A stretch of 64,000 nt of DNA from contig JAOABP010000001.1 of NCBI GenBank assembly GCA_026418295.1, forward strand, positions 124,001 to 188,000. The letters run 5' to 3'. Made by a program: the position numbers and the translations under genes. The notes under the pieces were generated by a model that was given only the letters and a program-made list of their open reading frames with translations, ran no database searches and was not told the origin of the DNA. This document shows positions 1 to 64,000 of the stretch, in pieces. The number at the start of each line of letters is the position of its first letter. Position 1 is the stretch's first letter. The stretch comes from Caldifarciminota bacterium (lineage in GTDB: Bacteria; Hydrothermota; Tepidihabitantia; Tepidihabitantales; Tepidihabitantaceae).

Positions 1-323
1 GTTGAGCCGAGTATGATGCCCAGTCCGATGCCGGCAAGCACGAGCAGTGAGACCGCAGTCTGCCAGAGGAGTTTTGGCAGAAGGGATGCGGGTTTGAGCG
101 CACCAATGCGGGCAAGGGTGCGGGCGGTAAAGTAGGGCGGAATTTCCGGCACGGTTACCGACCGGAGCAGTCTGTGCTCCGACTGGAGCAGTTCATACTC
201 CTGCCGGCACCCGGCACACTCTGCCAGGTGACGGTTTACCGCCTCCTGCTCTGGTCCGGACAGTTCGCGGTCCAGATGCCGGGACAGGAGTTTAAGCACC
301 TTTGAGCATTTCATCGTCTTCAT
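1..323 (-). CDS. Anti-sigma factor with zf-HC2 (ZAS) domain, C-terminus cut by window edge
   Basis: This is a membrane-anchored anti-sigma factor that would hold the neighbouring ECF sigma factor inactive. Translating from the ATG at 323 gives a short basic start (MKTMKCSKVLKLL). Around residues 27-34 follows the zinc-binding anti-sigma motif HxxxCxxC (HLAECAGC). A hydrophobic segment (TAVSLLVLAGIGLGIIL) lies near the window edge and should be the transmembrane helix. An AGGGG site lies nine bases before the ATG; a second ATG at 314 is possible. The start is 39 bases downstream of the sigma gene, the usual sigma/anti-sigma operon order. The periplasmic part lies outside the window, so the sensed signal cannot be read. 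ZAS motifs are often redox-sensitive, which fits the thioredoxin-like gene upstream. Confidence 0.85.
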   Translation of the reverse strand, partial: MKTMKCSKVLKLLSRHLDRELSGPEQEAVNRHLAECAGCRQEYELLQSEHRLLRSVTVPEIPPYFTARTLARIGALKPASLLPKLLWQTAVSLLVLAGIGLGIILGS

Positions 324-362
324 TTATTTAGACCCCTGTGGTTGTTCTTTCCTGCGGTGATT

Positions 363-920
363 TCACAAAAGCCCCCTCTGCCGGGCAGGTTCTAGCAGGG
401 TCTTGAGCCGGGTCCGGGCACGGACCAGAAGGGAGTCCACCGCCCGGACCGATCTGCCCATCAGCCGGGCGATTTCATTGTAACTTAAATTTTCATACAC
501 CTTCAGCACGAGCGCGGTCCGCTGGTCCGGCGGGAGCTGAAGCAGTGCCTGCTGAACCAGTTCTTCCTGCTGGCGCCGGTGATAGTCCGCCTCCGGTTCA
601 GTTGCCGGATCCGCGGGCTGGAGTTCGCTCAGCTCTTCGGTTTTCCGGGTCCGGGTTCTGAAATTGAGGGTCAGGTTAATGGCAATCTGGTAGAGCCAGG
701 TTTTGAAGCTGCTTCTGCCTTTGAAGCCCGCAAGCTTCTGCCAGGCGCGGACAAACGCCTGCTGGCACAGCTCCTCGGCATCAGCCGGATTCTGAACCAT
801 CCGGTAGATAAAGGCGTAAAGACCCTGCTGGTGACGCCGGACCAGCTGTTCATAGGCGGTCAGGTTACCCTGCTGCGCCCGCAGAACCAGCTGTTCATCA
901 TTCAGTTCTGTTTCCGGCAC
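363..920 (-). CDS. ECF (sigma-70 family, group 4) RNA polymerase sigma factor
   Basis: This sigma factor directs RNA polymerase to an alternative promoter set. The 185 residues contain region 2 at about 20-85 (YEQLVRRHQQGLYAFIYRM, then NPADAEELCQQAFVRAW) and region 4 at about 120-175 (LPPDQRTALVLKVYENLSYNEIA with a helix-turn-helix). The domain order and length are typical of RpoE-like factors. The start is a GTG at 920; no in-frame ATG precedes it and no clear ribosome site is seen, so the N-terminus is uncertain by a few residues. It lies 32 bases after the disulfide oxidoreductase gene and 39 bases before the anti-sigma gene, so the three probably form one operon. The regulon is not visible. 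Confidence 0.92.
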   Translation of the reverse strand: MPETELNDEQLVLRAQQGNLTAYEQLVRRHQQGLYAFIYRMVQNPADAEELCQQAFVRAWQKLAGFKGRSSFKTWLYQIAINLTLNFRTRTRKTEELSELQPADPATEPEADYHRRQQEELVQQALLQLPPDQRTALVLKVYENLSYNEIARLMGRSVRAVDSLLVRARTRLKTLLEPARQRGLL

Positions 921-952
921 CGGCGTATTAATTAGACCCGGCAGCCGGCAGA

Positions 953-1603
953 TTACTGCGGTCCGCCGGCAAATTTCAGCAGTTCGGCAAGAAACCGGTC
1001 TTCGGGCAGTGCACCTTCAAGGTGGTGCAGACCGTTGATGACCGTTTTCGGCACCGCACTGACCTGATAGTAGTTTGCCAGCACCGGGAACTCCTGGGCA
1101 TCAATTGCGGAGGCGGTGATGTTTTCATTTTCCATGGCGAAACGGTGCGCCAGACCCGCCATCATCGGACAGTAGGGGCAGGTCAGGGTAACAAAGACAT
1201 CAATCTTGACCGGGCTGGTGATCGTCTGCAGTTTTTCCCGGGTCTGGGGTTTGAGTCCGCTGTTTCTTCTGCCGGCAAGCTGGAGTGCATTGAGTAAAGT
1301 GGTGAACTCATAACCTGCCGGGATGCCGTAGAACCGGATGCCGTAGTCCTTTTCCCCTTCCACCACCAGTGCGGGCACCCGCTCAATCCGGTATTTCTCC
1401 ACCGCCTCCTTGTCCTGCTGGAAGTCGTGGACCGAAAGCGTAATCTTGTCTGAAAGCCCGGCAATTTCCTCTGCCAGCTGGCGGTTTTCCCGGCAGAACT
1501 GGCACTCCATCTCCTGGGTGAAGACCAGGAGTTTTACCGGGTGCTCAAGATTGTTAAGTATCTGCTGTGCCTGAATTCTGACCGCTTCGTTGAGCAGTGA
1601 CAT
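953..1603 (-). CDS. Protein disulfide oxidoreductase (PDO), two thioredoxin folds
   Basis: This is a glutaredoxin-like protein disulfide oxidoreductase that forms or isomerises disulfides in the cytoplasm. Its 216 residues hold two thioredoxin-fold units, each with a CxxC site: CQFC near residue 35 and CPYC near residue 143. Each unit also has the cis-proline segment that follows (ERVPAL and SAVPKT). PDOs of this two-unit form are characteristic of thermophilic archaea and bacteria that stabilise cytoplasmic proteins with disulfides, so the gene hints at thermophily. AAAGGAGG precedes the ATG at 1603, and a TATAAT hexamer lies just upstream of that. The gene is followed closely by an ECF sigma/ZAS anti-sigma pair, which suggests a redox-stress link (inference). 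Confidence 0.88.
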   Translation of the reverse strand: MSLLNEAVRIQAQQILNNLEHPVKLLVFTQEMECQFCRENRQLAEEIAGLSDKITLSVHDFQQDKEAVEKYRIERVPALVVEGEKDYGIRFYGIPAGYEFTTLLNALQLAGRRNSGLKPQTREKLQTITSPVKIDVFVTLTCPYCPMMAGLAHRFAMENENITASAIDAQEFPVLANYYQVSAVPKTVINGLHHLEGALPEDRFLAELLKFAGGPQ

Positions 1604-1633
1604 AAACCTCCTTTATTATATTAGACCGGCAAA

Positions 1634-4588
1634 TCACCGGTAAGGGGTTCTGGAATTAACGCAAATCACCCGGCGGACCGCGGTGCCGGTATCGGTGGCA
1701 AGCAGCAGGAAGTAGGTGCCGGAGGGCAGGGGTCGGCCGGAGTCGGCGGTCAGGTTCCACAAAAGCCGGTGATTGCCGGCGGGCTGAAGCTGGTTGACCA
1801 GGGTCCTGACCTTCTGTCCGGCAGGGTTGTAAACCGCAAGCCGGACTTGAGCGGTCCGGGGCAGAACATAGGAGATTGCGGTCTGAAGGCGGGGATGGGA
1901 AGGTTGAACTGAGAGCCGGGGTGCGGCAGGAATTGACGGATGAGCCGGGCTGGTGACACCAGTCATTAGCCGGTAGCTGACAGTCTGATAATTGAGCTGA
2001 GCCTGATTTGTCCGGGTCCGGGTGCGGAGCTGAAGCCAGCTGTATTCGTTCGGGGTCGGGATTTCAGTGCCGGGCATAAAATCCTGCCAGGGGGTCCAGC
2101 TGATTACGCCGGCATCGTCAAACCGGGCAATTCCGGTGCCGGAGTCCGGACCGGCGCTGGTGAGCCAGAGGTCAAGGAAGCCGGTATTTGTCAGGGGTGC
2201 AATTGAGCCCGATTCAAACCGCCAGTCAAATGTGCCCCAAAGCGGGGTGACAAGACTGCAGACCTGAACCGGTATCCCGCCGGTCCGGCTGGGGTAGAGG
2301 TTGAGCCGGATGTTTGCCGGACCGGCATTTTCACCTCTGACCCAGGAGTAAACTGTCAGGTCACCGGAGTCGGCGGGCAGGGGATAACGCTCCTCAATGC
2401 TGGTGATGATGGTGCCGGTGCCGGCGGGCCGGCGCTGGGCAAGGGAGCGCTGGCCGCGGCGGGCAAGCGGGTCATAGAACTCATCCGGCTGATTGAGCAG
2501 CCACATCGTTGCCCCTTCATCTTCCATATTGCCGAACCAGATCAGGTCTCTGCCGAGCCGGAACTGCCAGTCTGCTGCCGGGCTGATGCTTGTGAGCCGG
2601 CTGATATCGGCATTTGCGTCCAGGCGCAGGGGTGGGGAGACAAACCAGCCGGAATCGGGCAGAACCGGGGTGGAAGTTGTGAGTTCTGAGGTGTAGCGGT
2701 TGAGGTTGCCGGTATCCAGGATTACGGTGGCAAGCACCGATTCCCGGTTGACAATCACATAAGTGCCGAGTTCCCTTGACAGCCGCGCAAGGTGACGCAG
2801 GATCGCAATTCCCAGTTCACCGGTTGCGGGCGTGGGCAGATAGTCATCAATAAAGACCGGGATGAGGAGAAAGTGCCGGAACCCCTGTTCATCGAGCCGG
2901 GTATGGAGAATCACGGTGGGGTAGGTCTCCGGATACTCCTGGTCAAAGGCGAAGTTGCCGAGCGAATGGGCGATTACCTTTCCCTGATAAACCTCAATCC
3001 CCTGCAGGATGTGGGGATGGTGGCAGACAATCAGGTCGGCACCGTTGTCAATGATGCGGTGACGCAGGGTACGGGCGTTGTCCTGTGGTCTTTCTGCCCG
3101 GGGCGAGAACCATTCATCATCTGCTCCGAAACCGGGTGTCTCCTGATACTCCTCACCCGCATGGAGCTGGACGATGACGAAGTCGGCAACCTGACGGGTG
3201 CGGGCGATTGTGTGAAAAATCCGCCAGCTGTCCTGCTCGGCAAAACCGGGCTTGTTGTAGCCGGCGTTGAGAAAGGGCTGGTAGTTGTCATACTGCCCGG
3301 TCCGGTCGCTGAAGGCAAGAAATCCCAGATTAACCCCGGATTTGACGATGAAGGCGGGCTGGAACGCCTGGTAGATGTCCTCACCGGCACCGCAGCTGAT
3401 TATCCCGGAGGAGTCCAGAACCTGACGGGTCTGAAGCAGACCCTCCAGACCGTAGTCCAGAATGTGGTTGTTTGCCAGTGAGACGAGGTCAATCCCGGCA
3501 TAACTGAGACCTCGGACATTGGATGGCCTACCGCGGAAAATAATCGGCTTGGTCGGATGCGGGGTGCCGCGGTCAGTCAGCGGGCATTCCAGATTGGCAA
3601 CGGTGAGGTCGGCGCTGTCTGCGAGCAGGTGCCGGATCCGGGCAAAGACACCCTCAGGTCCGAGTGTATCAATGATACCGCCGGGCTGTTCGTATCTGCG
3701 GGCAAGCATGATGTCACCCGCAAAGTTCAGTTTCAGGGGCAGGCGGGACGGTCCGGGTTCAATCCGGACCCGGGTTGTGTCCCGTGCCCATCTGCCGGTG
3801 GAGTCGCTGACCTGACAGAGCACGGTGAACAGGTGGTCGTCGCGGATGATGTAGGTGTGCAGCGGGCAGGAGTCCTGACTGGTGGAGTCGTCGCCAAAGG
3901 ACCAGAAGAAGCGATGGTATCGTGAGTCCGGGTCAGTGACCCGCGAATAAAACTGAACCGTGACACTCCAGGTGCCATCGCCATTTTTTGTTCCGGACCG
4001 GAGTTCGTGCCAGATTTCCAGCTCCGGTGCTGCCGGCAGGTCCGGAGTGATGTTGAGGATGTCGTCAAAGAGCACACTGCCGGTCCGGCTGCTGTCGTGG
4101 TCATTGACAAATACCAGACCGCTGATGGTGGCAAGCCGGCCGAACCGGGCAAGCCAGTCTTCCCCCACGGGCAGAAGATACCGATTCCAGGTGCGGACCG
4201 GGAAGGCACCCTGATAAACGGTGCTCCAGCGGGCGGGGTCAACCTTTTCCCGGCCGGCAAGGGCGTAAACCAGGGTTTCGCCCTCACCGATCAGGCCGAA
4301 GCCCTGAATTTCGCCGACCGCTTCAATGCAGGCGGCAACCGCAAGCACCGTGCCGGTGTCAAGGGTAAAGGGGGAAACCGGTTCAATCTTCCAGGTGTTG
4401 CCGATCAGCTTCAGGCTGAAGTGTGAACCCTGATGGGTATTAGAGGAATCCAGGAGCCAGAGGTCGGGGTCCTGGTCCTCGCCCGGAAAGGAGTAAAGTT
4501 CAACTGCACCTGATTCAAAGTTTTCAACCGTATCGGCACAGGCGGGCGGGCTGACAGTTACCAGCAGAAAAAGGAGCAGTCCGTTCAT
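1634..4588 (-). CDS. Secreted CapA/PGA_cap-type metallophosphoesterase with PKD and FlgD-like sorting domain
   Basis: This is a large exported enzyme of 984 residues. A signal peptide covers about residues 1-18 (cleavage near ACAD). Residues of roughly 20-190 look like a carbohydrate-binding beta sandwich, and a PKD-like segment follows at about 195-280 (FFWSFGDDS). The CapA-type metallophosphatase domain spans about 285-600, with the metal-site motifs NFAGDIML, ANLECPL, SLANNHILDYG, CHHPHIL and SLGNFAFD. A second beta-sandwich region follows, and the last 80 residues are an FlgD-like domain (YNPAGQKVRTLV, LPSGTYFLLLA). CapA-family proteins act in poly-gamma-glutamate or capsule synthesis, but the large exported form here could act on another phosphoester. 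No ribosome site is seen; a good promoter lies at 4607-4634. Confidence 0.87.
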   Translation of the reverse strand: MNGLLLFLLVTVSPPACADTVENFESGAVELYSFPGEDQDPDLWLLDSSNTHQGSHFSLKLIGNTWKIEPVSPFTLDTGTVLAVAACIEAVGEIQGFGLIGEGETLVYALAGREKVDPARWSTVYQGAFPVRTWNRYLLPVGEDWLARFGRLATISGLVFVNDHDSSRTGSVLFDDILNITPDLPAAPELEIWHELRSGTKNGDGTWSVTVQFYSRVTDPDSRYHRFFWSFGDDSTSQDSCPLHTYIIRDDHLFTVLCQVSDSTGRWARDTTRVRIEPGPSRLPLKLNFAGDIMLARRYEQPGGIIDTLGPEGVFARIRHLLADSADLTVANLECPLTDRGTPHPTKPIIFRGRPSNVRGLSYAGIDLVSLANNHILDYGLEGLLQTRQVLDSSGIISCGAGEDIYQAFQPAFIVKSGVNLGFLAFSDRTGQYDNYQPFLNAGYNKPGFAEQDSWRIFHTIARTRQVADFVIVQLHAGEEYQETPGFGADDEWFSPRAERPQDNARTLRHRIIDNGADLIVCHHPHILQGIEVYQGKVIAHSLGNFAFDQEYPETYPTVILHTRLDEQGFRHFLLIPVFIDDYLPTPATGELGIAILRHLARLSRELGTYVIVNRESVLATVILDTGNLNRYTSELTTSTPVLPDSGWFVSPPLRLDANADISRLTSISPAADWQFRLGRDLIWFGNMEDEGATMWLLNQPDEFYDPLARRGQRSLAQRRPAGTGTIITSIEERYPLPADSGDLTVYSWVRGENAGPANIRLNLYPSRTGGIPVQVCSLVTPLWGTFDWRFESGSIAPLTNTGFLDLWLTSAGPDSGTGIARFDDAGVISWTPWQDFMPGTEIPTPNEYSWLQLRTRTRTNQAQLNYQTVSYRLMTGVTSPAHPSIPAAPRLSVQPSHPRLQTAISYVLPRTAQVRLAVYNPAGQKVRTLVNQLQPAGNHRLLWNLTADSGRPLPSGTYFLLLATDTGTAVRRVICVNSRTPYR

Positions 4589-4606
4589 GATGGGTCCGCA
4601 GGATTA

Positions 4607-4634
4607 ATTCTATCCGGACGGGGGTGCGGGTCAA
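4607..4634 (-). promoter_or_regulatory. Sigma-70-type promoter for the CapA-like gene
   Basis: On the minus strand TTGACC (4634-4629) and TAGAAT (4612-4607) are separated by 16 bases. It faces away from the ftcD promoter at 4659-4686, so the two genes share a compact divergent control region. Confidence 0.6.
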
Positions 4635-4658
4635 ACTTCAGTCGCGGTCCAGCCCGAT

Positions 4659-4686
4659 TTGACAGTTTGAGTCTGCCGGCTATGAT
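4659..4686 (+). promoter_or_regulatory. Sigma-70-type promoter for ftcD
   Basis: TTGACA at 4659-4664 and TATGAT at 4681-4686 with a 16-base spacer, about 37 bases before the ftcD ATG. The AAGGAG ribosome site lies between the promoter and the start. Confidence 0.75.
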
Positions 4687-4723
4687 TGAAGAAAACCATT
4701 TTCAGCTTTAAAGGAGCAGAGAA

Positions 4724-6238
4724 ATGAGAAGAATCATTGAATGCGTTCCCAATTTCAGTGAGGGCCGGCGGCCTGAGGTTATTGAACAGATTGTCAGCAG
4801 TATCAGGTCTGTGACCGGCGTGACGCTGCTGGATCAGGAGATGAATGCGGACCACAACCGGGCGGTGATCAGCTTTGTCGGCGAGCCCGAGGCGGTGCTG
4901 GAGGCGGCGTTCCGGGCAACCAAGACCGCATCGGAACTGATTGATCTGACCAAACACCAGGGTGAGCATCCGCGGATCGGTGCCACTGATGTTATTCCAT
5001 TTGTACCGATTTCCGGTGTGACCCAGGCGGAGTGCATTGAGCTGGCAAAGCGGCTGGGTAAACGGATTGCCGATGAACTGGGGATTCCGGTTTACCTCTA
5101 TGAACTGGCAGCGACCAGGCCGGACCGGCAGGACCTGGCGAACATCCGGCAGGGTGAGTTTGAGGGGTTGCGGGAGGCGATCCGGACCGATCCGGACCGG
5201 GCACCGGACTTCGGCCGGCCCGAGCTGCATCCGACCGCCGGTGCAACCGTGGTCGGGGTACGGGCACCGCTGATTGCCTACAATATCAACCTTTCCACTC
5301 CGGATGTGAAGATTGCCGAGAAGATCGCCAAGGCGATCCGGTTCCGCTCCGGCGGGTTCCGCTATGTCAAGGCGCTGGGTTTTGAGCTCAAGGAGAAGAA
5401 CTGTGCCCAGGTGTCGATCAATATGACCGACTATACCAAGACTCCGCTTTACCGGGTGTTCGAGACGGTGAAGCGGGAGGCGCAGCGCTACGGGGTAAAT
5501 GTGGTGGAGTCGGAGATTGTCGGGCTGGTCCCGCAGGCGGCGCTCGTGGACTGCGCCAGGTTCTATCTCCAGCTGAATGAGTTCAAGAAGGAGCAGATTC
5601 TGGAGAACCGGCTGGTGCCGGCTCAGGGTCTGCCTGACTTTCTGAGTGAACTGGCATCTTCCGCACCGGTGCCGGGTGGCGGAACCGCAGCCGCGCTTAA
5701 TGGTGCGATCGGAACTGCGCTGTTCACGATGGTGGCGAGCCTGACGATCGGCAAGAAGGGTTACGAGGAGTTTGAGGAGGAGCTGAAGGTGGTGAAAGAC
5801 CGGCTGATTCCCCTGCGCGAGCGGTTTATCAGTCTGATGGATGAGGATGCGGAGTCGTTCAAGGCGGTAATGCAGGCATACAAGCTGCCGAAGATGACCG
5901 AGGCTGAACGCCAGGAGCGGGAGCAGGCGGTGAGTGAGGCGCTGAAAAAGGCGGCCGAAGTGCCGCTCCGGACGATGAGGCTGGCGCTGGATGTGCTGAA
6001 ACTGGCAAAACCGGTCGTAGAATACGGCAATAAGAATTCAATCAGTGATGCCGGGGTGGCAACGCTTAATCTTGATGCTGCTTTCCGGGGTGCCCGGCTC
6101 AATGTGCTGATCAACCTCGGAGGGATCAAGGACCGGGATTTTGTTGCCGGCATGCAGGAGACGCTGGATGAACTGACCTCAGAGCTGGAAGGGCTGGTTA
6201 AAAGTTATCTGGATACGGTTGCCAGAAGGATGAGTTAA
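4724..6238 (+). CDS. ftcD: Bifunctional glutamate formimidoyltransferase / formimidoyl-THF cyclodeaminase
   Basis: The enzyme transfers the formimino group from formiminoglutamate to tetrahydrofolate and then releases ammonia to give methenyl-THF, feeding one-carbon metabolism. Residues 1-300 are the transferase domain: it opens with IIECVPNFSEGR, and His82 in EHPRIGATDVIPF sits where the catalytic histidine of the mammalian enzyme is. Residues of about 308-500 are the cyclodeaminase domain (PVPGGGTAAALNGAIG). The fused 504-residue form is known from animals and some bacteria. AAGGAG precedes the ATG. No histidine-degradation genes lie nearby, so its substrate may come from another route such as purine breakdown (inference). 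A PHP phosphoesterase follows 29 bases later. Confidence 0.95.
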   Translation: MRRIIECVPNFSEGRRPEVIEQIVSSIRSVTGVTLLDQEMNADHNRAVISFVGEPEAVLEAAFRATKTASELIDLTKHQGEHPRIGATDVIPFVPISGVTQAECIELAKRLGKRIADELGIPVYLYELAATRPDRQDLANIRQGEFEGLREAIRTDPDRAPDFGRPELHPTAGATVVGVRAPLIAYNINLSTPDVKIAEKIAKAIRFRSGGFRYVKALGFELKEKNCAQVSINMTDYTKTPLYRVFETVKREAQRYGVNVVESEIVGLVPQAALVDCARFYLQLNEFKKEQILENRLVPAQGLPDFLSELASSAPVPGGGTAAALNGAIGTALFTMVASLTIGKKGYEEFEEELKVVKDRLIPLRERFISLMDEDAESFKAVMQAYKLPKMTEAERQEREQAVSEALKKAAEVPLRTMRLALDVLKLAKPVVEYGNKNSISDAGVATLNLDAAFRGARLNVLINLGGIKDRDFVAGMQETLDELTSELEGLVKSYLDTVARRMS

Positions 6239-6267
6239 CCGGTTATCCGGCGAAAGGCGGTCGGTCA

Positions 6268-7116
6268 TTGAGGGGCAGTCAGCCGGCGGTAGTTGACCTG
6301 CATCTGCATACCATTTTTTCCGATGGCCTGTTTACACCTGAAGAGCTGGTCATCCGGGCAGAGCAGACGGGTTTTACCGCGATTGCGATCACCGATCACG
6401 ATTCGGTTGAGGGGATTGAGCGGGCAAGGGTGCAGGGGAAACGGCTGGGGGTGGAGGTTGTCCCTGGTGTAGAACTCAGCAGTAATGTCAACGGCACTGA
6501 TGTCCATATCCTCGGTTACTATATCGATTACCGGAGTCCTGCGGTGCAGGAGTTCTTTACCCGGGTGCGGGAGTTCCGGCTCCAGCGGGCAGAGCGGATG
6601 GTAAATAAGCTGAATGAACTGGCAGGTGGGCGATGGCGGGTGAGTTTTGAGCGGGTCAAGGAGATTGCCGGTGCGGGTGCGGTCGGCAGACCGCATGTGG
6701 CGCAGGCGCTGGTGGAGGCGGGCGGGGTGGCAAGCATGAGTGAGGCGTTTGAAAAGTATATCGGCTATGACGGTCCGGCATACTTTCCCAAGCTGCGACT
6801 GACCCCAGCAGAGGTGATTGAGCGGATACACCAGGCGGGCGGGCTGGCGGTGATCGCCCATCCGGCAACCTATGGTAATGACGGGCTGGTGTATCTGGTG
6901 ATCGCTGCGGGCGTGGACGGAATCGAGGTCTGGCATCCGGAGCATAATCAACGGGCAGTGGATCATTATCTGGAGCTCGCCCAGAAGAACAGACTGCTGG
7001 TCACGGGCGGTTCCGACTGTCATGGTGGACGCAAGTTTGGACGGGTTTACTTAGGCGACATCCGGCTGCCCTATCAGTATCTGATGGCGCTCAAGCGCCG
7101 GGCGAAGAAATGCTGA
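6268..7116 (+). CDS. PHP-domain phosphoesterase (nucleoside 3',5'-bisphosphate / RNase AM type)
   Basis: This metal-dependent phosphoesterase of 282 residues resembles the TrpH/YciV family, whose members remove the 3' phosphate from 3',5'-bisphosphate nucleotides and trim RNA 5' ends. PHP motifs are present in order: DLHLHTIFSDG (9-19), ITDHDSVEG (about 41-49), PGVELS, HILGYYID, IAHPATYG and GSDCHGG near the C-terminus. These supply the histidine and aspartate ligands of a trinuclear metal site. The start is TTG at 6268 with AAAGGCGG upstream. The gene overlaps the next one by seven bases, so translation is probably coupled. The exact substrate cannot be fixed from the sequence. Confidence 0.9.
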   Translation: MRGSQPAVVDLHLHTIFSDGLFTPEELVIRAEQTGFTAIAITDHDSVEGIERARVQGKRLGVEVVPGVELSSNVNGTDVHILGYYIDYRSPAVQEFFTRVREFRLQRAERMVNKLNELAGGRWRVSFERVKEIAGAGAVGRPHVAQALVEAGGVASMSEAFEKYIGYDGPAYFPKLRLTPAEVIERIHQAGGLAVIAHPATYGNDGLVYLVIAAGVDGIEVWHPEHNQRAVDHYLELAQKNRLLVTGGSDCHGGRKFGRVYLGDIRLPYQYLMALKRRAKKC

Positions 7117-7730
7117 ATCTGCTGCTGGTGCCGTTGCTTCTGGGCCAGCTTCAGCTTGCCCGGCTGAAATACGGCGGTGGTGGTGACTGGTATAATGATC
7201 CGGAGATCATTCCCAATCTGTGCCGGGAGCTTAACCGGCGCACGACGATCCGCTGTCTCACCGATGAGGCGCAGGTGTCACTGCTGGATGAGCGACTTTA
7301 CCAGTATCCGTTTCTCTTTATGACCGGTCATGGCAATATCAGTTTCTCCGAGGAGGAGGTGGCAAGGCTCCGGCGTTATCTGGAGGCGGGCGGATTTCTC
7401 TACGCGGATGATGACTACGGGATGGATGAGTCCTTCCGCCGGGAGCTGAAGAAGGTTTTCCCCAATTCGGAGCTGGTGGAACTGCCGTTTGATCATCCGA
7501 TTTACCACTGCTTTTATGACTTTCCCAGCGGTCTGCCGAAAATCCATGAGCATTATGATGGTCCGCCGAAGGGTTACGGGCTTTACCTCGGCGGCAGGAT
7601 GGTGGTTTTTTATACCTATAACTCCAATATTTCCGATGGCTGGACCGACCGGTATAACGACCCGCTAGAGGTCCGGGAGCAGGCGCTGCGGATGGGGGTC
7701 AACATCATCTGCTATTTCCTGACCCACTGA
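7110..7730 (+). CDS. DUF4159-family protein
   Basis: This is a 206-residue protein of the DUF4159 type. It has a hydrophobic N-terminus (LLLVPLLLGQ) that may be a weak signal peptide, then LARLKYGGGGDWYNDP and a flavodoxin-like segment (PFLFMTGHGNISFSEEE, then GGFLYADDDYGMDESFRREL). The motif order and length fit DUF4159, which is usually found in gene sets with AAA ATPases, DUF58 proteins and von Willebrand proteins. None of those neighbours is present here; instead it overlaps a PHP phosphoesterase gene. The function is unknown. The ATG lies inside the PHP stop region, giving a seven-base overlap. Confidence 0.8.
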   Translation: MLNLLLVPLLLGQLQLARLKYGGGGDWYNDPEIIPNLCRELNRRTTIRCLTDEAQVSLLDERLYQYPFLFMTGHGNISFSEEEVARLRRYLEAGGFLYADDDYGMDESFRRELKKVFPNSELVELPFDHPIYHCFYDFPSGLPKIHEHYDGPPKGYGLYLGGRMVVFYTYNSNISDGWTDRYNDPLEVREQALRMGVNIICYFLTH

Positions 7731-7762
7731 GGGCAGAGGGTTAAGTATTATTTTTTCAAACT

Positions 7763-7771
7763 TGTTATAAT
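7763..7771 (+). promoter_or_regulatory. Extended -10 promoter element upstream of uvrA
   Basis: TGTTATAAT is a perfect extended -10 (TGnTATAAT) with no convincing -35 hexamer at the expected distance. It lies about 135 bases before the preferred uvrA ATG. I saw no LexA-type palindrome in the region, so an SOS link is not supported. Confidence 0.5.
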
Positions 7772-7907
7772 ACCGCTGCCGGATTTTCCCGATCAGTGCT
7801 GGTGCGTAAAGCGGTCCGGTTGATCCGAATTGGAGGATTTGTCGAGCCGGAGGGTTCGGCTAAGCGGGCTTGATTTGGATTGTGGCCGGTTTATACTTTC
7901 AATTCCG

Positions 7908-10745
7908 ATGCAGGATGTGATTTCAATCCGCGGGGCGAGAGAGCACAATCTGAAAAATATCAGCGTGGACATTCCGCGAAACAAACTGGTGGTGATCACC
8001 GGGATTTCCGGTTCGGGTAAATCTTCCCTGGCATTTGATACCATTTATGCTGAAGGGCAGCGCCGGTATATTGAGTCACTTTCCGCCTATGCGAGACAGT
8101 TTCTCGGGATGCTGGAAAAGCCGGACTGTGACCAGATTACCGGGCTGTCTCCGGCAATCGCAATTGAACAGCGGACGGGTGCCCGCAATCCCCGGTCAAC
8201 CGTGGGCACCACAACCGAGATTTATGACTATCTGCGTCTGCTTTTTGCCCGGGTGGGCAGGCCCTTCTGTCCGAAATGTGATCGGCCTATCAGTTCCCAG
8301 ACCAGTGATCAGATTGTTGACAGTCTGCTCAGTCTGCCGCCCGGCACCGGTATTGTGATTCTGGCGCCACTGGTGCGGGGCAGAAAGGGGGAGTACCGCG
8401 ACCAGCTCCAGCAGGCTAAACGGCGGGGTTACATCCGGGTGCGGGTGGACGGGCAAATTTATGAGCTTGAGGAGGTGCCGCCGCTGGAGAAATACAAGAA
8501 GCACAATATTGAGCTGGTGATCGACCGGCTGGCGGTCCGGTCTGAGGTGCGCAAGCGGCTTGCCGATTCAGTGGAGCTGGCGCTGAACGAGGGGCAGGGC
8601 AGATGTATTGTGCTGGTTGGTACGGGTAACGGGAAAGGGAAGGTCGAGGAGCGGATATTCTCCTCTGCGTTTGCCTGTCCGGATTGCGGTTTTTCGTTTG
8701 AGGAGATTACACCCAGGCTGTTTTCTTTTAATTCGCCCTATGGTGCCTGTCCCAAATGTCACGGTCTGGGGACAAAGATGGAGATTGACCCTGAGCGGTT
8801 GATCGCCGACCCGGAACTTTCAATTCTTGATGGCGCGATCGAACCCTGGGGAGAGGCGCGGGAGAAGAGTGGCTGGCTTTTAGGCAAACTGGAAGCACTC
8901 GCAAAAAGATTTAAATTCAGCCTGGAGACGCCGTGGAAGGATCTGCCTCCGAGTGCACGGCAGGCAATTCTCTACGGGACCGAAGAGGAGTTGAGATTCA
9001 AGTACGAGAGTGACGAATGGGAGTATACCTGGCAGGACCGTTATGAGGGACTGGTGCCGTATCTGGAGCGAATTTACCGGGAGACCGAGTCCGAGGCGCG
9101 ACGGGAATGGGTAGAGCAGTTTATGTCGGTTCTGCCCTGTCCGGAGTGCCGCGGCACAAGATTGAAGCCTGAGGCGCTGGCGGTGAAGATTGCCGGGCGG
9201 AACATTGCTGAGTTAACCAGTATGTCGGTGAAGGAGGCGCTGCGGTTCTTTGACGAGTTGAGGCTGAGTCCGAAGGAACAGGCGGTGGCGCGGGAGGTGA
9301 TTAAAGAAATCAGGCGGCGGCTGGGGTTCATGCAGCAGGTTGGGTTGGATTATCTGACTCTGGACCGGACAACCGAAAGCCTTGGAGGGGGCGAGGCGCA
9401 GCGGGTTCGGCTGGCGACCCAGATCGGTTCCGGGCTGACGGGGGTGGTTTATATTTTGGATGAGCCGTCAATCGGTCTACACCAGCGGGATAACCGGAAA
9501 CTGCTTTCCACACTCAAGGGTTTGCGGGATCTGGGTAATACGGTAATTGTGGTTGAACACGACGAGGAGACTATTCGCGAAGCGGACTGGGTGATTGATC
9601 TCGGCCCGGGTGCCGGTGCGCAGGGTGGAAGAGTAGTGGTGCAGGGCAGACCGGAAGATCTCATGGCCTGCCCGGAGTCGCTCACCGGTGCCTACCTGGC
9701 CGGTAGGCGCCGGATTGAGGTGCCGAAGGAACGGCGTCAACCGCAGCGCGGTTTCCTCCGGATTGAGGGGTGCCGGGAGAACAATCTGAAAAATATCGAT
9801 GTTGAGATTCCGCTCGGGTTGCTGGTATGTGTGACTGGAGTTTCGGGTTCGGGTAAGTCCACGCTGGTCAATGATATTCTTTACCGGGCGCTGGCACGTC
9901 ACTTTTACAATTCACTGGAAAAACCGGGTGCGCACAAGCGGATTGTCGGATTGGAGAAGATTGACAAGGTGATCAATATTGATCAGTCGCCGATCGGCCG
10001 GACACCCCGCTCCAATCCTGCAACCTACACCGGTGCCTTCGGTCCGATCCGGGAGCTTTTTGCCCGGACAAAGGAGGCGCGCCGGCGCGGGTACAAACCG
10101 GGGAGGTTTTCATTTAATGTCCGCGGGGGGAGATGTGAGGCATGTGCCGGTGACGGTATTATCCGGGTCGAGATGCATTTTCTGCCCGATGTTTATGTTA
10201 CCTGCGATGTCTGCAAGGGTCGGCGTTACAACCGCGAGACACTGGAGGTGAAGTACAGGGGCAGAAATATCAGCGAGGTTCTGGCAATGAGTATTGATGA
10301 GGCATATGATTTCTTTCTGAATATTCCTGCGGTGGAACGGAAGCTGAAGCTCCTGAAGGATGTCGGGCTGGGATATGTTCAGCTCGGTCAGCCGGCACCA
10401 ACCCTGTCAGGCGGTGAGGCCCAGCGGATCAAGCTTGCCCGGGAACTGTCGAAAATCGGGACTGGCAGGACACTTTATCTTCTGGATGAGCCGACAACCG
10501 GTCTGCATTTTGAAGATGTCCGGCTCCTGCTCGGCGTATTGAACCGGCTCGTAGAACGGGGGAATACGGTGGTGGTAATTGAGCACAATCTCGAGGTGAT
10601 CAAGTGCGCCGACTGGCTGATTGATCTGGGACCGGAAGGAGGGGATGAAGGAGGACAGATCGTCTGCACCGGTCCGCCCGAACAGGTTGCCGTCTGTCCG
10701 GAATCGTGGACCGGCAGGTTTCTCAAGCCGATTCTGCAGGTTTAA
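7908..10745 (+). CDS. uvrA: Excinuclease ABC subunit A
   Basis: UvrA is the damage-recognition ATPase of nucleotide excision repair. The 945-residue product has two ABC modules with Walker A sites GISGSGKSS and GVSGSGKST. Signature motifs are LGGGEAQR and LSGGEAQRI. Zinc knuckles are seen at [14 protein letters not shown] and [14 protein letters not shown]. The opening [14 protein letters not shown] is the usual UvrA N-terminus, which favours the ATG at 7908. The frame stays open upstream to a TTG at 7830, and a GGAGG at 7832-7836 lies too close to any in-frame start to be convincing. UvrB and UvrC are not in the window. The gene ends one base before the convergent ymdB gene. Confidence 0.97.
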
Positions 10746-10746
10746 C

Positions 10747-11553
10747 TCAGGGCGCGTTTCCCGGTTCTTTGATTGCCAGCCGTTCGATTTTAACCGTCTG
10801 TCCAGTTATAGTATCAATATCAATGAGTACACCATTGAGCCGGATGTCGGTATCTGCGGGCTGGAGCCGGATTGGGACCTGTTCAATGAGCCGGCGCAGG
10901 GACAGGTCTTTCTTCATACCCAGCACCGAATCAAATGCACCGCACATCCCGACGTCGGTGATGTAGGCGGTGCCTCCAGGCAGAATTTCCTCGTCCGCGG
11001 TCTGAATATGGGTGTGGGTGCCGAGCACGGCGGAAACCTGACCAGCAAGGAACCAGCCCATTGCCCGTTTTTCCGCGGTGGCTTCGGCGTGGAAGTCAAC
11101 GATGATAATCGAGGTCTGATTACGGATTGACGGAAGCAGAGCCCGGATGCGCTGGAACGGGCAGTCAATCGGCTTCATGAAGACTCTGCCCGCTAGGTTG
11201 ATGACCGCAATTCTGCTTCCGCCTGATTTTAGCTCATAGATCCCGAAGCCCCGGCCGGGTGCTTCAGGTGGAAAATTGAGTGGGCGGAGGATTCTTTCTT
11301 CGGTGTTCAGAAACTCCCAGAGCTCGTGGCGGTCAAAGCAGTGGTCACCAGTGGTGATGCAATCGGCGCCGGCGCGCAAAAGTTCCTCAGCCAGTTTCGG
11401 GGTAATGCCGTAGCCCCCGGCAGCATTTTCACCATTGACAATGCAGAAGGTGGTGTGGAGTTCTGTCTTCAATCCGGGCAGCAGGTGTCTAACCGCCTCC
11501 CGGCCCGGCTCGGCACAGACATCACCCAGAAACAGAATCCGTTCAGTGGGCAT
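10747..11553 (-). CDS. ymdB: YmdB-family (TIGR00282) metallophosphoesterase
   Basis: This is a cytoplasmic calcineurin-like phosphodiesterase of 268 residues. YmdB of Bacillus hydrolyses 2',3'-cyclic nucleotides, works with RNase Y and affects biofilm and motility choices. Motifs are LGDVCAEPG, NGENAAGGYG, DFHAEATAEK, GTHTHIQTADE and TDVGMCG. The segment that is normally GNHTW reads TGDHCFD, so the usual metal-ligand asparagine is an aspartate. The ATG at 11553 overlaps the end of rny by 11 bases; the frame stays open seven codons upstream inside rny. The rny-ymdB pairing is conserved in many bacteria and supports both calls. Confidence 0.92.
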   Translation of the reverse strand: MPTERILFLGDVCAEPGREAVRHLLPGLKTELHTTFCIVNGENAAGGYGITPKLAEELLRAGADCITTGDHCFDRHELWEFLNTEERILRPLNFPPEAPGRGFGIYELKSGGSRIAVINLAGRVFMKPIDCPFQRIRALLPSIRNQTSIIIVDFHAEATAEKRAMGWFLAGQVSAVLGTHTHIQTADEEILPGGTAYITDVGMCGAFDSVLGMKKDLSLRRLIEQVPIRLQPADTDIRLNGVLIDIDTITGQTVKIERLAIKEPGNAP

Positions 11554-13111
11554 AATTGACCGCCCGGGTCTCACGGATTACCGTGACTTTGATTTGCCCC
11601 GGGTATTTTAATTCCGACTCAATCTGACTCGCAATGCGGGCAGCAAGTTCACTGGCATCCTGGTCTGAGACCTTGGATGGTTCCACCAGTACCCGAATTT
11701 CCCGGCCGGCTTGGACTGCGTAAGCACGCTCGACGCCCGGGAATGAGGCAGCGATCGCTTCCAGGTTTTCAATCCGCTTGATATAGGTTTCAAAACTTTC
11801 CCGCCGGGCACCAGGCCGGGAGCCGGATACACCGTCAGCAGCAGCGACGAGGAAGGCATAAGCAGAGTCCATGGTTGTTTCCTCATGGTGGGCGGCAATC
11901 GCATTGACAACCAGCGGTTCTTCTCCATAGCGCCGGGCGAGCTCGGCACCAATCTGCGCATGTGTGCCCTCAATGGTCTGATCTGCCGCCTTGCCGATGT
12001 CGTGGAGCAGACCTGCACGTTTGGCAATCACCGGGTCCAGTTCCAATTCCTGTGCCATAAGTGCTGCAAGGTAAGCGACCTCCCGGCTATGGAGTAAAAC
12101 ATTCTGACCATAACTGGTGCGGAAGCGCAGTCTTCCCAGAAATTTCACCAGTTCCGGGTGCAGTCCTATGATACCCATCTCGAGCGCTACTTCTTCCCCG
12201 GTGGATTTAATGATTTGATCCATCTCCTGCTGAACCCGGCTGACCACCTCTTCGATTCTGGCCGGATGAATTCTGCCGTCCTGGACCAGCTTTTCCATCG
12301 CCCGACGGGCGATTTCGCGGCGGATCGGGTCGAACCCGGAAATGATGATCGCACCTGGAGTGTCATCAATCATAACTTCCACCCCGGTGATTGCCTCAAA
12401 TGTGCGGATGTTTCTGCCTTCCCGGCCGATGATCCGGCCTTTGAGTTCATCAGAAGGCAGGTTGACGACCGAGACAGTGGTTTCTGAAGTATGAGCGATA
12501 GCACAGCGCTGGATGGCAGCGGCAATTACTTCCCGGGCTTCGGCTTCAGCCCGTGCCTTTGCCTCCTCTTTGATTTCCCTGATCAGCCGGGCAGCTTCAA
12601 GCCGGGCTTCGTTTTCGAGGTTGTGAATCAGTTCGCGCTTTGCCTCTTCAGCTGAGAGTCCGGCGATCCGTTCGAGCCGGGCGTTCTCCTGTTCAATCAG
12701 CTGGTCAAGACGCTCCATCTTTGCCCGGGTTAGTTTTTCCCGGGCTGCAAGATCCCGGTCCTTTTTTATAAGATCCGCCTCTTTCTGAGTCAGTACTGCT
12801 TCGCGCCGGGCAAGAAAGGCTTCCCGTTCAGCAAGTTTCTGCTCCAGTCGTTCCAGTTCCCGCCGGGCAGCCGAGGTCTGGGCTTCAAATTTTACCCGTT
12901 CGCGGTCCCAGTCTTCCTTTGCCCGGATTTCTCCCTGACGCTGAATTTCCTCAGCCCGTTTTTTTGCCTCGGCAATGATGGCTGCACCGTCCGCCTCCCG
13001 GGCGGCAAGAAACTTCCGCGCAGCACGGCGGCTGGCATTGATGCCAACCCAGAATCCGATAATTCCGAAAACCACCGCCGCAGCGATGGGGATGATGATG
13101 TTCCAGTTCAT
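11543..13111 (-). CDS. rny: Ribonuclease Y
   Basis: RNase Y is the membrane-bound endoribonuclease that starts mRNA decay. The 522-residue product has one N-terminal transmembrane helix (residues 1-22), a charged coiled coil at about 25-180, a KH domain at about 205-270 (GRIIGREGRNIRTFE) and an HD domain at about 320-430 (HSREVAYLA, GLLHDIGKA). This is the standard architecture. The ATG at 13111 follows GGAGG by four bases; an ATG at 13123 in frame is the alternative. The gene lies directly after a predicted 6S RNA and overlaps ymdB. Transcription may run through from zapA and the 6S gene. Confidence 0.96.
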   Translation of the reverse strand: MNWNIIIPIAAAVVFGIIGFWVGINASRRAARKFLAAREADGAAIIAEAKKRAEEIQRQGEIRAKEDWDRERVKFEAQTSAARRELERLEQKLAEREAFLARREAVLTQKEADLIKKDRDLAAREKLTRAKMERLDQLIEQENARLERIAGLSAEEAKRELIHNLENEARLEAARLIREIKEEAKARAEAEAREVIAAAIQRCAIAHTSETTVSVVNLPSDELKGRIIGREGRNIRTFEAITGVEVMIDDTPGAIIISGFDPIRREIARRAMEKLVQDGRIHPARIEEVVSRVQQEMDQIIKSTGEEVALEMGIIGLHPELVKFLGRLRFRTSYGQNVLLHSREVAYLAALMAQELELDPVIAKRAGLLHDIGKAADQTIEGTHAQIGAELARRYGEEPLVVNAIAAHHEETTMDSAYAFLVAAADGVSGSRPGARRESFETYIKRIENLEAIAASFPGVERAYAVQAGREIRVLVEPSKVSDQDASELAARIASQIESELKYPGQIKVTVIRETRAVNYAH

Positions 13112-13130
13112 AATGCCTCCCATAAAAATA

Positions 13131-13290
13131 AACCCTGCGGTGTCGTGTAGTGCAGTCTCTGAACCCGTAAGACAGGTGGGAGCCTCAGAATGGTTTCACG
13201 CTGCCTTGCGGCGGCACTCCGCCATTCTATCGTAGCCCCCGTTTAACGGGTGTTGGCTCAAGACTCAGCTACTATCACGGACACTGCAGG
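13131..13290 (-). ncRNA. ssrS: 6S RNA
   Basis: 6S RNA binds the sigma-70 holoenzyme and dampens transcription in stationary phase. Read on the minus strand, the ends pair as CCTGC.GTGTC.GTG with CAC.GACAC.GCAGG, forming the long closing stem. The middle has an apical arm closed by AGAATGG/CCATTCT and capped by TGCC/GGCA. Two partly unpaired flanks form the open-promoter-like bubble, including the 3'-side CCCACCTG and GGGTTCAGAG segments. The length is about 160 bases, followed by a T-rich stretch. Its place directly after zapA matches the E. coli order zapA-ssrS. The first 26 bases lie inside the zapA coding end. The exact ends are estimates. Confidence 0.82.
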
Positions 13291-13561
13291 GAGCCTTAAT
13301 CACTTGATCCAGCTTTTCAATGAGCATGCCGACTCGACGCCGGAGCCATTCCTGCTGGGAACGGCTCTGCTGCAGGTATTCGTCTACCAGATTCATCGAT
13401 GCCAGCACCGCAGTCCGGACGGTATTCGGCTGTTGGAACTGGGTGCTGAGTTCTTTCATCTTCCGGTCAACAATTTCAGCGACCTGCAAAACATAATCGG
13501 CGTCCTGATCGGACCTGATATTGTATTCACTGCCAAAAACACGAACTACAAAATTCTTCAT
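13265..13561 (-). CDS. zapA: Cell division protein ZapA
   Basis: ZapA is a small cytoplasmic protein that cross-links FtsZ filaments at the division ring. The 98-residue product has the beta-hairpin start VRVFGSEYNIRSDQD, the helix segment YVLQVAEIVDRKMKELS, and a long C-terminal coiled coil (VDEYLQQSRSQQEWLRRRV). AGGGAG stands five bases before the ATG. It lies 26 bases after a ZapB-like coiled-coil gene and overlaps the 5' strand of the 6S RNA. The last residues (PCSVRDSS) are encoded by the 6S closing stem, so this tail may be shaped by the RNA rather than by protein function. Confidence 0.88.
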   Translation of the reverse strand: MKNFVVRVFGSEYNIRSDQDADYVLQVAEIVDRKMKELSTQFQQPNTVRTAVLASMNLVDEYLQQSRSQQEWLRRRVGMLIEKLDQVIKAPCSVRDSS

Positions 13562-13587
13562 TCCGGCTCCCTTTTTAATGATATACT

Positions 13588-13794
13588 TTACAACAGGGAA
13601 TCAATCTTGTCAATGATGGAGTTCAGCTGGTCAATCAGCTTCAGGCGCAATGTTTCCAGTCGGGCAATTTTCTCCTGCAGTTCCCGGTTTTCCCGGCGGA
13701 GCCGGCTGAGCAGTTCCACCGCCTGGTCAATCTTCCTTTCCAGCTCGTTCAGCTGTTCGTTCAGTTTCCGATCGGCAGGAAAGTCGGGTTTCAT
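13588..13794 (-). CDS. Small coiled-coil protein, ZapB-like
   Basis: This 68-residue protein is almost entirely a charged heptad-repeat coiled coil (LNELERKIDQAVELLSRL, then ENRELQEKIARLE). Its size, composition and position directly before zapA match the small coiled-coil genes that precede zapA in many Gram-negative genomes, where they act as Z-ring accessory proteins. The sequence is too simple for firm homology, so the ZapB assignment rests on context. No ribosome site is seen. It starts four bases before the end of the upstream lipoprotein gene, which suggests translational coupling. Confidence 0.72.
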   Translation of the reverse strand: MKPDFPADRKLNEQLNELERKIDQAVELLSRLRRENRELQEKIARLETLRLKLIDQLNSIIDKIDSLL

Positions 13795-13798
13795 CGGC

Positions 13799-14626
13799 TT
13801 ATCGATGGTAGATCAGGTGCAGACCCGGTACAGGCTGAAGCCAGGATTCCAGTTCAACCGTGGCGTTCGCCCGGTTTACCAGACTGACCTTCAGCAGGGC
13901 AAAGTAACTCTGGTTGTCATGGGGGATGTAGATGCCGATGAGAGCAGGCAGGGCGGTTTCCGGGATAGTGGTATAATTGAAATAGGTGGTGGCATTGACT
14001 GGAGGCAGGGGTGCATTTTCATCCGTGAGCGGGTTGGTGAGCCAGGTGCTGTCCCAGTTTGCAGTGGGGACAACTCCAGAGGGATCAGACGGTCCCATAG
14101 AGGGGCTGGCAAGGCGGTAGGGACCGCTGGTGCCGGTAGTGAAGTCGGTCAAGTAGAAATGGATGAAAGGGGCATTTTCTGTCTGACGCATAGAATAAGT
14201 ACGGGCATAGCCGGAATCCAGATTCCAGCCATATCCGGCATTCCCCGTGCCGTCCAGTTCGGAAATGGATTTCGATGGGGTGTGGAATGGCACTGTGCTC
14301 AGAAGTGTTGCAGATTTATACTCCGTGCCGGCGAAGATGGCGGAAATCTGGTATCTGCCGGTGATGCCGTGCGGATTGTGGAGAAAACTGGTGGCGGTGG
14401 TGTCGCCAATCTGTGTGAAGGTGGATTCACCTGCTGGACAGAAGTAAATTCGATAACTGTCAGGCATACCTTCAGCAGGTGTTGTCCAGACCAGCTGGAC
14501 AGTAGTGTCACTTGCAGCGGCGATCTGCAGGTTTGCCGGCGGACCGCCGATAACCCCGCAGCCAGCCAGCAGCGCAGCCGTGGTGCCTGCGACCAGAATC
14601 AAACCTGAATAAAAGGCTTTCTTCAC
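13799..14626 (-). CDS. FnIII lipoprotein with a C-terminal 'AGYGW' domain (paralog A)
   Basis: This is a 275-residue lipoprotein. The lipobox LLAGC lies near residue 23, followed by a fibronectin type III domain at about 30-120 (PPANLQIAAASDTTVQLVW, GRYQISAIF). A C-terminal domain of about 150 residues carries ISELDGTGNAGYGW, FYLTDF, ASPSMGPSDPSGVVP and a final PGLHLIYH. The same two-domain unit occurs in the next gene (14759-15571) and in the lipoprotein at 53930-55336. I do not recognise the C-terminal domain. The GTG at 14626 has AGGAGG five bases upstream and is preferred to an ATG at 14641 that overlaps that site. Outer-membrane or periplasmic anchoring is likely. Confidence 0.82.
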   Translation of the reverse strand: MKKAFYSGLILVAGTTAALLAGCGVIGGPPANLQIAAASDTTVQLVWTTPAEGMPDSYRIYFCPAGESTFTQIGDTTATSFLHNPHGITGRYQISAIFAGTEYKSATLLSTVPFHTPSKSISELDGTGNAGYGWNLDSGYARTYSMRQTENAPFIHFYLTDFTTGTSGPYRLASPSMGPSDPSGVVPTANWDSTWLTNPLTDENAPLPPVNATTYFNYTTIPETALPALIGIYIPHDNQSYFALLKVSLVNRANATVELESWLQPVPGLHLIYHR

Positions 14627-14650
14627 ACTTGCCTCCTGCATTTATTAATC

Positions 14651-14678
14651 AGGCTAATCACAGAAAACCGGTTGTCAA
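14651..14678 (-). promoter_or_regulatory. Probable promoter for the paralog A lipoprotein and possibly zapA/6S genes
   Basis: TTGACA (14678-14673) and a weak TAGCCT (14656-14651) are 16 bases apart on the minus strand. It lies between the terminator at 14711-14739 and the GTG start at 14626. The -35 is perfect and the -10 poor. Confidence 0.45.
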
Positions 14679-14710
14679 ATTAAGACTGGTTAAGTTTTAC
14701 CGATGGGATA

Positions 14711-14739
14711 ATAAAAAAGAGCCCCCATTACGGGGGCTC
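14711..14739 (-). terminator. Rho-independent terminator after paralog B lipoprotein
   Basis: A perfect 8-base stem GAGCCCCC/GGGGGCTC with a five-base loop is followed on the minus strand by TTTTTTATT. It lies 20 bases after the stop of the 14759-15571 gene and separates the two paralogs into different transcripts. Confidence 0.9.
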
Positions 14740-14758
14740 GGTGAATTAAGAACTCGGT

Positions 14759-15571
14759 TCAGTGTTGAATCAGCCGTAGTCCCTTGATAAGCTGGAACCA
14801 GCCGGACACCTGATAGGTTTTGTCCCCAGCGTTGAAGCCGTCGAGTTTGGCGAGAGCATAATAACCGTCCTGAGTGTAAATGCCAGCGAGGAACGGTGTC
14901 TGGGTGATATCCTGATAGTTGAAATACACAGTGTTGGAATGAGCAGGCAGTGGAGCATTTTCAGCTGTCAGCGGTCCTGCAATGCCATTTACCCGCCAGG
15001 AGCCTGCCGGCACAACATTACCCGGATCGGTCGGACCCTGATCCGGACTGGCGATCGAATAGGTAGTGGTCTGGAAGTCAGTTATGTAGAAATCGACATT
15101 GGCGGCATTCGCTGCCTGAGTCATCGAGTAGGTTGCACCCGCACCGCTGGTACGATTCCAGCCGTACCCAGAGTTTCCGGCAGCATTGAGTTCAGCGACT
15201 GTAAGTGCTGAAGTGGCTACCGGAACCGTAGATACGGTAGTCAGGCTCTGATATTCCTGAGAGCCGAACATTGCCGCTACCTTGTAGGTGCCGGTCTTGC
15301 CGTTGGGGTTATGGACGAACTGGGTCGTGGTGATGTTATTGGCGATTGTCGTGTAACCTGATGTGCCTGTTTCCTGGAAGTAGACGATGTATTTATCCGG
15401 AGTGCCTTCAGCCGGTGCATTCCAGGTAATTTTGACCGTGGAATCAGTGTCTGCAGTTACCTGCAGTCCGGTGGGTGCACCACCAACGATTGAACTGCAG
15501 TCCGATCCTATCGAGACAACTCCCAGTACTATCCAAGCAAGGATAGTCAGTATCGGGAGCAGCCTTTTCAT
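14759..15571 (-). CDS. FnIII secreted protein with a C-terminal 'AGYGW' domain (paralog B)
   Basis: This 270-residue paralog of the 13799-14626 product has the same layout. A hydrophobic signal (LLPILTILAWIVLGVV) is followed by a cysteine in GSDC, which is a poor lipobox. An FnIII domain follows at about 30-125 (VKITWNAPAEGTPDKYIVY). The C-terminal domain has VAELNAAGNSGYGW, FYITDF, ASPDQGPTDPGNVVP and a final GLRLIQH. AAGGAGG precedes the ATG. It follows the small lipoprotein by 17 bases and ends at a strong terminator. Codon use looks ordinary. The tandem arrangement implies local duplication, with clear divergence between the copies. The function is unknown; the FnIII unit suggests binding at the cell surface. 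Confidence 0.82.
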   Translation of the reverse strand: MKRLLPILTILAWIVLGVVSIGSDCSSIVGGAPTGLQVTADTDSTVKITWNAPAEGTPDKYIVYFQETGTSGYTTIANNITTTQFVHNPNGKTGTYKVAAMFGSQEYQSLTTVSTVPVATSALTVAELNAAGNSGYGWNRTSGAGATYSMTQAANAANVDFYITDFQTTTYSIASPDQGPTDPGNVVPAGSWRVNGIAGPLTAENAPLPAHSNTVYFNYQDITQTPFLAGIYTQDGYYALAKLDGFNAGDKTYQVSGWFQLIKGLRLIQH

Positions 15572-15588
15572 TATTCCTCCTTTTTTAG

Positions 15589-15843
15589 TTAACGTCCAAC
15601 CTTTGGCGGTTTGCCAGAAGGCTGTTCTGCCGGCTTAGGCTGAGGAGCCGGGGTAGGAGCCGGAGTTGGTGCCGGCTGGGCCAGTGACTCCGTTGGAGCC
15701 GGTGCCGGTGCAACCGACTCAGGAGCTGGAGCGGTTAATGTGCTTTCGGCCGCTGCCGGTTTGGGTTCCTCGCTCTTTTTGCTCGGACAACCGAGCACAA
15801 ACACCAGTGCGATGATTGCACAAGCGGCGATTAGTTTTTTCAC
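15589..15843 (-). CDS. Small Pro/Ala-rich lipoprotein
   Basis: This is an 84-residue lipoprotein with signal KKLIAACAIIALVFVLGC (lipobox VLGC, cysteine at 19). The rest is a low-complexity tail of Pro, Ala, Glu and Lys with PAPTPAPTPAP repeats, likely an extended linker spanning the periplasm or peptidoglycan. No folded domain is visible. It is the first gene after the promoter at 15950-15977 and is 17 bases from paralog B. It may be a structural spacer or a small wall-associated lipoprotein; no specific function can be claimed. Confidence 0.75.
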   Translation of the reverse strand: MKKLIAACAIIALVFVLGCPSKKSEEPKPAAAESTLTAPAPESVAPAPAPTESLAQPAPTPAPTPAPQPKPAEQPSGKPPKVGR

Positions 15844-15949
15844 GGTAGTCCTCCTTTTTTATATTTTAATTCGCGGTTGAGAACGCACGCCGCATTCTCA
15901 TTCGCGCCTCAACCTTAACCTAAGGCTTGTTTCAGTCTTAGTGGCAATA

Positions 15950-15977
15950 ATTTTAATATCCGGCGGTTTCTTGTCAA
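15950..15977 (-). promoter_or_regulatory. Sigma-70-type promoter for the lipoprotein operon
   Basis: TTGACA (15977-15972) and TAAAAT (15955-15950) with a 16-base spacer on the minus strand. The leader of about 100 bases contains a GGTTGAG/CTCAACC inverted repeat near 15875-15927, of unknown role. Confidence 0.7.
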
Positions 15978-16032
15978 GCAGTTCATTTTTCATAATTAAA
16001 GCAGGTTAGGTAGGGTAACCTTTAGAAACTTG

Positions 16033-16060
16033 TTGACAAAAGGCAATTAAGATTTACTAT
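16033..16060 (+). promoter_or_regulatory. Sigma-70-type promoter for the secreted-protein pair
   Basis: TTGACA at 16033-16038 and TACTAT at 16055-16060 with a 16-base spacer. The AAGGAGG ribosome site and the ATG at 16118 follow about 55 bases later. Confidence 0.68.
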
Positions 16061-16117
16061 TTTAAGGAAGGAAAGGGGTGGGGTAGAATAAGATTTACAT
16101 AAGCAAAGGAGGTTTGG

Positions 16118-17500
16118 ATGCTGAGGATGTTATTGATGTGGATTCTGGTGTTAGCCGGACTGATGTCTGCTAATCAACCGGCGAGCCAGAACAGTGCGCT
16201 CTTGGGCACCAAGGATGGCGTACCCCTATATATCAATTATCAGGGCTATCTTACTGATGCCAGTGGTAATCCAGTTTCTGCCACACTGTCGATGCTTTTT
16301 GAAATTTACGATGCGGAAACCGGAGGAAACCGGCTCTGGTGGCAGACGCATTCTTCGGTTCTGGTGCAGCAGGGGGTTTTCAATGTAAAGCTTCAGCTGC
16401 AGGAGAGTGATACTGCCATATTCCGGCTGGGGGAGCGGCGATGGCTGCAATTGACCGTAAGCGGGACGCGGCTTTCTCCCAGAACTGAAATTACGAGTAT
16501 GGCTTACGGTATCCATTCGGCGAAGGCAGACAATGCAGACCAGCTGGATGGGAGGCATGCGGATGAGTTTATTTTCAACAGCACCACCCTGCAGCCCAAT
16601 GCCAATTTCTGGATTTCTGGCAGTGGCATCGCTGGCGGACAGTTGCGGGCATCAGCGATCGGAATCGCCAATGGCCCGGCAATCTACGGTACAAATGCCA
16701 ACGGGAGAAACTTCGGCGTATGGGGGCACAATTCGAATGATTCTGGGACCGGAGTGGCAGGGAGTGGGAACAATGATACACTCTTTTATCTGCGCAACGG
16801 TTCCGGGGGCGCATTTTCAGCCCGGCGTTTCGGTTTGTTTGCTTATGCCCATGATACAAATGGAACCGGTATCGCAACTATGGGGAACCGGATCAGCGAT
16901 ACCGTCTGGACGCTGGCTGCCGGATGCGGTGGTGCGTTTAACGGGACGAGATTCGGAGTTTATGGGTTGGCACGCAATTTGAGCGGTGAGCGGTGTGGCG
17001 GGTTTTTCCGCACCTACGGCGCGGATTCGATCAAGACCTATATTGCCTATAATTACAGCGGGACACGCTACGGTATACTCAGTGACGGGACGAAATCAAC
17101 GATTATGGCAACCAGTTCCGGACCGCGGGTGCTTTTCTGTCCGGAGGCACCCCAGCCCTTCTTTGAGGATTTCGGCGAGGCGCAACTCGTTAACGGTCAT
17201 TGTCGGGTGAACCTGGATCCGGTATTTCTGGAGTGTATAACAGTTGATCAAGATCATCCACTCCGGGTCTTTGTCACGCTGACCGATGACTGTAATGGCG
17301 TATATGTGAAAGCGGATGAGACTGGTTTTGATGTGTATGAGTTGAATAACGGCCGGTCGAGCGCCGGGTTTTATTATCGGGTGATCGGATTAAGGCGCGG
17401 AAGCGAGGGTCTGCGATTTCCAGCAGCGCCACCAGCGCTACCAGCGCAGGCAGTGCCGCTCAAGGTTGAGATGAGCACCGAAGCCTCGCCGGAGCGGTAA
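16118..17500 (+). CDS. Secreted protein, tail-fibre-like repeats, unknown function
   Basis: This 460-residue exported protein has a signal peptide at about residues 1-18 (LLMWILVLAGLMSA). A conserved-looking N-terminal unit follows (YINYQGYLTDASGNPV, FEIYDAETGGNRLWW), then ADNADQLDGRHADEF. That combination resembles the neck region of tail-fibre and collagen-like surface proteins. The middle is rich in Gly and Asn with repeated 'FGVWGHN', 'FGLFAYAHDTNGTG' and 'FGVYGLARN' units, and the C-terminal part is a separate beta domain. AAGGAGG precedes the ATG. It is followed 27 bases later by a secreted propeller protein. The fold assignment is tentative, and phage origin is unlikely because no phage genes are present. 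Confidence 0.7.
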   Translation: MLRMLLMWILVLAGLMSANQPASQNSALLGTKDGVPLYINYQGYLTDASGNPVSATLSMLFEIYDAETGGNRLWWQTHSSVLVQQGVFNVKLQLQESDTAIFRLGERRWLQLTVSGTRLSPRTEITSMAYGIHSAKADNADQLDGRHADEFIFNSTTLQPNANFWISGSGIAGGQLRASAIGIANGPAIYGTNANGRNFGVWGHNSNDSGTGVAGSGNNDTLFYLRNGSGGAFSARRFGLFAYAHDTNGTGIATMGNRISDTVWTLAAGCGGAFNGTRFGVYGLARNLSGERCGGFFRTYGADSIKTYIAYNYSGTRYGILSDGTKSTIMATSSGPRVLFCPEAPQPFFEDFGEAQLVNGHCRVNLDPVFLECITVDQDHPLRVFVTLTDDCNGVYVKADETGFDVYELNNGRSSAGFYYRVIGLRRGSEGLRFPAAPPALPAQAVPLKVEMSTEASPER

Positions 17501-17527
17501 TCTGACACTCCGGTGATGGAGGTGGGT

Positions 17528-19345
17528 ATGAGGAGAATTTTTCGAATAGGTTTTACGGCACTGGTTCTGCTTGTAAGTTCCGTCGCTTCAGGGCAAAATT
17601 ATCGTCTGCCAGAGTGGGTTATTGATGAAGGTGGGGTGCCGGCAAGCGGGGGAAATTACATCGGTTATGGCAGTTTTCACCAGACAACCATCGGTTATGC
17701 GACCGGTGGGAATTTCATTGCCTGGATTGGATACTGGCATCCCCGACCGAGACTGGTCCGTTATGATGTAGCCGCAGTTGAAATCATCGCTCCAGCCGGA
17801 GCAGTTGATACTATTAACCAGGTAACACCTCAAGCCCGGGTGGCAAATCTTGGCAGCAGTGAGGTGAATTTCATGGCGGTTTTTTCGATTCGGATCGCGG
17901 GCGGCGTAATTCCGATTTATCAGAATGGGAGACCGCTGCATTTAGGACCGGGCAGAGATACAGTTGTTGATTTTGTCCCGGTGCGTCTGCCTTATCTCGG
18001 TCCGCATATTGCCCGCTGTTCGGTAGCTCTCGCTGGTGATGAAAATCCGGGAAATGATACGGTATCACTTCTGTTCAAGGTTTTAGCACGTCCTCCATGG
18101 CCTGTGGGCTGGCATGAGGTGGAAATGATGCCTACCATACCCAGTGGTCGGGGTGTCAGTTCGGGCGGGTTTCTGGTAGTCGATCGAAGTTCCGGGCTGA
18201 TTTACGCAGCAAAAGGAAACAAATGCCGCGATTTTTACCGTTATGACCCGATTAATAACAACTGGGATACACTGGCATCCTGGCCTGACGGCCGGGAGGG
18301 GAAAAAGCCGGATAAAGGGGCGAACGGGTGTTCGGATAACGCCGGGTTTGTGTATGCGGTCAAGGGCAATAATACACTGGGGTTCTGGCGGTATAACAGT
18401 TTCTATAATGAATGGGAGCAGCTGCCTGATGTACCTTACGAACCGAGCAATCGCAAGATAAAGGGTGGTTCAGATCTGGTATTTGTAATCGATGGCGGAA
18501 TACCTTATGTGTATCTTCTGAAAGGACAGCGAAACGATTTTTGCCGGTATAATACACTGGTGCATCAGTGGGAGGTGCTGAATTCAGCGCCTGGAATTAC
18601 CAAATGGGATCGGGGTTCATGGCTGGTTTATGATGGCGATACACGGATTTATGCCCACAAGGCAAAATATCACGAGTTTTACTGCTATGATCTTACAGTT
18701 CACGACTGGCTGCCAACACCCCTAGCCGGGATGCCCTATACCAGTCCCAGACTGCAGACGAGGAAACGTTCCAAAGAGGGGGGATGCGCAACCTGGGCGT
18801 ATAATTCAATATTTGCGCTGAAAGGCGGTAATACCTGCGAACTGTGGCGCTATCTGCCTGACGGAGATTCTTGGACAGAAGCAGATACAATTCCCAGTTT
18901 CGGTTCGACTGGTAGAAAGAAGCGGGTGAAAGATGGTGGTGATATTGCCAGTTATGGCGAAGCAGCGCTGTTTGCCTTAAAAGGTAATAAAACCTGTGAA
19001 GTATGGCGTTATGTACCCGGGCCCGAAATCGTCCAGCCCCAGGTGCCAGCACGCACGGCAGCAATGGGGGAGAGGGTGGATGTCAATAATAATAATCCCC
19101 GGCTGGTTGTGGTCAATCCGGCAGGTAGTGGCAGAATCAATGTTGCATATGATCTGGGAGACAGGCGAATCGCCAGAATTGAAGTGGTTGATGTGTCCGG
19201 AAGAACCCTAATGCAGCAGATGGTATGCGGACGAACCGGAATTCTCCCTATTCAACTGGGCAGGTTCGGGAAGGGTATCTGTTTTATCCGGTTATGCGAT
19301 CAATCTTCTGTTCTGCTGTCAACTAAACTGATTGTCGTACATTAA
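17528..19345 (+). CDS. Secreted Kelch-like propeller protein with CARDB-like and C-terminal sorting domains
   Basis: This 605-residue exported protein has a signal at residues 1-20 (FTALVLLVSSVASGQ). A CARDB-like beta sandwich follows at about 80-185 (VAAVEIIAPAGAVDTINQ). A repeat region at about 195-505 looks like a beta propeller: each unit ends in a form of 'YAAKGNKCRDFYRYD', 'YAVKGNNTLGFWRYN' or 'FALKGNKTCEVWRY'. The end has an FlgD-like unit (VVDVSGRTLMQQ, KGICFIRL). GGAGG lies five bases before the ATG at 17528; an upstream GTG at 17513 overlaps that site and is rejected. It probably forms a transcript with the preceding gene. The role at the cell surface is unknown. Confidence 0.75.
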   Translation: MRRIFRIGFTALVLLVSSVASGQNYRLPEWVIDEGGVPASGGNYIGYGSFHQTTIGYATGGNFIAWIGYWHPRPRLVRYDVAAVEIIAPAGAVDTINQVTPQARVANLGSSEVNFMAVFSIRIAGGVIPIYQNGRPLHLGPGRDTVVDFVPVRLPYLGPHIARCSVALAGDENPGNDTVSLLFKVLARPPWPVGWHEVEMMPTIPSGRGVSSGGFLVVDRSSGLIYAAKGNKCRDFYRYDPINNNWDTLASWPDGREGKKPDKGANGCSDNAGFVYAVKGNNTLGFWRYNSFYNEWEQLPDVPYEPSNRKIKGGSDLVFVIDGGIPYVYLLKGQRNDFCRYNTLVHQWEVLNSAPGITKWDRGSWLVYDGDTRIYAHKAKYHEFYCYDLTVHDWLPTPLAGMPYTSPRLQTRKRSKEGGCATWAYNSIFALKGGNTCELWRYLPDGDSWTEADTIPSFGSTGRKKRVKDGGDIASYGEAALFALKGNKTCEVWRYVPGPEIVQPQVPARTAAMGERVDVNNNNPRLVVVNPAGSGRINVAYDLGDRRIARIEVVDVSGRTLMQQMVCGRTGILPIQLGRFGKGICFIRLCDQSSVLLSTKLIVVH

Positions 19346-19351
19346 GAGCAG

Positions 19352-21001
19352 TTAGTCCAGAATCGCCTTCATATCCTCAGCTGGAGTGGTTATGGTCATG
19401 ATATTAAAATTCGACCGGAGAATCTCTACAAGACCGGGTGTTAGAAATGCCGGAAGGGAAGGTCCGAGCCGGATATTTTTCATTCCCAGATACAACAGAG
19501 TCAATAGAACCGCAACCGCCTTCTGTTCATACCAGGAAAGAACAAGGGAAAGCGGAATTTCGTTCGGACTGGCGTTCAGTTTCTCACTGAGTGCGGTTAT
19601 AAACCGGATAGCACTGTAGGAGTCGTTACACTGACCCGCATCCATTAAACGAGGCAGGTTTTCAACCGTGCCGAATTCCAGTTTGTTGAAGCGGTATTTA
19701 CCGCAGGCAAGAGTGATGATCAGACAGTCCTGAGGAACCAGCTGGGCAAATTCAGTGTAATAGTTTCTCCCCGGCTTGGCACCATCACAGCCCCCGATCA
19801 GAAACAGGTGACGTAGACGCTGGGATTGAATTAATTCGGCTATTTCGTCGACTCTGCTCAGTAGAGTGTTCCGGCCAAAACCCACAGTAATAAAATGTTC
19901 AGGTCCTTCACTTGTAAATCCGGGCTGTTCCAGTGCTGTTTTGATCAGAGGCGAAAAATCATCACGATGGACATGTACCACTTTAGGCCAGGCGACAACT
20001 CCGGAGGTGAAGATCCGGTCCTTGTAGCTATCCATTGGCCGCTGCAGACAGTTGGTTGTCATCAGGATTGCCCCCGGGAACAGCGGAAATTCTTTTTGCT
20101 GATTTTGCCAGGCAGAGCCAAAGTTGCCGACGAGATGTTTATATGCCTTCAGTTTGGGATAGCCATGAGCAGGCAGCATTTCACCGTGAGTATAGATGTT
20201 GATGTTTTTATCCTTGGTCTGCTCGAGCAACGCTTCGAGGTCCCGTAAATCGTGTCCGGATACGCAGATCGCCTTACCCCGGACCGGTGTGACCCGGACT
20301 CGGGTAGGCACCGGGTCACCATAAGTGCCAGTATTTGCTGAATCCAGCAGTTCCATTACCTTCAGATTCAACTTGCCTACCGCCAGTGCACGGTTGAGCA
20401 GTTCGCCGGTGTCAAAGCTGTCGGCGGTCAGGTAATCCAGTAGCTCGTGAAACTGAGCAAAGATCCCGTCATCTTTTTTACCGAGAATTGCAGCATGATC
20501 AGCATAGGCGGAGGCACCTTTCAGTCCGAACAGGATTAAATCCATCAAGTCAGCCTGATCATCGCCAAACCGCCGGTGTCGGGCTTTAATACCGGCAGGC
20601 TCTGCCTGTGCCAACAGTCCATCCAGCGAGGAAGCCGGAGTCCATGCTGCCGGTCCTGCGGGGTTTTCAGGTGTTATCCCCTGTTGCTTGGCTGTCTGCT
20701 CGTAACGCAGACGGATTTTTTCCTTGAGTTCATAAGCCCGATGCAGAAGCTCCTGGAGGCGTTCAGGATCAAAGTCAACATTGGTTATCGTGGAAAACAG
20801 TGCCTCCACAGTAAACAGATTTGTTTCGTCGTCGGTAATACCCAGTCTCCGGGCACGATGGGCGTACTGAGCAATGCCTTTGATGGCATAGGTCAGCAGA
20901 TCCTGAAGTGCTGCCGTAACCGGGTCCTTGCCGCAGACCCCCTGAACCGTGCAACCGGTTCCCTTGGCGGTCTGCTCACACTGATAGCAGAACATTTCCA
21001 T
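19352..21001 (-). CDS. hcp: Hydroxylamine reductase / hybrid cluster protein
   Basis: Hcp carries an Fe-S cluster and a hybrid Fe-S-O cluster. It reduces hydroxylamine to ammonia in vitro and acts as a nitric oxide reductase or S-nitrosylase in cells. The 549-residue product opens with CYQCEQTAKGTGCTVQGVCGK, the N-terminal cysteine set of class I/II Hcp. It also has the C-terminal hybrid-cluster motifs (LIGGCDGAKPGR, LACGKYRFNKLEFG, DAGQCNDSYSA). The length is typical. AAGGAG precedes the ATG, which overlaps the stop region of the Fe-S partner gene. It is the last gene of an Rrf2-controlled operon, which suggests induction by nitrosative or oxidative stress. Confidence 0.96.
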   Translation of the reverse strand: MEMFCYQCEQTAKGTGCTVQGVCGKDPVTAALQDLLTYAIKGIAQYAHRARRLGITDDETNLFTVEALFSTITNVDFDPERLQELLHRAYELKEKIRLRYEQTAKQQGITPENPAGPAAWTPASSLDGLLAQAEPAGIKARHRRFGDDQADLMDLILFGLKGASAYADHAAILGKKDDGIFAQFHELLDYLTADSFDTGELLNRALAVGKLNLKVMELLDSANTGTYGDPVPTRVRVTPVRGKAICVSGHDLRDLEALLEQTKDKNINIYTHGEMLPAHGYPKLKAYKHLVGNFGSAWQNQQKEFPLFPGAILMTTNCLQRPMDSYKDRIFTSGVVAWPKVVHVHRDDFSPLIKTALEQPGFTSEGPEHFITVGFGRNTLLSRVDEIAELIQSQRLRHLFLIGGCDGAKPGRNYYTEFAQLVPQDCLIITLACGKYRFNKLEFGTVENLPRLMDAGQCNDSYSAIRFITALSEKLNASPNEIPLSLVLSWYEQKAVAVLLTLLYLGMKNIRLGPSLPAFLTPGLVEILRSNFNIMTITTPAEDMKAILD

Positions 21002-21003
21002 TT

Positions 21004-21825
21004 TTACTCCTTAATTTGACCATCAATGTTGATGGTAATTTCCTGAAAGTTGATATTCCTGCTGCTCGCCATGATGGCATTACGTACCAGCTGCACCAGT
21101 CCGAAGCAACAGGGCACCTCCATGTGTAATATAGTAACCGACCTGATATCATTTTCCTGAAAGATACGGGTCAGTTTTTCCTGATAAAAGCGGGCATCGT
21201 CCAGTTTCGGGCAGCCGATCAAAAGTATCCGATTTTTTAGAAATCGCTCATGTAAATCGGGCAGAGCGAAACCGGTACAGTCGGCGGCGATCAGCAGATT
21301 GCTTTGGCTGAGATAAGGTGCATTTACCGGGACGAGCATCAGCTTAATGGGCCAGTTGGTTAATCGTGAATGACGTATCGGTAACTGATTACTGTTTTCC
21401 TCCGAGCTGTTTTCAATCCTCCGAACCTGCGTTCCCGGACAACCACAGGGCAGAGGCGGCAGATTGTCTTCGGGAATTGGTATGTTATGCTCACGGAGAT
21501 AGGTGACTGCCTGTTCATAATACAGCTGGGCGCCATGTTCCTTAAGATGACGTAAATGAGCAGTGATCGTATTAGAACCGCACCTGACGATATTTGCCAT
21601 CACCCGGTTTTCGTCGTAAGGTTCAGCCGGTCGTTCCTCAATAGTTAATGCGCCTTCGGGACAGGTGCCAACACAGGCACCCAGCCCGTCGCAAAAGAGC
21701 TCGGAAACTAACCGTGCCTTGCCATCAATAATCTGGAGGGCGCCTTCGGGACAGTTGGGGATGCACCGGCCGCAGCCGGTGCATTTTTCTTCGTCAATTC
21801 TGATGATTTTACGGACACTGCTCAC
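21004..21825 (-). CDS. Ferredoxin-domain protein linked to Hcp
   Basis: This 273-residue iron-sulfur protein is a probable electron donor for Hcp. Two 4Fe-4S motifs lie at about residues 15-75 (CTGCGRCIPNC and CDGLGACVGTC). The remaining 200 residues include CGCPGTQ, an ADCTGFALPDLH segment, LLIGCPKLDDA and a C-terminal PCCFGL with further cysteines. Proteins of this layout accompany hcp in anaerobes. The GTG at 21825 has AGGAGG four bases before it and lies inside the end of the Rrf2 gene, overlapping by 17 bases; an ATG at 21852 is the alternative. The extra cysteines may hold more clusters. Confidence 0.82.
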   Translation of the reverse strand: MSSVRKIIRIDEEKCTGCGRCIPNCPEGALQIIDGKARLVSELFCDGLGACVGTCPEGALTIEERPAEPYDENRVMANIVRCGSNTITAHLRHLKEHGAQLYYEQAVTYLREHNIPIPEDNLPPLPCGCPGTQVRRIENSSEENSNQLPIRHSRLTNWPIKLMLVPVNAPYLSQSNLLIAADCTGFALPDLHERFLKNRILLIGCPKLDDARFYQEKLTRIFQENDIRSVTILHMEVPCCFGLVQLVRNAIMASSRNINFQEITINIDGQIKE

Positions 21826-22240
21826 ATTTCCTCCTAAAGTTAATCTCGACATCCTGTAGAGTTTTTTTCTGCATCTCAGTCCTCACGGTCCGGTTCAGCT
21901 GCCGGAAAAAAAGACCGAGGGGACAGGCGTTTCCCGAACATACCGGCACTGCCAGCGGACAGCTATCAATCTGCAATGGTCCGGAAATCGCTTCATATAT
22001 TTCCAGCAGTGAAATTCTGTCAGCAGCGCGGGCAAGTCGATAGCCGCCTTTCGGTCCCGGTTTTCCCTCAACAATTGCTGACTGCTCAAGCCGGGCCAGA
22101 ACCTTGGCGAGGTGAGCGGAAGAGACACCAAGTACGCGGGCGATGGTGCCGATAGTCAAGGGTTTTTGACTTCTGGCTAGTAAAAATGCAGCATGCAGTG
22201 CGAGCCGGGTCGCATCAGAAACATTGAAAAAATCAGCCAT
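21809..22240 (-). CDS. Rrf2-family Fe-S transcriptional regulator
   Basis: This 143-residue regulator is predicted to control the hcp operon. It has a winged helix-turn-helix at about residues 5-65 (TIARVLGVSSAHLAKVLARLEQ, KPGPKGGYRLA). Three cysteines follow in CPLAVPVCSGNACPLG, the usual ligands for a [2Fe-2S] or [4Fe-4S] sensor cluster as in NsrR and IscR. The ATG at 22240 gives the normal Rrf2 start (MADFFNVSDATRLALHAAFLL); the longer frame upstream has no support and would run through the promoter. It is the first gene of Rrf2-ferredoxin-Hcp, and its own promoter contains a palindrome (22251-22266), so autoregulation is likely. Confidence 0.9.
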   Translation of the reverse strand: MADFFNVSDATRLALHAAFLLARSQKPLTIGTIARVLGVSSAHLAKVLARLEQSAIVEGKPGPKGGYRLARAADRISLLEIYEAISGPLQIDSCPLAVPVCSGNACPLGLFFRQLNRTVRTEMQKKTLQDVEINFRRKCEQCP

Positions 22241-22250
22241 AATTGTATTC

Positions 22251-22266
22251 TGGTATAATAATACCA
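22251..22266. promoter_or_regulatory. Palindromic operator overlapping the -10 of the Rrf2-hcp operon
   Basis: TGGTAT-AATA-ATACCA is a perfect 6-4-6 inverted repeat. It covers the -10 hexamer (TATTAT, 22263-22258) of the operon promoter, whose TTGACA -35 is at 22285-22280, 16 bases away. A repressor bound here would block polymerase. The Rrf2 protein encoded next to it is the obvious candidate. Confidence 0.75.
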
Positions 22267-22285
22267 TATTTAAGCGTTTTGTCAA
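22258..22285 (-). promoter_or_regulatory. Promoter of the Rrf2-ferredoxin-hcp operon
   Basis: TTGACA (22285-22280), 16-base spacer, TATTAT (22263-22258) on the minus strand. The expected transcription start is near 22251, giving a leader of only about ten bases with no ribosome site before the ATG at 22240. Confidence 0.75.
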
Positions 22286-22334
22286 TAAAAATTCAAGTCA
22301 CGGTATTCAGCAGTCCGGTGGGTTGGGATTTCAT

Positions 22335-22363
22335 TTGCCGGATGACATTTTCTCCGGTATAAT
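22335..22363 (+). promoter_or_regulatory. Promoter for the DUF362 gene, close to its start codon
   Basis: TTGCCG at 22335-22340 and a perfect TATAAT at 22358-22363 with a 17-base spacer. The ATG at 22374 is only ten bases after the -10, so the mRNA is expected to be leaderless or nearly so. No ribosome site is present. Confidence 0.7.
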
Positions 22364-22373
22364 AAATATAAAT

Positions 22374-23483
22374 ATGGGTACGCGTTCCAAGGTAGCGGTT
22401 CTGTTTACCAGACCTGAGACAGTACTGGATGACTATCGCCGGCTGCTCAGGCTCGCGGAAGCGGATAAGTACCTCAAGCCCGGGGTTACAACAATTCTCA
22501 AGGATAATATCTCCTGGCATTTTCCGATGCCCGGCGCTAATACAACACCCTGGCAGCTGGAGGGAACGATACTGGGTTTGCATGATCTGGGTTACCGGGA
22601 CCTGGCAGTGGTTCAGAACAAGACGGTGGTGATTGACACTCACAAGGGTGAAGACCTCAATCGCTACGTGCCGATTTTTCAGAAGTGTGGACTGCCCGTT
22701 CTCTATAATTTCAAGGAATCGGATATGAAATGGATTCCGTTCCGGCCGAAGGCAAAGATGCTGGCGCTGGATCACATTTATCCCGAGGGTTTGCGCATTC
22801 CGGATTATTTCATCGGCAAGAATATCGTGCACCTCCCCACGGTAAAGTGTCATATCTATACGACCACTACAGGCGCAATGAAGAACGCCTTTGGCGGGCT
22901 GCTTTCTACGCACCGCCATTACACTCATACTTGGATTCATGAGACACTGGTGGACCTCTTGGCAATTCAGAAGGAAATTCATCCGGGCATTTTTGCGGTG
23001 ATGGATGGTACGACTGCAGGGGATGGTCCGGGACCGAGAACAGTCCGGCCGGTGGTGAAGAATGTAATTCTAGCTTCAGCCGATCAGGTAGCAATTGATG
23101 CGATTGCAGCAAAGATGATGGGCTTTGATCCGATGACAATTAAATATATCCGGCTGGCGCATGAACAGGGGCTGGGGGTTGGTGATCCGAAAGAGATTGA
23201 GGTGGTGGGTGATGATATTTCAAATGAGAACTGGGGATTCAAAGTTGGTCTGTCGTTCCACCGGTTTCTGGGCTGGCTCTCCTGGTATGGTCCGACCAGG
23301 TTTCTGCAGAAGCTGATCTTCCGGACCTGGCTGGTGAATATTCCGATTTTTGTCTCTGAATTCAATCACGATTTCATTCACTGGCCGTTAAAGGAACGCA
23401 AAATTTACGAGCGCTGGCGTCGTGAGACCGGCTGGGGCCGGCTCTTTCAGGAATACGAGCAGAAGGGCTGTCTGCTGCTGTAA
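22374..23483 (+). CDS. DUF362-domain protein
   Basis: This 369-residue protein of the DUF362 family has the motifs KPGVTTILKDNISW, HLPTVKCHIYTTTTGAMKN, DGTTAGDGPGPR and a C-terminal helical tail. The family is often associated with iron-sulfur proteins, but the CxxC ferredoxin motifs of longer members are absent here. The activity is unknown. The longer frame starting at 22224 runs through the hcp control region and is not credible; the ATG at 22374 fits a promoter with its -10 ten bases upstream. Downstream, 25 bases away, is a membrane protein with a spermidine-synthase-like domain. Confidence 0.85.
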   Translation: MGTRSKVAVLFTRPETVLDDYRRLLRLAEADKYLKPGVTTILKDNISWHFPMPGANTTPWQLEGTILGLHDLGYRDLAVVQNKTVVIDTHKGEDLNRYVPIFQKCGLPVLYNFKESDMKWIPFRPKAKMLALDHIYPEGLRIPDYFIGKNIVHLPTVKCHIYTTTTGAMKNAFGGLLSTHRHYTHTWIHETLVDLLAIQKEIHPGIFAVMDGTTAGDGPGPRTVRPVVKNVILASADQVAIDAIAAKMMGFDPMTIKYIRLAHEQGLGVGDPKEIEVVGDDISNENWGFKVGLSFHRFLGWLSWYGPTRFLQKLIFRTWLVNIPIFVSEFNHDFIHWPLKERKIYERWRRETGWGRLFQEYEQKGCLLL

Positions 23484-23508
23484 ACAGACCGCATCGGGCG
23501 AGGTTCAA

Positions 23509-25722
23509 TTGTTTTTATTTTCAGGGGCGGTAGCAGTAATCGGTGCTCTGGGGTTGATTGCACAGGTGGTAATCTTCCGTGAATTTCTCGGGATTTTTGC
23601 CGGCAATGAGATTTCCGCCGGCGTTTTACTTTCCATCTGGCTGTTGTTTGAAGGGCTGGGCGCCTGGTTTAGTGGCAGGTATGCACCAAGGCTGGGGAGA
23701 GGGCTTTGGGACTGGTTTACAGGAATCGGGATTTTATCCGGATTCTCAACAATTGCCAGCGTTATTTTGATAATATTCAGTCCGAAGCTGGCGGGTTTAA
23801 TCCCCGGTGAAATTCTGAATCTGCACCAGCTGATAGCAATAACCATATTGGCAGTGCTGCTGCCGGCAGGCACGCACGGCGCACTGTTTTCATTATCAGC
23901 CGAAATTTTTTCCCAGGTTGACCGACGGACCGGTGTCAGCCGGGCTTACATTTACGAAGGGCTGGGAACTTTTCTCGCCGGTCTGCTGCTTTACTTTCTG
24001 CTCCTTTCCCGGCTTGCCGGGATCGGGATTATTCTTCTTTTCACCGGTGTGATGCTGGTTGCGCTGGCACTGATTTACCCCCGTCGAATCCCGGCGATAT
24101 GCATTTTTTTGGCAGGCAGTCTGGTGGTGCTGGCGTCCTCTGCGCTTGCTGACAGTTTCAGCCGCAGTTTAATGCAGGCGGTCTGGCGCGGACACCGGGT
24201 GCTAGCAGTCCGCGAATCGCCTTATGGCAAGCTGGTTACACTTGAAAGAGAGGGTCGCCGGCAGGTTCTTTATGATGGAACGGTGATAATGGACATGCCT
24301 CGGTCGGAAATTATCCGGGATGAGGAGCTGGGGTATCTGCCGATGCTGTTTCACGGTAGGCCAAGGGATGTCCTGATTCTGGGAGGGGGGAGAATCGGGC
24401 TAATTAATGAGGTGCTGAGGTTTCCAGTTTCCCGGGTGCAGGTGATTGAGCTTGATCCGGTACTGATTGCAGAAACAGAACGGGCAGGGGGCCAGATGGT
24501 TGCTGAAATGATGTCTGAGCCAAGGGTGGAGGTAGTCACTGCTGACCCGCGCCGTTTTTTCAGTGTCTCTGATGACAGCTTTGATGTAATTATACTTTCC
24601 CTGCCTGCACCGGCGAATCTTAATGCCAATCGTCTCTTCAGCATTGAATTTTATCAGCAGTGTGCCCGGAGATTGAAGCCCGGTGGCATAGTGGTTACGC
24701 CGATGCCCGGCAGTGGAGACAATCTGGTTTTTGAAGCCGGAGTAATTGCCGGAATCAGACAGTCAACACTCGGCAGGGTGTTTCCCTGTGTTTATGCCCT
24801 GGGGCTTGATGCACCGCTGATAATTGCCAGCATGCAACCGCTTGAATTTTTACCGGAAGTGCTTGCCAACCGGTTGAGAATGGAAAATCCGGGGTTGACA
24901 GTTTTAACACCGGAATATCTCTCTCATTTGCTTGATTCGTTCCGGCAGCAGCGATTCCGGAGCAAAATAGTAAATTCCAGGTTGATAAATTATGATTTGC
25001 TGCCGGTGGAGCTGTTCTATAATCTGGTGCGCGAGAGCCGTCGGTTTTCCCCCAGAATTGCCGATCTGATGGCAAGACTGCCGCTGGCGGTTGGGCAGTT
25101 AACATTACCGCTGTTGGTAATGGTAATAGTGGTTGCCATCGCTGGCAGTCTGTTACGCTCCGGTTTTGCCCGTGGTTTCGGGATAATGAGCTCCGGTTTT
25201 GCCGGAGCTGGGGTTTCGACGCTGACAATTATGGTTTATCAGCTGCGGTTTGGTTCGGTTTATTCCGGCGTAGCAGTGCTGTTTGCCAGTTTTATACTCG
25301 GGTCGGTGACGGGTGCATACCTGAGCGAGTGGCTCAAGAGGGTCCGGCTGGGGTTGCTTTTTCTGGGCGGTGATCTGATGTTCTTAGTGATCCTGGGGAT
25401 GATGCTTCGATTGGCACGCAGTGGGGGGCAGACACTGTTGGTGTTAACACTGATGTTTGCAGGGTTGATATTAGGCTGGCAGTTCGCGGTTGCCAGCGCC
25501 GAGCGTCAGACAGTGATTTCGAGTGGCGGCAGGACCGCCGGCCTGTTAGGAATACTGGATTTCTCCGGCGGCGCAATCGGCGGATTCACAGTGGCAGTGG
25601 TGCTGGTGCCGGTCACGGGAGTTGTGAATACAATCCTGATAATTGCGGCGGTGAAATTAAGCAGTGCGGTTGCTCAGTTGTTGACATTGGGTAAATCCCG
25701 TTTTACAATCCAGCGTGTTTAA
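23509..25722 (+). CDS. Polytopic membrane protein with spermidine-synthase-like domain
   Basis: This 737-residue fused protein has roughly seven N-terminal transmembrane helices up to about residue 225. A Rossmann methyltransferase-like domain of the spermidine synthase type follows at about 235-420 (VLILGGGRIG, VIELDP, DDSFDVIILSLP). About six more helices occupy about 535-725. Such MFS/SpeE fusions are common in uncultivated bacteria and usually lack a proven polyamine activity. The glycine-rich GGGRIG site is intact, so cofactor binding is plausible. The likely start is the TTG at 23509 with GCGAGG upstream; the frame is open back to 23422 inside the DUF362 gene. It overlaps the next gene by eight bases. 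Confidence 0.78.
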   Translation: MFLFSGAVAVIGALGLIAQVVIFREFLGIFAGNEISAGVLLSIWLLFEGLGAWFSGRYAPRLGRGLWDWFTGIGILSGFSTIASVILIIFSPKLAGLIPGEILNLHQLIAITILAVLLPAGTHGALFSLSAEIFSQVDRRTGVSRAYIYEGLGTFLAGLLLYFLLLSRLAGIGIILLFTGVMLVALALIYPRRIPAICIFLAGSLVVLASSALADSFSRSLMQAVWRGHRVLAVRESPYGKLVTLEREGRRQVLYDGTVIMDMPRSEIIRDEELGYLPMLFHGRPRDVLILGGGRIGLINEVLRFPVSRVQVIELDPVLIAETERAGGQMVAEMMSEPRVEVVTADPRRFFSVSDDSFDVIILSLPAPANLNANRLFSIEFYQQCARRLKPGGIVVTPMPGSGDNLVFEAGVIAGIRQSTLGRVFPCVYALGLDAPLIIASMQPLEFLPEVLANRLRMENPGLTVLTPEYLSHLLDSFRQQRFRSKIVNSRLINYDLLPVELFYNLVRESRRFSPRIADLMARLPLAVGQLTLPLLVMVIVVAIAGSLLRSGFARGFGIMSSGFAGAGVSTLTIMVYQLRFGSVYSGVAVLFASFILGSVTGAYLSEWLKRVRLGLLFLGGDLMFLVILGMMLRLARSGGQTLLVLTLMFAGLILGWQFAVASAERQTVISSGGRTAGLLGILDFSGGAIGGFTVAVVLVPVTGVVNTILIIAAVKLSSAVAQLLTLGKSRFTIQRV

Positions 25723-27073
25723 TTACCGAAAAGGTAGCACAGTTTTAGTTGCCGGCTGGCTTATGCTCCTGTGCTGGACCGGAGTATATGCCCAGGAGTC
25801 CGGTGGTCTAACCGGTCTGGGAGGGATGAGTATTCAGGGGCTGCTGCAGCCGTCAGTTTCGCCCGTGCCCAGTCTTGTCGGGGTGGAGAGTCCGATAATA
25901 TCGGACCAGTATATTCTGATGCCCGGCGACCGGCTGCTGGTAACGGTACGGGGAAAGGCGACATTTTCCTATCAGAGTATGATTACTTATGAAGGGAAGA
26001 TTACGATCAATCTTCCGCTCGGACCACTGGCACCTTCATACGATGGCACAGGAAAGTCCCTCACGCTGGATGTAGTAGATGCTGTTACCGTTTCCGGACT
26101 TACACTGCGCCAAGCACAGGACACTCTGGCTCAGGTGATGCGTCGCTACTTCCGGGATGCTGAGGTCAAGCTTACTCTGATGGGACTGCGGTCAGCGATT
26201 GTCTTTGTAACTGGTGAGGTGCAATATCCCGGTGCCTACAATGCTTCACCGGTTGAACGGGTTTCGCAGCTGATCGCCCGGGCCGGTGGCCTGTCGCCCC
26301 TCGGGTCCAAAACCAGAATTGTATTGATCCGCGGTGGACTGCCCTTCGCCAATGTGGACATTGAGCGGTTTGAAAATGAGGGGGACCTGCAGGCAAACCC
26401 GTTCATTGAATCGGGTGATGTCATTTATGTGCCACCGGTGGAGGGGCTGGTTACGGTTCGCGGCGCGGTGTTCGGGAGGGGTGAATATCGAATCCGGGCC
26501 TCTGCTTTGACCACTGAAAAGGAGAGAATGAGCGAAGGGGTATACGAACTGAAACCGGGCGAGCGGGTTTTTGATCTGATCCGGAAGGCGGGGGGCATTA
26601 CACCCTGGGCCGATCTGCACAACTGCTATGTTGAGCGACTGGTGCTGGGGGGAAATGGAGAAAGAAAGAGAATTCCGGTCGATCTGCACCGGGTAATTTT
26701 CGAAAACGATTCCTCCCAGAATATTGAACTGGTAAATGCGGATGTGGTAGTGGTGCCGCCAATCAACTCTTTCGTCTATGTTCAGGGAGAAGTGACCAAC
26801 CCCGGTTCATTTCTTTACACCCCGCATTTCCGGGTAAGTGATTATGTCGGACAGGCGGGCGGACCTACGGAAAATGGCAATTTAGCCGGGGTAACGATTG
26901 TTCGTCAGGGGAGACGCATTCCGGCAAGATCCAATCCGGTGGTGGAGGCAGGCGATGTCATTGTTGTGCCCCGTTACGGTATCAGATGGTGGCAGGATGT
27001 GGTAACAATCGTTTCTCAAGTCGGAATTCCCACTGTTTCCCTGATTCTGACGATTATCGCGCTGCAGCGTTAA
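25715..27073 (+). CDS. Polysaccharide export protein with SLBB repeats (Wza-like)
   Basis: This is a 452-residue exported protein. A signal at about residues 10-26 (VLVAGWLMLLCWTGVYA) is followed by a polysaccharide-export domain (ILMPGDRLLVTVRGK). At least three SLBB units follow: FVTGEVQYPGAYN, VTVRGAVFGRGEY and VYVQGEVTNPGSFLY, each ending in a 'GDVIYVPP'-like loop. A hydrophobic C-terminus (VSLILTIIALQ) could be a membrane anchor. Wza-like proteins form outer-membrane channels for capsule or exopolysaccharide. The GTG at 25715 overlaps the upstream gene by eight bases. No Wzc kinase or glycosyltransferases are adjacent. Its stop overlaps the stop of the convergent rpiB. Confidence 0.87.
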   Translation: MFNYRKGSTVLVAGWLMLLCWTGVYAQESGGLTGLGGMSIQGLLQPSVSPVPSLVGVESPIISDQYILMPGDRLLVTVRGKATFSYQSMITYEGKITINLPLGPLAPSYDGTGKSLTLDVVDAVTVSGLTLRQAQDTLAQVMRRYFRDAEVKLTLMGLRSAIVFVTGEVQYPGAYNASPVERVSQLIARAGGLSPLGSKTRIVLIRGGLPFANVDIERFENEGDLQANPFIESGDVIYVPPVEGLVTVRGAVFGRGEYRIRASALTTEKERMSEGVYELKPGERVFDLIRKAGGITPWADLHNCYVERLVLGGNGERKRIPVDLHRVIFENDSSQNIELVNADVVVVPPINSFVYVQGEVTNPGSFLYTPHFRVSDYVGQAGGPTENGNLAGVTIVRQGRRIPARSNPVVEAGDVIVVPRYGIRWWQDVVTIVSQVGIPTVSLILTIIALQR

Positions 27074-27513
27074 ATTTTCTTTTCCCTTAACGATATTTTT
27101 CTGATTCTGCGGGTATGACGCCCATTGGTAAATTCTGTTTTCAAAAAGACCCGGACGAGCCTTTTTGCCGTTTCCGGAGTGAGCAGGTCCGCACCAAGAC
27201 ACAGAATATTGGCATTGTTGTGCTCCCGGCTGAGACGGGCCATTTTTTCATTAAGGCAGAGAGCCGCCCGCACCCCTGGCAGTTTGTTGGCAGCAATGGA
27301 CATGCCGATCCCGGTAGCACAGATCAGTATACCCCGGTTCGCCTTGCCGGTGCCGACCATTTTTCCGACCGCAAATGCGTAATCCGGGTAGTCGGTCCGC
27401 TCGGCAGTAAATGTGCCGCAGTCAATCGCCTGATGGCCCAAGCGGGAAAGCAGTGATTTGAGTGATTCCTTGAGGTAAAATCCGCGGTGATCTGCTCCCA
27501 GTGCAACTTTCAT
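27070..27513 (-). CDS. rpiB: Ribose-5-phosphate isomerase B
   Basis: RpiB interconverts ribose-5-phosphate and ribulose-5-phosphate in the pentose phosphate pathway. The 147-residue product has the family motifs [31 protein letters not shown], and [17 protein letters not shown] with the catalytic cysteine, plus [14 protein letters not shown]. The length is standard. The ATG overlaps the ilvE stop (ATGA), so it is translated after ilvE. The basic C-terminal tail ([14 protein letters not shown]) is unremarkable. The 3' end overlaps the convergent SLBB gene by four bases through a shared TTAA. Confidence 0.95.
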
Positions 27514-28439
27514 CGGACAAAGGTCAGCCAGCCGTAGCGGTCTTCCCGCTTGAGTTCAATGATGGCGAAGAACTCCTGCTGGAGCCGCCGGGTGACCGGT
27601 CCGCATTTGCCATTACCGATGGTGATCCGGTCAACCGAGCGGATCGGTGTGACTTCGGCAGCGCTGCCGGTGAAGAAAATTTCATCTGCCAGATAGAGCA
27701 TTTCCCGCAGCATCATCGTTTCCCGGACTTCGTAACCGAGCTCGCGGGCCAGGGTGATGATGGTATCGCGGGTAATTCCGGGAAGGATAGTGGCATGGAG
27801 CGGAGGGGTGTAGATAACGCCATTGCGTACGACAAACAGATTTTCCCCGGAGCCTTCAGAGACAAAGCCGAAGACATCAAGGGCGATACCTTCAACAAAG
27901 CCGTAGGTCAATGCCTCCATCTTGATCAGCTGGGAGTTCATATAATTGGCGCAGGTCTTGGACATTGCCGGAAAGGTATTGGGTGCCATCCGGTTCCAGG
28001 AGGAGACCATGACATCCACACCCTGTTCCAGCGCCTCCGGGCCCAGGTATTTTCCCCATTTCCAGGTAATCAGGGCAACATCGACCGGACAGCCGAACGG
28101 ATTTACTCCCAGCTCCTTATAACCGCGATAGACAATCGGCCGGATGTAACATTCGTCCAGCTCGTTCTTTTTAATCAGTTCCACCGTTGCCTGATTGATC
28201 TGTTCCCGGGTGAACGGTATTTCCATCCGGTAGATTTTTGCCGAATTGAAAAGGCGGTTGGTGTGATCTGCCAGCCGGAAGACCGCCGGGCCTTTCGGCG
28301 TTTTATAACAGCGCAAGCCTTCAAAGACACCGGTGCCGTAGTGAATCACATGGGAGCAGATATGGATTTTTGCCTCTTCCCAGGGGACATAGTTGCCATT
28401 CATCCAGATGAACCTGGACTTGGTTTCCTCAAGGCCCAT
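27510..28439 (-). CDS. ilvE: Branched-chain amino acid aminotransferase
   Basis: This PLP-dependent class IV aminotransferase catalyses the last step of valine, leucine and isoleucine synthesis. The 309-residue product has [31 protein letters not shown] and [16 protein letters not shown], in which Lys161 should carry PLP. It also has the cofactor-binding [11 protein letters not shown] and [21 protein letters not shown] precedes the ATG. It lies downstream of a CAU tRNA gene, with a hairpin between them, and overlaps rpiB by four bases. No other branched-chain genes are nearby. Confidence 0.95.
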
Positions 28440-28463
28440 TTGACCTCCTTTAATAAAAGTAAA

Positions 28464-28485
28464 GGCGGAACCTTTGGGCTCCGCC
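28464..28485 (-). terminator. Hairpin between the CAU tRNA and ilvE, probable terminator
   Basis: GGCGGA/TCCGCC stem with a ten-base loop that can pair further (ACC/GGG). On the minus strand it is followed by TTTACTTTTATT. On the plus strand it is followed by GTGCTTTTT, but no plus-strand gene ends here. Confidence 0.5.
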
Positions 28486-28538
28486 GTGCTTTTTATTGAA
28501 CTGAAGTAATATAATCACCGTTGTTCTGCTTTCGTGTA

Positions 28539-28611
28539 TGGTGGCGAAGGGAGTCGAACCCCTGACCCGTGGATTATGATTCCACTGCTCTGCCAGCTGA
28601 GCTACGCCACC
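28539..28611 (-). tRNA. tRNA with CAU anticodon (elongator Met or Ile2)
   Basis: On the minus strand the acceptor stem GGTGGCG/CGCCACC pairs perfectly. The D arm GCTC/GAGC, anticodon stem GTGGA/TCCAC with loop ATCATAA (anticodon CAU) and T arm AGGGG-TTCGACT-CCCTT are all present; discriminator A. The CCA end is not encoded. The anticodon stem lacks the three G-C pairs of an initiator. CAU may be elongator Met or a lysidine-modified Ile tRNA; the sequence alone does not settle it. Confidence 0.93.
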
Positions 28612-28620
28612 CGTTTTCAG

Positions 28621-28648
28621 ATTTTAATTATCGGCAGGTTCAAGTCAA
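28621..28648 (-). promoter_or_regulatory. Promoter for the CAU tRNA
   Basis: TTGACT (28648-28643), 16-base spacer, TAAAAT (28626-28621), ten bases before the tRNA 5' end on the minus strand. Confidence 0.72.
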
Positions 28649-28671
28649 CCTGCGCCGAGCCGGGCTGTTCG

Positions 28672-28699
28672 TTGACAGCGGAGCAATGTTTTTTAAGAT
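28672..28699 (+). promoter_or_regulatory. Promoter for the BNR-repeat secreted gene
   Basis: TTGACA at 28672-28677 and TAAGAT at 28694-28699 with a 16-base spacer. GGAGG and the TTG start at 28725 follow. Confidence 0.68.
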
Positions 28700-28724
28700 A
28701 TTACAAACCTGAAAGGAGGTATTA

Positions 28725-29948
28725 TTGAAGAGGCTACTGGTGATCGTTAGCGTCTGTTTCGGTTTACTGCTGGCACTCTGGACACCAGTCGGTCCTGGTG
28801 GTGGTAATGTGTATTCGGGTGACATCAGCAATACCAACCCGGCGGTGATCTACTTTGCCCCCTATAACAGCTCCACGCGGCTGGTAAAATCGACTGATGA
28901 AGGGACAACCTGGGTTCAGACTACGGGTGTGCTTTCCGGTTATGTTTATGATCTGCTGGTTCATCCTGCCGATCCCAGTATCGTTTATGCCTGTCTCGGT
29001 TCTTCAATTTACAGGACAACTGACGGCGGTGCATCCTGGATGCGGTTGAATACCCCCAGTTCCAACTACTTCCGGGAGATGGCGTTCAATCCGCAAAATC
29101 CGAATGTGATCTATGCTACGGGATATTACTATGGCGCCAGCCCCTATAAGCAGGTGCTGGTCCGAAGTGATGATGGTGGCAATACCTGGTCTGCCTTTTA
29201 TTTTGATACGACAACGACCAACGCCTATGGTTATTCCCTGGCAATTGATCCGGTTGATACTGCCACCGTTTATGTCGGCGGCTACCGGGCTTCGGGTTTG
29301 ACGACGCTCCATCGCTCCTCAGACCGGGGTCAGACCTGGGAGGAGCTGCCGTTCGGCATCAGCGGTTATTATCCATATGCGATCTATATCAGTCCGGCAA
29401 ATTCGAATCTGATTTTTGTAGCACCCTATACCAGCGGTATCTACCGTTCAACCGACCGGGGTCAGACCTGGACGCGGGTAACCAGTCTGGCTGCGGTTTA
29501 CCGGCTCACCGGGGCATCCGGCAACCCGGCGGTGCTTTATGCCTCTACCAGCGGCAGTGTGTATCGCAGTCAGGATACCGGACGGACCTGGACAGTTGTC
29601 AACCGCGGTCTGTCAGGCACCCCTAATTTCTGCCTGATGAGCAATCCGAACAGCCCGCCGACGGTATATGTCGGGACCAAAACCGGCCTGTTCCGGTCAG
29701 CCAATTATGGTGATACCTGGGAGAATCTGATTGAAGAGCTGTTCCTCAGTCAGGTCAAGGTGGTGGCGCTGGCAGATGATCCGGCGACCCTCTATGTGGA
29801 GTGTCTGAACGATGGTGTGTATAAATCAACTGATAACGGGTCTACCTGGCGTCGCTGTCCGGATTTTCTCTCCTGCGGGAATATCATCTCCATTGCGGTC
29901 GATCCGCGCGATCCGCTGACCGTCTGGGCGCTGGAAGGTTCGGGTTGA
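28725..29948 (+). CDS. BNR/sortilin-repeat secreted protein, N-terminal part up to an in-frame TGA
   Basis: This is the first 407 codons of a 740-codon reading frame (28725-30947). The signal peptide covers residues 1-18 (LLVIVSVCFGLLLALW). Repeats of the BNR/Ycf48 type follow, with 'IYRTTDGGASW', 'VLVRSDDGGNTW', 'IYRSTDRGQTW' and 'VYRSQDTGRTW', which build a beta propeller. The TTG start has GGAGG five bases upstream. The frame is closed by a single TGA at 29946-29948 between Gly and Gly. The downstream codons continue the repeat without any shift (AELFRSTDGGSVW). It may be a pseudogene, a readthrough gene or an assembly error; see the finding. Confidence 0.8.
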   Translation: MKRLLVIVSVCFGLLLALWTPVGPGGGNVYSGDISNTNPAVIYFAPYNSSTRLVKSTDEGTTWVQTTGVLSGYVYDLLVHPADPSIVYACLGSSIYRTTDGGASWMRLNTPSSNYFREMAFNPQNPNVIYATGYYYGASPYKQVLVRSDDGGNTWSAFYFDTTTTNAYGYSLAIDPVDTATVYVGGYRASGLTTLHRSSDRGQTWEELPFGISGYYPYAIYISPANSNLIFVAPYTSGIYRSTDRGQTWTRVTSLAAVYRLTGASGNPAVLYASTSGSVYRSQDTGRTWTVVNRGLSGTPNFCLMSNPNSPPTVYVGTKTGLFRSANYGDTWENLIEELFLSQVKVVALADDPATLYVECLNDGVYKSTDNGSTWRRCPDFLSCGNIISIAVDPRDPLTVWALEGSG

Positions 29949-30035
29949 GGAAACGCCGAGCTCTTCAGGAGCACAGACGGCGGGTCCGTCTGGACACAGA
30001 TTGAAAGTTATCTTGGCGACGGTGCGGCAGTTGCC

Positions 30036-30947
30036 ATGTCACCGGACAACCCTGAGGTAATTTTCACCTGCGGATACGGGTATATCAATAACGCCTACCG
30101 GATTCAGACCTCCTACACAACTGATAACGGTACCACCTGGATCCGGGATACAATCATGGATTCAATTGCCCGGGTGAATGCGTGCATTTTTGATCCGTTT
30201 GTCCCGAACCGGATTCTGCTGGGCGGAGATTCGATCTACAATTACAAACTGCTGCTGGTGAGTACCGATCTCGGCAATACCTGGGAACATACCGGCAATG
30301 GCCTGAGCGGAATTGTCTATTCGCTGGCCGCTTCTGTCCGGACTCCGGGTCTGATGTATGCGGGCACCAGTCAGGGGTTTTACCGTTCAACTGACGGCGG
30401 TGCCAGCTGGAACCGGACCGGCACCTTTACCATGGTCCGTTCGGTCGTAATTGACCCTGCAAATGACAGTTTAATCTATGCGGGCACAAGTACAGGAATT
30501 TTCCGGACGAGTGATGGCGGTGCAACCTGGGTGCAGGACAACGAGGGTCTGGAGGTAACTGACATCCTGACACTGGCGTTCCGGGGCAGTGCGCCACGGA
30601 TGATATTTGCCGGCACCAATGGCGGCGGAGTCTATGTCACTACACCACCGACCGGGATTGGTGAGGTGCAGTCAGGGGCTGCCTTCAGACCGGCGAAACT
30701 GCAGGTGCTGCCCAATCCAGTCCGGGGTGAATTTCAGGTTTTCGTCGATGGCGATGCGGGAGAACTGGTTCAGGGTGCGATCTATGATCCTAGTGGCAGG
30801 CTTGTGCATACGCTGACACCTCAGATCGCCGGCAGCGGCAGAGTGCACTGGCTGGTGAATATGCGGGGTTGCGGTAAAGGGGTGTATTTCCTGCGGGTCC
30901 AGGCTCGAACCGGAGAGGTTACCGGCAGGGTGGTTCTGACCGATTAG
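30036..30947 (+). CDS. BNR/sortilin-repeat secreted protein, C-terminal part after the TGA
   Basis: This is the continuation of the gene that begins at 28725, in the same reading frame; coding similarity starts at 29949, directly after the TGA, while 30036 is merely the first ATG. It contains three to four more BNR repeats ('FYRSTDGGASW', 'IFRTSDGGATW') and ends in an FlgD-like sorting domain (QVLPNPVRGEFQ, IYDPSGRLVHTL, GKGVYFLRVQ). It has no signal peptide or ribosome site of its own at 30036, so it is unlikely to be an independent gene. If translated only by readthrough, export and sorting of the whole protein would depend on reading the TGA. Confidence 0.75.
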   Translation: MSPDNPEVIFTCGYGYINNAYRIQTSYTTDNGTTWIRDTIMDSIARVNACIFDPFVPNRILLGGDSIYNYKLLLVSTDLGNTWEHTGNGLSGIVYSLAASVRTPGLMYAGTSQGFYRSTDGGASWNRTGTFTMVRSVVIDPANDSLIYAGTSTGIFRTSDGGATWVQDNEGLEVTDILTLAFRGSAPRMIFAGTNGGGVYVTTPPTGIGEVQSGAAFRPAKLQVLPNPVRGEFQVFVDGDAGELVQGAIYDPSGRLVHTLTPQIAGSGRVHWLVNMRGCGKGVYFLRVQARTGEVTGRVVLTD

Positions 30948-30965
30948 CCAGCCGTTTTTCCGGGC

Positions 30966-30994
30966 TTGACGCCCGGCGGTTTTCCGGATATGCT
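30966..30994 (+). promoter_or_regulatory. Promoter at the xer start codon
   Basis: TTGACG at 30966-30971 and TATGCT at 30989-30994, 17-base spacer. The GTG start at 31001 is six bases after the -10, where transcription should begin, and no ribosome site is present. Confidence 0.55.
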
Positions 30995-31000
30995 CCCTTT

Positions 31001-31903
31001 GTGGAGTTGTCACCGGAATACCGCCGGGCGCTTGTTCAGTTTCTTGATTATCTGAAAAAGGAACGGGGGTATTCATTTCATACCGTCCGCTCCTATGAGG
31101 CGGATCTGAAGCAGTTTTTTGATTTCTGCGCCGAAGTGTTGAACGGCAAGCCGCTGGCGCAGATTGAGCGGAGCGATATCCGGGACTTTGCCGGAGCGGT
31201 GATGCGCTATGGCTACACCGGCAAAAGCACTGCGCGCAAGCTCTCGGTTCTGCGCTCCTTTTTCCGGTTTCTGACCGTAACCGGGGTACTGGAGCGCAAT
31301 CCGGCACGGGGGATTAAGGGACCACCGCTGGAACGCCGGCTGCCGCCACTGCTGACCGAGTTTCAGGTGCATGAGGCGCTCAAGCCGCTTGATGAGTCAG
31401 TCCGGTCGCTGCGCGATGCGGCGATCCTGGAGACGCTTTACGGTTCGGGTCTGCGGGCTTCAGAGCTGGTCGGGCTCAACATTCAGGACATCGACTTTGC
31501 GGCGGAGAGGATCCGGGTCCTGGGCAAGGGGGGCAAGGAGCGGATTCTGCCTCTGGGACGGAAGGAGGCGGAGGCGATTCAGCGTTATCTGGCGGTGCGG
31601 GGGTATCCGGAGGAAAAGGCAGTGTTTCTCAACCTGCGGGGCAGGCGTCTGACCACCCGTTCGGTTCAGCATATTGTCCGGCGCGCACTGAGCCGCATCA
31701 GTGGTGCCGGTGCCACCAATCCGCACGCCCTGCGCCATGCCTTTGCTACCCATCTGCTGGAGCGGGGTGCGGACCTGCGGGCGGTTCAGGAGCTCTTGGG
31801 GCATGCCTCGCTTTCGTCAACCCAGATTTACACCCATCTGACCGTGGAGCGGCTGCGCCGGATCTATGACAAGGCACACCCCCGTTCCGGCGCCGAGGAT
31901 TAG
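31001..31903 (+). CDS. xerD: Tyrosine recombinase XerC/XerD
   Basis: This recombinase resolves chromosome dimers at dif. The 300-residue product has an N-terminal SAM-like core-binding domain (residues 8-95) and a catalytic domain with all active residues: Arg152 (GSGLRASEL), Lys176 (GKGGKER), His242 and Arg245 (PHALRHAFATH), His268 (LLGHAS) and Tyr277 (QIYTH). The length and lack of extra domains fit a housekeeping Xer rather than an integron or phage integrase. XerC and XerD cannot be told apart reliably here. The start is GTG at 31001. I found no dif-like 28-base site nearby. Confidence 0.92.
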   Translation: MELSPEYRRALVQFLDYLKKERGYSFHTVRSYEADLKQFFDFCAEVLNGKPLAQIERSDIRDFAGAVMRYGYTGKSTARKLSVLRSFFRFLTVTGVLERNPARGIKGPPLERRLPPLLTEFQVHEALKPLDESVRSLRDAAILETLYGSGLRASELVGLNIQDIDFAAERIRVLGKGGKERILPLGRKEAEAIQRYLAVRGYPEEKAVFLNLRGRRLTTRSVQHIVRRALSRISGAGATNPHALRHAFATHLLERGADLRAVQELLGHASLSSTQIYTHLTVERLRRIYDKAHPRSGAED

Positions 31904-31939
31904 CTAACTTAAGTAATTTTTCAATATCTTGAAATGAAT

Positions 31940-31964
31940 ACGGGGCGGGACAAACCCGCCCCGT
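31940..31964. terminator. Hairpin between convergent xer and secreted-protein genes
   Basis: A perfect 10-base stem ACGGGGCGGG/CCCGCCCCGT with a five-base loop. It has no clear T-run on either side, so it may act by pausing or with Rho, or as an mRNA 3'-end stabiliser. A near-identical hairpin lies at 44055-44085, also between convergent genes. Confidence 0.55.
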
Positions 31965-31991
31965 CAAGATTTACGGTTTGAGTATTAACTG

Positions 31992-33773
31992 TTAATGGAC
32001 TACGCTGAAGGGAATGGTCAGCACCTCGCCGTTGGCTTCTGCTCTGATGAAGTAAACACCGGGAACGAGTCCGGCAGCATCAAATCGCAATGAATGTCTG
32101 CCCGCACCGGTTTCGCCATTATAGATGGTGGTAACCAGCCGGCCGCTCCGGTCAAAGAGCTGCACGGTGAGGCGTGCCGGGTTTTCAACTGTGTAGTGGA
32201 GCCAGCCGGTCCGGTTGAGCGGGTTTGGGGTCACATTAAGGATATTTTCCTCCATAATCAGCCGGCGCTGTTCAGCAATTCCGGTCCAGTCGGTCCGGTC
32301 AAAATAGGCTGCCCGGTACTGCGGTGCATTCCAGGTGAGATAAAGCACACCATAGGCGTTGCCGCCGAGATACTCAATTGCCGGATGGTTCCAGTAGGGT
32401 TCGTGGTCCGCGACCGAAACCGGAGTGCTCCAGATACCGCTGTAGCGCCGCCAGACATACCTGAGCTCCCGCGGGTTGGAGTAGTAGCGGTAGATAATCG
32501 CCGAGCCACCTCCTTCGCGTAATGCGACATCCGGTGATTCGGAGCGTATCGTTGAGTCGCCGCCCACATGGAGGTAGTACCAGGTTGAGCCCGGATTGCC
32601 ACCCTGGTAGTTAACAAGATAGCGGACATGGTCGACAACAGCACCCGGGTACACGAAGGCACAGAGCACCGTATCACGCCAGGCACCGATTGCGGTATTG
32701 CAACTAGCCGCTGCCGGGTCGCTCGGATAGGAAATGAATGTCCGCCAGCCGGTTCCACGCCGGCCCACGATTTTAACATTGTTGTCAGTGGCAACATAGG
32801 AACACCAGATGAAGGTGCTGTCATAACCTTCGTTGCAGGTGGCGTCAATACCGTGCCGGGCGTCGGTAATTCCAGGGTCTGGTGTTGAATCCCAGGAAAC
32901 CGCTGAGGTGTCATCCCAGTAGTAACGGATTTTGCCGGAATAAAGCAGTGGCAGGATGTACAGCCGGTTGTCATAAAAGTCCTGATTTGCACAGATGGCG
33001 ATCTGAAAGATGGAATCGGCACCTGAATACTCGGCAACGTTCACAAAATTCTGCCCGCCCTGAAAGAGGTGCTCGGCACCATTACTGGCGTAACAGCGGC
33101 GCAGCCGGAGAATACTGTGGTTAGGTGCATGTTCATAGGTGACATAGCAGTCTGCACCCAGAACCGCAGCATTCACCGCCAGGACCGGAAATACTGCCCA
33201 CCAGGTAAAAGTTTCGGACCAGCTTGTGCCGCCATTGGTAGAAATATTCATTGACCAGCACCAGGTTCCTCCTTCGGTATATGCCAGCACCGCAAGCAGG
33301 TTGCCGGATGCCCGATGGATGTCCAGCTGGATGCAGTAGATTGAATCCCGGTTTCCAACCCGGACATCATTACCCCAGTCGGTGCCGACCGTCGGAATCG
33401 GCTCCCTCCAGGAACAGCCAATCGAAATGAACTGAGGATTTACCAGTCGGGAAAGCTCCTCAAACAGGTTAAGCGCATGCTCAAAATTGCCGTTATTCCA
33501 GGTTTCCTGAATCAGCCGGGCTAATGCCAGTGCCTCATTGGAGGCAGCTGCGGGCAGTTCGACACTGATACAGGCATTGGTTCGTTCCGCAGCTGTCAGC
33601 CGGGCAAGCCTGCGCCAGGCGGGTACCGGTACTGCAGGTTGTCCGGTGATATCCTGACGGGCATCTGAGAGATCAGCGGTGTGTTCCCCAGCGACCGGGA
33701 ATACCACCGGCAGCTCCTGCGCAGCAGCAATCGTTGCGATCAGGAGCACCGCGATCAGTTTCATGGGTTTCAT
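31992..33773 (-). CDS. Secreted protein with FlgD-like sorting domain, unknown function
   Basis: This 593-residue exported protein has a signal at about residues 1-18 (PMKLIAVLLIATIAAAQ). Residues of about 55-105 are helical. A long beta-rich region at about 110-500 contains spaced Trp, Tyr and Asp residues ('STNGGTSWSETF', 'YVATDNNVKIVGRRG') and may be a sialidase-like propeller. The last 80 residues are an FlgD-like domain (NVTPNPLNRTG, LFDRSGRLVTTIYNG, VPGVYFIRAEANG). AAGGAG precedes the ATG at 33773; the frame extends upstream to 33839 without support. A strong promoter lies at 33822-33849. The enzyme or binding role is not evident. Confidence 0.78.
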   Translation of the reverse strand: MKPMKLIAVLLIATIAAAQELPVVFPVAGEHTADLSDARQDITGQPAVPVPAWRRLARLTAAERTNACISVELPAAASNEALALARLIQETWNNGNFEHALNLFEELSRLVNPQFISIGCSWREPIPTVGTDWGNDVRVGNRDSIYCIQLDIHRASGNLLAVLAYTEGGTWCWSMNISTNGGTSWSETFTWWAVFPVLAVNAAVLGADCYVTYEHAPNHSILRLRRCYASNGAEHLFQGGQNFVNVAEYSGADSIFQIAICANQDFYDNRLYILPLLYSGKIRYYWDDTSAVSWDSTPDPGITDARHGIDATCNEGYDSTFIWCSYVATDNNVKIVGRRGTGWRTFISYPSDPAAASCNTAIGAWRDTVLCAFVYPGAVVDHVRYLVNYQGGNPGSTWYYLHVGGDSTIRSESPDVALREGGGSAIIYRYYSNPRELRYVWRRYSGIWSTPVSVADHEPYWNHPAIEYLGGNAYGVLYLTWNAPQYRAAYFDRTDWTGIAEQRRLIMEENILNVTPNPLNRTGWLHYTVENPARLTVQLFDRSGRLVTTIYNGETGAGRHSLRFDAAGLVPGVYFIRAEANGEVLTIPFSVVH

Positions 33774-33821
33774 ATGACTCTCCTTTTTAAGGGTTCCGGC
33801 ATCTTCATCTCCTCTCGCCCA

Positions 33822-33849
33822 ATTATAACCATAAGACAATATTTGTCAA
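33822..33849 (-). promoter_or_regulatory. Strong sigma-70 promoter for the 31992-33773 secreted gene
   Basis: TTGACA (33849-33844) and TATAAT (33827-33822), both consensus-perfect, with a 16-base spacer on the minus strand. Confidence 0.82.
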
Positions 33850-33902
33850 TAGGTTTTATCCGCCCGGCAGCTCACAGAATCCGGAGCTGGTCGTGGTGAT
33901 GA

Positions 33903-35048
33903 TCAGACGATTCTGATCCGGTGCCGGGGCAGATTTCTGCCCTTCCAGCTGTTTTTCCCAATGATAGTGAGCAGGATTGAGGCAAATCCAATCAGGCTGG
34001 CATTGAGGATGATCAGCGGATGGAGCAGGAGAAGGTGGTGCGGCAGCCGGAAGCGGAAGGAGATTATGAGCCAGCAGGCGAGCTGAAGGATGACGGTCAG
34101 CAGGGCGCACCAGAAGTTGAAATCAAACTGTGCCCGGGTGAGGGTATAAAGCGGGTGAAAGGTGATGACGAGCAGCCAGCTCCAGACAAAGACCGCCGGC
34201 AGGAGCCGGTAGTCGAAGAGGGCAAAGAAATTTTTGGTAAAGCCGTGCCAGGCATCCTGCCAGCCCTGATACATCCGGGTGGTGACCAGCGGAGTGAGGT
34301 CAGCAAACCGCCAGTTCAGTCCGAGCCGTTTCACCTTCCGGGCGAGCGCCAGGTCCTCAGCCGCCTCGCCTCTTACCGCCTGATGACCGCCGAGCTGCCA
34401 GTAAGCGGTACGGGTGAAGAGCAGAAACTTGCCACTGGCACCGGCGAACGCCTGGGAGCGGCGCCACCGGTAGGCAACGAGCAGGGGGAGGATGGTGATG
34501 ATTGACCAGATGACAAAGGGGACGGTCAGCTGTTCACCGAAGGTCCGGACCTGATTGTGAACGATGCCGGTCAGGAGGTCCAGCCGGTAATGCTGCTGGA
34601 GAGCAACCGCCCGGCTCAGGGCGTCAGGGGCAAAGACGGTGTCGGCATCGGTGAAAAGCAGCAGGGCGCCGGTGGCGTGACCTGCCAGCTGGTGGCATGC
34701 CCAGTTTTTGCCGGTCCAGCCCGCGGGCAGGGGCTGTCCGGCAGTGAGCCGGAGCCGGGGTGAGGAGAAACTCTGCAGAATTTCAGCCGTGCGGTCCTGA
34801 GAGCGGTCATCCAGAACCAGAACCTCGTAATCCGGATAATCCTGAGCGAGCAGTGATGCGACACAGGGTCCGATCGTCGCCTCCTCGTTTCTTGCCGGAA
34901 TCAGAACCGAGACCCTGGGGAAGGAGGACCGCCCGTTTTTTTCTGTCCGCCGGCGGAGCAGGAGGAGGTTGGTGATTGTGATCAGAAACTGGACGAAGAC
35001 AAAGAGCAGGATCCGGGCGGAGTCGACAAACAGGGTAAACGGTTTCAC
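33903..35048 (-). CDS. Membrane-associated family 2 glycosyltransferase
   Basis: This 381-residue GT2 enzyme has an N-terminal transmembrane helix (LLFVFVQFLITITNLLLL). The GT-A catalytic domain spans about residues 45-260, with VSVLIPARNEEATIG, VLVLDDRSQDRT, FTDADTVFAPDAL (the DxD-type metal site) and EAAEDLALARKVKRLG. Three or four C-terminal helices follow. The layout resembles carotenoid or hydroxy-lipid glycosyltransferases such as CrtQ. It overlaps plsY by four bases (ATGA). The pairing with a glycerol-phosphate acyltransferase suggests glycolipid synthesis (inference). Confidence 0.85.
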   Translation of the reverse strand: MKPFTLFVDSARILLFVFVQFLITITNLLLLRRRTEKNGRSSFPRVSVLIPARNEEATIGPCVASLLAQDYPDYEVLVLDDRSQDRTAEILQSFSSPRLRLTAGQPLPAGWTGKNWACHQLAGHATGALLLFTDADTVFAPDALSRAVALQQHYRLDLLTGIVHNQVRTFGEQLTVPFVIWSIITILPLLVAYRWRRSQAFAGASGKFLLFTRTAYWQLGGHQAVRGEAAEDLALARKVKRLGLNWRFADLTPLVTTRMYQGWQDAWHGFTKNFFALFDYRLLPAVFVWSWLLVITFHPLYTLTRAQFDFNFWCALLTVILQLACWLIISFRFRLPHHLLLLHPLIILNASLIGFASILLTIIGKNSWKGRNLPRHRIRIV

Positions 35049-35611
35049 CGGCGCAGCTCCCGGCGGTGCTGACAGATGACGAGCACCGCATTACCCAGTG
35101 CGGCGGCAAAAAGCGGCAGGGAGCGGTACCGGAGTCCGACAAAGACCGGCAGACAGAGCATCGTCAGGGCGACACACCAGGCGTCCCGCTTCAGGCGCAG
35201 GATGAATTTGGTCAGAATCAGCAGGGCGCCGAGAAATACCGGAACCTGATAGAGGGTTATCCCGGACCAGACCCCGAAGGTGACCGCCAGCCCCTTGCCG
35301 CCCCGCAGGCGGAGAAACGGCGAGAAGGCATGGCCGAGCACCGGCGCGAGAATCAGAAGGAAAAGAAGGATACCGGAGATGTGGAAATGCCAGAAGCCGA
35401 GCCCGGCCGGGATCATGCCCTTGAGAAAGTCAAGGAGCAGTCCCAGGATGCCGATCACCGGACCGGCGGCGCGGAAGGCGTTGACCGCACCCGGGTTGCC
35501 GTCGCCGATCTGGCGCAGATCCCTGCCCCGGAGCCGTGCCAGCCACCAGGAGAACATCAGCGCTCCGCTGAAAAAAGCGGCAGGAACAAGGAGCAGGCCG
35601 GTCCAGTTCAT
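35045..35611 (-). CDS. plsY: Acyl-phosphate:glycerol-3-phosphate acyltransferase PlsY
   Basis: PlsY transfers the acyl group from acyl-phosphate to glycerol-3-phosphate, the first step of phospholipid synthesis in most bacteria. The 188-residue membrane protein has GDGNPGAVNAFRAAG, the LLLDFLKGMIP helix, and LGHAFSPFLRLRGGKGLAVTFGVW with the conserved GGKG phosphate-binding loop. It has about five transmembrane helices. The ATG overlaps the upstream gene's stop, and its own stop overlaps the glycosyltransferase start, so three genes are translationally coupled. PlsX is not in the window. Confidence 0.92.
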   Translation of the reverse strand: MNWTGLLLVPAAFFSGALMFSWWLARLRGRDLRQIGDGNPGAVNAFRAAGPVIGILGLLLDFLKGMIPAGLGFWHFHISGILLFLLILAPVLGHAFSPFLRLRGGKGLAVTFGVWSGITLYQVPVFLGALLILTKFILRLKRDAWCVALTMLCLPVFVGLRYRSLPLFAAALGNAVLVICQHRRELRR

Positions 35612-36354
35612 TCCGCGGACTCCGGGTTCAGCCTGAGCCGGTAGCCGGAATAGGTCTCGCGGACCTCAATCCGGCGGTGCATCAGGGTCCGGATCAGCCT
35701 CAGGCTCAGCTCCATTTCCAGTTTGAACTCCACCGGCAGCCAGAAGCGCTCAATCAGGTCATACCTCAAAACCATCCGGGCGCGGTCAACGACCCGGGGC
35801 AGTTCTGCCGGCACAAACTCCAGTTTTACCGGCTCCCAGCTTCCGGGCAGAAAGTAGCCGGTGCCGGTGATGTGGCGCCGGTCCGGCTCTTTCGGCGTGA
35901 ACCGGACTGCGCGCAGTGTCTCGCAGCCGGCTGTTACCGCTCCGGCATCAGTATAAAGATAGAAATCCCGGTTTTCCAGCAGAAACGGCAGCCGGGTCTG
36001 GCGGGCAAACATCCCTTTCTGGCGCAGACTGCTGAGTACCCGGTTCCGCTGCCGTTCCTGAACCGGCTGGCGGTTGACCGCAACACTCAGAAACACATCC
36101 TGCTGATTTTCATACCGGTCCATAATCACCCGGCGCCGGCAGGTGATGGTGTCGGCACTGCCGGTAAGCAGGTCGGTTTCAATATAGGTGAGGTCTGCCA
36201 GATAGGTTACACCCTTCAGCCGGGCGGTAATCTCTGCCTGATGATGGAAGATGGAGTCAACAAGTGGCTGACCCGGCAGCAGCAGGCAGAGAAAAAGCCC
36301 TCGCACTGACAATGAGATTATCCTGAAAAGGAAAGGCGGGTCAACCGGTGCCAT
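35608..36354 (-). CDS. Probable exported protein of unknown function, upstream of plsY
   Basis: This product of about 248 residues has an uncertain start. The ATG at 36354 follows GGAAGG by two bases and gives a hydrophobic segment at about residues 7-28 (FRIISLSVRGLFLCLLLPG), a probable signal peptide. The frame is open up to 36411. The rest is rich in beta strands and charged residues ('ARLKGVTYLADLTYIETD', 'FLPGSWEPVKLEFVPAELP', 'ERFWLPVEFKLEMELSLRL'). The pattern resembles outer-membrane lipoprotein-sorting or lipid-binding domains, but I do not recognise the family. It is the first gene of the plsY-GT2 set, overlapping plsY by four bases. Confidence 0.6.
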   Translation of the reverse strand: MAPVDPPFLFRIISLSVRGLFLCLLLPGQPLVDSIFHHQAEITARLKGVTYLADLTYIETDLLTGSADTITCRRRVIMDRYENQQDVFLSVAVNRQPVQERQRNRVLSSLRQKGMFARQTRLPFLLENRDFYLYTDAGAVTAGCETLRAVRFTPKEPDRRHITGTGYFLPGSWEPVKLEFVPAELPRVVDRARMVLRYDLIERFWLPVEFKLEMELSLRLIRTLMHRRIEVRETYSGYRLRLNPESAE

Positions 36355-36509
36355 GACCTTCCGGCAACCCTGCCGGGAACTGCCTGCCGGGCAGGGTGTT
36401 CTGGGGTGCAAATTCTGATCTTATTGATAAATAAATGGTTATCATTCCGGGCTTAAACCGGAGTGAATTTTACTCCGGTCCTTGACTCTAACTGGATGAT
36501 GGGCATATC

Positions 36510-36538
36510 TTGCGGTAAGGGGAATCGTGGGTTAATAT
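36510..36538 (+). promoter_or_regulatory. Promoter at the start of the YbgA-like gene
   Basis: TTGCGG at 36510-36515 and TAATAT at 36533-36538, 17-base spacer. The ATG at 36544 is five bases downstream. A second possible promoter, TTGACT at 36482-36487 with TATCTT at 36506-36511, lies just upstream. Confidence 0.5.
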
Positions 36539-36543
36539 TTTCC

Positions 36544-37506
36544 ATGCAACCGGTGCCCAGGGTGCTTTTTTCCCGCTGTCTCGGGTTTGAGGCCTGCAGG
36601 TATAACGGTGAGATCATCCGTGACGATTTTGTGGAGCGGCTGAAGGGATTTGTTCAGCCGGTGACCGTCTGTCCGGAGGTGGAGATCGGGCTCGGGGTGC
36701 CGAGGCCGCCGATCAAGATCGTCTATCTTGAGGGTGAAATCCGGCTCATTCAGCCGGCAACCGGACTGGACCTGACCGCCCGGATGCAGGAGTTTGTTAA
36801 CTCCTTTCTTGACCGGCTTGGTGCGGTGGACGGTTTCGTGCTCAAGTCCCGCTCACCCTCGTGCGGCACCCGGGATGTCAAGGCTTACAATGAGGAGGGT
36901 AATATCTACCCGGCGTTTACCCGGCGCGGGTTCTTTGGCGGTGCGGTGCTGACACGATTCGGGAATCTGCCGGTGGAGGATGAGGGCCGGCTCCGGAACT
37001 TTCTCATCCGGGAGAGCTTTCTCTGCCGGCTGTTTGCCCTTGCCCGGTTCCGGCAGTTGAGGGCAGAGCCGTCACCAGGGGCACTGGTGGAGTTTCACAC
37101 CCGGCACAAGCTGCTGCTTCTGGCCTTCAGTCCGGACGGGCTCAGACAGCTGGGCAGGATCGTTGCTGATGCGGGCAGACGGCCGGTACCCGCGGTACTG
37201 ACGGAATATGAGCCGGTTTTCTCCCGGACGCTGAGCAGACCGCCGAAGTATACGAATGCGATCAATGTCCTGCTCCATGCCCTGGGTTATTTCAAGGAGA
37301 AACTGAGCTCGGGCGAAAAGGCGTTCTTTCTGGATACAATTGATGCCTTCCGCCGGGGCAGACTGCCGCTGAGTGTGCCGGTCAGTCTGCTCCGTTCCTG
37401 GATCGTCCGGTTTGGTGAGCCCTATCTGGAAAAGCAGGTTTTCTTTCAGCCCTATCCTGAGGCGCTCGCAGATATCGCCGATTCGGGCAAGGGCAGAGAC
37501 CGTTAG
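36544..37506 (+). CDS. DUF523-DUF1722 (YbgA-like) protein
   Basis: This 320-residue protein joins two domains. Residues 1-150 are DUF523, with cysteines in FSRCLGFEACRYNG, VTVCPEVEIGLGVPRPP and SRSPSCGTRDVK. Residues of about 165-310 are DUF1722, with FHTRHKLLLLAFSPDG and NAINVLLHALGYFKEKLS. The fused form is known in many bacteria. In E. coli ybgA (DUF1722) sits directly before the photolyase gene phr; here the following gene is the UV endonuclease uvsE, two bases away. DUF523/DUF1722 proteins have been tied to thiouracil breakdown and to Fe-S chemistry. The role here is unproven. The ATG at 36544 is preferred to upstream GTG/ATG codons because DUF523 begins there. Confidence 0.85.
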   Translation: MQPVPRVLFSRCLGFEACRYNGEIIRDDFVERLKGFVQPVTVCPEVEIGLGVPRPPIKIVYLEGEIRLIQPATGLDLTARMQEFVNSFLDRLGAVDGFVLKSRSPSCGTRDVKAYNEEGNIYPAFTRRGFFGGAVLTRFGNLPVEDEGRLRNFLIRESFLCRLFALARFRQLRAEPSPGALVEFHTRHKLLLLAFSPDGLRQLGRIVADAGRRPVPAVLTEYEPVFSRTLSRPPKYTNAINVLLHALGYFKEKLSSGEKAFFLDTIDAFRRGRLPLSVPVSLLRSWIVRFGEPYLEKQVFFQPYPEALADIADSGKGRDR

Positions 37507-37508
37507 CG

Positions 37509-38393
37509 GTGATCCGGATCGGCTATCCCTGCATCAACCTGAGCCTCGAGTGCCGGGGGACAAAAACCTTCCGGCTCCATTCCTATTCAAGGGAGCGGCT
37601 GCGGCTGACGGTCAGGAATAATCTTGACTGCCTTGCCGAGACGGTCAACTGGAACATCGAGCACGGGATCGGCTTTTTCCGGATCAGCTCGGACCTCGTT
37701 CCGTTTGCCGCTCATCCGGTGAACACCTATCCCTGGTATCTGGTCTTTGCCCGGCGGTTCCGGCAGATCGGCAAGCTGATCAGAAAGAGCGGGATGCGGA
37801 TATCAATGCATCCGGACCAGTTTGTCCTGCTCAATGCCAAAGATGACCGGATTATTCAGGATTCAATCCGGGAGCTGGTCTACCACTGCCGGGTGCTGGA
37901 TTTGCTCGGTCTGGACAGGAGCGCCAAGGTGCAGATTCATCTGGGCGGGGTCTATGGTGACAAGCGGGCTAGCCTGGAGCGGTTTGTCCGGGTCTATCAC
38001 CGGCTGCCGGCAGCTGTCCGGCGCCGGCTGGTGATTGAGAATGATGACCGGCTTTACAATGTGGCTGACTGCCTGGCGGTCAGTGCTGAGACCGGCATCC
38101 CGGTCGTTTTTGACTCCTTTCACCACGAGGTCAACGGTGACGGCAGCGACTGGCGGACCGCATTTGAGCGGTGTGCCGTCACCTGGCGCCGGAGGGACGG
38201 GCTGCCGATGGTGGACTACAGCTCCCAGCTCAGCGGTGCCCGGCCCGGGACCCATGCCCGTCATATTGATTCTGAGCATTTCCGCCGGTTGCTGGCAGCG
38301 CTTGCCGGGTATGATTTTGATCTGATGCTGGAGATCAAGGACAAGGAGCGAAGCGCACTGGTGGCACAGCGTCTTCTTGGTGGTAAATTTTGA
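37509..38393 (+). CDS. uvsE: UV damage endonuclease
   Basis: UvsE is a single-strand endonuclease that nicks DNA 5' of UV photoproducts, using a TIM barrel with a trinuclear metal site. The 294-residue product has RIGYPCINLSL, NWNIEHGIGFFRISSDLVPFAAH, RISMHPDQFVLLN, VQIHLGGVYGDK, LVIENDDRLY, VFDSFHHEVN and MLEIKDKE, which supply the His, Glu and Asp ligands and the lysine usually carboxylated. It starts with GTG at 37509, two bases after the YbgA-like gene. Its TGA stop forms part of the -35 box of the porG promoter. Confidence 0.94.
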   Translation: MIRIGYPCINLSLECRGTKTFRLHSYSRERLRLTVRNNLDCLAETVNWNIEHGIGFFRISSDLVPFAAHPVNTYPWYLVFARRFRQIGKLIRKSGMRISMHPDQFVLLNAKDDRIIQDSIRELVYHCRVLDLLGLDRSAKVQIHLGGVYGDKRASLERFVRVYHRLPAAVRRRLVIENDDRLYNVADCLAVSAETGIPVVFDSFHHEVNGDGSDWRTAFERCAVTWRRRDGLPMVDYSSQLSGARPGTHARHIDSEHFRRLLAALAGYDFDLMLEIKDKERSALVAQRLLGGKF

Positions 38394-38417
38394 CTTATAC
38401 TGCGGGTGAATTAATAT
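38390..38417 (+). promoter_or_regulatory. Promoter of the porGDAB operon
   Basis: TTGACT at 38390-38395 and TAATAT at 38412-38417, 16-base spacer. The TGA stop of uvsE (38391-38393) lies inside the -35. GGAGG and the porG ATG follow at 38448. Confidence 0.7.
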
Positions 38418-38447
38418 TACTTTCTACTTTTGAAAAACGGAGGTCTA

Positions 38448-39032
38448 ATGGCAAAGGTTCTGGAAATCAGATGGCATGGCCGGGGCGGTCAGGGTGCAAA
38501 GACCGCAGCGCTGCTTTTCGGTGAGGCGGCGCTGGAGACCGGCAAGTATATTCAGGCATTTCCCGAATACGGACCGGAGCGGATGGGCGCGCCGGTGACC
38601 GCATTCAACCGGCTTTCTGAGGAGCCGATTTACAGTCATTCCGGGATCAAAAATCCGGATATTGTCGTGGTGCTTGACCCGTCACTGATTGAGCCGGCAC
38701 GGGTGACCGAAGGGCTCAAACCGGGTGGCATTCTTCTGGTGAATACCGCCGAGAGTCCGGACAGTCTCAGAGAACGACTGGGTCTGCCGGAATCGGTCCG
38801 GGTTTATACGGTAGATGCGTCAACAATTGCGATGGAAACCGTGGGGAAAGATGTGCCGAATACGCCGATGCTGGGCGCGCTGGCGCGGGTGACCGGGGTG
38901 CTCGAGCTGGAGCCGATGATTGCGGCGATCCGTTCGAAGTTGAGTGCGAAGTTCCGGGGCCGGGAGAAGCTGGTTGAGGACAATCTTCAGAGTATCCGGC
39001 GCGCATTCGCCGAAGTCAAAGGGCTGAACTGA
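38448..39032 (+). CDS. porG: Pyruvate/2-oxoacid:ferredoxin oxidoreductase, gamma subunit
   Basis: This is the gamma subunit of the complex that converts pyruvate and CoA to acetyl-CoA, CO2 and reduced ferredoxin. The 194-residue product begins LEIRWHGRGGQGAKTAALLFGEAA, the typical gamma-domain start, and continues FPEYGPERMGAPVTAFNRL and NTPMLGALARVTGVL. GGAGG lies four bases before the ATG at 38448; the open frame back to 38430 has no support. It is first in the order gamma-delta-alpha-beta, as in archaeal and Thermotoga enzymes. Confidence 0.94.
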   Translation: MAKVLEIRWHGRGGQGAKTAALLFGEAALETGKYIQAFPEYGPERMGAPVTAFNRLSEEPIYSHSGIKNPDIVVVLDPSLIEPARVTEGLKPGGILLVNTAESPDSLRERLGLPESVRVYTVDASTIAMETVGKDVPNTPMLGALARVTGVLELEPMIAAIRSKLSAKFRGREKLVEDNLQSIRRAFAEVKGLN

Positions 39033-39043
39033 AGGGGGCGATG

Positions 39044-39331
39044 ATGGCAAGGAAACTGAAAGGCTGGCAGGAGCTGCCCTGCGGTGCGATTATTAGCGAC
39101 CTGCAGGCAGTAAAGGAGAACAAGACCGGTGCCTGGCGGAGTCTGCGGCCGGTCTGGAATAATGAGAAGTGCCGGCAGTGTCTATTGTGCTGGATCTACT
39201 GTCCGGATTCGGCGATCCTGATTCAGGATGGGAAGGTGGTGGGCATTGACTATGACTACTGCAAGGGGTGCGGAATTTGTGCCGGTATCTGTCCGGCAAA
39301 GGCAATTGAGATGGAAAAGGAGAAGAAATGA
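39044..39331 (+). CDS. porD: Pyruvate/2-oxoacid:ferredoxin oxidoreductase, delta (ferredoxin) subunit
   Basis: This is a small 8Fe-ferredoxin subunit that passes electrons from the catalytic subunits to free ferredoxin. The 95-residue product has two 4Fe-4S motifs: CRQCLLCWIYCP and CKGCGICAGICP. The spacing is canonical. The N-terminal 45 residues (GAIISDLQAVKENKTGAWRSLRP) are the usual POR delta extension. The ATG at 39044 is five bases after a GGGGG run and is slightly preferred to an ATG at 39041. It lies 11 bases after porG and overlaps porA by four bases. Confidence 0.94.
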   Translation: MARKLKGWQELPCGAIISDLQAVKENKTGAWRSLRPVWNNEKCRQCLLCWIYCPDSAILIQDGKVVGIDYDYCKGCGICAGICPAKAIEMEKEKK

Positions 39332-40482
39332 TTCTGGCAAAAACCGGTAACGAGGCGCTTGCCTATGCGATGAAACAGATCAACCCGGATGTGGTTGCCG
39401 CCTATCCGATCACGCCCTCAACCGAAATTGTCCAGCTGTTTTCCAACTATGTTGCTGATGGTGAGGTGGATACCGAGTTTGTGCCGGTGGAGAGTGAGCA
39501 TTCGGCGATGACCGCCTGTATCGGTGCGGCCGCCTGCGGCCGGCGGGTGATGACCGCAACCGCCTCGCAGGGGCTGGCGCTGATGCATGAGATGCTGTTC
39601 ATCGCTGCGGGTCTGCGTCTGCCGATTGTCATGGCGGTAGCATCACGGTCTCTTTCCTCACCGCTCAACATTCATGGCGACCATTCCGATTCGGTGGCAT
39701 CAAGAGATTCGGGCTGGCTGCAGTTCTTCTGTGAGACGGTGCAGGAGGGGTATGATACGCTGATCATGGCGGTGAAGATTGCGGAGCGGGCGTATCTGCC
39801 GGCAATTGTGGCGATCGACGGGTTTATCCTTTCCCACTGTCAGGAGCGGATTGAGACGCTGGAGGATCGGGCGGTCCGGGAGTTTCTGGGTCAGCCGAAA
39901 CCGAACTACAACCTCCTGGACTGGCGCAACCCGATTCTCGTCGGTCCCGCAACCCTGCAGGATTACTATTTTGAGTTCAAGCGCAGTGAGATTGAGGGGA
40001 TGAGACGGGCACTGCCGGTGATTGAGGAGGTGCAGCAGGAGTTCGGCCAGCGGTTCGGCAGATACTATCCGGTGCTGGAGGAGTACCGGTGCGAGGATGC
40101 GGAGGCGGTGCTGGTGGTCATGGGTTCAGCCTGCGGGACCTGCCGGGTGGCAGTTGACCAGCTCCGGGCCGAGGGCAGGAAGGTCGGGCTCGTGAAGCTG
40201 CGGGTGTTCCGGCCGCTGGTCCACAATCTGCTCCGCACCAGTCTGGCGAAGTTTCCCAAGATCGGGGTCATGGACCGGGTGGATGCGGTCAACTCCTATG
40301 GAGGTCCGCTGTTTACCGAGATCACCTCGGTGCTGTATGATCTGCCGGAAAGGCCGAAGGTTTTTTCCTATGTTTACGGTCTGGGCGGACGGGAGTTTTC
40401 CCCGGAAGATGCCCGGATGGTTTATGAGCAGGTGCTTTCGGGCAAAAAGGATGAACTGGTAACCTATGTGGGAGTGAGGTGA
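39328..40482 (+). CDS. porA: Pyruvate/2-oxoacid:ferredoxin oxidoreductase, alpha subunit
   Basis: The alpha subunit holds the pyrimidine-binding domain I and domain II of the oxidoreductase. The 384-residue product has NPDVVAAYPITPSTEIVQLFS, the glutamate-containing FVPVESEHSAMTACIGAAACG, RVMTATASQGLALMHEM and HGDHSDSVASRDSGWLQ, all standard. The second half has the transketolase C-like domain (VLVVMGSACGTCRVAVDQLR, GLVKLRVFRPL). The length is that of separate-subunit PORs. It overlaps porD by ATGA. The 'YPITPSTEI' form agrees with pyruvate synthase rather than indolepyruvate enzymes, but the substrate is not proven. Confidence 0.95.
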   Translation: MILAKTGNEALAYAMKQINPDVVAAYPITPSTEIVQLFSNYVADGEVDTEFVPVESEHSAMTACIGAAACGRRVMTATASQGLALMHEMLFIAAGLRLPIVMAVASRSLSSPLNIHGDHSDSVASRDSGWLQFFCETVQEGYDTLIMAVKIAERAYLPAIVAIDGFILSHCQERIETLEDRAVREFLGQPKPNYNLLDWRNPILVGPATLQDYYFEFKRSEIEGMRRALPVIEEVQQEFGQRFGRYYPVLEEYRCEDAEAVLVVMGSACGTCRVAVDQLRAEGRKVGLVKLRVFRPLVHNLLRTSLAKFPKIGVMDRVDAVNSYGGPLFTEITSVLYDLPERPKVFSYVYGLGGREFSPEDARMVYEQVLSGKKDELVTYVGVR

Positions 40483-40484
40483 GC

Positions 40485-41435
40485 ATGTTGAAACTTCAGG
40501 ACCTGGCAAAAAATCAGGAGCTTTTTTCTCACGGTCACCGTGCCTGTGCCGGCTGTGGCGAGGCGCTGGCGGTGCGGCAGATTCTTCTGGCTGCCCAGCC
40601 CCGGCCGGTGGTGACGACGATGGCAACCGGCTGTCTGGAGATCTTCTCCTCCATCTATCCGCACAGCGCCTGGCAGGTGCCGATGATCCATACTGCGTTT
40701 GAGACTGCCGCATCAACCGCAGCCGGCGTGGAGGCGGCATACCGGTTTGCAAAAAAGAAGGGGCTGATTCAGGATGACATTAGGGTGATTGCCTTTGCCG
40801 GTGATGGCGGGACCTATGATATCGGACTGCAGGCGCTCTCCGGCGCACTGGAACGCCGGCACCGCTTTCTGTATGTGTGCACCAACAATGAGGCTTATAT
40901 GAATACCGGGATTCAGCGTTCCTCCGCCACACCCTATGGTGCGGATACCACCACCTCACCCGCAGGCAGGGTTCTGCCGGGAAAGGTTCAGCACCGCAAG
41001 AACATCATGGAGATTGTGATTGCCCATGATGTTGCCTATGCGGCGCAGACCACAGTGTTTTTCTGGCGGGACCTGGCGACCAAGGTCCAGAAGGCGCTGG
41101 ATGCACCGGGTCCGAGCTTTCTGAATGTGCTTGTGCCCTGCCCGCTCGGCTGGCGCCACCTGCCCTCCGAGACGGTCAGACTTTCCCGGCTCGCAGCCGA
41201 TACCTGCTACTGGCCGCTTTATGAATACGAAAACGGTCGGTACAAGGTGAATTATACACCGACGAAAAAGCTGCCGTTGGAGGAGTTCCTCAAGCCCCAG
41301 GGCCGGTTCCGGCATCTGTTCGGCAGTGAGGCGGGTCAGCAGGTGATTGCGGAACTGCAGCGCTATGTGGATGAGCAGTGGGAGTTGCTGCTCAGAAAGC
41401 AGGCGCTGTTTGGTGAGGAGTCAGCCAAGGCTTGA
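40485..41435 (+). CDS. porB: Pyruvate/2-oxoacid:ferredoxin oxidoreductase, beta subunit
   Basis: The beta subunit binds thiamine diphosphate and a 4Fe-4S cluster. The 316-residue product has HRACAGCGEALAVRQIL and TGCLEIFSS, then the ThDP signature FAGDGGTYDIGLQALSGALER with Mg-binding Asp and Asn (YVCTNNEAYMNTG). It also has STPYG-like TPYGADTTTSPAG and PCPLGW, typical of pyruvate-specific PorB. GAGG precedes the ATG at 40485; an upstream GTG at 40479 overlaps the porA stop. The TGA stop at 41433-41435 lies within the -35 of the next promoter. Confidence 0.95.
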   Translation: MLKLQDLAKNQELFSHGHRACAGCGEALAVRQILLAAQPRPVVTTMATGCLEIFSSIYPHSAWQVPMIHTAFETAASTAAGVEAAYRFAKKKGLIQDDIRVIAFAGDGGTYDIGLQALSGALERRHRFLYVCTNNEAYMNTGIQRSSATPYGADTTTSPAGRVLPGKVQHRKNIMEIVIAHDVAYAAQTTVFFWRDLATKVQKALDAPGPSFLNVLVPCPLGWRHLPSETVRLSRLAADTCYWPLYEYENGRYKVNYTPTKKLPLEEFLKPQGRFRHLFGSEAGQQVIAELQRYVDEQWELLLRKQALFGEESAKA

Positions 41436-41460
41436 CAGCACTCAAGCCGGGCATTAAAAT
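41432..41460 (+). promoter_or_regulatory. Promoter of the tandem-paralog operon, leaderless type
   Basis: TTGACA at 41432-41437 and TAAAAT at 41455-41460, 17-base spacer. The porB stop lies inside the -35. The GTG start at 41467 is six bases after the -10. Confidence 0.72.
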
Positions 41461-41466
41461 TTCAGT

Positions 41467-42387
41467 GTGGGTGCAACGCGGCGCGCTCGGGTGACCAGCC
41501 GGTTTTATGTCCGGGTGACCGGTGCGCAGCCGGTCTGGCAGTTCTTTCCACAGGCAGTCAGGCCTTCCGGGATGAAAATCGGACCGGGTATTGCGGAACT
41601 GGTCCATCAGTATCCCAATTTTCTGAATCTGGCTGATGCCGGAATGGTGCCCTTCCGGGTTGTTCTGTCGCTGACCGAGATTGCCGATGTGCGTTCGCCG
41701 GTTTTTCTGGCGGTGCAGGAGTCGGGCGGACTTTATATCGTCGGCTGTCCGGATGAAAGCGGACCGGGCGCCTATACCACGACAGTGGCAGACATTCTGG
41801 CTGCCAGCACGAGAATGTGGCGGATGAGCTATGAGCAGTTTTCCCGGCTGTTTGCCGAGGCCGAAGGGGTGGAGCTGGAGGAGCTGATGCTGGCGCGGAG
41901 CAGTGCGGACTGGGATTTTGAGCAGTTCCAGGCGGCGGTCAGCGCCAATCTGGAAAAGGGCCGGTTTCCGATTCTGATTGTCACCGCTGAACCGGAAGGT
42001 GAGGTCCGGCAGGTGCTCGACTATCTCAAGGGCATGAATCTGAATGCCCGACTGGTAAGCTACTCCGCCTGGGCGAGTGGCGGAATCGTGGTTCTGGAGC
42101 CGGTGCAGGTGGAGACGGCAGTTGAGTCTGAACCGGTCAGGTCTCAGCCAGCCGGGGTTTACTGGGCACCGGTGGAGCCACCGCCGGCACCGTCTGCTCC
42201 ACCGCCGGCAGCCGGACCGCCGCCCGAACCCACAGTTGAGCCTTCAACAAGAATCGGTGCGGGTGCGGTGCCGACCGAGCCGGCAAAGAAGATTGCCAAA
42301 CCGCCGTCGCCGGGCACCAAGCCCGGTGTGATGTCGGGCAAACGGCCACCGCCAAAACCCAGAAACGGCTCCGGAGGAGCGAAATGA
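41467..42387 (+). CDS. Uncharacterised protein with Pro-rich tail (tandem paralog 1)
   Basis: This 306-residue protein has no signal peptide. Residues of about 35-215 form an alpha/beta domain with FLAVQESGGLYIVGCPDE, ILAASTRMWRMSYEQFSRLF, FEQFQAAVSANLEKGRFPIL, and VRQVLDYLKGMNLNARLVSY. The same segments occur in the next gene, so the two are diverged tandem duplicates. The last 80 residues are a basic Pro/Ala/Gly linker (PPPAPSAPPPAAGPPPEP). The strand-helix pattern and 'RQVLDYLKGMNLNARLV' resemble nuclease-fold proteins that aid restriction or DNA binding, but no PD-(D/E)xK residues are evident. The function is unknown. The start is GTG at 41467. It overlaps the next gene by four bases. Confidence 0.7.
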   Translation: MGATRRARVTSRFYVRVTGAQPVWQFFPQAVRPSGMKIGPGIAELVHQYPNFLNLADAGMVPFRVVLSLTEIADVRSPVFLAVQESGGLYIVGCPDESGPGAYTTTVADILAASTRMWRMSYEQFSRLFAEAEGVELEELMLARSSADWDFEQFQAAVSANLEKGRFPILIVTAEPEGEVRQVLDYLKGMNLNARLVSYSAWASGGIVVLEPVQVETAVESEPVRSQPAGVYWAPVEPPPAPSAPPPAAGPPPEPTVEPSTRIGAGAVPTEPAKKIAKPPSPGTKPGVMSGKRPPPKPRNGSGGAK

Positions 42388-43520
42388 AGCACTGCTGTAT
42401 CCGGTCAAAAAGTCCGGGCAGGGTCTGGTATGAGGTAAAGCTGCCCGTCCCCAGTCAGGCGGGAGCGGTCCCGGCTGATTTCTCGCTTGCCGAACTGCTC
42501 CAGCAGACTCCGGAGTTTATCGGGCTGGCACTCGGCAACTGGACTCCAAGGGCGCTGGCGGTGATGCCCGGTGCCACCTCTGCCCGGGTTTTCGTTGCGG
42601 TGGATGAGGCAGGCAGGATTGCGATTGTCGGCTGTCCGGATCAGCAGATTGAAGGTGGAGTCAGTGCGATGGCGGGTGACCTGCTGGCAGCAACCGGCAG
42701 GCTCTGGCATCAGCCGTTTAAAACGCTGGCAGCGATGTTTGGTGACCCGGAGGGGATAAAACTGACTGAACAGCTCCGCGGGCGCAGTGGTGCGTTTGAT
42801 TCTGCCCGGTTCCGGGCGGGGGTGGAAAAAAGTCTGGAGGAGGGCAAGTTTCCAATGGTGATTGCGGTCGACCGGATGGATGAGGCGATTGAGAAAATGA
42901 TGGAGTATCTGAGCACAATGAACCTGCAGGTCCGGCTGATGAGCTATGACTATCTGGAGATCGATGGGCTGGAGATTGTTTTCCCCAAGGTGCTGGGAGG
43001 TGAGGAGCCGGAACCACCGGCAGAAAAACCGGTCAGTACCCCCTATCTGGAGTACACCCCGACCGTGACCGCCATCGGTCAGGAAGAACCGCAACCCCAG
43101 AAGGTTTATGAGCCGTTTCCGGTTGAAGGGACGACCCCGAAGCAGCAGGCGATTCTGGAACGGCTCGTTTACATTGATGATCTCGGCCTGGTCCGGCGCG
43201 GATTTGAATATTTTACCCCCAAAAATATCCAGCGTGCGGTCCGGGAGGGGACGATTGTGGTGGCGGTTGACTCCTCCCGCTGGCCCTTTCCCAAACCGGA
43301 TGAGGTGGTGGTGGTGGTGCGCACCAGCCTGGAGCATCTTGCCGGCTTTCTCAAGATGAAACAGCAGGAGGTGGAGGACTTTCTCAAACTGCTGCCCCGG
43401 GATGAGAAAAAGGAGCACAAAGGGGTGGTGCTGCTCTATGCCCGCAATGTCTACGAGGCAAATCAGCTCGTTAACGAACTCAAGGCGCTGAAGGAAGTGT
43501 CCCAGACCGGGGTCCGGTGA
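42384..43520 (+). CDS. Uncharacterised protein (tandem paralog 2)
   Basis: This 378-residue cytoplasmic protein shares its first 210 residues with the gene before it (VFVAVDEAGRIAIVGCPDQ, LLAATGRLWHQPFKTLAAMF, FRAGVEKSLEEGKFPMVIAV, MMEYLSTMNLQVRLMSYDYL). The C-terminal part, about residues 245-378, is a separate alpha/beta domain (RLVYIDDLGLVRRGFEYFTP, IVVAVDSSRWPFPKPDEVVV, VVLLYARNVYEANQLVNELK). Neither domain is familiar. The ATG overlaps the preceding stop, and its own stop overlaps queH. The constant neighbours POR and QueH give no clear hint. A role in nucleic-acid handling is possible but unsupported. Confidence 0.72.
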   Translation: MKHCCIRSKSPGRVWYEVKLPVPSQAGAVPADFSLAELLQQTPEFIGLALGNWTPRALAVMPGATSARVFVAVDEAGRIAIVGCPDQQIEGGVSAMAGDLLAATGRLWHQPFKTLAAMFGDPEGIKLTEQLRGRSGAFDSARFRAGVEKSLEEGKFPMVIAVDRMDEAIEKMMEYLSTMNLQVRLMSYDYLEIDGLEIVFPKVLGGEEPEPPAEKPVSTPYLEYTPTVTAIGQEEPQPQKVYEPFPVEGTTPKQQAILERLVYIDDLGLVRRGFEYFTPKNIQRAVREGTIVVAVDSSRWPFPKPDEVVVVVRTSLEHLAGFLKMKQQEVEDFLKLLPRDEKKEHKGVVLLYARNVYEANQLVNELKALKEVSQTGVR

Positions 43521-44074
43521 AGCACCGACTGCTGCTGCACATCTGCTGTGGTCCCTGTGCCACGGTGGTGATTGAGCGGCTGGTCGAGCGGTATCAGATT
43601 ACCGGTTTCTTTTATAATCCCAATATCTTTCCTCCGGAGGAGTATGAGCGCCGGTGCGAGGCGGTGGCAAGGGTTGCCGCATTTTTCGATATTCCCCTGC
43701 TCCGGGGTGAGTATGACCATAAAGTTTTTCTGAGCTCGGTGTCCGGGCTGGAGGCGGAGCCGGAAGGCGGGCACAGGTGCCCGGTCTGCTTTAGACTCCG
43801 GCTGCTGACAACCGCCCGGCAGGCAAAGGAACTGGGATTTGCACAGTTTGCCTCTACACTGACCGTAGGTCCGAACAAGCAGGCGGAGCTGATCAACCGT
43901 CTGGGCCGGGAGGCGGAAGTGGAGTCCGGGGTTGGTTTCCTTGCCGGTGACTGGAAAAAACAGGACGGGTTCCGCCGGAGTGTTGAACTTTCCCGGCAGC
44001 TGGACCTTTACCGGCAGCACTACTGCGGGTGCGAATTTTCGCTCAAAAAGAATTCGGGGCGGGTTCAATCGTAA
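43517..44074 (+). CDS. queH: Epoxyqueuosine reductase QueH
   Basis: QueH (formerly DUF208) reduces epoxyqueuosine to queuosine in tRNA, the last step of queuosine synthesis, and replaces QueG in many anaerobes. The 185-residue product has the cysteine set LLLHICCGPCATVV, FFYNPNIFPPEEYERR, HRCPVCFRLRL and QHYCGCEFS, the ligands of its Fe-S cluster and adjacent iron. The GTG start at 43517 overlaps the preceding gene by four bases. Other queuosine genes are not in the window. A GC-rich hairpin spans its stop codon. Confidence 0.93.
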   Translation: MKHRLLLHICCGPCATVVIERLVERYQITGFFYNPNIFPPEEYERRCEAVARVAAFFDIPLLRGEYDHKVFLSSVSGLEAEPEGGHRCPVCFRLRLLTTARQAKELGFAQFASTLTVGPNKQAELINRLGREAEVESGVGFLAGDWKKQDGFRRSVELSRQLDLYRQHYCGCEFSLKKNSGRVQS

Positions 44075-44085
44075 AACCCGCCCCG
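44055..44085. terminator. Hairpin over the queH stop, between convergent genes
   Basis: An 11-base perfect stem CGGGGCGGGTT/AACCCGCCCCG with a nine-base loop. The core CGGGGCGGG matches the hairpin at 31940-31964. No T-run follows on either strand, so intrinsic termination is unproven. Confidence 0.5.
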
Positions 44086-44101
44086 TTAACCGGTCATCCG
44101 T

Positions 44102-45451
44102 TCAGCGGGTGACTATCAGTTTTGCCTCCAGTTCCGGTCCGGAGACAGTTTTCAGCCGGCAGAAGTAAACACCCGGAGATACGGGTTTGCCGGTCGCATC
44201 TCTTCCATCCCAGGTCCGGCTTGTCGGCTGGATGGTGGTGACCAGTCTGCCGGTCCGGTCAAAGATGGAGATTGAGCCGGCAGTGCCGATTTCGGTAACA
44301 AAGTGGATTAGGCCCCTGCCCGGATTCGGGAAGGCATAAAACCGGGCAGGCAGTTTGACCGGTTCATTGCTTTCCCGGATTGCGGTTGGTGTGCCGGTGA
44401 CATATTTTATCGCCCGGCCCGGAACGATCGGAGCACTGCCGTTGTTATAGGTGCCGTCATAAAGACACTGGATTGCAATGGACTGACTCGGGTCCTGAAT
44501 GCCGACGGTACTGGAGGAGTAGCTGTTGGCGGTCAGATACTGGACGACAATCTGGTTGTCACCGGTCGGGGTCGGGACCGTCTGGTCGTAGATGATGATT
44601 TCAAACCGCTCCCAGAGGTTGCTGCCGATATAGTGGACCGAATCCCATTCAATGATGAACCGGTGGTTGGGGGCATCATGGTAATACCAGACACCGTTGC
44701 CGATCGGCGGATAGAGGTCGTCCCAGTTGGCACAGACCGCACCGGGCAGGGTGGTACTGGGCAGAGGATAGTTGTAGTAGACGGTGCTGGTCGTATAGCC
44801 GGGTGCAACCCAGCCGTTGGAGCAGATGGAGATCTGACTGTAGTATTCACCATAAAACTGCCAGGTGAATGGCAGATCGAGCACCACCGTCTGGTCATCA
44901 CTGAGGTCGAGCCGGGTGCCGAGGTTGTTGATTTCAACCCAGGAGAATTCCGGATGCTGGGTGTAGCTGGTGTCAATATCATCGTAAGCCCAGTAGAGCG
45001 GGGGCTGGCGCGGTCCGTCCGGAACCGGATCGGTCTGGACAATCTCACCGACAACCAGCCGGAACCGGAGTGTGTCACAATAGCCGTTACCGTTGATCAG
45101 GAGCAGCAGTTGGACCGGCGTTTCCTTGGGAATTGACGGGTCAACCTGAATCCGGAACGGGTCAGCGGTATTGGTGCGGGTTGAGCAGACAGGGATTGAG
45201 CCGTAACTGGTCGTGGAGTCGGTGATGATGAACCGGGAATCGGTTGAGCGGAGCAGGGCGGTTACATTATCTACGCCCTGATTGCCGATATTGCGCAGGG
45301 CAAGGATCAGACCGCCCGATTCGCCGGGGTCAAATCGGCCGTTATTGTTACCGCCCGGTGGTGAATCAAGCACCGTTTTTGCGCTGAGCAGGATAAATGG
45401 TCCGGAGTTGTTGTTAATTAATGAGATGTCGTCGGCGGAGACCTCCGCCAC
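44102..45451 (-). CDS. Secreted protein, C-terminal part after an in-frame TGA
   Basis: This is the continuation of the gene that begins at 46024, in the same frame and directly after a TGA at 45463-45461; the GTG at 45451 is only the first start-like codon. The segment begins with AEVSADDISLINN, which completes the beta-sandwich domain begun upstream. A CARDB-like region follows (GNNNGRFDPGESGGLILALRN), then a 'YDDIDTSYTQHPEFSWVEI' domain of the type seen in Gram-negative surface proteases. It ends in an FlgD-like unit (YAFPNPGRGLIHF, IFDRTGRLVTTI, VSPGVYFCRL). No ribosome site or signal peptide belongs to it. The whole gene is probably one 640-codon protein gene. Confidence 0.75.
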   Translation of the reverse strand: MAEVSADDISLINNNSGPFILLSAKTVLDSPPGGNNNGRFDPGESGGLILALRNIGNQGVDNVTALLRSTDSRFIITDSTTSYGSIPVCSTRTNTADPFRIQVDPSIPKETPVQLLLLINGNGYCDTLRFRLVVGEIVQTDPVPDGPRQPPLYWAYDDIDTSYTQHPEFSWVEINNLGTRLDLSDDQTVVLDLPFTWQFYGEYYSQISICSNGWVAPGYTTSTVYYNYPLPSTTLPGAVCANWDDLYPPIGNGVWYYHDAPNHRFIIEWDSVHYIGSNLWERFEIIIYDQTVPTPTGDNQIVVQYLTANSYSSSTVGIQDPSQSIAIQCLYDGTYNNGSAPIVPGRAIKYVTGTPTAIRESNEPVKLPARFYAFPNPGRGLIHFVTEIGTAGSISIFDRTGRLVTTIQPTSRTWDGRDATGKPVSPGVYFCRLKTVSGPELEAKLIVTR

Positions 45452-45460
45452 CGGAGTGCC

Positions 45461-46024
45461 TCAGCCGCTGTAGGTATAACTCCAGAGTGCTACTTCAACA
45501 AAGGCGACATCTGAAGGGTTGACGCCGGGCAGGTTACTGGTCAGTTCATCGGCGATGTTGAGTTCATACCGGTTCCAGTCCGGGTTGGTGATCCGGTAGA
45601 GACTGAGGACCGGTGATGGTGTCCAGGTGGCGTAGGTGGAGTAGAAATACCGGGTTTCGCCCAGCAGGTTGGCATCGGCATCGTAATAGCAGACCTGAAA
45701 GCAGGCAGCAGGCCAGCAGGTGGAGGTGCCGCCGCTTTCGGCAAATTTTGCCCAGAATGAAAGCTGCAGGGCAACGCCGGGAACCTCAACTCGCTGGCTC
45801 AGCCGGGTCCAGCCGGGATTGTCATACTGATAAACCCAGGCTTCATAGTCCGGGTCCGGCTGGTATTCGGTTCCCCGCAGAACCTGATGGGTACCGTAAC
45901 CGGAGTCGGTCCTGGTCCAGCCGATGGAGAGATCCTGCTCAAAGTTACCATTGAGCAGCAGCTCTTGGCTCAGGCTCAGGCTGAAGGTTACGGTGAGGAA
46001 AATCAGCAGGTTTTTCAGGCGCAC
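45461..46024 (-). CDS. Secreted protein, N-terminal part up to an in-frame TGA
   Basis: This is the first 187 codons of a 640-codon frame (46024-44102). It starts at the GTG at 46024 with GGAGG four bases upstream. The signal peptide is LKNLLIFLTVTFSLSLSQ. A carbohydrate-binding-like beta sandwich follows (LLLNGNFEQDLSIGWTR, LQLSFWAKFAESGG, FVEVALWSYTYSG). The frame stops at TGA 45463-45461, and the next codons (GTPVAEVSADDISL) complete the same domain. A tryptophan at the TGA position would give SGWG, a natural sequence for this fold. The frame is open upstream to 46075 but the promoter lies there. Confidence 0.78.
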   Translation of the reverse strand: MRLKNLLIFLTVTFSLSLSQELLLNGNFEQDLSIGWTRTDSGYGTHQVLRGTEYQPDPDYEAWVYQYDNPGWTRLSQRVEVPGVALQLSFWAKFAESGGTSTCWPAACFQVCYYDADANLLGETRYFYSTYATWTPSPVLSLYRITNPDWNRYELNIADELTSNLPGVNPSDVAFVEVALWSYTYSG

Positions 46025-46047
46025 ATTGCCTCCTTTTTGTTTACAAT

Positions 46048-46075
46048 ATGATAACCGGATTCTCCCGGCAGTCAA
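46048..46075 (-). promoter_or_regulatory. Promoter of the TGA-interrupted secreted gene
   Basis: TTGACT (46075-46070) and TATCAT (46053-46048) with a 16-base spacer on the minus strand. It is intact, so the gene still looks transcribed. Confidence 0.7.
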
Positions 46076-46101
46076 TATCAGGAAGGGCTGATATCATAAA
46101 C

Positions 46102-46129
46102 TTGACATTGGCGCCCGCTTGCTGATACT
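46102..46129 (+). promoter_or_regulatory. Promoter of the MazG-membrane module operon
   Basis: TTGACA at 46102-46107 and GATACT at 46124-46129, 16-base spacer. The GTG start of the MazG gene is eight bases after the -10, suggesting a leaderless mRNA. Confidence 0.55.
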
Positions 46130-46137
46130 AAAAGGCG

Positions 46138-46452
46138 GTGACAGTTCAGGAGTTTCAGCAGCAAATAAGAGAAATTTATTTTGAAAAGGACCGGCAGCGG
46201 GGCGTGGATGGCACCTTCCGCTGGTTTACCGAAGAGGTGGGTGAGCTCGCCCGGGCGCTGCGTCACAACCGGCAGTCTGCCCTGGAGGAGGAGTTCGCCG
46301 ATGTCTTCGCCTGGCTGGTGAGTCTGGCAAACATCGCCGGCGTGGATCTGGAACAGGCGTGCGCCAAGTACGCCGCCGGCTGTCCGAAGTGCCACTCGGT
46401 TCCGTGCCGGTGTCAGGAACAGCAATTGACGATAGCGGGAAATAAGGAGTGA
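46138..46452 (+). CDS. MazG-family nucleotide pyrophosphohydrolase with cysteine-rich tail
   Basis: This is a small all-alpha NTP pyrophosphohydrolase of 104 residues. The metal-binding motif is EEVGELARAL followed by EEEFADVFAWLVSLAN, the EExxE...ExxD pattern of the MazG/dUTPase-like superfamily. The C-terminal tail has CPKCHSVPCRC, a probable zinc knuckle known from archaeal-type MazG proteins. The substrate could be a non-canonical or oxidised nucleotide. The GTG start at 46138 sits at the likely transcription start. It leads an operon whose next four genes encode membrane proteins; the stop overlaps the RBS of the next gene. Confidence 0.85.
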   Translation: MTVQEFQQQIREIYFEKDRQRGVDGTFRWFTEEVGELARALRHNRQSALEEEFADVFAWLVSLANIAGVDLEQACAKYAAGCPKCHSVPCRCQEQQLTIAGNKE

Positions 46453-46454
46453 TG

Positions 46455-47564
46455 ATGAACCTGATACTGTGTTTTCTCATCGGTGTTTTTGTCCCGCCGA
46501 TCATTTCGGTCCGGGATACGCCGAACGATGCGGGCAAAAGCATCACCGTCAGCTGGCAGCTGCCCGAGGCGGTAACGGTGGAGGCGCTGGTGCTCGAACG
46601 GATGGCAGCGGACGGACAGACGGTCACGGTTGCCACCCTGCCCGGCACCGAGAAGGGCTATGTGGATGAAGGGGTCACTGACCGTCAGCCCTACCGTTAC
46701 CGGGTTGCAGCAGTTGCCGGGGCAGATACGGTCTGGGGTGCATGGTCGGCGGTGGTGCAGAGTTCGCCTCAGTTTTTCAACTGGGCGCGGGTGAATATCC
46801 TGGTGGCGATGCTCATCTTCTTCGCTCTGGTGATCTACTTCATTGAGCATGCGAAGGCGGGCCGGTACCTTTTTGTCCGCCGGATTGCAGGTCTGGATGC
46901 GGTGGAGGAGGCGGTCGGCCGGGCGACCGAAATGGGCAAGCCGATCGTATATGTGCCCGGTCTGGGTTCGGTTGCCGACATCGCAACCATCGCTTCGCTG
47001 AACATCCTGGGCGAGGTGGCGAAGAAGACCGCCCAGTATGACTCGGCGCTGCTCGTGCCGAACCGGGATCCGATTGTCTATACGGTGGCGCGGGAGGTGG
47101 TCAAGGAGGCGTATACCAAGGCGGGCCGGCCTGATGCCTTCAAACCGGACAACATCTTCTTTGTGACCTCGGAGCAGTTTGCCTATGCGGCAGCGGTGGA
47201 CGGTCTGATGGTCCGGGAAAAGCCGGCAACCAACTTCTTCCTCGGTACCTTCTGGGCGGAGTCGCTGATTCTTGCCGAGACCGGTGCGACCACCGGTGCG
47301 ATCCAGATTGCGGGCACCGATTCGGTCTTCCAGCTGCCGTTCTTCATCACCGCCTGCGACTATACCCTGATCGGTGAGGAGCTGTATGCGGCGTCCGCCT
47401 ATCTTTCCCGGGAGCCGCTTTTGCTCGGTTCGCTCAAGGGACAGGACTACGGCAAGATGCTGATCATCATCATCGTCGTTCTCGGTTCGGTGCTCCTTCT
47501 GCTCTCGAAAATTCCGGCGCTCGGGTTCTTCAGTAATATCATCAATTTCTTCAATGTCAGCTGA
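46455..47564 (+). CDS. Membrane protein: FnIII domain, TM helix, globular domain, TM helix (DUF6754-like)
   Basis: This 369-residue protein is the first of the four-gene membrane module. A hydrophobic N-terminus (LILCFLIGVFVPPII) is followed by an FnIII-like domain at about 20-100 (KSITVSWQLPEAVTVEALVL, PYRYRVAAVAGADTVWG). A transmembrane helix follows (VNILVAMLIFFALVIYFI). An alpha/beta domain occupies about 135-325 (GKPIVYVPGLGSVADIATIA, SALLVPNRDPIVYTVAREVV, TGAIQIAGTDSVFQLPFF). It ends in a second helix (MLIIIIVVLGSVLLLLS). From memory it resembles the family called DUF6754; a profile search should confirm this. AAGGAG lies five bases before the ATG at 46455. Function unknown. Confidence 0.8.
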   Translation: MNLILCFLIGVFVPPIISVRDTPNDAGKSITVSWQLPEAVTVEALVLERMAADGQTVTVATLPGTEKGYVDEGVTDRQPYRYRVAAVAGADTVWGAWSAVVQSSPQFFNWARVNILVAMLIFFALVIYFIEHAKAGRYLFVRRIAGLDAVEEAVGRATEMGKPIVYVPGLGSVADIATIASLNILGEVAKKTAQYDSALLVPNRDPIVYTVAREVVKEAYTKAGRPDAFKPDNIFFVTSEQFAYAAAVDGLMVREKPATNFFLGTFWAESLILAETGATTGAIQIAGTDSVFQLPFFITACDYTLIGEELYAASAYLSREPLLLGSLKGQDYGKMLIIIIVVLGSVLLLLSKIPALGFFSNIINFFNVS

Positions 47565-47573
47565 GGAGGAATG

Positions 47574-48203
47574 ATGCGCAGAAGTTTACCCCTGGCGATC
47601 TGTCTCGGGATGGGGATTCTGATGATGATTCAGTTCTTTGTACCCCATCCGGTCTCAGTTGCATTTTATGATCTGACGACCAAGTGGATCCGGATTGTTT
47701 CCGCCTTTGCACTCGTGCTCGGGGTGGGCAGTCTGATCCTCTATCATACCGACCGGTTAAGGCGCCAGCGGCCGGGCTGGGCGTATTCAATCGTAACGCT
47801 CGTGGCACTGGTGATTACTGCGGTCATCGGTCTGGGCTGGGGTGTCAAGCCCGGTTCTCCGCTTCAGGAGGTGCTGTTCAAGAACATGCTCGTCCCGCTC
47901 AACGCCTCAATGTTTGCCATTCTGGCGTTCTATATGGCATCAGCCGCCTATCGGGCGTTCCGGGCGCGCACCAAGGAGGCGGCGCTTTTGCTCATTGCCG
48001 CCTTTGTGGTCATGCTCGGGATGGTGCCGGTAGGTGAGTCACTCTGGCGCAAGCTGCCCGAGGTGGCGGAATGGGTGCTGTCAGTTCCGAACATGGCGGC
48101 AAAGCGGGCGATTCTCTTCGGAGTGGCGCTGGGTGCGATTGCGACCTCACTCAAGGTGATTCTGGGAATTGAACGCGGCTGGCTTGGAGGAGGTAAGGGA
48201 TGA
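47574..48203 (+). CDS. Polytopic membrane protein of the DUF6754-linked module
   Basis: This 209-residue integral membrane protein has about six helices: LPLAICLGMGILMMIQFF, IRIVSAFALVLGVGSLILY, YSIVTLVALVITAVIGLGW, ASMFAILAFYMASAAYRAF, AALLLIAAFVVMLGMVPVG and RAILFGVALGAIATSLKVIL. Positively charged loops (HTDRLRRQRPG, FRARTK) suggest the orientation. GGAGG lies four bases before the ATG at 47574. There is no recognisable transporter signature. It lies nine bases after the preceding gene and overlaps the next by four, so it is produced together with them. Confidence 0.78.
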   Translation: MRRSLPLAICLGMGILMMIQFFVPHPVSVAFYDLTTKWIRIVSAFALVLGVGSLILYHTDRLRRQRPGWAYSIVTLVALVITAVIGLGWGVKPGSPLQEVLFKNMLVPLNASMFAILAFYMASAAYRAFRARTKEAALLLIAAFVVMLGMVPVGESLWRKLPEVAEWVLSVPNMAAKRAILFGVALGAIATSLKVILGIERGWLGGGKG

Positions 48204-49042
48204 ACTTTCTTGAGAAACTGCTCAAAATTGACCGGAAGATCATCTTTATTGTGATGGCGGTGCTGGTCCTCTTTCCGCTCCTGAAACCGCTCGGGCTCGG
48301 GGTCAGCTCCGGACCGCGGGCAAAGGCGGTTTTTGATGCGGTGGAGGCGATTCCGCCGGGCAAGACGCTTCTGATTTCAGTGGACTTTGACCCGGCGTCA
48401 ATGCCCGAGCTCTATCCGATGCTGGTGGCGCTGATGCGCCATGCCTTTGCCCGGAATGTCAAGGTGCTGCTCTGCGGGCTCTGGATTACCGGTGCCGGCC
48501 TGGCGGACAAGGCGGTCACTGAGATTCCGCCCGAGTTCGGCAAGAAATACGGCGAGGATGTGGTCTATCTCGGCTGGAAGGCAGGGGTGGATGCGGTAAT
48601 TCTGGGAATGGGGGAGAACATCAAGAATGTCTTTCCGGTGGACTACTACGGCCACCCGCTCGACTCCCTGCCGATGATGAACGAGGTCACCCGGCTCCGG
48701 GACATCCCGTTCATGGTGGCAATCTCGGCGGGCACACCCGGCTTCTCCGACTGGCTGCTCTATGCCCAGTCCAGATACGGGATGCGGGTCGGCGCGGGTG
48801 TGACCGCGGTCTCGGCGGCTGATGCCTATCCCTATCTCCAGAGCGGGCAGCTGACCGGACTGCTTGCCGGGATGAAGGGGGCAGCCGAATATGAGGTCCT
48901 GGTTCAGCGCCGGGGTTACAGCAACGCCTATATGCCGGCGGTGGCGGCAATGGACTCCCAGTCCTTGGCGCACATCGTCATCATGGTGCTGGTGGTGATC
49001 GGCAATCTGGCATTCTTTGCGACCCGCCGGAAAAGGAGGTAA
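48200..49042 (+). CDS. Membrane-anchored alpha/beta protein of the DUF6754-linked module
   Basis: This 280-residue protein has an N-terminal helix (IIFIVMAVLVLFPLLKPLGL), a long alpha/beta domain and a C-terminal helix (AHIVIMVLVVIGNLAFFAT). The globular part (about 35-255) has GKTLLISVDFDPASMPELYP, KVLLCGLWITGAGLADKAV, GVDAVILGMGENIKNVFPVD, and MVAISAGTPGFSDWLLYAQS. The helix-globule-helix layout matches the C-terminal two thirds of the first module protein, so the two may be distant relatives. I do not recognise catalytic residues. It overlaps the preceding gene by ATGA and is two bases from the next. Confidence 0.78.
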   Translation: MNFLEKLLKIDRKIIFIVMAVLVLFPLLKPLGLGVSSGPRAKAVFDAVEAIPPGKTLLISVDFDPASMPELYPMLVALMRHAFARNVKVLLCGLWITGAGLADKAVTEIPPEFGKKYGEDVVYLGWKAGVDAVILGMGENIKNVFPVDYYGHPLDSLPMMNEVTRLRDIPFMVAISAGTPGFSDWLLYAQSRYGMRVGAGVTAVSAADAYPYLQSGQLTGLLAGMKGAAEYEVLVQRRGYSNAYMPAVAAMDSQSLAHIVIMVLVVIGNLAFFATRRKRR

Positions 49043-49044
49043 GG

Positions 49045-49674
49045 ATGCACATCTCAACCAACATCTGGACCTGGGTTGCGGTAATTCTGACCTTCGGCAT
49101 CTTTTCCTTCCTCTGGAAGGACAACCCGTTCTACAAGTTCTGTGAGCATCTGTTTGTCGGGGTCTCGGTCGGCTATACGATCGCCCTCACCTGGTACAAC
49201 TCGGTGTATCCGGACCTGGTGACGCCGCTGTTCCGGGAGGGCAAACTGATTTACATCATTCCCTTTGTCCTCGGGCTCTGCTACTTCTGCCGGTTCATTC
49301 CCAAGGTCTCCTGGCTCATCCGGCTGCCGATGGGGTTTGTGCTCGGCTGGGCATCAGGCGTGGCAATTCCCGCATACTTCCAGACCAACATCATCAAGCA
49401 GATTCAGGGTACACTGCTGACCCCGGCGATTTTTGCCCGCTGGGATGTGTTCCTCTGGGCGCTGATCTCCTTTATCGGGGTCATCTGCTCGGTGCTTTAC
49501 TTCTTCTTCTCCCGGGAACACAAGGGTGCGCTCCGGGTTGCATCCGAGACCGGCATCATCTTCCTGATGATCGGCTTCGGTGCCTCGTTCGGCTATACGG
49601 TGATGGCACGAATGTCACTTCTGATCGGCAGATTCCAGTTTCTCCTGCGGGACTGGCTCGGGGTGATTAAATAG
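49045..49674 (+). CDS. Polytopic membrane protein of the DUF6754-linked module
   Basis: This 209-residue membrane protein has about six helices: IWTWVAVILTFGIFSFLW, HLFVGVSVGYTIALTWY, LIYIIPFVLGLCYFCRFI, LPMGFVLGWASGVAIPAYF, VFLWALISFIGVICSVLYFF and GIIFLMIGFGASFGYTVM. AGGAGG is five bases before the ATG at 49045. It is the last membrane gene of the module and ends two bases before the Wzi-like gene. With the other polytopic protein it could form a membrane channel or scaffold around the two anchored globular proteins. Function unknown. Confidence 0.78.
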   Translation: MHISTNIWTWVAVILTFGIFSFLWKDNPFYKFCEHLFVGVSVGYTIALTWYNSVYPDLVTPLFREGKLIYIIPFVLGLCYFCRFIPKVSWLIRLPMGFVLGWASGVAIPAYFQTNIIKQIQGTLLTPAIFARWDVFLWALISFIGVICSVLYFFFSREHKGALRVASETGIIFLMIGFGASFGYTVMARMSLLIGRFQFLLRDWLGVIK

Positions 49675-49676
49675 CG

Positions 49677-51242
49677 GTGCGCAAATCCCGAAGGTCATTA
49701 CCGGTTGCCTGCGGGATAATCTGGCTGATTCCGGGAATATTAACCGCACTGACTGGTGCGCTTCAGTATGTTCCAGCCGATTCCCGTCTTTATGAGGATG
49801 TTGACCTGCTGAAGACCGCAGGTCTGATTCAGACTCTGCCTTCGACCAGCCGTCCCTGGACCAGGGCGGAGTTCTGCCAGCTGCTGGAGGAGGCGGAATC
49901 GCTGGCTTCAGGCAGACAGCTCAATCCCGCACAGCAGACTGCGTTCAAACGGCTGCGCTCGGAACTGACCGGCAGACAGCCGGTGCTCAGCCTGCCGCTG
50001 GAACCGGATACAGTTGGCTTGGACCTCTTCTCCCGGGCAGTGATTACCCCTGAACATCAGCAGGTATCCCTGGGCTTGCGGTGTTTCAATCAGCCTGCAG
50101 ACCGGTTTTTCTTCTATGAGGATATGGAACCGCTGGTTTTCAATCCGGAACAGGCGCGGGTGCGCGACTCCTCGGGCTGGCACAACCCGGGTGTGCGGGC
50201 GGTCTCCTGGCGGGACCGGCTGCTCTGGCAGATGGAGCGGGCATATTTCGGGTTCAACCTGCCGTGGCTCCGGCTGGAGCTGGGCAGAGATGAGCTGGTC
50301 TGGGGTCCGGGCTGGCGCTCCTCGGTGATGCTTTCGGACCGGGCACCGGCGCTGGACAAAATTCAGCTGACCCTGAGCCGCCGGCAGGTGAAGTTCACCA
50401 GCTTCACCGCACTCCTCTCCCGCTGGAACGACCGGCACCGGTTTCTGTCCGCTCAACGGATTGAGTGCAAGTTCGGCAGACGGCTGGTGCTCGGCGGTGC
50501 GATGTTCAATGTCTACAACTGGGAGACCGCCTGGGACTTCTCCGGCATGCTCAATCCGCTTCTGCCGCTTTACTTCTCAGTTGCCAATTCCGGGCATGAC
50601 GACAACCTGCTTGTCGGTGGCGATGCGGTGCTTTACCTGCCGCAGACGAAACTTTACGCCCAGCTGCTCATTGACAACTTTGAGTTCAACACCCGCCGGG
50701 AATCCCCCAACTGTCTCGGGTTCCAGTCCGGCTGCTTCTGGGCGCCACCACTGCCCTTTGACTTCCGGATAGAATATGCAATGGTAACCGCCTTCACCTA
50801 TTATCACCGGCTCCGGGACATCATGTATGAAAACTATTCGGTTCCGCTCGGTCATGAGCTCGGACCGGATGCGGACCGGCTCAGCGCACGGCTGCGGTTC
50901 ATGCCGGCAACCTGGCTCAATTTCTCAATCTGGAGCGATTATACCCGGCGCGGATATTACAACCGGGGCGATTATGGCCGGCTTGCATTTGATGTTGCGG
51001 ATACGACATTTCTGCGGCGCTATTACCGGTTTCCGGCTCAGGGCTATGACTATGTCACCGGTGAACTGCTTGAGGAGGTGGAGCGGTCGGTCCGGTTCGG
51101 ACCGGAGCTGGAGTTCACCCCATTGCCTGAGCTTTATCTTCAGCTGCGTGCCGGGCTGAATTTCTGCCAGAACGAAAACGGCGCCATCGGAGTTAACCGC
51201 ACCACGCCCGAACTGCTGGTCAGGATTGAATACCGGTATTAA
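49677..51242 (+). CDS. Wzi-like outer-membrane capsule assembly protein
   Basis: This 521-residue exported protein is predicted to form an outer-membrane beta barrel. A signal covers about residues 10-30 (PVACGIIWLIPGILTALTGA). Then comes YVPADSRLYEDVDLLKTAGL, the usual N-terminal helical motif of Wzi-family proteins. The rest alternates aromatic beta strands ('LRLELGRDELVWGPGW', 'KFTSFTALLSRWNDRHRFL', 'LYAQLLIDNFEF') and ends in Tyr (RIEYRY), as porin-like barrels do. Wzi attaches capsular polysaccharide to the cell surface. The start is GTG at 49677, two bases after the membrane module, so the module may serve envelope assembly (inference). Confidence 0.83.
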   Translation: MRKSRRSLPVACGIIWLIPGILTALTGALQYVPADSRLYEDVDLLKTAGLIQTLPSTSRPWTRAEFCQLLEEAESLASGRQLNPAQQTAFKRLRSELTGRQPVLSLPLEPDTVGLDLFSRAVITPEHQQVSLGLRCFNQPADRFFFYEDMEPLVFNPEQARVRDSSGWHNPGVRAVSWRDRLLWQMERAYFGFNLPWLRLELGRDELVWGPGWRSSVMLSDRAPALDKIQLTLSRRQVKFTSFTALLSRWNDRHRFLSAQRIECKFGRRLVLGGAMFNVYNWETAWDFSGMLNPLLPLYFSVANSGHDDNLLVGGDAVLYLPQTKLYAQLLIDNFEFNTRRESPNCLGFQSGCFWAPPLPFDFRIEYAMVTAFTYYHRLRDIMYENYSVPLGHELGPDADRLSARLRFMPATWLNFSIWSDYTRRGYYNRGDYGRLAFDVADTTFLRRYYRFPAQGYDYVTGELLEEVERSVRFGPELEFTPLPELYLQLRAGLNFCQNENGAIGVNRTTPELLVRIEYRY

Positions 51243-51274
51243 TTCTGTTTCCGGTTAGTGACAATTGCCCGGCA

Positions 51275-51393
51275 GGAGAAAGGGATTTCTCCACTCCGGT
51301 CGAAATGACAGGGAAAAGAGGGGGCATTCCGGGCAGGGTCGAGGAATCGCTTTATCATTGCAAAATGCAAAGTGCAAAATGAAAATGAAAATG
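51275..51393. repeat. Intergenic short repeats between wzi-like and tsaC
   Basis: GGAGAAA-GGGA-TTTCTCC is a perfect hairpin at 51275-51292, followed by ACTCCGGTCGAAATGACAGG. From 51359 a short tandem array reads TGCAAAA, TGCAAAG, TGCAAAA, TGAAAA, TGAAAA. The stretch does not code. It resembles the dispersed intergenic debris repeats of some uncultivated genomes (memory-based, low certainty). Confidence 0.5.
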
Positions 51394-51398
51394 GCGGG

Positions 51399-52022
51399 CT
51401 ATTTTAACTTGAGCACCGCCTGAAGCTGAGCCGGGTCAATCTCACCGGCACGCAGAATCACCGGCGGGTCCCGGGTCAGGTCAATAATGGTTGAGGGTCT
51501 GCCACTGCCCGCAACCCCGGCATCCAGCGCCAGATCGCAGCGCGCAATTATTTCCGGGTCAATGGCACGGAACTCATTGGTCGGCGGGGCACCGCTGAGG
51601 TTGGCGCTGGTGCCGGCAAGCGGAGCACCGAGGGTGCGGGCGATGGCGGCAAAGTACGGGTTGTCAACAATTCTGATGCCGACCGTTTCTCCGCCCGCAG
51701 TGACGATGTCGGGCACCAGCGGTGAGCGGTAAAGAATCAGTGCCAGCGGTCCGGGCAGAAAGGCGTCAATCAGGCGACCTGCCGGCTCCGGAATCTCCCG
51801 GACAACACCTTTTACCTGTGATTCATCGGCACAATGGACCAGAAGCCGCAAATCCAAGGAGCGTCCCTTGATGGCATAGATGCGTTCAATCGCCTGGGGC
51901 TGGCGGAGGTCGGCACCGATACCGTAGACGGTCTCGGTGGGAAAGATGATCACCCCGCCGTTTCTCAGCACCTCAACCGCCCGGATGATCGCCTCGGGAT
52001 CGGGCTTGAGGATGAGCGCCAT
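51399..52022 (-). CDS. tsaC: L-threonylcarbamoyladenylate synthase
   Basis: This enzyme makes threonylcarbamoyl-AMP from threonine, bicarbonate and ATP for the t6A37 tRNA modification. The 207-residue product is a single YrdC domain with GGVIIFPTETVYGIGAD, RIYAIKGRSLDLRLLVH, FLPGPLALIL, TVGIRIVDNPYFAA, and LAGTSANLSGAPPTNEF. The lysine and arginine phosphate-binding residues of KxR (AIKGRS) are kept. It lacks the C-terminal Sua5 domain. It follows the greA gene by six bases and probably shares its transcript. Confidence 0.93.
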   Translation of the reverse strand: MALILKPDPEAIIRAVEVLRNGGVIIFPTETVYGIGADLRQPQAIERIYAIKGRSLDLRLLVHCADESQVKGVVREIPEPAGRLIDAFLPGPLALILYRSPLVPDIVTAGGETVGIRIVDNPYFAAIARTLGAPLAGTSANLSGAPPTNEFRAIDPEIIARCDLALDAGVAGSGRPSTIIDLTRDPPVILRAGEIDPAQLQAVLKLK

Positions 52023-52028
52023 TGTTTT

Positions 52029-53933
52029 TCAGATTGCCCGGGTGATCGTGGTAATCTTCAGGGTCCTGTTGTCCAGCTGGATCAGGTCGCCCGGCTTTCT
52101 GCCCAGAAGCTTGCGGGCGAGCGGTGACTGAAATGAGATTATCCCATGTTCGTGGTCCGCATCCCATGGTCCGAGGATGGAATAGTGATGGACCGTGCCG
52201 TCATCACCGGTCAGCTCCACCCGGCAGCCGACCGAGACGGTGCCGGTGTCAATCTGCTCCGGCTCAATCACCCGGGCACGGCTCAGCTCCTGCTGGAGCT
52301 GGCTGATCTTCTGCATCAGCCGTGCCTGCTTCTCCTTTGCCGCCTTGTATTCGTAATTTTCCGAGAGGTCGCCGAACGCCCGCGCCCGGGCGATCTCCTC
52401 AGCCGATTTCGGCAGCTCAACCTGTGTGAGCTCCTGCAGTAATGCCTTTGCCCGCTCCAGCCCGGCAGCAGTGGTCCAGACCGCATCATCAGCGGGCTTC
52501 CGGGTCAGGGCGGGAAACTGTTCGGCAATCAGGGTCAGCAGTTCATCCTGCTGGAAGGGTTCAAGGGTCCGGCTGGCTTTAATCCGGTCGTGCAGTCGCC
52601 TTGCATCGGCCTCATCCATTTCAGTCAGGGCAGAGCGCACCAGCCGGTAGCGGTCCGCAGTCAGAATCTTCCTTGCCTGATTGCGCCGGCTGCGTTCCGG
52701 ATCCAGTTCCATAATGTCCAGGAGCCGGTTGAGCAGCTGGCGGGCAGGGATGGAGTGCTTCAGCTGGGCAAGCACGAGCAGGGCATCGGGAAACCGGCGG
52801 TAATCGGTCAATGCGGTTTTCACCAGCTCCTGCCACTTTTCCTCAGGCAGATGCTCCTGAATCAGCTGACAGGTCCGGCTGTCAGTGCCGGCAAGAAAGA
52901 TGGCGGAATAGAGCTCCTGCCAGTCCTCAGACCGCTCCTGCTGGATCAGCTCCAGAAACTTCCTTCTTTCCGGCGCGGTGCGCAGCGCACCGAACGATTT
53001 TATTACCTCCTCCCGGCTCATCTCCTTTACCCCTTCCAGTGCAATACCGGTTCTGCCCTTTTTACTTTCCTGCCGTTCTTCCGTCAGGTCGGTTTTTTCC
53101 TTCGGCTCATCCTGCCAGCGGTAACGCCGGGGGGTGCGGGGCGAGACCGCAATATGGGGATGGCGTGTCAGCCCCTTCCTTGCCCGCTCCCAGAAGTCCG
53201 GAAAGGCGCCGGCTCCGACCACCGGTGTCAGTGCGGCTGCCAGCTCCTCGGCGGTTGCCGGTCTGCCGGTGTCGCGCAGATAACGGGCGACCAGCTCTGC
53301 CGGTTCGGTCTGTGCCAGCGCACGCAGCCGGTCCGGGTCCTGCTTCAGCAGATAGAAGAAGCTGTCCGGACCGGGAAACCGGAACCGGTTGGCAGCGGCA
53401 CCGATCTCCAGCATCATATCTGCACCATCGTCAAAGATGACCTGCACCCGGTCAAACAGCAGATCCAGACTCCTGACCGTGCCAATGCCATGCTCCTGGT
53501 CATAGACCATCTTTTCCGGCAGCAGTCTGAGATACCGGTCAAACCGCTCCAGCGCCTCAGCCAGCGGTGTGCCATAACCGAGTCCGGACTTCTGAATCAG
53601 CCGGTCGAGCAGGCTGAGTTCGGGATAGAGGTCATGGAGACAGCGGACCAGGGCACGGGTGAGTTTTTCGTCGTCCGGAGTAAGCGGAACGAGCCGGCGC
53701 AGGACCGCAAGCTCATCACCAAACCGCTTCTGTTCGGCAAGAAATTCGGCAAGGACCCAGAGCAGGCTAACCGGCAGTTCGGCCGGTGCCCAGCGGATCG
53801 CCAGGTCAACGAGCGCCAGCAGTTCAGACAGCGGCGTCTCGGTGGAAATCAGCTCGAGCCAGGTGCCCTCAAGTTCGGCATACTGTTTTTTCCCCAGCTG
53901 GGTGCGGAAAAGTCTGATCAGTTCCTCAATCAA
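52029..53933 (-). CDS. greA: GreA transcription elongation factor with a long N-terminal region
   Basis: This 634-residue protein carries GreA at its C-terminus. Residues of about 485-560 are the coiled coil that enters the polymerase channel (GLERAKALLQELTQVELP, FGDLSENYEYKAAKEKQARL, with the acidic tip residues D and E). About 565-634 is the FKBP-like C domain (VSVGCRVELTGDDGTVHHY, SPLARKLLGRKPGDLIQL). The N-terminal 450 residues are helical and include a small beta domain (MVYDQEHGIGTVRSLDL) that looks CarD/Tudor-like. Similar long GreA forms occur in Chlamydia and spirochaetes. It overlaps the upstream lipoprotein by ATGA. Confidence 0.9.
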   Translation of the reverse strand: MIEELIRLFRTQLGKKQYAELEGTWLELISTETPLSELLALVDLAIRWAPAELPVSLLWVLAEFLAEQKRFGDELAVLRRLVPLTPDDEKLTRALVRCLHDLYPELSLLDRLIQKSGLGYGTPLAEALERFDRYLRLLPEKMVYDQEHGIGTVRSLDLLFDRVQVIFDDGADMMLEIGAAANRFRFPGPDSFFYLLKQDPDRLRALAQTEPAELVARYLRDTGRPATAEELAAALTPVVGAGAFPDFWERARKGLTRHPHIAVSPRTPRRYRWQDEPKEKTDLTEERQESKKGRTGIALEGVKEMSREEVIKSFGALRTAPERRKFLELIQQERSEDWQELYSAIFLAGTDSRTCQLIQEHLPEEKWQELVKTALTDYRRFPDALLVLAQLKHSIPARQLLNRLLDIMELDPERSRRNQARKILTADRYRLVRSALTEMDEADARRLHDRIKASRTLEPFQQDELLTLIAEQFPALTRKPADDAVWTTAAGLERAKALLQELTQVELPKSAEEIARARAFGDLSENYEYKAAKEKQARLMQKISQLQQELSRARVIEPEQIDTGTVSVGCRVELTGDDGTVHHYSILGPWDADHEHGIISFQSPLARKLLGRKPGDLIQLDNRTLKITTITRAI

Positions 53934-55336
53934 TTTCTGCCTCCTGAGAAAAGAGTGTCTGATTTCTGGACCGGATAAAGCAGTCTCAAACCCGGTACCC
54001 GCTGATACCAGGTGAGGACATCAAACCGGCAGGTGCGGGTGGGCAGAACCTTGACGAGCGCATAATTGTCTGACGGCAGCCAGACCGCAATTTCGGTCGT
54101 GCCGGCATTGAGCAGGATCCGGTCCCGGTAAAGCAGGGTGTCAAAGGGGGGCAGGGGTGTACTGCCACTGCCGGTGACATTGACAAGCCAGGTGCGTCGC
54201 CAGGCTGCGGGTGGCACCAATCCACCCGGGTCATCCGGTCCGAGATGGGGACTGGCGAGGAAGTAGTTCAGACTCAGGCTCTCGGGTGAGAAGTCGGTCA
54301 GATAGAAAGCGCAGATGCGGTCAGAAACCGGGTTGCGCATTGAAACCATCCTGCCCGTCAGACTGATACTGTCCCAGCCATAGCCCGCTTCACCCGCACA
54401 GTTGAGTTCGCTCAATGTCAGAGTGTCGGTAAAGACCGCAATTGTGGATACGGTTTCGGGTGAAAACAGCTCCTCGCTCCGGAACCGGGCAGAGACTGTA
54501 TAATCGCCGGTGGTGTAGAACGGGTCATGAAGAAAACTGGTGCTCAGCGTGGAGTCAACAAGCCGGAACCGGAAGGAGTCCGCCTGCCGGAACCAGATGC
54601 AGTAACGGACCGAATCGTGATTGCCGTTTCGGTCCCAGCGCAGCCGGACATAGAGCCCGAGATGTTGTGCCAGCCGCAGATTAAGCGGTGGTTTGACCGG
54701 CGGAAAATCAATCTGCACCAGCGCGGGTTCAGACCAGGGGCTGATAATGCCGGCTTTGTCCTTTGCCCGGCACCGGACCGAAAAGACACCCCGGCTGCGG
54801 AAGCTCCGGGAAACGGCAACGGTAGCGCCGGAGGGAAGGAAACCGCTCCAGGCGGTCAGACTGTCGCCAAAGGCAAACTGCACCGCCACACTGTCATTAC
54901 TGCGGTGCCGGACAACGGTGGTGAAGACGAGCGGGGTGTCGGGCCAGGCGACTTCCGGTCCGGCAGGACGGGAGGGGACGAGCGGTCCGAAGAAACTGAT
55001 TGCCACCGGCACCGGCAGAGCGGGCTCCGACTCGTTGCCCTTCTCATCCCTTGCCCGGACCTGCACCAGATAAAACCCGCTCTCCTGATAGACATGAGCC
55101 ATGAACATCGTATCACCGCTGGCAAGTTCGGCGCTCCATTCCGGTTTACTGCCATCACCCCAGTTAAAGAGATATGAGATATTGTCCCGGTTCGGGTCGG
55201 TGGCGACCGCAAAGAAGCGCAGGGTCTCCTGCGGCTGACCGGAGTCCGGACCGCCGGCAGAAGGCATCCGCGGCGGACCCTCGCGGTAACAGCCGGCAAG
55301 CAAAATTGCCACAATTACACCACCCAGATTTCTCAT
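53930..55336 (-). CDS. PKD/FnIII lipoprotein with a C-terminal 'AGYGW' domain (paralog C)
   Basis: This is a 468-residue lipoprotein with lipobox LLAGC at about 12-16. Two PKD-like domains follow at about 35-210 (SYLFNWGDGSKPEW, VQFAFGDSLTAWSG). An FnIII-like domain lies at about 220-305 (PPLNLRLAQHLGLYVRLRW). The C-terminal domain, about 310-460, has LSELNCAGEAGYGW, FYLTDF, ASPHLGPDDPGGLVP and PGLRLLYP, the same as in the genes at 13799 and 14759. It thus carries the shared unit with extra domains in front. It overlaps the greA start by four bases, an odd pairing of an envelope protein with a transcription factor. A promoter is at 55349-55376. Confidence 0.82.
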   Translation of the reverse strand: MRNLGGVIVAILLAGCYREGPPRMPSAGGPDSGQPQETLRFFAVATDPNRDNISYLFNWGDGSKPEWSAELASGDTMFMAHVYQESGFYLVQVRARDEKGNESEPALPVPVAISFFGPLVPSRPAGPEVAWPDTPLVFTTVVRHRSNDSVAVQFAFGDSLTAWSGFLPSGATVAVSRSFRSRGVFSVRCRAKDKAGIISPWSEPALVQIDFPPVKPPLNLRLAQHLGLYVRLRWDRNGNHDSVRYCIWFRQADSFRFRLVDSTLSTSFLHDPFYTTGDYTVSARFRSEELFSPETVSTIAVFTDTLTLSELNCAGEAGYGWDSISLTGRMVSMRNPVSDRICAFYLTDFSPESLSLNYFLASPHLGPDDPGGLVPPAAWRRTWLVNVTGSGSTPLPPFDTLLYRDRILLNAGTTEIAVWLPSDNYALVKVLPTRTCRFDVLTWYQRVPGLRLLYPVQKSDTLFSGGRN

Positions 55337-55348
55337 TACCTGTCCAAT

Positions 55349-55376
55349 AGCCTATCCGGATATTAAAAACAGTCAA
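55349..55376 (-). promoter_or_regulatory. Promoter of the lipoprotein-greA-tsaC operon
   Basis: TTGACT (55376-55371), 16-base spacer, TAGGCT (55354-55349) on the minus strand. The ATG at 55336 is 12 bases after the -10, leaving a leader of about five bases. Confidence 0.55.
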
Positions 55377-55612
55377 CAATCGGATCGGCCGGACCAGATG
55401 CCGGGTTGCTTCTATACAGTTAGAGTCTGAAAAGGAGCGGGTTTTAACATTTTTCTGGGACTGGAAAGGGCAGGTTTTCCGGAAGTTTAATTTCTGCAGA
55501 GAGTTGGCAAGCGGGCGCCAGTTTTGGGAGAAACTGGGGGCAGTTCCCCCCAGGGTCGGTCCGGTGATGGACGCCCCGGAATCAGGGTGGTGGCAGTTCC
55601 GGCGGTTAAAGG
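55377..55612. other. Non-coding stretch between divergent lipoprotein and tRNA-Ser genes
   Basis: I see no gene in this stretch. It holds two overlapping hairpins that exclude each other: CCAGTTT/AAACTGG (55518-55537) and CTGGGGG/CCCCCAG (55534-55553). No promoter or start codon with a ribosome site points to a small gene. Confidence 0.5.
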
Positions 55613-55640
55613 TTGACTTCAGCGGAGATATCAATAGATT
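55613..55640 (+). promoter_or_regulatory. Promoter for the tRNA-Ser pair
   Basis: TTGACT at 55613-55618 and TAGATT at 55635-55640, 16-base spacer, 35 bases before the first tRNA. It may also serve gltX, which follows the second tRNA by 35 bases. Confidence 0.6.
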
Positions 55641-55675
55641 ATTGAGGAGCAGGTTTGGCAGTTGTCTGCCCGGTC

Positions 55676-55766
55676 GGAGGGCTAGCCTAACCTGGTAAGG
55701 CAGCAGACTTGAAATCTGCCGGCCCGGCGACGGGCCTTGCGGGTTCGAATCCTGCGCCCTCCGCCA
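55676..55766 (+). tRNA. tRNA-Ser(UGA)
   Basis: Acceptor stem GGAGGGC/GCCCTCC, anticodon stem GCAGA/TCTGC with loop CTTGAAA (anticodon UGA, reading UCA-type Ser codons). It has a long class II variable arm (CGGCCC-GGCGAC-GGGCC) and T arm GCGGG-TTCGAAT-CCTGC. Discriminator G is followed by an encoded CCA (55764-55766), unlike the other two tRNAs here. Confidence 0.94.
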
Positions 55767-55810
55767 TAATTTTGTATTGAGCCGGAGCTGGTGCCGGTTC
55801 GGAAAAATCG

Positions 55811-55899
55811 GGAGAGGTGGCCGAGCGGCTGAAGGCAACCGCTTGCTAAGCGGTTATACCCCTAACCGGGTATCAAGGGTTCGAATCCCTTCCTCTCCG
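55811..55899 (+). tRNA. tRNA-Ser(GCU)
   Basis: Acceptor stem GGAGAGG/CCTCTCC, anticodon stem ACCGC/GCGGT with loop TTGCTAA (anticodon GCU, reading AGC/AGU). A class II variable arm (TACCC-CTAACC-GGGTA) and T arm AAGGG-TTCGAAT-CCCTT are present. Discriminator G; CCA is not encoded. It lies 44 bases after tRNA-Ser(UGA). Confidence 0.95.
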
Positions 55900-55934
55900 T
55901 TTGTTCTCTTGAGTGATTTTCCGCATTGCCGATT

Positions 55935-57509
55935 ATGGAGCATGATACCGTCCGGGTGAGGATCGCACCGTCGCCGACCGGTGCCCTGCATCTGGGTCTG
56001 GCACGGACCGCACTTTACAACTGGCTTTTTGCCCGAGGGCATAACGGAGTTTTCATTCTCCGGATTGATGACACTGACGAGAACCGGAATCAGCCCGAGA
56101 TGCTTGCGCCGATCCTTGACGGTCTGCGCTGGCTGGGGCTGGACTGGGATGAGGGTCCGGAGAAGGGCGGTCCGCACGCCCCCTATTTTCAGTCAGAGCG
56201 CCGGGAGATTTATCAGCAGGCGGTGGACCGGCTGATCGCCTGCGGTGCCGCATACAGGGATTACGCCACAACCGAGGAGATCGCTGCGGAGCGGGAGCAG
56301 GCACGGGCTGAGGGCAGGACCTTCCGTTACAGCCGGCGCTGGATGGCCGAGACCGCTGCCGACTGCGCCCGGTTTGAGGCTGAGGGCAGGAGACCGGTGG
56401 TCCGGTTGAAGATGCCGGATGCGGGCACGCTGGTGGTGGATGATCTGATCCGGGGACGGGTGGAGTTTGATCTGGGGCTGGAGCAGGATCATGTGATTCA
56501 GCGCCAGGATGGCAGTTTTCTCTATCATCTGACGAGCGCGGTGGATGATGCGCTGATGGGTATTACCCATATCATCCGGGCGGAGGAGCACCTTTCCAAT
56601 ACCCCGCGCCAGATCTTCATTCTCCAGAGCCTCGGTTATCCCCTGCCGAAGTTTGCCCATCTGCCCTATGTTGCCGAGCCGGGGAGTAAGAATAAGCTGA
56701 GCAAGCGGAAGCTGAAGGAGTATCTGAAGAAGCCGGACTTTGCCGAGCTGCTGGCACGGGGCGAAAAAATCGCCCGCCGGCTCGGGCTTGATACCAGTCC
56801 CGAGCTTTTCAATCCGGTGGTGATTGACTTCTATCAGCAGACCGGGTTTCTGGCTGAGGCGCTGGTGAACTATCTGGCGCTCCTGGGCTGGTCCTATGAT
56901 GACCGGACCGAGTTTTTTACCCCGGTGGAGCTGGTAGAGCGTTTTGCACTGGAGCGGGTGGTGCGTTCGCCGGCAAGCTTTGATCCGAACCGGCTGATGG
57001 CGTTTCAGGTGCATTACATGATGGCACTGCCGGTTGCGGAGCGGACCGGGCTGGTGCTGCCCTATCTGGTGCGCGCCGGGCTGGTGAGTGAACCGGTGAG
57101 TCCGGAGGTCCGGCAGAGGGTGGAGCGGATCGTTACTGCTGCCGGCGACCGGATCAAGGTGGCGGGTGATATTCTGGATTACGACTATTTCTTTGTGCGG
57201 GATGAGGAGCTGGTTTATGATGAGCCGGCGGTGAAGAAGTGGCTGGGCGGTGAGCAGCAGTGCAGAATGCTTGCCCGGGTCCGGGAGCTGCTTGCCGGTG
57301 CGGTGCAGTTTGAATCTGAGGTGCTGATGCGGGTGCTGGAGGATTTTGCCCGGAGGGAGAATGTCAAGGGGATGGCGGTGAGTCAGGCGCTGCGGGTGGC
57401 GGTGACCGGAAAGGATTACGGGTTTGGAATCGGTGATGTGCTTTCAATCTGCGGGAAGGAGCGGGTGCTTGCCCGGATTGACCGGGTGCTGGAGCGTGAC
57501 CGGTTTTGA
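55935..57509 (+). CDS. gltX: Glutamyl-tRNA synthetase
   Basis: This class I synthetase charges tRNA-Glu. The 524-residue product has the ATP-site motif IAPSPTGALHLGLARTALYN (a HIGH variant, HLGL), the ILRIDDTDENRNQPEM segment, and the second ATP motif KLSKRK at about 255. The C-terminal anticodon-binding helices are present. The length is somewhat above the usual 470-490. The start is most likely the ATG at 55935; a TTG at 55926 is also open, and no ribosome site is visible. The gene follows two tRNA-Ser genes and precedes glnS. Its TGA stop at 57507-57509 lies in the -35 of the glnS promoter. Confidence 0.94.
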   Translation: MEHDTVRVRIAPSPTGALHLGLARTALYNWLFARGHNGVFILRIDDTDENRNQPEMLAPILDGLRWLGLDWDEGPEKGGPHAPYFQSERREIYQQAVDRLIACGAAYRDYATTEEIAAEREQARAEGRTFRYSRRWMAETAADCARFEAEGRRPVVRLKMPDAGTLVVDDLIRGRVEFDLGLEQDHVIQRQDGSFLYHLTSAVDDALMGITHIIRAEEHLSNTPRQIFILQSLGYPLPKFAHLPYVAEPGSKNKLSKRKLKEYLKKPDFAELLARGEKIARRLGLDTSPELFNPVVIDFYQQTGFLAEALVNYLALLGWSYDDRTEFFTPVELVERFALERVVRSPASFDPNRLMAFQVHYMMALPVAERTGLVLPYLVRAGLVSEPVSPEVRQRVERIVTAAGDRIKVAGDILDYDYFFVRDEELVYDEPAVKKWLGGEQQCRMLARVRELLAGAVQFESEVLMRVLEDFARRENVKGMAVSQALRVAVTGKDYGFGIGDVLSICGKERVLARIDRVLERDRF

Positions 57510-57533
57510 CAGGGGATTAAACCCGGATATCAT
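57506..57533 (+). promoter_or_regulatory. Promoter of glnS, leaderless type
   Basis: TTGACA at 57506-57511 and TATCAT at 57528-57533, 16-base spacer. The gltX stop lies inside the -35, and the glnS ATG is eight bases after the -10, with no ribosome site. Confidence 0.68.
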
Positions 57534-57541
57534 TCACCCAA

Positions 57542-59257
57542 ATGAGCACAACTGAGGAGAAGCGTTCCGGTCCGGACTTCATCCGGCGGATCATCAATGA
57601 GGATCTGGCATCAGGCAGGTTCCAGCCGCCGGTGGTGACCCGGTTTCCGCCCGAGCCCAACGGCTATCTGCACATCGGCCATGCCAAGTCGATCTGCCTC
57701 AACTTCGGGATTGCCCGGGAGTATGGCGGACGGTGTCATCTGCGGTTTGATGACACCAATCCGGAGAAGGAGGAGGAGGAGTATGTCCGTTCGATCATGG
57801 AGGATGTGCGCTGGCTCGGGTTTGACTGGGGTGAGCATCTGTATTACGCCTCGGACTACTTTGACCAGCTGTATGAGTGGGCAAAGGAGCTGATTAAGAA
57901 GGGCAAGGCTTATGTGTGTGATCTGTCCGCCGAGGAGGTCCGGCAGTACCGGGGAACACTGACCGAGCCGGGGAAGGAGAGCCCCTACCGGAACCGGAGC
58001 GTGGAGGAGAATCTGGAGCTGTTTGAGCGGATGCGCCGGGGTGAGTTTCCGGACGGGTCCAAAACCCTGCGTGCCAAGATTGACATGGCATCACCCAATC
58101 TGAACCTGCGGGACCCGGTGATGTACCGGATTATGAGGGTGCCCCATCACCGGACCGGTGACAAGTGGTGCATCTATCCCACCTATGACTGGGCGCACGG
58201 CCAGTCAGACTCAATTGAGGGGATTACCCATTCAATCTGCACGCTGGAGTTTGAGGATCACCGGCCGCTTTATGACTGGTTTCTGGAGCAGCTCGGGGTG
58301 CACCATCCGCGCCAGATTGAGTTTGCCCGGCTGAATCTGACCTATACCGTCCTGAGCAAGCGCCGGCTGCTTGAGCTGGTGCAGTCCGGTTATGTTTCGG
58401 GCTGGGATGATCCGCGGATGCCGACGATTGCGGGACTGCGGCGCCGGGGCTACACGCCGGAGTCAATCCGGAACTTCTGCGAGCAGATCGGCGTTGCCAA
58501 GGCAGATACGGTGGTTTCCATTGACCTGCTGGAGCACTGTGTGCGCGAGGATCTGAACCGGCGTGCCGAGCGCCGGATGGCGGTGCTCAGACCGCTCAGG
58601 GTGGTGATTGAGAACTATCCGGAAGATCAGGTGGAGGAGCTGGAGGCGATCAACAATCCTGAGGACCCCTCAGCCGGGACGCGCAAGGTGCCGTTCTGCC
58701 GTGAGCTCTACATTGAGCAGGATGACTTCCGGGAGGAGCCGCCGCCCAAGTATTACCGGCTGGCACCGGGCCGGGAAGTGCGGTTGCGCTATGCCTACTT
58801 CATCAAATGCGTGGGTGTGATCAAGGATGAGCAGGGCAGGGTCCGGGAACTGCGCTGTGTCTATGATCCCGCAACCCGGGGTGGTGATGCGCCGGATGGC
58901 AGAAGGGTGAAGGCGACAATTCACTGGGTTTCTGCCCGGCATGCGGTTGATGCCGAGGTCCGGCTCTATGACCGGCTGTTTGTCAAGGCGGATCCGGATG
59001 ATGTTGAACCCGGGCAGGACTGGAAGGCAAATCTGAATCCGAAGTCACTGGAGGTGCTGACCGGCTGCAAGCTGGAACCTGCTCTGAAGGATGTCAAGCC
59101 CGGAGAGCGGTTTCAGTTTGAACGGCTGGGCTATTTCTGTGCGGATCTGCGGGACTGTCAGCCGGGCCGGCCGGTGTTCAACCGGACGGTGACGCTCAAG
59201 GACACCTGGGCAAAGATTGAACAGAAACTGAAGCAGGCATCAGGAGGCAGAGAATGA
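57542..59257 (+). CDS. glnS: Glutaminyl-tRNA synthetase
   Basis: GlnRS charges tRNA-Gln directly. The 571-residue product has [20 protein letters not shown] with the HIGH motif, [31 protein letters not shown] and the second ATP motif [11 protein letters not shown]. The C-terminal part is the two-barrel anticodon-binding region typical of GlnRS ([20 protein letters not shown]). Having GlnRS beside GluRS suggests that direct charging is used here, so the indirect GatCAB route is not needed for Gln. GlnRS is patchy in bacteria and was spread by transfer. The stop overlaps the next gene (ATGA). Confidence 0.96.
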
Positions 59258-59865
59258 GTTTCTTTGATTCTCTCACCAAGAGCAAGACGCTGACCCTGCT
59301 TGCCGGTGCGGCGATCCGGGCAGAGCAGGGTGGAGACAGCCGGTGGCAGCTGGGCGTAGGGCTGAGGGGAAAGTCCGAATACTATGTGCCACTGGCGGTG
59401 CACTTTGGGAGTCAGGTGCTGGCACGGTTTCCGAAGAATGAGGCGCGGGGTTATGAGCGGGCAAGCGAGCTGGAACGGATGATCAACCTGATTGTGAATG
59501 AGGGGGTCTGGCCCGGTTGTGATCTGATCCGCTATGCTGATGCGGAGGGCGCGATGGTGCTGGTGCCGGTTGAGCGGATTACCAGACAGGAAGAGCTGGG
59601 AGTGGCATTAATCCGCCAGCCGGAGCTGGCCGAGCCGACACTGGTTTTTGATGAGCCGGTACCGCTGACCGATGAGGCGCTGGTCTATTCGGTGATTGCC
59701 CTCTGGCAGGCGGTGGTGAATGTGCTGGACAGTGAAGGGGTGGAAAATCTGGACCGGGTGCTGCGCTATTTCAACTCCTATCTTGATGAGGGCATCAGCC
59801 CTTCAGATGCGGTTTCTGCCCAGCATCTGGCAAGCCGGGCACTGCGGGAAGCCGGTCTTGCCTGA
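59254..59865 (+). CDS. Uncharacterised protein coupled to glnS
   Basis: This 203-residue cytoplasmic protein has no signal peptide or membrane helix. It begins [20 protein letters not shown], continues with a beta-rich part ([40 protein letters not shown]) and ends with a helical segment ([40 protein letters not shown]). I do not recognise the family and see no catalytic motif. Its ATG overlaps the glnS stop, so it is translated with the synthetase. It ends two bases from the convergent efflux-pump gene. Confidence 0.72.
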
Positions 59866-59867
59866 AT

Positions 59868-62800
59868 TTACCCCGATTCTCCTTTCTGCTGCCGGCGCCG
59901 TTCTGAGCGCAGTTCAAAGATTGTATACAGCACCGGGATGAATACGAGCGGGAGAAAGGTGGACACAACCATTCCGCCGACAATCGCCCGGCCGAGCGGT
60001 GACCACAGCTCCGAGCCTTCGCCAATCTGAAACGCCAGCGGCAGCATCCCGAAAATGGTGGTCAGCGAGGTCATCAGGATCGGCCGGAGCCGGACCCGGC
60101 CTGCCTCCTTGACCGCCTCAATCAGGGTAAAGCCGTGCTTGCGCCGGAGCTGGTTGGTGTAGTCAATGTAGACGATGCCGTTATTGACAACGATTCCGAC
60201 CAGGATGAGGACGCCGAGGAGGGAGATGACCGAAATCGGGGTCCGGGTCAGGAACAGCGCCCAGAGTACGCCGATCAGGGCAAAGGGCAGGGTGAACATG
60301 ATGATGAACGGGTCGCGCAGCGATTCAAACTGGGATGCCATCACCACAAAAACCAGAATGATGGCGATGACCAGCACAAGGGCGAAGTCGCGGAAGGTTG
60401 AGGTCATCTCCTCATAGGAGCCGGAGAGCCGGATGTCGAAACCCGGAGGAACCGGTATCGGTTTGAGTGCCCGTGCAATCCGGGTGGCGAGCTGACCGGA
60501 GGAGACCCCGACATTGCGGGCGGTGATTTTTACCACCCGCTGGTTGTTCTTGCGTTCAATTTCAATCGGACCGGTGCCGGTGCGGACCGAGACCAGATTT
60601 TTCAGGGGCACCGGACCTGCCGGACTGTTGATGGTTATTCCGAGAATGTCCAGCAGTTCGTTGCGCTGTTCCTCGGGCAGGCGGAGGAGGATGTCATACT
60701 CTCTGCCCGCAAGACGGAAGGTGCTGACCGCATTCCCCTGAATCTGGGTGCGCAGGGCAGAGCCGACCTGATAAGGGGTAAGTCCGTAAAGCGCCGCCTT
60801 CTGCCGGTCAATGATCAGCTGGAGTTCCGGTTTGCCCGGCTCCCGGCTGGACTTGAGGTCCGCAATGCCGGGAATGCTCTCGATGGCGGCGAGCACCTGA
60901 CTGGTGAGGGTGTCAGCGGTTGCGAGGTCATAGCCGGTGATGTCAATTTCAATCCCGCTCGTGACACCTGCCATTGCGGTAAAGGAGCGTTCTGTCACCC
61001 GGACCTGCAGTCCGGGAATCTGAGCGGTAAAGGCACGGATCGCCTGGTCAATCTGGTCAACCGAATGGCGGCGCTGACGCCGGGGCTTTAATATCAGATT
61101 GAGCTGTCCGGTATGGGAGCCGGTGGCACCGCCGAAGATTGCCTGAAATCCGGTGCCGGAGCCGAGCTGGACCGCCACCCCTTCCAGGTCCTCAGACCAT
61201 TCCTGCAGGATGTAATTTTCCAGCTGGCGGACCGCCTGATCCGTGGAGTTGAGGTCGGTTCCGACCGGCATTTCCACGACATAGGAGCGGAGCTGGCTTT
61301 CCTGAGAAGGGAAGAACTCCCGGCCGATGAAGGGCAGGAGGGCAAGGGAAGCAAGCAGCAGGAGGATTGAGCCGAAGACAACAAGCCGTCGATGACCGAG
61401 CGCCCAGCCGATCAGCCGGGCATAGCGCTCCTCAAGCCGGGAATAGAACCGTTCACTCCAGCCCCGGATGCCCCGCAGGCTGCTGGTGCCGACTCTGGGC
61501 AGATAGCGGCTGGTGAGGGTCGGAATCAGGGTGAGAGCAATAATGAGTGAGGCACCAAGTGCGCCGACCACTGCCCAGACCAGCTCCCGGAAAAACACCT
61601 GCATCAGCCCGCGGACCAGCAGGAGCGGAAGAAATACCACCACCGTTGTCAGGGTGGAGGCGGTAATTGCCATACCGACTTCGCTCGTGCCGATGCTGGC
61701 AGCGGGAATTGCTTCTTCGCCCCGTTCCCGGTGCCGGTAAATCGCTTCAAAGACAACGATGCCGTTGTCCACGACCATGCCGACTGCAATTGCCAGACCG
61801 GCCATGGAAAGGATATTCACGGAAAAGCCGAGAATGAACATGAAGAACAGGGCAAAGAATACCGAGAGCGGAATTGAGAAGGCGACAAAGGCGGTGGCGC
61901 GGAACCGGCGGAGGAACAGAAACAGAACCATGACCGCCAGGATACCGCCGAGCAGCAGGTTGTTGACCACATTGGAGATCGAGCGGGTGATCTCCTTGGA
62001 GGAGTCAAAGAGAATTGCGGCATTGACACCGGCCGGCAGGGTGGAGCGGAGCCGTTCCAGCTCTCTGCGCGCCGCGCTGGCAACCCGCACGGTATTGGCA
62101 TCAGGCCGGCGCTGAATCACGACAAATACGGTGCTCCCGCCATTATAGCGGGCAATGGTGGTCTTTTCCTCTGCACCCCATTCCACCTGAGCGATGTCCC
62201 TGAGCAGGATCGGCGCATTACCCTTCATTCCGACCAGCGTGTTGCCGACATCAGCCGGGTCCTGATATTCGCCAATCAGCCGGATGAGATACTCCCGGCC
62301 GTCAGCGCTGACTGTACCGGAGGGAAAGTTGAGGTTCTGTGCCTTGAGTGTCTGGGCAAGCAGGTCCACTGAGATACCCGCAGCGGTCAGTTTCTGGAGG
62401 TCAATCCGGATCTGCAGCTGGCGCTTGGTGCCTCCGCCCACCATTGCGGAGGCAACTCCCGGCACCCGCTGGAGCGCATCTGCCAGATCGTCTGCTGCAT
62501 CCCGGAGCGTGAGCGGGTCGATGTTGCCGTAAAGGCCGATCTGCAGGACCGGCATCATTGAGGCGTCAAGCTTGAGCACAAAGGGCCGGGAGGCGCCGTC
62601 CGGCAGCTGTGCCACCGCCATATCCAGCCGGTCCCGGACATCAGCCGCAACCGCATCCAGATTGGTGCCCCAGGCAAACTGGAGCTGAATAATGGAAATG
62701 TTCTCCAGCGAGCGGGAGGTAATGTCCTTGAGGTTGGAGATTGTGCCCACCCGCTGTTCAATCAGCCGGGTGACCTCTGATTCCACCTCGAGCGGACCGG

Positions 62801-62960
62801 CACCCGGATAGGTGGTGACGATGATCACCGAGGGCAGGGTTACCTGCGGAAAGACATCAACCGGCATCCGGCTGACCCCGACCAGGCCGAAGATGATCAG
62901 GACGAGTGAGACCAGGATCGTGGTTACCGGCCGGCGGATTGAAGTGTCAGTAAGCCTCAT
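59868..62960 (-). CDS. RND efflux transporter, AcrB/HAE1-like inner-membrane pump
   Basis: This is the inner-membrane proton-driven pump of a tripartite efflux system. The 1030-residue product starts with RLTDTSIRRPVTTILVSLVL and VDVFPQVTLPSVIIVTTYPG and has about 12 transmembrane helices. Two large periplasmic loops lie after helices 1 and 7. The proton-relay region in helix 4 reads AIAVGMVVDNGIVVFEAIYR, with one Asp followed by Asn where AcrB has Asp-Asp. It overlaps the adaptor gene by ATGA. The genes run adaptor-pump after a TolC-like gene. Multidrug or lipid substrates are both possible. Confidence 0.93.
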   Translation of the reverse strand: MRLTDTSIRRPVTTILVSLVLIIFGLVGVSRMPVDVFPQVTLPSVIIVTTYPGAGPLEVESEVTRLIEQRVGTISNLKDITSRSLENISIIQLQFAWGTNLDAVAADVRDRLDMAVAQLPDGASRPFVLKLDASMMPVLQIGLYGNIDPLTLRDAADDLADALQRVPGVASAMVGGGTKRQLQIRIDLQKLTAAGISVDLLAQTLKAQNLNFPSGTVSADGREYLIRLIGEYQDPADVGNTLVGMKGNAPILLRDIAQVEWGAEEKTTIARYNGGSTVFVVIQRRPDANTVRVASAARRELERLRSTLPAGVNAAILFDSSKEITRSISNVVNNLLLGGILAVMVLFLFLRRFRATAFVAFSIPLSVFFALFFMFILGFSVNILSMAGLAIAVGMVVDNGIVVFEAIYRHRERGEEAIPAASIGTSEVGMAITASTLTTVVVFLPLLLVRGLMQVFFRELVWAVVGALGASLIIALTLIPTLTSRYLPRVGTSSLRGIRGWSERFYSRLEERYARLIGWALGHRRLVVFGSILLLLASLALLPFIGREFFPSQESQLRSYVVEMPVGTDLNSTDQAVRQLENYILQEWSEDLEGVAVQLGSGTGFQAIFGGATGSHTGQLNLILKPRRQRRHSVDQIDQAIRAFTAQIPGLQVRVTERSFTAMAGVTSGIEIDITGYDLATADTLTSQVLAAIESIPGIADLKSSREPGKPELQLIIDRQKAALYGLTPYQVGSALRTQIQGNAVSTFRLAGREYDILLRLPEEQRNELLDILGITINSPAGPVPLKNLVSVRTGTGPIEIERKNNQRVVKITARNVGVSSGQLATRIARALKPIPVPPGFDIRLSGSYEEMTSTFRDFALVLVIAIILVFVVMASQFESLRDPFIIMFTLPFALIGVLWALFLTRTPISVISLLGVLILVGIVVNNGIVYIDYTNQLRRKHGFTLIEAVKEAGRVRLRPILMTSLTTIFGMLPLAFQIGEGSELWSPLGRAIVGGMVVSTFLPLVFIPVLYTIFELRSERRRQQKGESG

Positions 62961-63838
62961 TTTGCCTCCACCACCGTTACCCGTTGCCCTTCCTGGACCC
63001 GTTCCTTGCCCACGGTCGCCACCTTTTCCCCGGGATTCAGTCCGCTTGAAACCTCAACCCACTCATCACCGCGCAGACCGAGCTGGACCGTGCGGAACCG
63101 GGCAACACCGTTTTCAATTACGACCACCTTGGTTTCATCAGTGGTAAACAGCGCCGATGCCGGCACTGCGGGCACACCGGTTTTCTCCTCCACCACCAGC
63201 CGCGCCATTCCTGCCATGCCCGGAATCAGTCTGCCTTTCGGATTGGGGATGGTGATTTCCACCGTCGCCGAACGGCTCTGCGGATCAAGCATCGGGGTAA
63301 CCTGAGTAACTGTGCCCTCAAAGGTGGTGTCGGGAATGGCGGAGAAGCTGACCCGGGCGCGGGCGCCGCGCCGGACATAGGGCAGGTCCGCATCACTGAC
63401 AAACGCCTTCATCTTCAGCCGCTGACCATAGCGGGCGATTGCCGCAAAGGGCATTGCCGGTGTCACCGTCTGTCCGGGTTCAACATAGAGCTTGCCGACA
63501 ACACCGCTGATCGGCGACCGGACCGGTCCGGGCTTGTAGTCCATGCCCGGAATGTCATTCAGGACATAAGCGATCGGCTCGTCCTGGGCAACCGGACTGC
63601 CTTCCGGCTTGACGATTTCGGTGACTCTGCCGGTGATTTTGGAGGTGACGATCACCTGCTGTTCACCCTGCAGGATGCCGAGCAGCTGAATGGAGCGGGT
63701 TACGGTCCGGGGTTCAACAGTGATGACACTGACCCCGACCGGCAGTTCGGTCTGCTTTTTCCGGTTGTTACCGCAGCCGGTTGTGAGCAGAATCAGGATA
63801 ATGGTAAAATTAATGATTGTCCGATAATTAAGCCTCAT
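62957..63838 (-). CDS. RND periplasmic adaptor lipoprotein (membrane fusion protein)
   Basis: This is a 293-residue adaptor bridging the pump and the outer-membrane channel. The lipobox LLTTGC puts the lipid cysteine at residue 22. The barrel-sandwich (lipoyl) halves are QVIVTSKITGRVTEIVKPEG and PVRSPISGVVGKLYVEPGQT, with almost no coiled-coil hairpin between them, so this is a short-hairpin form. The beta-barrel domain follows (ARVSFSAIPDTTFEGTVTQV), then the membrane-proximal domain. AGGAGG precedes the ATG and lies in the intergenic gap after the TolC-like stop. Confidence 0.92.
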   Translation of the reverse strand: MRLNYRTIINFTIILILLTTGCGNNRKKQTELPVGVSVITVEPRTVTRSIQLLGILQGEQQVIVTSKITGRVTEIVKPEGSPVAQDEPIAYVLNDIPGMDYKPGPVRSPISGVVGKLYVEPGQTVTPAMPFAAIARYGQRLKMKAFVSDADLPYVRRGARARVSFSAIPDTTFEGTVTQVTPMLDPQSRSATVEITIPNPKGRLIPGMAGMARLVVEEKTGVPAVPASALFTTDETKVVVIENGVARFRTVQLGLRGDEWVEVSSGLNPGEKVATVGKERVQEGQRVTVVEAK

Positions 63839-63847
63839 CTTTCCTCC

Positions 63848-64000
63848 TTAAAACTTTCCGGTCGCCCGCAGAAAACGGGCACGGGCGATCTGATAATTGG
63901 CAAGGGCGCTGAGCTCGCCCAGCCGGCTCTGGGTGAGCTGGAGCTGGATATCCAGATACTCCAGGTTGCTCAGCAGTCCGTTTTCATAGCGCTGTTCGGC
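63848..64000 (-). CDS. Outer-membrane efflux protein (TolC-like), C-terminal end only
   Basis: The last 50 codons of a gene that continues beyond the window. The translated piece (AEQRYENGLLSNLEYLDIQL, LTQSRLGELSALANYQIARA) is the final helical repeat of the TolC family. It ends in a TAA overlapping the adaptor's ribosome site. It completes the TolC-adaptor-pump operon, with the channel gene first. Confidence 0.85.
   Translation of the reverse strand, partial: AEQRYENGLLSNLEYLDIQLQLTQSRLGELSALANYQIARARFLRATGKF

Follow-up and report, generated by a model that had tools for sequence, protein, structure and literature searches.

The question raised by this locus is how two genes, each broken by one in-frame TGA, come to stand as otherwise open frames in the window, by which we mean the whole 64-kb stretch of DNA analysed. 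The first gene (family A) occupies 44102-46024 on the minus strand, with a GTG start at 46024, and its sole internal stop is the TGA at 45463-45461, codon 188, in the context AGC GGC TGA GGC ACT. The second (family B) occupies 28725-30947 on the plus strand, 13 kb from the first, and is likewise a single frame with one TGA, at 29946-29948, codon 408, in the context TCG GGT TGA GGA AAC (LEGSG-U-GNAEL when translated). No further interrupted gene of this kind was recognisable in a list of the adjacent in-frame open stretches of the window. An earlier note had taken both TGA codons as real, had linked them through their common Gly-TGA-Gly context and had proposed programmed recoding, and these parts of it are borne out here by the conservation of the codon at the homologous position, by hairpins in the RNA and by the selenocysteine (Sec) machinery of the genome. 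From this sequence evidence it is very probable that both TGA codons encode selenocysteine and that both genes are intact selenoprotein genes.

Conservation of the codon was followed by DNA alignment, in which TGA is the homologous codon in 33 distinct family A and 60 distinct family B sequences, the most divergent having about 30% identity. Every homologue that carries the motif, [GCS]-U in family A and LEGxGUGxAEL in family B, has TGA at the aligned codon. Within 100 related genomes, the full-length family A homologues among the matches listed have exactly one TGA each, as have nearly all full-length family B homologues. A DNA search with the codon left open (pattern GARGGNNNNGGNNNNGG...) in 147 genomes of the phylum gave 52 matches, 51 with TGA and one with AGA; TGG, TGC and TGT were never found at the open codon, and the reversed control pattern gave no match in the same genomes. 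The lone AGA match lies in a distant genome and is probably due to chance. Since the TGA is found at the homologous position of full-length homologues and in 51 of the 52 matches, with an empty control, and since fragmented metagenome-assembled genomes (MAGs) and closed chromosomes alike have it, it is not there by chance. Both flanks of the codon are under purifying selection, dN/dS for five orthologue pairs being 0.05-0.12 before the UGA and 0.13-0.24 after it.

Stem-loops after the TGA, which had been put forward earlier as worth testing for, are present in both genes as a covarying SECIS-like hairpin behind each codon. The published rules for the bacterial element (bSECIS) are a stem of at least 4 bp, a loop of 3-9 nt, a G in the first two loop positions and a place 16-37 nt after the UGA (PMC13188914), and the hairpins of A and B both agree with them. 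In family A the bSECIS-like hairpin GGCGGA-GGUC-UCCGCC (45434-45449, minus strand) has 6 pairs and a loop that starts 17 nt past the TGA; throughout the family the distance from UGA to hairpin is 17-23 nt, and the stem takes the forms GCGGAGGUCUCCGC, GCGAAGGUCUUCGC, GCAAAGGUCUUUGC or GCAGAGGUCUCUGC, fully paired throughout, with GGUC on top in all and with extension by a G-C or an A-U pair. In its GGUC loop on a GC..GC stem the element is similar to the one of E. coli fdhF. Over 29 sequences all 174 cells of the 6 pairs (100%) are paired, with compensatory changes in 3 of the pairs; both sides have changed in 19 cells (0 of 500 shuffles), and slid controls are 17-62% paired. The stem spans the codons for Ala-Glu/Lys-Val-Ser/Phe-Ala-Asp, so that pairing in the RNA dictates the amino-acid pair, E..S or K..F, and the proteins read AEVSAD or AKVFAD.

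Family B has two small helices, with compensatory changes in 7 of their 10 pairs. The first small hairpin after the TGA (29960-29972, plus strand) has 4 pairs, each with at least one compensatory change, and the bSECIS-like apical hairpin AGACGG-CGGGU-CCGUCU (29975-29991, plus strand) has 6 pairs, 3 of them with compensatory changes, and a loop starting 32 nt past the TGA, the distance from UGA to hairpin being 32-33 nt in this family. Single-sequence folding energies are unremarkable (z of -1.1 and -1.5) and in gene A a competing fold is found in the 39-nt stretch, so that covariation is the evidence for the hairpins. Nothing in Rfam matched the region of the family A hairpin.

The genome encodes a tRNA-Sec with anticodon UCA (74 bits against a cut-off of 47) alongside SelA, SelB and SelD. 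The selD gene (C8:322172-323077) adjoins selB and belongs to a known Sec-containing family; its own in-frame TGA, in SCAG-U-ASK, belongs to the known UxxK motif and is followed by a hairpin, and this Sec codon served as an internal positive control. Among 100 genomes, SelA or tRNA-Sec was found in 33 of the 35 that have A or B genes and in 26 of the 65 that lack them (Fisher p = 4e-8, indicative only because the genomes are related). In the two exceptions, G029 and G055, neither a complete SelA nor a tRNA-Sec was found. As selA and the tRNA-Sec gene lie a few kb apart in several members of the class, the absence of a single contig could account for the lack of both in G029, which is incomplete. 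In G055, a closed MAG with family A, a partial SelA match (the C-terminal 114 residues) lies about 2 kb away and no tRNA-Sec was detected; the cause there may be frameshift errors or a decaying Sec system.

With these components, a ribosome at the UGA would meet the bSECIS-like hairpin just downstream in the mRNA, SelA would make Sec-tRNA(Sec) using selenophosphate from SelD, and SelB carrying the Sec-tRNA(Sec) would bind the hairpin and insert selenocysteine. Insertion at the UGA would yield one full-length protein and, since both proteins combine a signal peptide with a sorting domain of the T9SS type at the C-terminus, export would be expected, with the product surface-attached or released. 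We infer from the genes that both proteins incorporate selenium and are exported.

Other readings of the two codons were weighed against the same data. The UGA could be a leaky stop or a phase switch, yielding a short product that is secreted and a long one anchored by its tail. Some ribosomes terminate at UGA even in selenoprotein genes, and a short product may exist here through such partial termination, but the part downstream of the UGA has neither a signal peptide nor a conserved start codon, and the shape of the hairpins together with the Sec machinery indicates selenocysteine. The codon is moreover fixed across genera, families and phyla, so that phase variation, and with it the phase control suggested by the earlier note, falls away, leaving this reading very unlikely. 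It is also very unlikely that a suppressor tRNA or a leaky tRNA-Trp reads the UGA as tryptophan. The earlier note had judged TGG to be the natural codon and W to suit the fold, some Trp codons lie near the site and a G follows the UGA in both contexts; no homologue with TGG could be found, however, either in the 52 open-codon matches or among the aligned homologues. Among the tRNA genes examined, tRNA-Trp has its normal CCA anticodon and the sole UCA tRNA is tRNA-Sec, TGA is the normal stop of many window genes, and covarying SECIS-like hairpins would be superfluous for tryptophan.

The Sec machinery might instead insert mainly cysteine, with sulfur replacing selenium, and this is compatible with the sequence inasmuch as the inserted residue is visible from protein data only. 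SelD and SelA are complete, however, SelD itself carries Sec, and a need for cysteine would be served by TGC or TGT, which are never seen, so that cysteine insertion has very little probability. Sequencing errors or recent nonsense mutations making pseudogenes, although a stop within a frame of a MAG is frequently an error, can be dismissed because the same TGA stands in dozens of independent genomes of three phyla, closed chromosomes among them, with purifying selection on both sides.

Selenocysteine is thus supported, at the level of sequence, by a codon that is UGA only, covarying hairpins, selection on either side of the codon and a complete Sec machinery. The points against it are the exceptions G029 and G055, the unremarkable single-sequence folding, the competing fold in gene A and the finding of no Cys homologues. 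Neither a Cys nor a Trp version of either family was found in the open-codon search or among the aligned homologues. Cys-containing homologues are usual for selenoprotein families, though not strictly defining.

In the family A protein (model pLDDT 86) a signal peptide is followed by a jelly-roll domain, which holds Sec188, then by Ig-like domains and, at the C-terminus, a tail of the T9SS type. In the model, Sec188 lies in a loop of the jelly-roll domain between the strands 175-185 and 192-204; the preceding residue is Cys in 15, Gly in 14 and Ser in 4 sequences. The N-terminal domain could not be named from Pfam or NCBIfam, and Foldseek searches with the model gave low TM-scores and single-domain fits only (jelly-roll/CBM-like). 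The sorting domain, of T9SS type A, takes up residues 565-638 (44111-44332, minus strand; TIGR04183, 31.2 bits against a cut-off of 23).

The family B protein consists of a signal peptide, tandem Asp-box beta-propellers with Sec408 and a T9SS-type tail, whose type A sorting domain takes up residues 662-737 (30708-30935, plus strand; TIGR04183, 27.9 bits, same cut-off). The model is a tandem seven-bladed propeller with BNR/Asp-box repeats, a fold shared with GH74 xyloglucanases and other Asp-box propellers (Foldseek E about 1e-27, TM about 0.6); with 17-20% identity to GH74 the likeness is one of fold only, and glycosidase activity is not claimed. Of 27 aligned Sec proteins, 26 have Cys384 (SCGN), 24 residues before Sec. 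Because propeller topology, an established geometry, puts the Cys384 loop and the Sec loop on the same face, the likeliest function of family B would be that of a redox pair, Cys384-Sec408, on a single face of a propeller blade. B-like propeller paralogues without TGA lack the motif, with Ser at the site in one and a gap in the others, and the partner Cys is replaced by Ala or Ser in four Sec-less paralogues; those in G017 and G005 are possibly Sec-less descendants or an outgroup. For both families the role of Sec is most likely extracellular redox or soft-metal chemistry.

In the same genome a full-length family A paralogue (C9:153856-155754) has 34% identity and TGA at the same place. Covariance models of the two hairpins gave two strong matches each in the genome, namely the window genes and their paralogues, four genes in total, and the next matches, with E of 0.06 and above, look like chance. 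Both window proteins are above the TIGR04183 cut-off at their C-termini, as T9SS sorting-domain proteins are (Por_Secre_tail/FlgD-like tails), whereas most other tail proteins of the genome have no internal TGA: of 46 sorting-tail matches, 17 were re-read, mostly shorter frames, and none had a further TGA of the A or B kind. The earlier idea of recoding in surface proteins generally was therefore too broad. As a separate observation, at C12:80941-81081, 688 open codons and a TAA stand in the same frame ahead of a sorting-tail frame of about 180 codons, and this region may be two genes or one broken gene.

In named genomes, a scan for the TGA motif placed family B in three groups: the candidate division WOR-3/Stahlbacteria, Fermentibacteria (Sabulitectum, Aegiribacteria, Hyd24-12) and, with two MAGs, Planctomycetota; seven other matches lay in short frames and represent chance. 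Relatives such as G004 agree with named WOR-3 records in that scan, which makes WOR-3 the probable phylum of the window. The Planctomycetota MAGs may have acquired family B by transfer or inherited it from an ancient ancestor, or the binning may be at fault. Three genomes of one genus have the two genes in tandem, with A first and B following on the same strand after about 80 nt; in G002, G003 and G009, no more than about 3 kb separates B from the gene for tRNA-Sec. Open frames without a Pfam match also occur near both genes in the window, at 27501-28499, 41467-42387, 42384-43520 and 46078-46850.

Families A and B share an in-frame UGA followed by a hairpin with the bacterial bSECIS selenoproteins, of which 119 families/subfamilies are catalogued, FdhA and SelD among them (PMC13188914), and the genome that carries A and B likewise has SelA, SelB, SelD and tRNA-Sec. 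No catalogued family has the domains of A and B, which are predicted to be secreted, carry a sorting tail, are not thioredoxin-like and yielded no Cys relatives. Neither family has a match in this catalogue of prokaryotic selenoproteins (May 2026), NCBIfam release 20 (June 2026) contains no selenoprotein model that matches the window proteins, and in the open-licence literature no selenoproteins were found for WOR-3, Fermentibacteria, T9SS or beta-propeller contexts. Selenobacteriocin (PMC13188914) has the short motif SGUG in common with them, a resemblance of motif only, since by annotation it is an unrelated family. Within what could be searched, A and B thus appear to be two new selenoprotein families of a kind that is itself known.

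These are apparently uncatalogued selenoprotein families in little-studied phyla, and with no Cys relatives they would be missed by searches relying on Cys homologues; a standard gene caller would split both genes at the TGA. Their bSECIS-like elements are unusually clear, with an RNA stem that dictates paired changes of amino acids. A and B hint at selenium chemistry outside the cell, and, more tentatively, they might be two parts of an extracellular, selenium-dependent surface system of WOR-3 bacteria and, for B, of Fermentibacteria, in which Sec would be irreplaceable by Cys, for example in a redox or metal-binding couple.
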